The notes under the pieces: generated by a model | Told to the model about the DNA's origin: nothing | Databases searched by the model: none | The model's input: only the letters and a program-made list of their open reading frames with translations | Origin: Candidatus Rifleibacteriota bacterium | Lineage (GTDB): Bacteria > Riflebacteria > Ozemobacteria > Ozemobacterales > Ozemobacteraceae | NCBI GenBank assembly: GCA_022704885.1 | Contig: JAKJFO010000170.1 | Span: 350-8,816 of the forward strand | DNA length: 8,467 nucleotides | Direction of reading: 5' to 3' | Shown: piece by piece, positions 1 through 8,467 of the stretch | Position numbering within the stretch: position 1 is the first letter of the stretch | How the letters are laid out: each line of letters starts with the position of its first letter | Translations under genes and position numbers: made by a program

Positions 1-1
1 C

Positions 2-376
2 GAGACGGTTCTGGCGGCGTCCGACGATGACATCTCGATAGCCGAGATATTGCCGCCGGTAAAAAAGCTCGAAGAGCGCTTATACCCAATGACTCTGGCC
101 GCCCGTCTTCCCGGCGAAGCAGTTCTTCTGGCACGCGAAATCGATGCTCTGCTCGCCCGGTATAAGCTCAAAAATCAGAAGCAGCGTTCCAATGGCTGGC
201 TGAACTGGCAGATCGCCGCCGGCGAAGCGAAAAAAAGCGGTCTTCAGAAACTCAGTCTGCGCGAAGACAGCAACCTTCTTCAGGTCACCCTGCTCAAGCA
301 GCCCGAACTCTTCATGCTCAACAAACTCTTCGCCGACCACCCACCCGAAGTAACCAGCCTCGCAGCTCGTAGATAA
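2..376 (+). CDS. 3' end of an unidentified gene (partial at window edge)
   Basis: An open frame runs from the window edge to a TAA at 374-376, giving the last 124 residues of a longer protein. I do not recognise the family. The segment is mostly helical in character and basic, with a Leu/Ala-rich stretch (EAVLLAREIDALLARY) followed by a Lys/Gln-rich turn and a WLNWQIA motif. It has no signal peptide, membrane segment or known catalytic signature. The frame is open upstream of the first in-window start-like codon (TTG at 50), so the true start probably lies outside the window. Codon use resembles the GC-rich genes downstream, which supports it being real. The stop is followed by a non-coding stretch of over 400 bases, so this gene probably ends an upstream transcription unit. 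Confidence 0.6.
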   Translation, partial: ETVLAASDDDISIAEILPPVKKLEERLYPMTLAARLPGEAVLLAREIDALLARYKLKNQKQRSNGWLNWQIAAGEAKKSGLQKLSLREDSNLLQVTLLKQPELFMLNKLFADHPPEVTSLAARR

Positions 377-392
377 TCACCGAATAGCACCT

Positions 393-416
393 CACAAAGC
401 CACTAAGGCACGAAGC
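393..416. repeat. Three tandem octamers of form CACNAAGS
   Basis: Three contiguous 8-base units, CACAAAGC, CACTAAGG and CACGAAGC, lie 16 bases after the stop of the first gene. Only the fourth and eighth bases vary. From memory, short runs of this kind (CACTAAGGCACGAAG-like) occur near S23 four-helix-bundle and GxxExxY genes in environmental genomes, but no such gene is adjacent here. It could be a degenerate remnant of a repeat family or a chance low-complexity run. Confidence 0.4.
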
Positions 417-446
417 GTCAGAGAAGGAAGAAGAGCGATCCGCAGT

Positions 447-495
447 CGCCCACAGGATGTGGGTGATACTTGGGCGCATCAGGATGGAAGCGCCC
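447..495 (+). other. Two adjacent hairpins with GGA motifs; possible structured RNA or leader
   Basis: The first hairpin pairs 447-453 with 459-465 (seven pairs including one G-U) around the five-base loop AGGAT. The second pairs GGGCGC at 472-477 with GCGCCC at 490-495, and its loop contains two GGA triplets (482 and 486). Further GGA triplets lie at 426 and 528. GGA exposed in a hairpin loop is the binding signature of CsrA/RsmA proteins, so a CsrA-binding leader or small RNA is possible. No promoter directly upstream is convincing and I match no known RNA family. This is the main structure in the otherwise gene-poor stretch 377-818. Confidence 0.28.
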
Positions 496-538
496 GGGTG
501 ATTTCGCGAATTGGCGCAGATTCTTCAGGAGGGCTGTC

Positions 539-685
539 ATGCTTTTCCCTGATGAGCTGCGCATGATCTTCTTCTCCTTTGCAATAGCGGTTAAAAACAA
601 GCTGTCTTGCCTTTCCCCTGTCGCGGGGTTTTTTTCTTGCTGTTGCCCGGTTCGCTGCATTATACTGAACCGTGCCGACTTTTGA
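539..685 (+). CDS. Possible 48-residue hydrophobic Cys-rich small protein
   Basis: An ATG at 539 is preceded by AGGAGGG (527-533) with a five-base spacer, close to an ideal ribosome binding site. The reading frame gives 48 residues ending in TGA at 683-685. Residues 10-18 are hydrophobic (IFFSFAIAV) and a Cys-rich run (SCCCPVRC) lies near residue 36. Against it, the frame runs through a terminator-like hairpin and T-tract (615-635) that would by itself encode the SPVAGFF part, so the ORF may be accidental. No family is recognised. The GGA in its ribosome binding site could alternatively be part of the GGA-motif cluster upstream. Confidence 0.2.
   Translation: MLFPDELRMIFFSFAIAVKNKLSCLSPVAGFFSCCCPVRCIILNRADF
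615..635 (+). terminator. Weak Rho-independent terminator-like hairpin
   Basis: CCCC at 615-618 can pair with GGGG at 625-628 across a six-base loop, followed at once by seven T residues (629-635). The G+C stem followed by a T-run on the + strand is the layout of an intrinsic terminator, but a four-pair stem is short. If real, it would end transcription from the unidentified gene or from the hairpin region at 447-495, just before the promoter candidate of the rnhB operon. Confidence 0.33.
637..666 (+). promoter_or_regulatory. Candidate sigma-70 promoter for the rnhB operon
   Basis: TTGCTG at 637-642 and TATACT at 661-666 are separated by 18 bases. The -10 box matches the consensus at five of six positions; the -35 box matches only its TTG. 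Initiation would fall near 673, giving a leader of about 145 bases before the gene at 819. That leader contains the 15-codon ORF at 749-796. The position directly after the terminator-like hairpin fits the boundary of a transcription unit. Confidence 0.35.
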
Positions 686-748
686 ATTGACAAAGGCGAT
701 GATCGTTCGTTCGCGTGTGGCCGCCAGTATAGTTTGCAGGAGATGTCT

Positions 749-796
749 ATGAATACCACTGGTATGAGCCCTATGGTATCGGAAGATTTGAAATAA
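749..796 (+). CDS. Possible 15-residue leader peptide (upstream ORF)
   Basis: AGGAG at 738-742 lies six bases before ATG 749, an ideal spacing. The frame encodes MNTTGMSPMVSEDLK and stops at TAA 794-796, 22 bases before the start of the first operon gene. A start at 743 is in frame but would abut the Shine-Dalgarno, so 749 is preferred. This ribosome binding site is better than that of the next gene. A translated leader ORF could couple or attenuate translation downstream. No run of regulatory codons is seen, so no mechanism is implied. Confidence 0.3.
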   Translation: MNTTGMSPMVSEDLK

Positions 797-818
797 AGAG
801 AAAAAGGGTGAAAGAGTC

Positions 819-1145
819 ATGATCGTTAAACTCAAAAGAAAAAGGGTCGATTATCCTGATCTCTCGCCACGGCAGCCATATTTTGTAATCGGCATCGAAG
901 CCGATGATTACAGGATTCTCAACGACAGGGGGCAGCCCTTTTTCTATCCAGGCGCCCTTTTCGACGTCATCGACAGCAGCGAACCGGACAGCTGGATAAC
1001 CGAGTATGGCGACGAAGGCGAGCGCTACTCATATCCTGCCGAGCTTAAAGAACCAGGTTTTTTCGAAGACTATTTTGAAGGCAAGGCTGAGGTCTTCTCG
1101 CGCTTCTGGCAGACCATAAATTCTCGTCTTTCCAGGGCAGCATGA
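819..1145 (+). CDS. Small acidic conserved-type protein of unknown function, first gene of the rnhB operon
   Basis: This 108-residue cytosolic-type protein has no signal peptide or membrane segment. Its first 12 residues are basic and the rest is acidic and aromatic. The core reads YFVIGIEADDYRILNDRG, then PFFYPGALFDVID, then WITEYGDEGERYSYP and GFFEDYFEG. It is probably a small mostly-beta domain with an aromatic core, similar to short hypothetical proteins I recall from other Gram-negative bacteria, but I cannot name the family. The start at 819 follows GGGTGAAAGAG, a moderate ribosome binding site. No earlier in-frame start exists because of a stop at 789-791. Its stop overlaps the rnhB start as ATGA at 1142-1145, so the two genes are likely translationally coupled. 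Function is unknown. Confidence 0.85.
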   Translation: MIVKLKRKRVDYPDLSPRQPYFVIGIEADDYRILNDRGQPFFYPGALFDVIDSSEPDSWITEYGDEGERYSYPAELKEPGFFEDYFEGKAEVFSRFWQTINSRLSRAA

Positions 1146-1786
1146 AGCATAACGAGCATTACCACTACGAGGAGTTTGCGCGGGCAGCGGGGTATCGCCT
1201 GGTTGCCGGCGGTGACGAGGCCGGACGTGGGCCATGGGCCGGGCCGGTTTATGCGGCTTTCGTCATTCTCGACGAGGGAAAGCGCATAGAGGGGCTTGAC
1301 GATTCTAAAAAACTCAGCCGTCGTCGGCGGCGCGAGCTGTTCGAGCAGATTTGCAGTGAGGCTCTTGCCTTTGGCATAGGCACTGCCAGCCCCGAAGAAA
1401 TCGACCGCATCAACATTCTTGAAGCGACGCGCCTGGCTTTTCAACGGGCATTTGAAGGGTTGCAGCAACGCCCGGATTACGTTCTGCTCGATTATATCAA
1501 ATTGCCATGGCTGCGGTTGCCGCATCAGGCCTTCGCTCGCGGTGAGTCGATCAGCGCTTCGGTGGCGGCCGCTTCGATTCTGGCCAAGGAAGCACGCGAT
1601 CTCTACATGGAAGAAGTTGCGCAGATGTATCCGAAATACGGGTTTGAAAAGCACATGGGCTACGGTACGGCGGCGCACCAGCAGGCATTGCTCGAGCATG
1701 GGCCCTGCCCGTTGCATCGCCGTTCTTTCAAGCCGGTAAAAAAGCTGTTGCCAGATGAAAATCTTTTCACTGCCACATACCGCTGA
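1142..1786 (+). CDS. rnhB: Ribonuclease HII
   Basis: RNase HII cuts the RNA strand of RNA/DNA hybrids and starts ribonucleotide excision repair by nicking at single ribonucleotides embedded in DNA; it acts in the cytoplasm with Mn2+ or Mg2+. The 214-residue product is normal full length. The signature GGDEAGRGPWAGPV (residues 23-36) carries the first two acidic catalytic residues, Asp25 and Glu26. LLDYIKLP carries the third, Asp117. The block SVAAASILAKEARD (139-152) and the C-terminal YPKYGF, GYGT and HRRSF motifs complete the family pattern. At the fourth metal-ligand position the family usually has Asp (as in KGD); here it is Glu135 (RGES), a conservative change. The start overlaps the upstream stop (ATGA), and the 3' end overlaps the next gene by 32 bases. 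Confidence 0.97.
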   Translation: MKHNEHYHYEEFARAAGYRLVAGGDEAGRGPWAGPVYAAFVILDEGKRIEGLDDSKKLSRRRRRELFEQICSEALAFGIGTASPEEIDRINILEATRLAFQRAFEGLQQRPDYVLLDYIKLPWLRLPHQAFARGESISASVAAASILAKEARDLYMEEVAQMYPKYGFEKHMGYGTAAHQQALLEHGPCPLHRRSFKPVKKLLPDENLFTATYR

Positions 1787-2793
1787 TCTCGGTGCCGGCC
1801 GCCAGGTCAGTGCCGAAGTCATCGCCAGCGAGGGCGGCCGCTCGCTCGTTCTGATCAATGGTGTGCCGGTCGATGCTGATGGCAGTTACCCGGTCGGTCA
1901 TCGGCTGGCCGGCCAGCTGGCCGCCAGCGACGGCGGTTTCGGCCGAAAAACTGCTTGCCAACGCCGGCATTCATGAGGGCGGCAGTGAGCTGACCGCGGC
2001 TTTTCGCCGTTACGGTATTGCCCTTACCCAGGAAAACCTCACTCTCGCTGGTGAGCTGCTCAAGTCTCTGCCAGACGTCGCGCTCGACCGTCTTAATGCC
2101 GGGGTGATTGCGTTGTTGCTGGCGAAAAAGCTGCCGGCAGCGGCTTTTTCGCTGCTGCGCGATTATCTTGGCGGTAATCTCAAATTTGAGGCGCTGTTTG
2201 CCGGGCTCGACAAGGCCACTCTGGCAGGCCTGCGCGAAGCCTGGGGGCAGGGTCGCATGTTCGAAGCTCTGCAACAGCTGATCAAAGACGGTATGGCGGG
2301 CAGTCGCCCGGCCGGTTTGCCCTCGGCGGATGCTATCGAAGAATTAGTTGCTTCGCTGCAGCTGCAGGAAATGCTGACGCGTCAGGCCGAAAACGGCAAT
2401 GAAGCGCGGCTGTTCTTTCAGTGGCCGCTGTTCTGGCATGGCCAGGATTTGCCCGACACGCTCGAAGGCGAGGCTTTTATCCCCGGAGACAAAGACCCCG
2501 AGCAGGGCTTCAGTCTGCGTCTGCTGGTGAAACCGCCGTCACTCGGGCCGGTCGAGGTCGCGCTGCATCAGCTCAAAAAGAATCTGTGGGTGCATTTTGG
2601 CGTCGAAACTGCTGTGATCGAGCAGGTGCGCAGTCTTTTTCCGCTGCTGCAGGAACGTCTGGCCGGCCAGGACTGGGAACAGCTGCGCTTCACCGTCGGC
2701 AAAGTCCGTCTGCTTACAGATTTTTTTGCAGCAGAAGAACCGGCGCCGCCCGCTTCCGAAAGACAATCCGGCCGAATCGATCTGAGGGTATGA
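1755..2793 (+). CDS. FliK/YlqG-like hook-length-control-type protein, apparent frameshift near 1911-1948
   Basis: Two overlapping frames together read like one protein. The first starts at ATG 1755, inside the end of rnhB, and encodes MKIFSLPHTADLGAGRQVSA then VLINGVPVDADGSYPVGHRLAGQL, resembling the N-terminal beta-rich part of FliK-like proteins, before stopping at 1974-1976. The second frame is open from 1855 and becomes convincing from about 1942 (AEKLLANAGI), continuing with the helical GIALTQENLTLAGELLKSLP pattern. The C-terminal region (about 2515-2710) has the flagellar hook-length-control pattern, with LRLLVKPPSLGPVEVAL followed by a long amphipathic helix. Joining them needs a +1 shift, so there is a mutation, a sequence error or recoding. 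Without the join, the ORF at 1858-2793 gives 311 residues whose first 25 look out of frame. Bacillus has a comparable rnhB-ylqG-ylqH order. The stop overlaps the next gene. Confidence 0.72.
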
Positions 2794-3086
2794 TGGCAGA
2801 GAAGAAACGGGTTGATATAAAATACGATGATGTCGCGGTAGCGATCAAATACGCGTTTGGCGAGGCCGGCGAGGCGCCGAAGGTTGTCGCGTCAGGGCGC
2901 GGCTGGCTGGCGCAGCAGATCGTCGAGCTGGCCGAAAAGAACAGGGTGCCGCTGCGCAAGGAAAAGGTGCTGGCCGAGTCGCTCGCGAAGATTCCGGTCG
3001 GAGTCGAGATTCCGCCGGAACTCTGGAGCGCCATGGCTGAGATTCTCGCACAGATTTATCTTCTCGATCAGAGCAACCGCTCATGA
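2793..3086 (+). CDS. Stand-alone FlhB C-terminal-domain protein (YlqH/FhlB-like, EscU/YscU/HrcU family)
   Basis: The 97-residue protein matches the cytoplasmic C-terminal domain of FlhB, the export-gate switch of flagellar type III secretion, without the membrane part. Typical features are VAVAIKY (residues 14-20), APKVVASGRGWLAQQI (28-43), ELAEKNRVPL, and the terminal IPPELWSAMAEILAQIYLLD helix. In full FlhB the autocleavage motif NPTH directly precedes the VAVA-KY strand; here that position reads KYDD (10-13), so self-cleavage is not expected. Two adjacent in-frame ATGs exist at 2790 and 2793. GAGGG at 2784-2788 is one base from the first and four from the second, favouring 2793. The start overlaps the FliK-like stop and the stop overlaps yraN (ATGA). 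In full systems FliK and FlhB act together, so this pair with a FliK-like neighbour is meaningful, but its own function is not established. Confidence 0.9.
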   Translation: MAEKKRVDIKYDDVAVAIKYAFGEAGEAPKVVASGRGWLAQQIVELAEKNRVPLRKEKVLAESLAKIPVGVEIPPELWSAMAEILAQIYLLDQSNRS

Positions 3087-3457
3087 GTGACACCCGAAAA
3101 CAACTCGGCAATCGCGGCGAAGACTTTGCACTCGCTCATCTCGAAGCAAAGGGCATGTGCCTGATCGACCGCAACTACCGCTGGCGCGGCGGCGAGATAG
3201 ATCTGATCATGCGTGACGGAGCGGTGCTGGTTTTTGTCGAGGTGCGCAGCAAAAGCGGCGCTGCGCACGGCACTCCGCTCGAAACCATCGACTACAGAAA
3301 GCGCCGCCAGATCGAGCGCTGTGCCCGGCAATATCTGGCTCACAAAAAGGTTGGCGCAGACGTCTGCTGCCGCTTCGACGCTGTCGGCGTGCTTATTCCC
3401 GCCAGCGGTCAGGTCGAGATCGTGCACGTTCCCGACGCCTTCCGACTCGGCGAATGA
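3083..3457 (+). CDS. yraN: YraN family endonuclease-like protein (UPF0102)
   Basis: This 124-residue protein belongs to the UPF0102/YraN family, which has a restriction-endonuclease-like (Holliday junction resolvase-type) fold; its biological substrate is not settled. The family pattern is complete: LGNRGEDFALAHLEAKG (residues 8-24, with Glu13), the NYRWRGGEIDLI strand (31-42, with Glu38 and Asp40), and FVEVRSKSG (51-59, with Glu53). The usual nuclease E-x-K has Arg55 in place of Lys, a variant common in this family. The C-terminal part, from about IDYRKRRQIERCARQYL, is the usual helix. The start is the ATGA overlap at 3083. It is the last gene of the operon, and the frequent pairing of yraN with rnhB in genomes supports the call. 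Confidence 0.95.
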   Translation: MSDTRKQLGNRGEDFALAHLEAKGMCLIDRNYRWRGGEIDLIMRDGAVLVFVEVRSKSGAAHGTPLETIDYRKRRQIERCARQYLAHKKVGADVCCRFDAVGVLIPASGQVEIVHVPDAFRLGE

Positions 3458-3471
3458 GTCTAATAAATTTT

Positions 3472-3587
3472 GCGCTCGTGCTCGTGCTCAGCGAAGCGGT
3501 AATCGTCGTCCTAATCGAAAGGCTCAGAATTTGAAAATGCTCAAAGAAGGCCGCGATTACGATTGCGATTACGATTACGATAAATAG
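3472..3587. repeat. Gene-less pair of inverted hexamer arrays (possible decayed S23-type module)
   Basis: The left arm has GCGCTC (3472-3477), two GTGCTC units (3478-3489), a nine-base interruption, then GTAATC (3499-3504), GTCGTC and CTAATC (to 3516). The right arm has GATTAC (3555-3560), GATTGC, and two GATTAC (to 3578), which are reverse complements of the left-arm type. The arms could fold into a long imperfect hairpin. Read on the + strand, the right arm ends a short frame as DYDCDYDYDK before TAG at 3585-3587. This is the same kind of Asp-Tyr tail that ends the S23 gene at 7856-8257. The 38 bases between the arms are too short for a gene, so this may be a deleted copy or a small non-autonomous relative of that module. 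Confidence 0.7.
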
Positions 3588-3599
3588 ACCTGTTGATGC

Positions 3600-3628
3600 T
3601 TGACTCTGCATGGGTGGTGAAATAAGAT
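3600..3628 (+). promoter_or_regulatory. Candidate sigma-70 promoter for the polysaccharide-export operon
   Basis: TTGACT at 3600-3605 (five of six against TTGACA) and TAAGAT at 3623-3628 (four of six against TATAAT) are separated by exactly 17 bases. Initiation would be near 3635, giving a leader of about 74 bases before the start at 3709. It lies directly after the hexamer array, between two transcription units, where a promoter is expected. Confidence 0.4.
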
Positions 3629-3708
3629 GGTGCGCTGCACGTTTATCGTTAAGGCGGGCAGGCATATTGTCGATTAGAATGAAAAATTTACACTATACAG
3701 GTGATCGC

Positions 3709-6381
3709 ATGAAACGTTATATTTTGCTTTGTATTCTGTTGTTAACAGCAGTCTCTGGCTTATGGGCACAGATACCGACACAAAACAGTCGCTTTGGCGG
3801 TGCTGGCAGGACAGAAACGACAACAGCCGTTCTCGAACATGCGGGCAAGTCGAAAAACGACGTGGTAACGACTGAAAATTTGCCGAGAAACGATTCTGGC
3901 GCCGTTGACAAAAGCAGCGCCGAATATTACAAGTGGCGTCTGCAGCAGTTACAGCGTTCTCTCTATGAGAAAACCCGCAAGGAAGTCGTCAGGGAAAAGT
4001 CTATAGAGGCCGTTGAGCAGACAAAAACACATGCCGAAATGGAGGCTGTGCGCTTCAACGAACTTGACGCGCTCAAAGATGCTCCGGCCACGACTGTCTC
4101 TGAAAGTGAAATCGAAGACGAAGTGCACAAGCGTCTGGGCGCAGAAATCGTGCTCGAAAAATTCGGCAAGGCATTCTTTGATGAAGGCGAAATGGCTCAG
4201 GCTACGCTGTTTGCCAGCACTGCCCCTTCTGATTACCGCCTCGGGCCTGGCGATGAGCTCAAGATCATAATCTGGTCAGAGATGGGCGACGAGACGGTTT
4301 ATGACGTGCAGGTCAACCCGGAGGGCCAGGTTTATGTGCCGATTCTGGGTATTCTCGGCGTTTCCGGGCGCACCGTCGGCGAATTCGAACAGACGGTGCT
4401 GGGCCGACTTTCCGGCAAATTCAAGCATTTCAAGGGTCAGGTAACTCTCAGCAAAGTTCGCACCATTCAGATTTTTGTCGTTGGCGAAGTCGAAAAACCC
4501 GGAGCCATGTCGGCTTCGGGGCTGGCAACTGCTTTTACCGCCCTGTATCAGGCTGGCGGCCCGACCGAACGCGGTTCGATGCGTCTGATCAAAGTTCTCG
4601 ACGGCGCTGGCAGGTCAAAAGAAATAGATCTCTATCGTTATCTGCTTTCGGGTGATCGCAGTCAGGATGTTCCGCTCGCTAACGGCGATACTGTGTTTGT
4701 ACCGACGGTAAGTTCGCAGGTCAGTATAAGCGGTATGGTGACCCGCCCGGCTGTCTATGAAATCACCGAAAACACGACGTTGGCTCAGGGGCTTCTCATG
4801 GCCGGCAATGTGCAGGCCAGAGCTTATTCCGGCCGCGTAAAAATTACGCGCTGGAGCGGTGATAAGCGTCGTCAGACATATGACATCAGCCTCGATGATC
4901 AGGCAGAATTGAACCGGTTTTTGCTCGCGAATGGTGATGAAATCATCGTTGAACGTGCAATAGAAAACGTCGGTAACGAGGTCGAGATTGCAGGATCGAT
5001 TACCAGGCCAGGTAAATATGCCTGGACGGAGGGCATGCGGGTCGCTGATCTTATCGCCCGCGCCGGTGGTGTAGTAAAAGAAGAAACCAGTTTGGAACAT
5101 GCCCAGATTATGCGCAAAGCGGCGGCAGGCAAAGAAGAGATTCTCTCTTTCAATGTCAAATTTGCCCTGCTCGATGACAAGGCGCAGAATATCGAATTAC
5201 AGCCCCTCGATCAGGTAAAGCTTTTTGCACAGCGTGAAGTGACTCCCGAAACGCGTTTTGTCAATATCGACGGTGCTGTTCGCCGACCAGGCCAATACGT
5301 TTATCGCGACGGCATGAAACTTGCCGATCTGGTGATGAGTGCGCGCGGCCTTGCCGTAGATGCATCCGGTGACGTAGAGGTAGCCCGGGTCAAGGGCAGC
5401 GGCGATACCAGCGAAATCGTGCGGGTAAACGTTTCGCAGGCTCTGGTTCGCCCGGATTCCGAAGATAACGTCAGCCTGCAACCGCTCGACCGCGTAAGTG
5501 TCATCACCCGGGGTGACGGCATGACCGAAGCAGAAGTTGTGTTTATCAAAGGCCAGGTGCGCCGCCCCGGCCCCTATGCTCTAAAACACAGAGGTGAAAA
5601 ACTGTCGAGCCTGATCGAGCGCGCGGGTGGCCTTACTCCTGACGCTTTTGCAGAAGGAGCTGTATTCATGCGACGAACCGAGCATATAACCACCGCAAAA
5701 CAGCTCGAAACTGCCGAGAACGTTCAGGAAGAAATGTTTCGACAGGCCTCGCTCGATCTGAGAGCAGACCTGCTGCGTTCAGGTGCCAAGCTCGAAACCG
5801 GAAATGCCAAACAGGAACTCAGCTCTGGTTCTCTTTCGCAGCAGCTGATGACCGGTAAAACCTCAAAAGAAGACGTTGTTGCCAAAAGTTCTGTCGATGA
5901 AGAAAAATCCGAATTCTCTGGAATCGAGATGTTCTCGCGCAGCCCTTACGGAGAAATGGTTCGCATTCCAGTGCCGTTGCCCGATATCATCGCTGGCAAA
6001 GCAAGCGAATTCGAAGATTTGTCGCTGCTTGACGGCGATCAGCTGACGATTCCGGGAACGCCAAGAACAGTTTCGGTTCTCGGAGCAGTGGTTAACCCGA
6101 CCACCATTCTATTCCGAACCCAACAGGGTTCACGCTATTACATCAATCGCGCCGGCGGTTTCACCGCACATTCAGATCATCGTCGAACAGTTGTCATTAG
6201 GGCTAACGGCGAGGTTCTTCCGATGCGCCAGGTAAGGCATATCAGCCGGGGAGACATCATTCTCGTGCCGCCGAAACCTCGGCTGGTCAGACCTGACAAA
6301 CTCAAGGAGCTCGGCAACATTGCCAGCATTATCGGTAATCTTGCGGTAACTTACAAGGTCGTCAACGACGCAAAAGACTAA
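3709..6381 (+). CDS. Multi-SLBB polysaccharide biosynthesis/export outer-membrane protein (OPX/Wza-like)
   Basis: Proteins of this family form the outer-membrane or periplasmic conduit for capsule or exopolysaccharide. This 890-residue product starts with a signal peptide (MKRYILLCILLLTAVSGLWA, residues 1-20) and has no lipobox, unlike Wza. A charged helical stretch follows (about 60-165). The polysaccharide-export domain begins at DYRLGPGDEL (175-184). Six SLBB-type repeats begin near residues 252, 335, 423, 515, 607 and 785; most carry a G-x-V-x-RPG-like turn and an AGG motif, as in GSITRPGKY and GQVRRPGPY. A charged linker of about 120 residues separates the fifth and sixth. The C-terminus is a short semi-hydrophobic helix. 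AGGTGA at 3698-3703 sets the start at 3709; in-frame ATGs at 3610 and 3679 would bury the signal peptide. No glycosyltransferase or polymerase is adjacent. Confidence 0.93.
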   Translation: MKRYILLCILLLTAVSGLWAQIPTQNSRFGGAGRTETTTAVLEHAGKSKNDVVTTENLPRNDSGAVDKSSAEYYKWRLQQLQRSLYEKTRKEVVREKSIEAVEQTKTHAEMEAVRFNELDALKDAPATTVSESEIEDEVHKRLGAEIVLEKFGKAFFDEGEMAQATLFASTAPSDYRLGPGDELKIIIWSEMGDETVYDVQVNPEGQVYVPILGILGVSGRTVGEFEQTVLGRLSGKFKHFKGQVTLSKVRTIQIFVVGEVEKPGAMSASGLATAFTALYQAGGPTERGSMRLIKVLDGAGRSKEIDLYRYLLSGDRSQDVPLANGDTVFVPTVSSQVSISGMVTRPAVYEITENTTLAQGLLMAGNVQARAYSGRVKITRWSGDKRRQTYDISLDDQAELNRFLLANGDEIIVERAIENVGNEVEIAGSITRPGKYAWTEGMRVADLIARAGGVVKEETSLEHAQIMRKAAAGKEEILSFNVKFALLDDKAQNIELQPLDQVKLFAQREVTPETRFVNIDGAVRRPGQYVYRDGMKLADLVMSARGLAVDASGDVEVARVKGSGDTSEIVRVNVSQALVRPDSEDNVSLQPLDRVSVITRGDGMTEAEVVFIKGQVRRPGPYALKHRGEKLSSLIERAGGLTPDAFAEGAVFMRRTEHITTAKQLETAENVQEEMFRQASLDLRADLLRSGAKLETGNAKQELSSGSLSQQLMTGKTSKEDVVAKSSVDEEKSEFSGIEMFSRSPYGEMVRIPVPLPDIIAGKASEFEDLSLLDGDQLTIPGTPRTVSVLGAVVNPTTILFRTQQGSRYYINRAGGFTAHSDHRRTVVIRANGEVLPMRQVRHISRGDIILVPPKPRLVRPDKLKELGNIASIIGNLAVTYKVVNDAKD

Positions 6382-6396
6382 TGAAAGGGGTATGAG

Positions 6397-7746
6397 ATGA
6401 GCCCAGCCAGTAATATTGGAAAGATCGTAAAACGTAACGGTCAGGTGGTGCCATTCGACAAGGAAAAGATCGTCAATGCCATTTTTCGGGCGGCGGTGGA
6501 AGTGGGCGGGCACGACCGGCGCCTCGCCGAGATTCTCGCCGAAAAGGTAGTGCATCAGCTCGAACTGAGCAAGATGCCGCCGGCGCTGCCGAGCGTCGAA
6601 GAAGTTCAGGACATCATCGAAAAGGAACTCATCGAGTCCGGGCACGCCAAGACTGCCAAGAAGTTCATTCTTTATCGCTACGAGCACAACAAGCTGCGAC
6701 AGGGCGTCGAAAAACAGAGTGCGTCTTCTTCAGGTAACATACCGTACAAGAAGATCTGGCAGGTGCTGAGCTGGGCTGTCGATCATGACTGTTACAGCAT
6801 CGACAAGATCAACGAGCATATCGAGAAGGGTACTTACCCGAAACTGGTGGCTGATGTCACCGCTAAATACGATGCCGATATCGCTTCGGCCGCCGAAAAG
6901 ATCATCGCCCGCCTGCCGGAGGTGCGCATCGTCATTATCGCCGGGCCGTCAAGCTCGGGCAAGACGACCACCACCATCAAAATCGGCGAACACCTGCAGA
7001 AGCAGGGCTATGAGCTGGTTTCGATGGAACTCGACATGTATTACTTCGATCTCGAGCATCACCCGCGTGACGAATTCGGCGATTACGACTTCGAAACGCC
7101 GGAAGCGCTCGACCTCGCACTGATCAACCAGCATCTCGCCGACCTGCTCGATGGCAAAACCATTCAGATGCCGCGCTACAACTTCAAGACCGGCAAACGC
7201 GAAACCGAAACCGACCCGATGAAGCTCGAAAAGAACCAGATTCTGCTGCTCGACAGTCTGCATGGCCTCTACGCCCCGATGACCAGCAGCGTCAGCGATG
7301 AAAAAAAATTCAAGCTCTACATCGAAACCCTCTGCCAGATCAAGAACGCCGCCGGCGAATTCATTCGCTGGACCGACGTACGCCTGCTGCGCCGCATGGT
7401 GCGCGATTCGTGGCATCGCAGCTACAACCCGCGCCAGACCCTCGAACACTGGCATTATGTGCGGCGCTCGGAGATTCAGCATATCATTCCATTCGTCGGT
7501 GCGGTCGATCATGTGATCGACGGTTCATTGCCTTATGAGCTGCCGATTTATAAAAAACATCTCTTTCACTATTTCCCTGATTTCGTAAAGGATTACCGTG
7601 AAGACCCCAAGCGCCAGGACGCTTATATCCGCGCCAAGCGCGTGCATGACCTGCTCGCAGCATTCAAGACCTGGGAAGACGAGGATGTCATTCCAAAAGA
7701 CGTTCTTATCCGCGAATACATCGGCGGCAGCATCTACGAATACTAG
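6397..7746 (+). CDS. ATP-cone domain fused to uridine kinase-type P-loop kinase
   Basis: The 449-residue protein has two parts. Residues 8-105 form an ATP-cone (IVKRNGQVVPFDKEKIVNAI, then SVEEVQDIIEKELIESG and KKFILYRYEH), the nucleotide-sensing module of ribonucleotide reductases and NrdR. Residues from about 175 form a uridine kinase/phosphoribulokinase-family P-loop domain with Walker A GPSSSGKT (183-190), MELDMYYFDLEHHPRDEFGDYDFETPEALD and PRYNFKTGKR. DEFGDYDFE and the tyrosine-rich strand resemble the acceptor site of nucleoside kinases. The likely reaction is phosphorylation of a nucleoside such as uridine, with the cone as allosteric sensor, but the substrate is inferred. Archaeal 2-phosphoglycerate kinases have the same domain order, so another small substrate is possible. 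AAAGGGG at 6384-6390 lies six bases before the ATG. The gene follows the export gene by 15 bases, implying co-transcription. Confidence 0.9.
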   Translation: MSPASNIGKIVKRNGQVVPFDKEKIVNAIFRAAVEVGGHDRRLAEILAEKVVHQLELSKMPPALPSVEEVQDIIEKELIESGHAKTAKKFILYRYEHNKLRQGVEKQSASSSGNIPYKKIWQVLSWAVDHDCYSIDKINEHIEKGTYPKLVADVTAKYDADIASAAEKIIARLPEVRIVIIAGPSSSGKTTTTIKIGEHLQKQGYELVSMELDMYYFDLEHHPRDEFGDYDFETPEALDLALINQHLADLLDGKTIQMPRYNFKTGKRETETDPMKLEKNQILLLDSLHGLYAPMTSSVSDEKKFKLYIETLCQIKNAAGEFIRWTDVRLLRRMVRDSWHRSYNPRQTLEHWHYVRRSEIQHIIPFVGAVDHVIDGSLPYELPIYKKHLFHYFPDFVKDYREDPKRQDAYIRAKRVHDLLAAFKTWEDEDVIPKDVLIREYIGGSIYEY

Positions 7747-7762
7747 TTCGCTCTCTCCTTCG

Positions 7763-7828
7763 TTCTCGTTCTCGTAATCGTTCTCGTAATCGTAATCGTA
7801 ATCGTAATCGTTCTCGTAATCGTAATCG
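7763..7828. repeat. Tandem hexamer array, 11 units of TTCTCG/TAATCG
   Basis: Eleven uninterrupted 6-base units run from 7763 to 7828, each either TTCTCG (F) or TAATCG (T), in the order F F T F T T T T F T T. Imperfect related sequence (TTCG, CTCTCC) extends back to the kinase stop at 7746. The array fills most of the gap before the S23 gene. It reads as the reverse complement of the GATTAC units that encode that gene's C-terminal tail, so the gene is bracketed by inverted arrays. The two-state unit composition suggests expansion by slippage from two parent units. Confidence 0.93.
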
Positions 7829-7855
7829 TTCTTTAATCTGTTTTATCGATTCTCT

Positions 7856-8257
7856 ATGAAATTTGACCACGAAAAACTTGATGTTTATCGTATTGCCATC
7901 GAGATGACGGCTTGGGTATTCGAATTGAGCCGAGCTTTATCTGATCTGAACCGTCATACAAAAGATCAGATGATACGGGCTTCTCAGTCTGTACCTTTGA
8001 ATATTGCTGAAGGTAACGGAAAGCGTTCAGAAGCAGATCGTAGGAGATTTTTTGAAATAGCTCGTGGTTCGGCTCTTGAATGTGCAGCTGTGATGGATAT
8101 TCTTCTGGCGTGCAGGACAATTACTCAAGAGCAGGCAAACCATTGTAAGCAACTGCTTTTGCGTATTGTTTCCATGTTAACTCGCATGATCGATGGTAAC
8201 AGTGCTCGAGAAGAGGCTGTCGATTACGATTACGCGCACGAGCACGCGCACGATTAA
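7856..8257 (+). CDS. S23/23S-rRNA-intervening-sequence-type four-helix-bundle protein with hexamer-encoded tail
   Basis: The 133-residue protein matches the four-helix-bundle family first seen in intervening sequences of 23S rRNA genes. Diagnostic features are FDHEKLDVYRIAI (3-15), DQMIRASQSVPLNIAEGNGK (37-56) and FFEIARGSALECAAVMDIL (65-83), with a last helix QLLLRIVSMLTRMI. The family forms a pentameric alpha bundle and may bind nucleic acid; its cellular role is unknown. No 23S rRNA sequence is nearby, so this is a free-standing copy. Residues 123-133 (DYDYAHEHAHD) are encoded by six consecutive hexamers. There is no clear Shine-Dalgarno before ATG 7856, and base composition is visibly AT-richer than in the neighbouring kinase gene. 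Both fit acquisition as a module with its flanking arrays. The gene is intact. Confidence 0.95.
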   Translation: MKFDHEKLDVYRIAIEMTAWVFELSRALSDLNRHTKDQMIRASQSVPLNIAEGNGKRSEADRRRFFEIARGSALECAAVMDILLACRTITQEQANHCKQLLLRIVSMLTRMIDGNSAREEAVDYDYAHEHAHD

Positions 8258-8294
8258 TTATTTCGTGCTCGTAATCGTAATCGTAATCGTAATC
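8222..8294. repeat. Hexamer inverted repeat: coding tail array facing a downstream array
   Basis: Six in-frame hexamers at 8222-8257 read two GATTAC, then GCGCAC, GAGCAC, GCGCAC and GATTAA, the last carrying the stop codon. After a seven-base spacer, 8265-8294 reads GTGCTC then four GTAATC, the reverse complement type. GAGCAC 8240-8245 can pair with GTGCTC 8265-8270 across a 19-base loop, and the two outer GATTAC units pair with GTAATC units at 8277-8288. One mismatched unit lies between. The fold-back could act as a bidirectional transcription barrier between the S23 gene and the convergent yjbQ, or as the right end of a mobile module. Confidence 0.85.
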
Positions 8295-8309
8295 ATCGGT
8301 TTTCGCATT

Positions 8310-8467
8310 TCAGCTGGTTGATACTACCAGGCGGCGGGTGCGGGGGCCGTCGAATTCGCACAGGTAGATGCCCTGCCAGGTGCCAAGAACGAGCGCGCCG
8401 CCGCTGACGATGAAGCTGTGGCAGGTGCCGAGCAGGCTGGATTTGACATGCGCGTGGCTGTTGCCTT
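8310..8467 (-). CDS. yjbQ: YjbQ/UPF0047 family protein, C-terminal part (partial at window edge)
   Basis: On the - strand the last 51 codons of a YjbQ-family gene are present, ending in TGA (complement of 8310-8312). The visible region carries the family motif [13 protein letters not shown], with the conserved His-Ala-His of the proposed active site, followed by [24 protein letters not shown], the hallmark C-terminal strands. The family is a small trimeric metal-binding beta-fold protein; E. coli YjbQ has weak thiamin phosphate synthase activity, but the true role is unsettled. The 5' part lies outside the window. The gene converges on the S23 gene, with the inverted hexamer array between them as the only candidate terminator. 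Confidence 0.93.

Follow-up and report, generated by a model that had tools for sequence, protein, structure and literature searches.

Background

The closest described relatives of the unit studied here are the intervening sequences of 23S rRNA genes. According to PMC4990558, the intervening sequence of Coxiella burnetii has an S23 open reading frame inside an insert with inverted repeats, and it is called a selfish element. The S23 start codon is usually preceded there by three tandem copies of the heptamer GACAGAT, and in some strains by two (PMC4990558). A second group is formed by the STRR and TAACTGA heptamer repeats, which are described in PMC4679880 as intergenic arrays of short period in cyanobacteria, Bacteroidetes and giant sulphur bacteria. 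The author of that paper considers a protein that binds the repeats, as yet unidentified, as a candidate mobile element. The term S23 has no occurrence in a text search of either PMC4679880 or PMC4692102 (0 in each), and in the open literature searched we found no paper which links S23 genes with short tandem arrays.

The window, by which we mean the whole stretch of 8,467 nucleotides analysed (Candidatus Rifleibacteriota bacterium, GCA_022704885.1, contig JAKJFO010000170.1), resembles the ribosomal intervening sequences by having an S23 gene between inverted repeats. It differs from them in two respects: its unit stands between protein genes, a kinase gene and yjbQ, and not in a 23S rRNA gene; and its inverted repeats are arrays of hexamers, of which copies without the gene are scattered through genomes. 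It also differs from the STRR heptamers, since its repeat unit has six bases and its arrays are tied to the S23 gene and to a clade of S23 proteins. Other S23 clades mostly have seven bases, and the S23 gene of an Anabaena plasmid adjoins a heptamer array of the STRR type.

Two other systems may be compared. In REP/REPIN-RAYT a single gene family goes together with dispersed short elements which have no gene. The same is found in relatives of the window, and the window itself has one such pair; however, the gene between the arrays codes for S23 and not for a tyrosine (HUH) RAYT transposase. The Avd protein of diversity-generating retroelements has a fold like that of S23 (Foldseek TM about 0.6 to 0.7, E 0.04 and above). 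Those retroelements contain a reverse transcriptase, whereas none of the eight open reading frames of the window that were scanned has such a domain.

Results

The locus in the window

The S23 gene is accompanied by three arrays, and a second pair of arrays with no S23 gene is found elsewhere in the window (Table 1).

Table 1. Repeat arrays and S23 gene of the window (positions are numbered from its first base)
Feature	Positions	Strand	Description
Upstream (left) array	7760..7828	+	12 TCG cores, spacers TTC or TAA, period 6
S23 (four-helix-bundle) gene	7856..8257	+	133 aa; PF05635, TIGR02436
Downstream (right) array, inverted	8221..8256	-	Six hexamers CGA/CGC-NNN; codes for the C-terminal tail DYDYAHEHAHD
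Outer array	8263..8289	+	5 TCG cores; capable of pairing with the right array
Second pair without S23, left arm	3476..3517	+	In-phase insert TC[A GC GAA GC G]G at 3488-3499
Second pair without S23, right arm	3554..3580	-	5 CGA cores

The cores of the left array are consecutive, in exact steps of six bases. They contain the 11 units TTCTCG/TAATCG of the original prediction, which had also described five units flipped again after the gene: these are the cores of the outer array. The hexamers of opposite orientation had been assigned to the last 12 codons of the gene. Their number, six, is right (in order CGATTA, CGATTA, CGCGCA, CGAGCA, CGCGCA and CGATTA); they take up the final 11 codons together with the greater part of the stop codon. 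The right array is degenerate: CGC replaces CGA in two of its six hexamers, so that it does not pass the strict threshold of three consecutive CGA (its value is 2). The sequence TCGNNNTCGNNNTCGNNNTCG, with four spaced TCG, is found 13 times in the window and does not appear in any of 200 dinucleotide shuffles. The two further features ascribed to the gene, an AT content above that of its neighbours and no clear ribosome binding site, agree with what we find. Its G+C fraction is 0.443, as compared with 0.541 in the kinase gene, 0.639 in the part of yjbQ present and 0.540 in the window, and inspection of the sequence before the ATG shows no Shine-Dalgarno-like sequence.

The pair without gene had not been mentioned before. 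It is absent from the orthologous place in Candidatus Rifleibacterium amylolyticum, where other sequence is found; the outer array is not present at its orthologous place in this species either. We considered the left and right arrays as the main stem of an RNA and rejected it: in the RNA fold the main partner of the right array is the outer one, not the left. The window has no Rfam match at gathering scores, that is no known structured RNA, and no PADLOC match to a defence function up to E 0.1.

The S23 protein

The identity of the protein given in the original prediction is correct: it matches PF05635 with E 3.7e-25 and 88.6 bits (cut-off 33.8), and the four helix bundle protein family TIGR02436 with 81.7 bits (cut-off 24). 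S23 is the sole gene between the arrays; no nuclease or transposase match was found there in Pfam or NCBIfam. The predicted monomer has a mean pLDDT of 86, which falls below 50 in the last 18 residues. According to Foldseek the predicted fold matches the S23 proteins 2gsc and 2rld, each with five chains in the deposited structure. The S23 family has solved structures whose depositions give an unknown function; in PMC4990558 a solved S23 protein is described as a five-membered ring. The next match is weaker (E 0.04 and above, query TM 0.59-0.71): it is Avd, both alone and in a structure which according to its PDB title is a reverse-transcriptase ribonucleoprotein.

Recurrence of the arrangement

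A scan of genome contigs with the S23 gene of the window found 445 relatives, and the analysis used the 80 best loci. By their record titles, these belong to Planctomycetota, Verrucomicrobiota, Kiritimatiellota, desulfobacteria, Gammaproteobacteria, Acidobacteriota, Anaerolineae and others. Together with the window they contain 85 S23 places. In a strict count, which requires at least three TCGNNN or CGANNN, TCGNNN arrays are found upstream in 69 of the 85 places and CGANNN arrays downstream also in 69. Such arrays are present in about 1% of the random windows taken from the same loci (35 and 40 of 2930, respectively). The opposite orientation is found in 12 places upstream (CGA) and in 13 downstream (TCG).

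When hairpins in phase with the repeat are bridged and at least three cores are required, the left array is present in 70 of 76 untruncated loci, the right one in 68 and both in 64 (five truncated loci of the six-base set were dropped); these loci are not independent, because several genomes contain more than one copy, above all Rhodopirellula solitaria. The arrangement of the window recurs in very different bacteria: it is a real feature, neither local nor a one-off. In this respect the original prediction is corrected. In other S23 clades, seven-base versions of the arrangement are frequent.

In the six-base type the right array often lies inside the gene. All 54 arrays of this kind are in the same frame and give (D/E)-X repeats, a regularity which may come from common descent. 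In 10 of 64 loci the right array is found after the stop codon. A Shine-Dalgarno-like sequence precedes 18 of 76 genes of this type, a count which has no matched control.

Features of the arrays

Left and right arrays match each other as reverse complements. When the right array is read as its reverse complement, the 7-mers which it has in common with the left one amount on average to 0.69 in a first set of loci (n = 31) and to 0.47 in a second one (n = 23), as compared with 0.17 and 0.14 for direct repeats and with 0.09 and 0.013 for permuted loci. At least one common 7-mer is present in inverted orientation in 15 of the 23 loci of the second set, and in direct orientation in 5. The order of the spacer units is also partly mirrored, although the effect is modest (0.75 vs 0.68 in shuffled arrays, with a maximum of 0.71 in 500 shuffles).

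Some arrays are broken by a hairpin of the form TC[A-stem-loop-stem-G]G, which keeps the six-base phase. In 21 of the 104 distinct frame-matching inserts across the loci collected the stem is perfect, has 2-7 pairs and is closed by a loop of 3-4 nt; shuffling gives a mean of 1.9 and a maximum of 6 in 1000 trials. The loop is GNA or GNNA in 15 of these 21 inserts. GNA-type loops are especially stable in DNA. The same motif interrupts the gene-less pair of the window.

The most frequent number of cores is six, both on the left (23 of 70) and on the right (27 of 68) of the six-base loci. Six is also the commonest length among arrays of at least four cores in the regions sampled of three genomes: 11 of 27 in Candidatus Rifleibacterium amylolyticum (G001), 13 of 30 in G054 and 4 of 4 in G005. 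It is not the commonest in the Thiosymbion genome G009, where four and five prevail, nor in G002.

Repeat period and S23 clades

A broader set of S23 genes has 54 untruncated loci, which come from Pfam-based searches and from one Anabaena plasmid and were picked by score; several of them fall in the six-base clade and a few were already in the first set. Loci L214, L215, L222 and L227, which are under the Pfam cut-off, and one truncated locus were left out. With an array score of at least 10, arrays are found upstream in 30 of the 54 loci and downstream in 38. In all, 45 loci have an array on at least one side, 23 of them on both; nine loci have none at this threshold. Control windows reach the threshold in 6 of 166 cases. 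The commonest period in this set is seven: 20 of 30 upstream and 25 of 38 downstream. The seven-base units are often reverse-complementary across the gene, for example CAGTAGT upstream and CTACTGA downstream in L224. This coordinate-based version supersedes an earlier one on the flanks of the broad set, in which 22 of 59 loci were lost for want of a motif and the strict threshold corresponded to 99% of 208 control windows. In the remaining 37 loci arrays were found upstream in 10, downstream in 12, on either side in 16 and on both sides in 6.

In the plasmid pANA02 of Anabaena sp. 90 (L201, 2100-2960) the S23 gene is flanked by cas6 and cas4 of a type I-D CRISPR-Cas cluster. A long GGTGACA/GGGAACA heptamer array precedes the gene, and CTGTCAC units follow it and extend into the annotated start of cas4.

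The period of the arrays follows the S23 protein. Among S23 proteins of the HxxLDVY type 97 of 98 arrays have period 6, as compared with 11 of 60 in other S23 proteins; in this comparison some loci are counted twice, and not every member of the clade is caught by the motif. We also placed the periods on a tree of 72 rows (23 picked from 81 six-base rows, and 49 from the broad set), in which 12 rows with no array score of 10 or with another period were left out of the period count. The labels 6, 7 and 8 require 3 changes on the tree. When labels are shuffled the mean is 21.1 changes, and none of 200 shuffles is as low. The period-6 proteins are contained in a set of 31 rows with SH-aLRT 99, in a quick tree with few columns and some long branches. 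The only label of period 6 outside this set is that of L094, a locus of a Thiosymbion genome rich in arrays, and is due to a TCG array which follows the gene. In nine genomes (G002, G004, G006, G007, G008, G009, G010, G011 and G042) there are S23 genes with different periods, which indicates that the host background alone does not set the period.

Arrays without the gene

Arrays are also found without the S23 gene. We searched eight genomes for five spaced TCG, counting overlapping matches, with a control pattern given here in brackets. There are 185 (16) matches in G001, 440 (15) in a Thiosymbion genome, 68 (0) in G007 and 50 (0) in G005; the other four genomes have 47 (16), 22 (10), 13 (1) and 4 (0). 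In G001, 25 array clusters were sampled. The majority do not contain an S23 gene, and no common flanks were seen by eye around the solo arrays among them. In G007 the spacers of most arrays listed are unlike those of the S23 arrays seen in the same genome. A comparison of array flavours in five genomes, in which the regions compared include the S23 loci, gave the own genome as the top match in four of them, but not in G001.

In 145 genomes of one phylum, the six-base S23 type is present in 13 (E up to 1e-20). Eight of these 13 have at least 20 array matches, vs 1 of the 132 others (Mann-Whitney 1.7e-6, uncorrected for kinship); of the remaining five, one has no match and four have 2 to 12. A strict dependence of the arrays on a resident S23 gene is contradicted by G036. 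In this close relative the array pattern is matched 174 times (control pattern, 39), the spacers are those seen in the window, and the search for S23 found no gene. G148 has 65 array matches without the six-base S23 type. Arrays scattered through the genome without any link to S23 would have spoken against the original prediction. The scattering is there, but so is the link: genomes with the gene are richer in arrays, and the period follows the S23 tree.

In G054 a repeat is bounded by inverted repeats of the type CTAGAGGTCGTCCGAAAAGG, as judged by eye from 19 aligned copies. There are 264 candidate places; 40 of them were scored and all 40 matched. The repeat contains a left array, a start which in one consensus-like stretch reads MGFGHEKP, the sequence RIVAVLTQLGSE in another frame, which is like the end of S23, and a right array. 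Most simply, it would be an S23 gene with its middle deleted, as the short peptide likeness suggests. At the DNA level, the inner part of the repeat has no significant match in any of the 80 S23 loci (best E 0.2).

Other repeats of related appearance were also observed. In L257 and L258 a kinase-like gene is followed by an inverted pair of heptamer arrays (GAGTAGT.. and CTACTCG..) with no gene between them; their unit resembles the S23 arrays of L207, which is in the same genome as L257. The Thiosymbion genome G009 has many array pairs (L161-L180) within a larger repeat, which by eye starts near CTAGGATTCCTTGA and ends near GAGGCGAAGCCTCGCTA. In Riflebacteria another dispersed, intergenic type of sequence, CACTAAGACACGAAG and CTTAGTGCGAG, is partly inverted (L001 1590-1800, L344 and L345).

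Presence, absence and vehicles of the unit

The original prediction of a discrete module agrees with the comparison of orthologous loci. The kinase has a match (E up to 1e-60) in 34 of 39 genomes of the phylum, in some of them only paralogue-like, with about 40% identity. Among the 30 loci read, only that of Candidatus Rifleibacterium amylolyticum has the S23 unit after the kinase, with array lengths different from those of the window. Six relatives (L231, L232, L233, L234, L239 and L241) keep the kinase and yjbQ with a short spacer, and have neither S23 nor a TCG array between them. In the rest of the kinase loci read, yjbQ was not found nearby or the contig ends. A solo array of G036, at the one intergenic place tested, is also absent from the orthologous place in G001 and G038.

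Near yjbQ, a group II intron (RF00029, with a reverse transcriptase with maturase domain) adjoins TCG/CGA hexamer arrays in Candidatus Rifleibacterium amylolyticum (L001, 6950-9100). By eye, its presumed 5' junction is at the array.

Rhodopirellula solitaria has nine near-identical S23 units of about 605 bases (L023, L025, L030, L032, L035, L036, two in L043, and L079), with 97.3-99.5% identity to a reference copy over 605-772 bases. The stretch which they have in common extends past the arrays, to a palindrome like attC at the right end and a complementary left end. An integron integrase is found on a contig with four S23 matches; some S23 units lie on other contigs. These units are apparently integron gene cassettes, and we have dropped them as proof that S23 units move by themselves. 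Integron integrases over the cut-off are also present in G007, G009 and G003, and none was found above it in G001. In G054 the similar stretch of the copies also reaches past the arrays, to longer terminal inverted repeats. The original prediction of a mobile element which ends in short repeats is supported in part: the block is present or absent as a whole, but in R. solitaria and G054 what is copied goes beyond the arrays. The copies of Rhodopirellula being integron-like, support for mobility of the module comes from its presence and absence and from gene-less copies, and not from observed transposition.

Discussion

The recurrence of the arrangement, and a period which changes with the branch of the S23 tree, suggest that S23 protein and repeats form one system. 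The explanation which we prefer, at about even odds, is that the unit is akin to the intervening sequences of 23S rRNA but stands free of the rRNA gene, with arrays which are the putative cognate sites of the S23 protein. It would be a selfish or domesticated module in which two inverted arrays enclose a loop with a single S23 gene, and the arrays would be recognised by the ring-shaped protein encoded between them; array pairs which have lost the gene might persist and spread. We infer that S23 binds the arrays, that the ring sets their geometry and that the module aids its own spread. Several observations speak against this explanation: the arrays of G036 and G148, the deviating spacers of most arrays listed for G007, the genomes with the six-base S23 type which have few or no array matches, the nine loci of the broad set with no array at the threshold, the integron-like copies of Rhodopirellula, the terminal inverted repeats of the G054 repeat, whose inner part has no significant DNA match to the S23 loci, and the RNA fold of the window.

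A strict period set by the clade, a fixed core, a free spacer and a ring protein suggest, as the simplest model, one core per subunit along a single strand. The array, as RNA or as single-stranded DNA, would wind round the five-membered ring: each subunit would hold one core (TCG in this case) and the NNN spacer would pass between subunits. An analogy is found in TRAP, the trp RNA-binding attenuation protein, a ring around which RNA with spaced GAG/UAG triplets is wound. The likeness concerns the layout only, a ring protein with evenly spaced short cores and free spacers, since TRAP has an unrelated fold and another number of subunits. The model draws on this analogy and on the shapes of the two proteins, S23 and Avd, and could account for the fixed core and variable spacer, for a period set by lineage, for the tolerance of in-phase hairpins and for a length of approximately six cores.

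The arrays might also be ordinary tandem repeats of the host, produced by replication slippage and spread by unknown means, with S23 genes merely found among them. Arrays abound in G036, where no S23 was detected, and in G148, which has no six-base S23 type; most clusters sampled in G001 are without the gene, and array lengths differ between the two species which have the unit of the window. We consider this origin quite improbable, because the period tracks the S23 tree across phyla and differs between S23 genes of the same genome in nine cases. Furthermore, arrays are rare in control windows of the same loci, and the left and right ones match as reverse complements. Even less probable, and by a long way, is that the right array is kept for the acidic (D/E)-X tail as a need of the protein, the left array being incidental. 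The constant frame of all in-gene arrays would fit with it; however, common descent may explain the frame, some right arrays lie after the stop codon, the left array is upstream of the gene, and there are array pairs with no gene at all.

A stronger competitor, though still an unlikely one, makes the module a passenger: integron cassettes, MITEs and group II introns would carry it as cargo, and the arrays would only control expression or RNA stability, for example by autoregulation of S23 at its own leader. The palindrome of R. solitaria, which resembles an attachment site, and the true integron integrase on a contig with several S23 copies are in its favour, as are the terminal inverted repeats around the G054 repeat and the larger common ends of the Thiosymbion repeats. 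The small number of six-base genes with a Shine-Dalgarno-like sequence would agree with such a control, with the reservation given above about this count. In these two genomes, R. solitaria and G054, the copying which is visible could indeed be due to another vehicle, either an integron or terminal inverted repeats. Against it, the solo arrays sampled in G001 show no common flanks by eye, this genome has no integron integrase above the cut-off, and G036 has an array at an intergenic place where G001 and G038 have none.

To return to S23 and its arrays as a single system, there is no agreed protein partner for the short tandem repeats which lie between bacterial genes. If a clade of proteins predicts the period of the repeat, the function of S23 and the partner of the repeats become one and the same question. 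Through such a link, ribosomal intervening sequences, heptamer repeats and hexamer arrays could be traced to one origin. We put forward tentatively, as somewhat less than an even proposition, that S23 proteins are the missing partners of the very widespread short-period repeats of bacteria. Each lineage would read its own unit of six, seven or eight bases, with a core that is conserved and a spacer that is free, the inverted pair would be the substrate, and gene and arrays would make up a new protein-repeat mobile system, of which the cyanobacterial heptamer repeats and the intervening sequences of rRNA genes would be particular cases.
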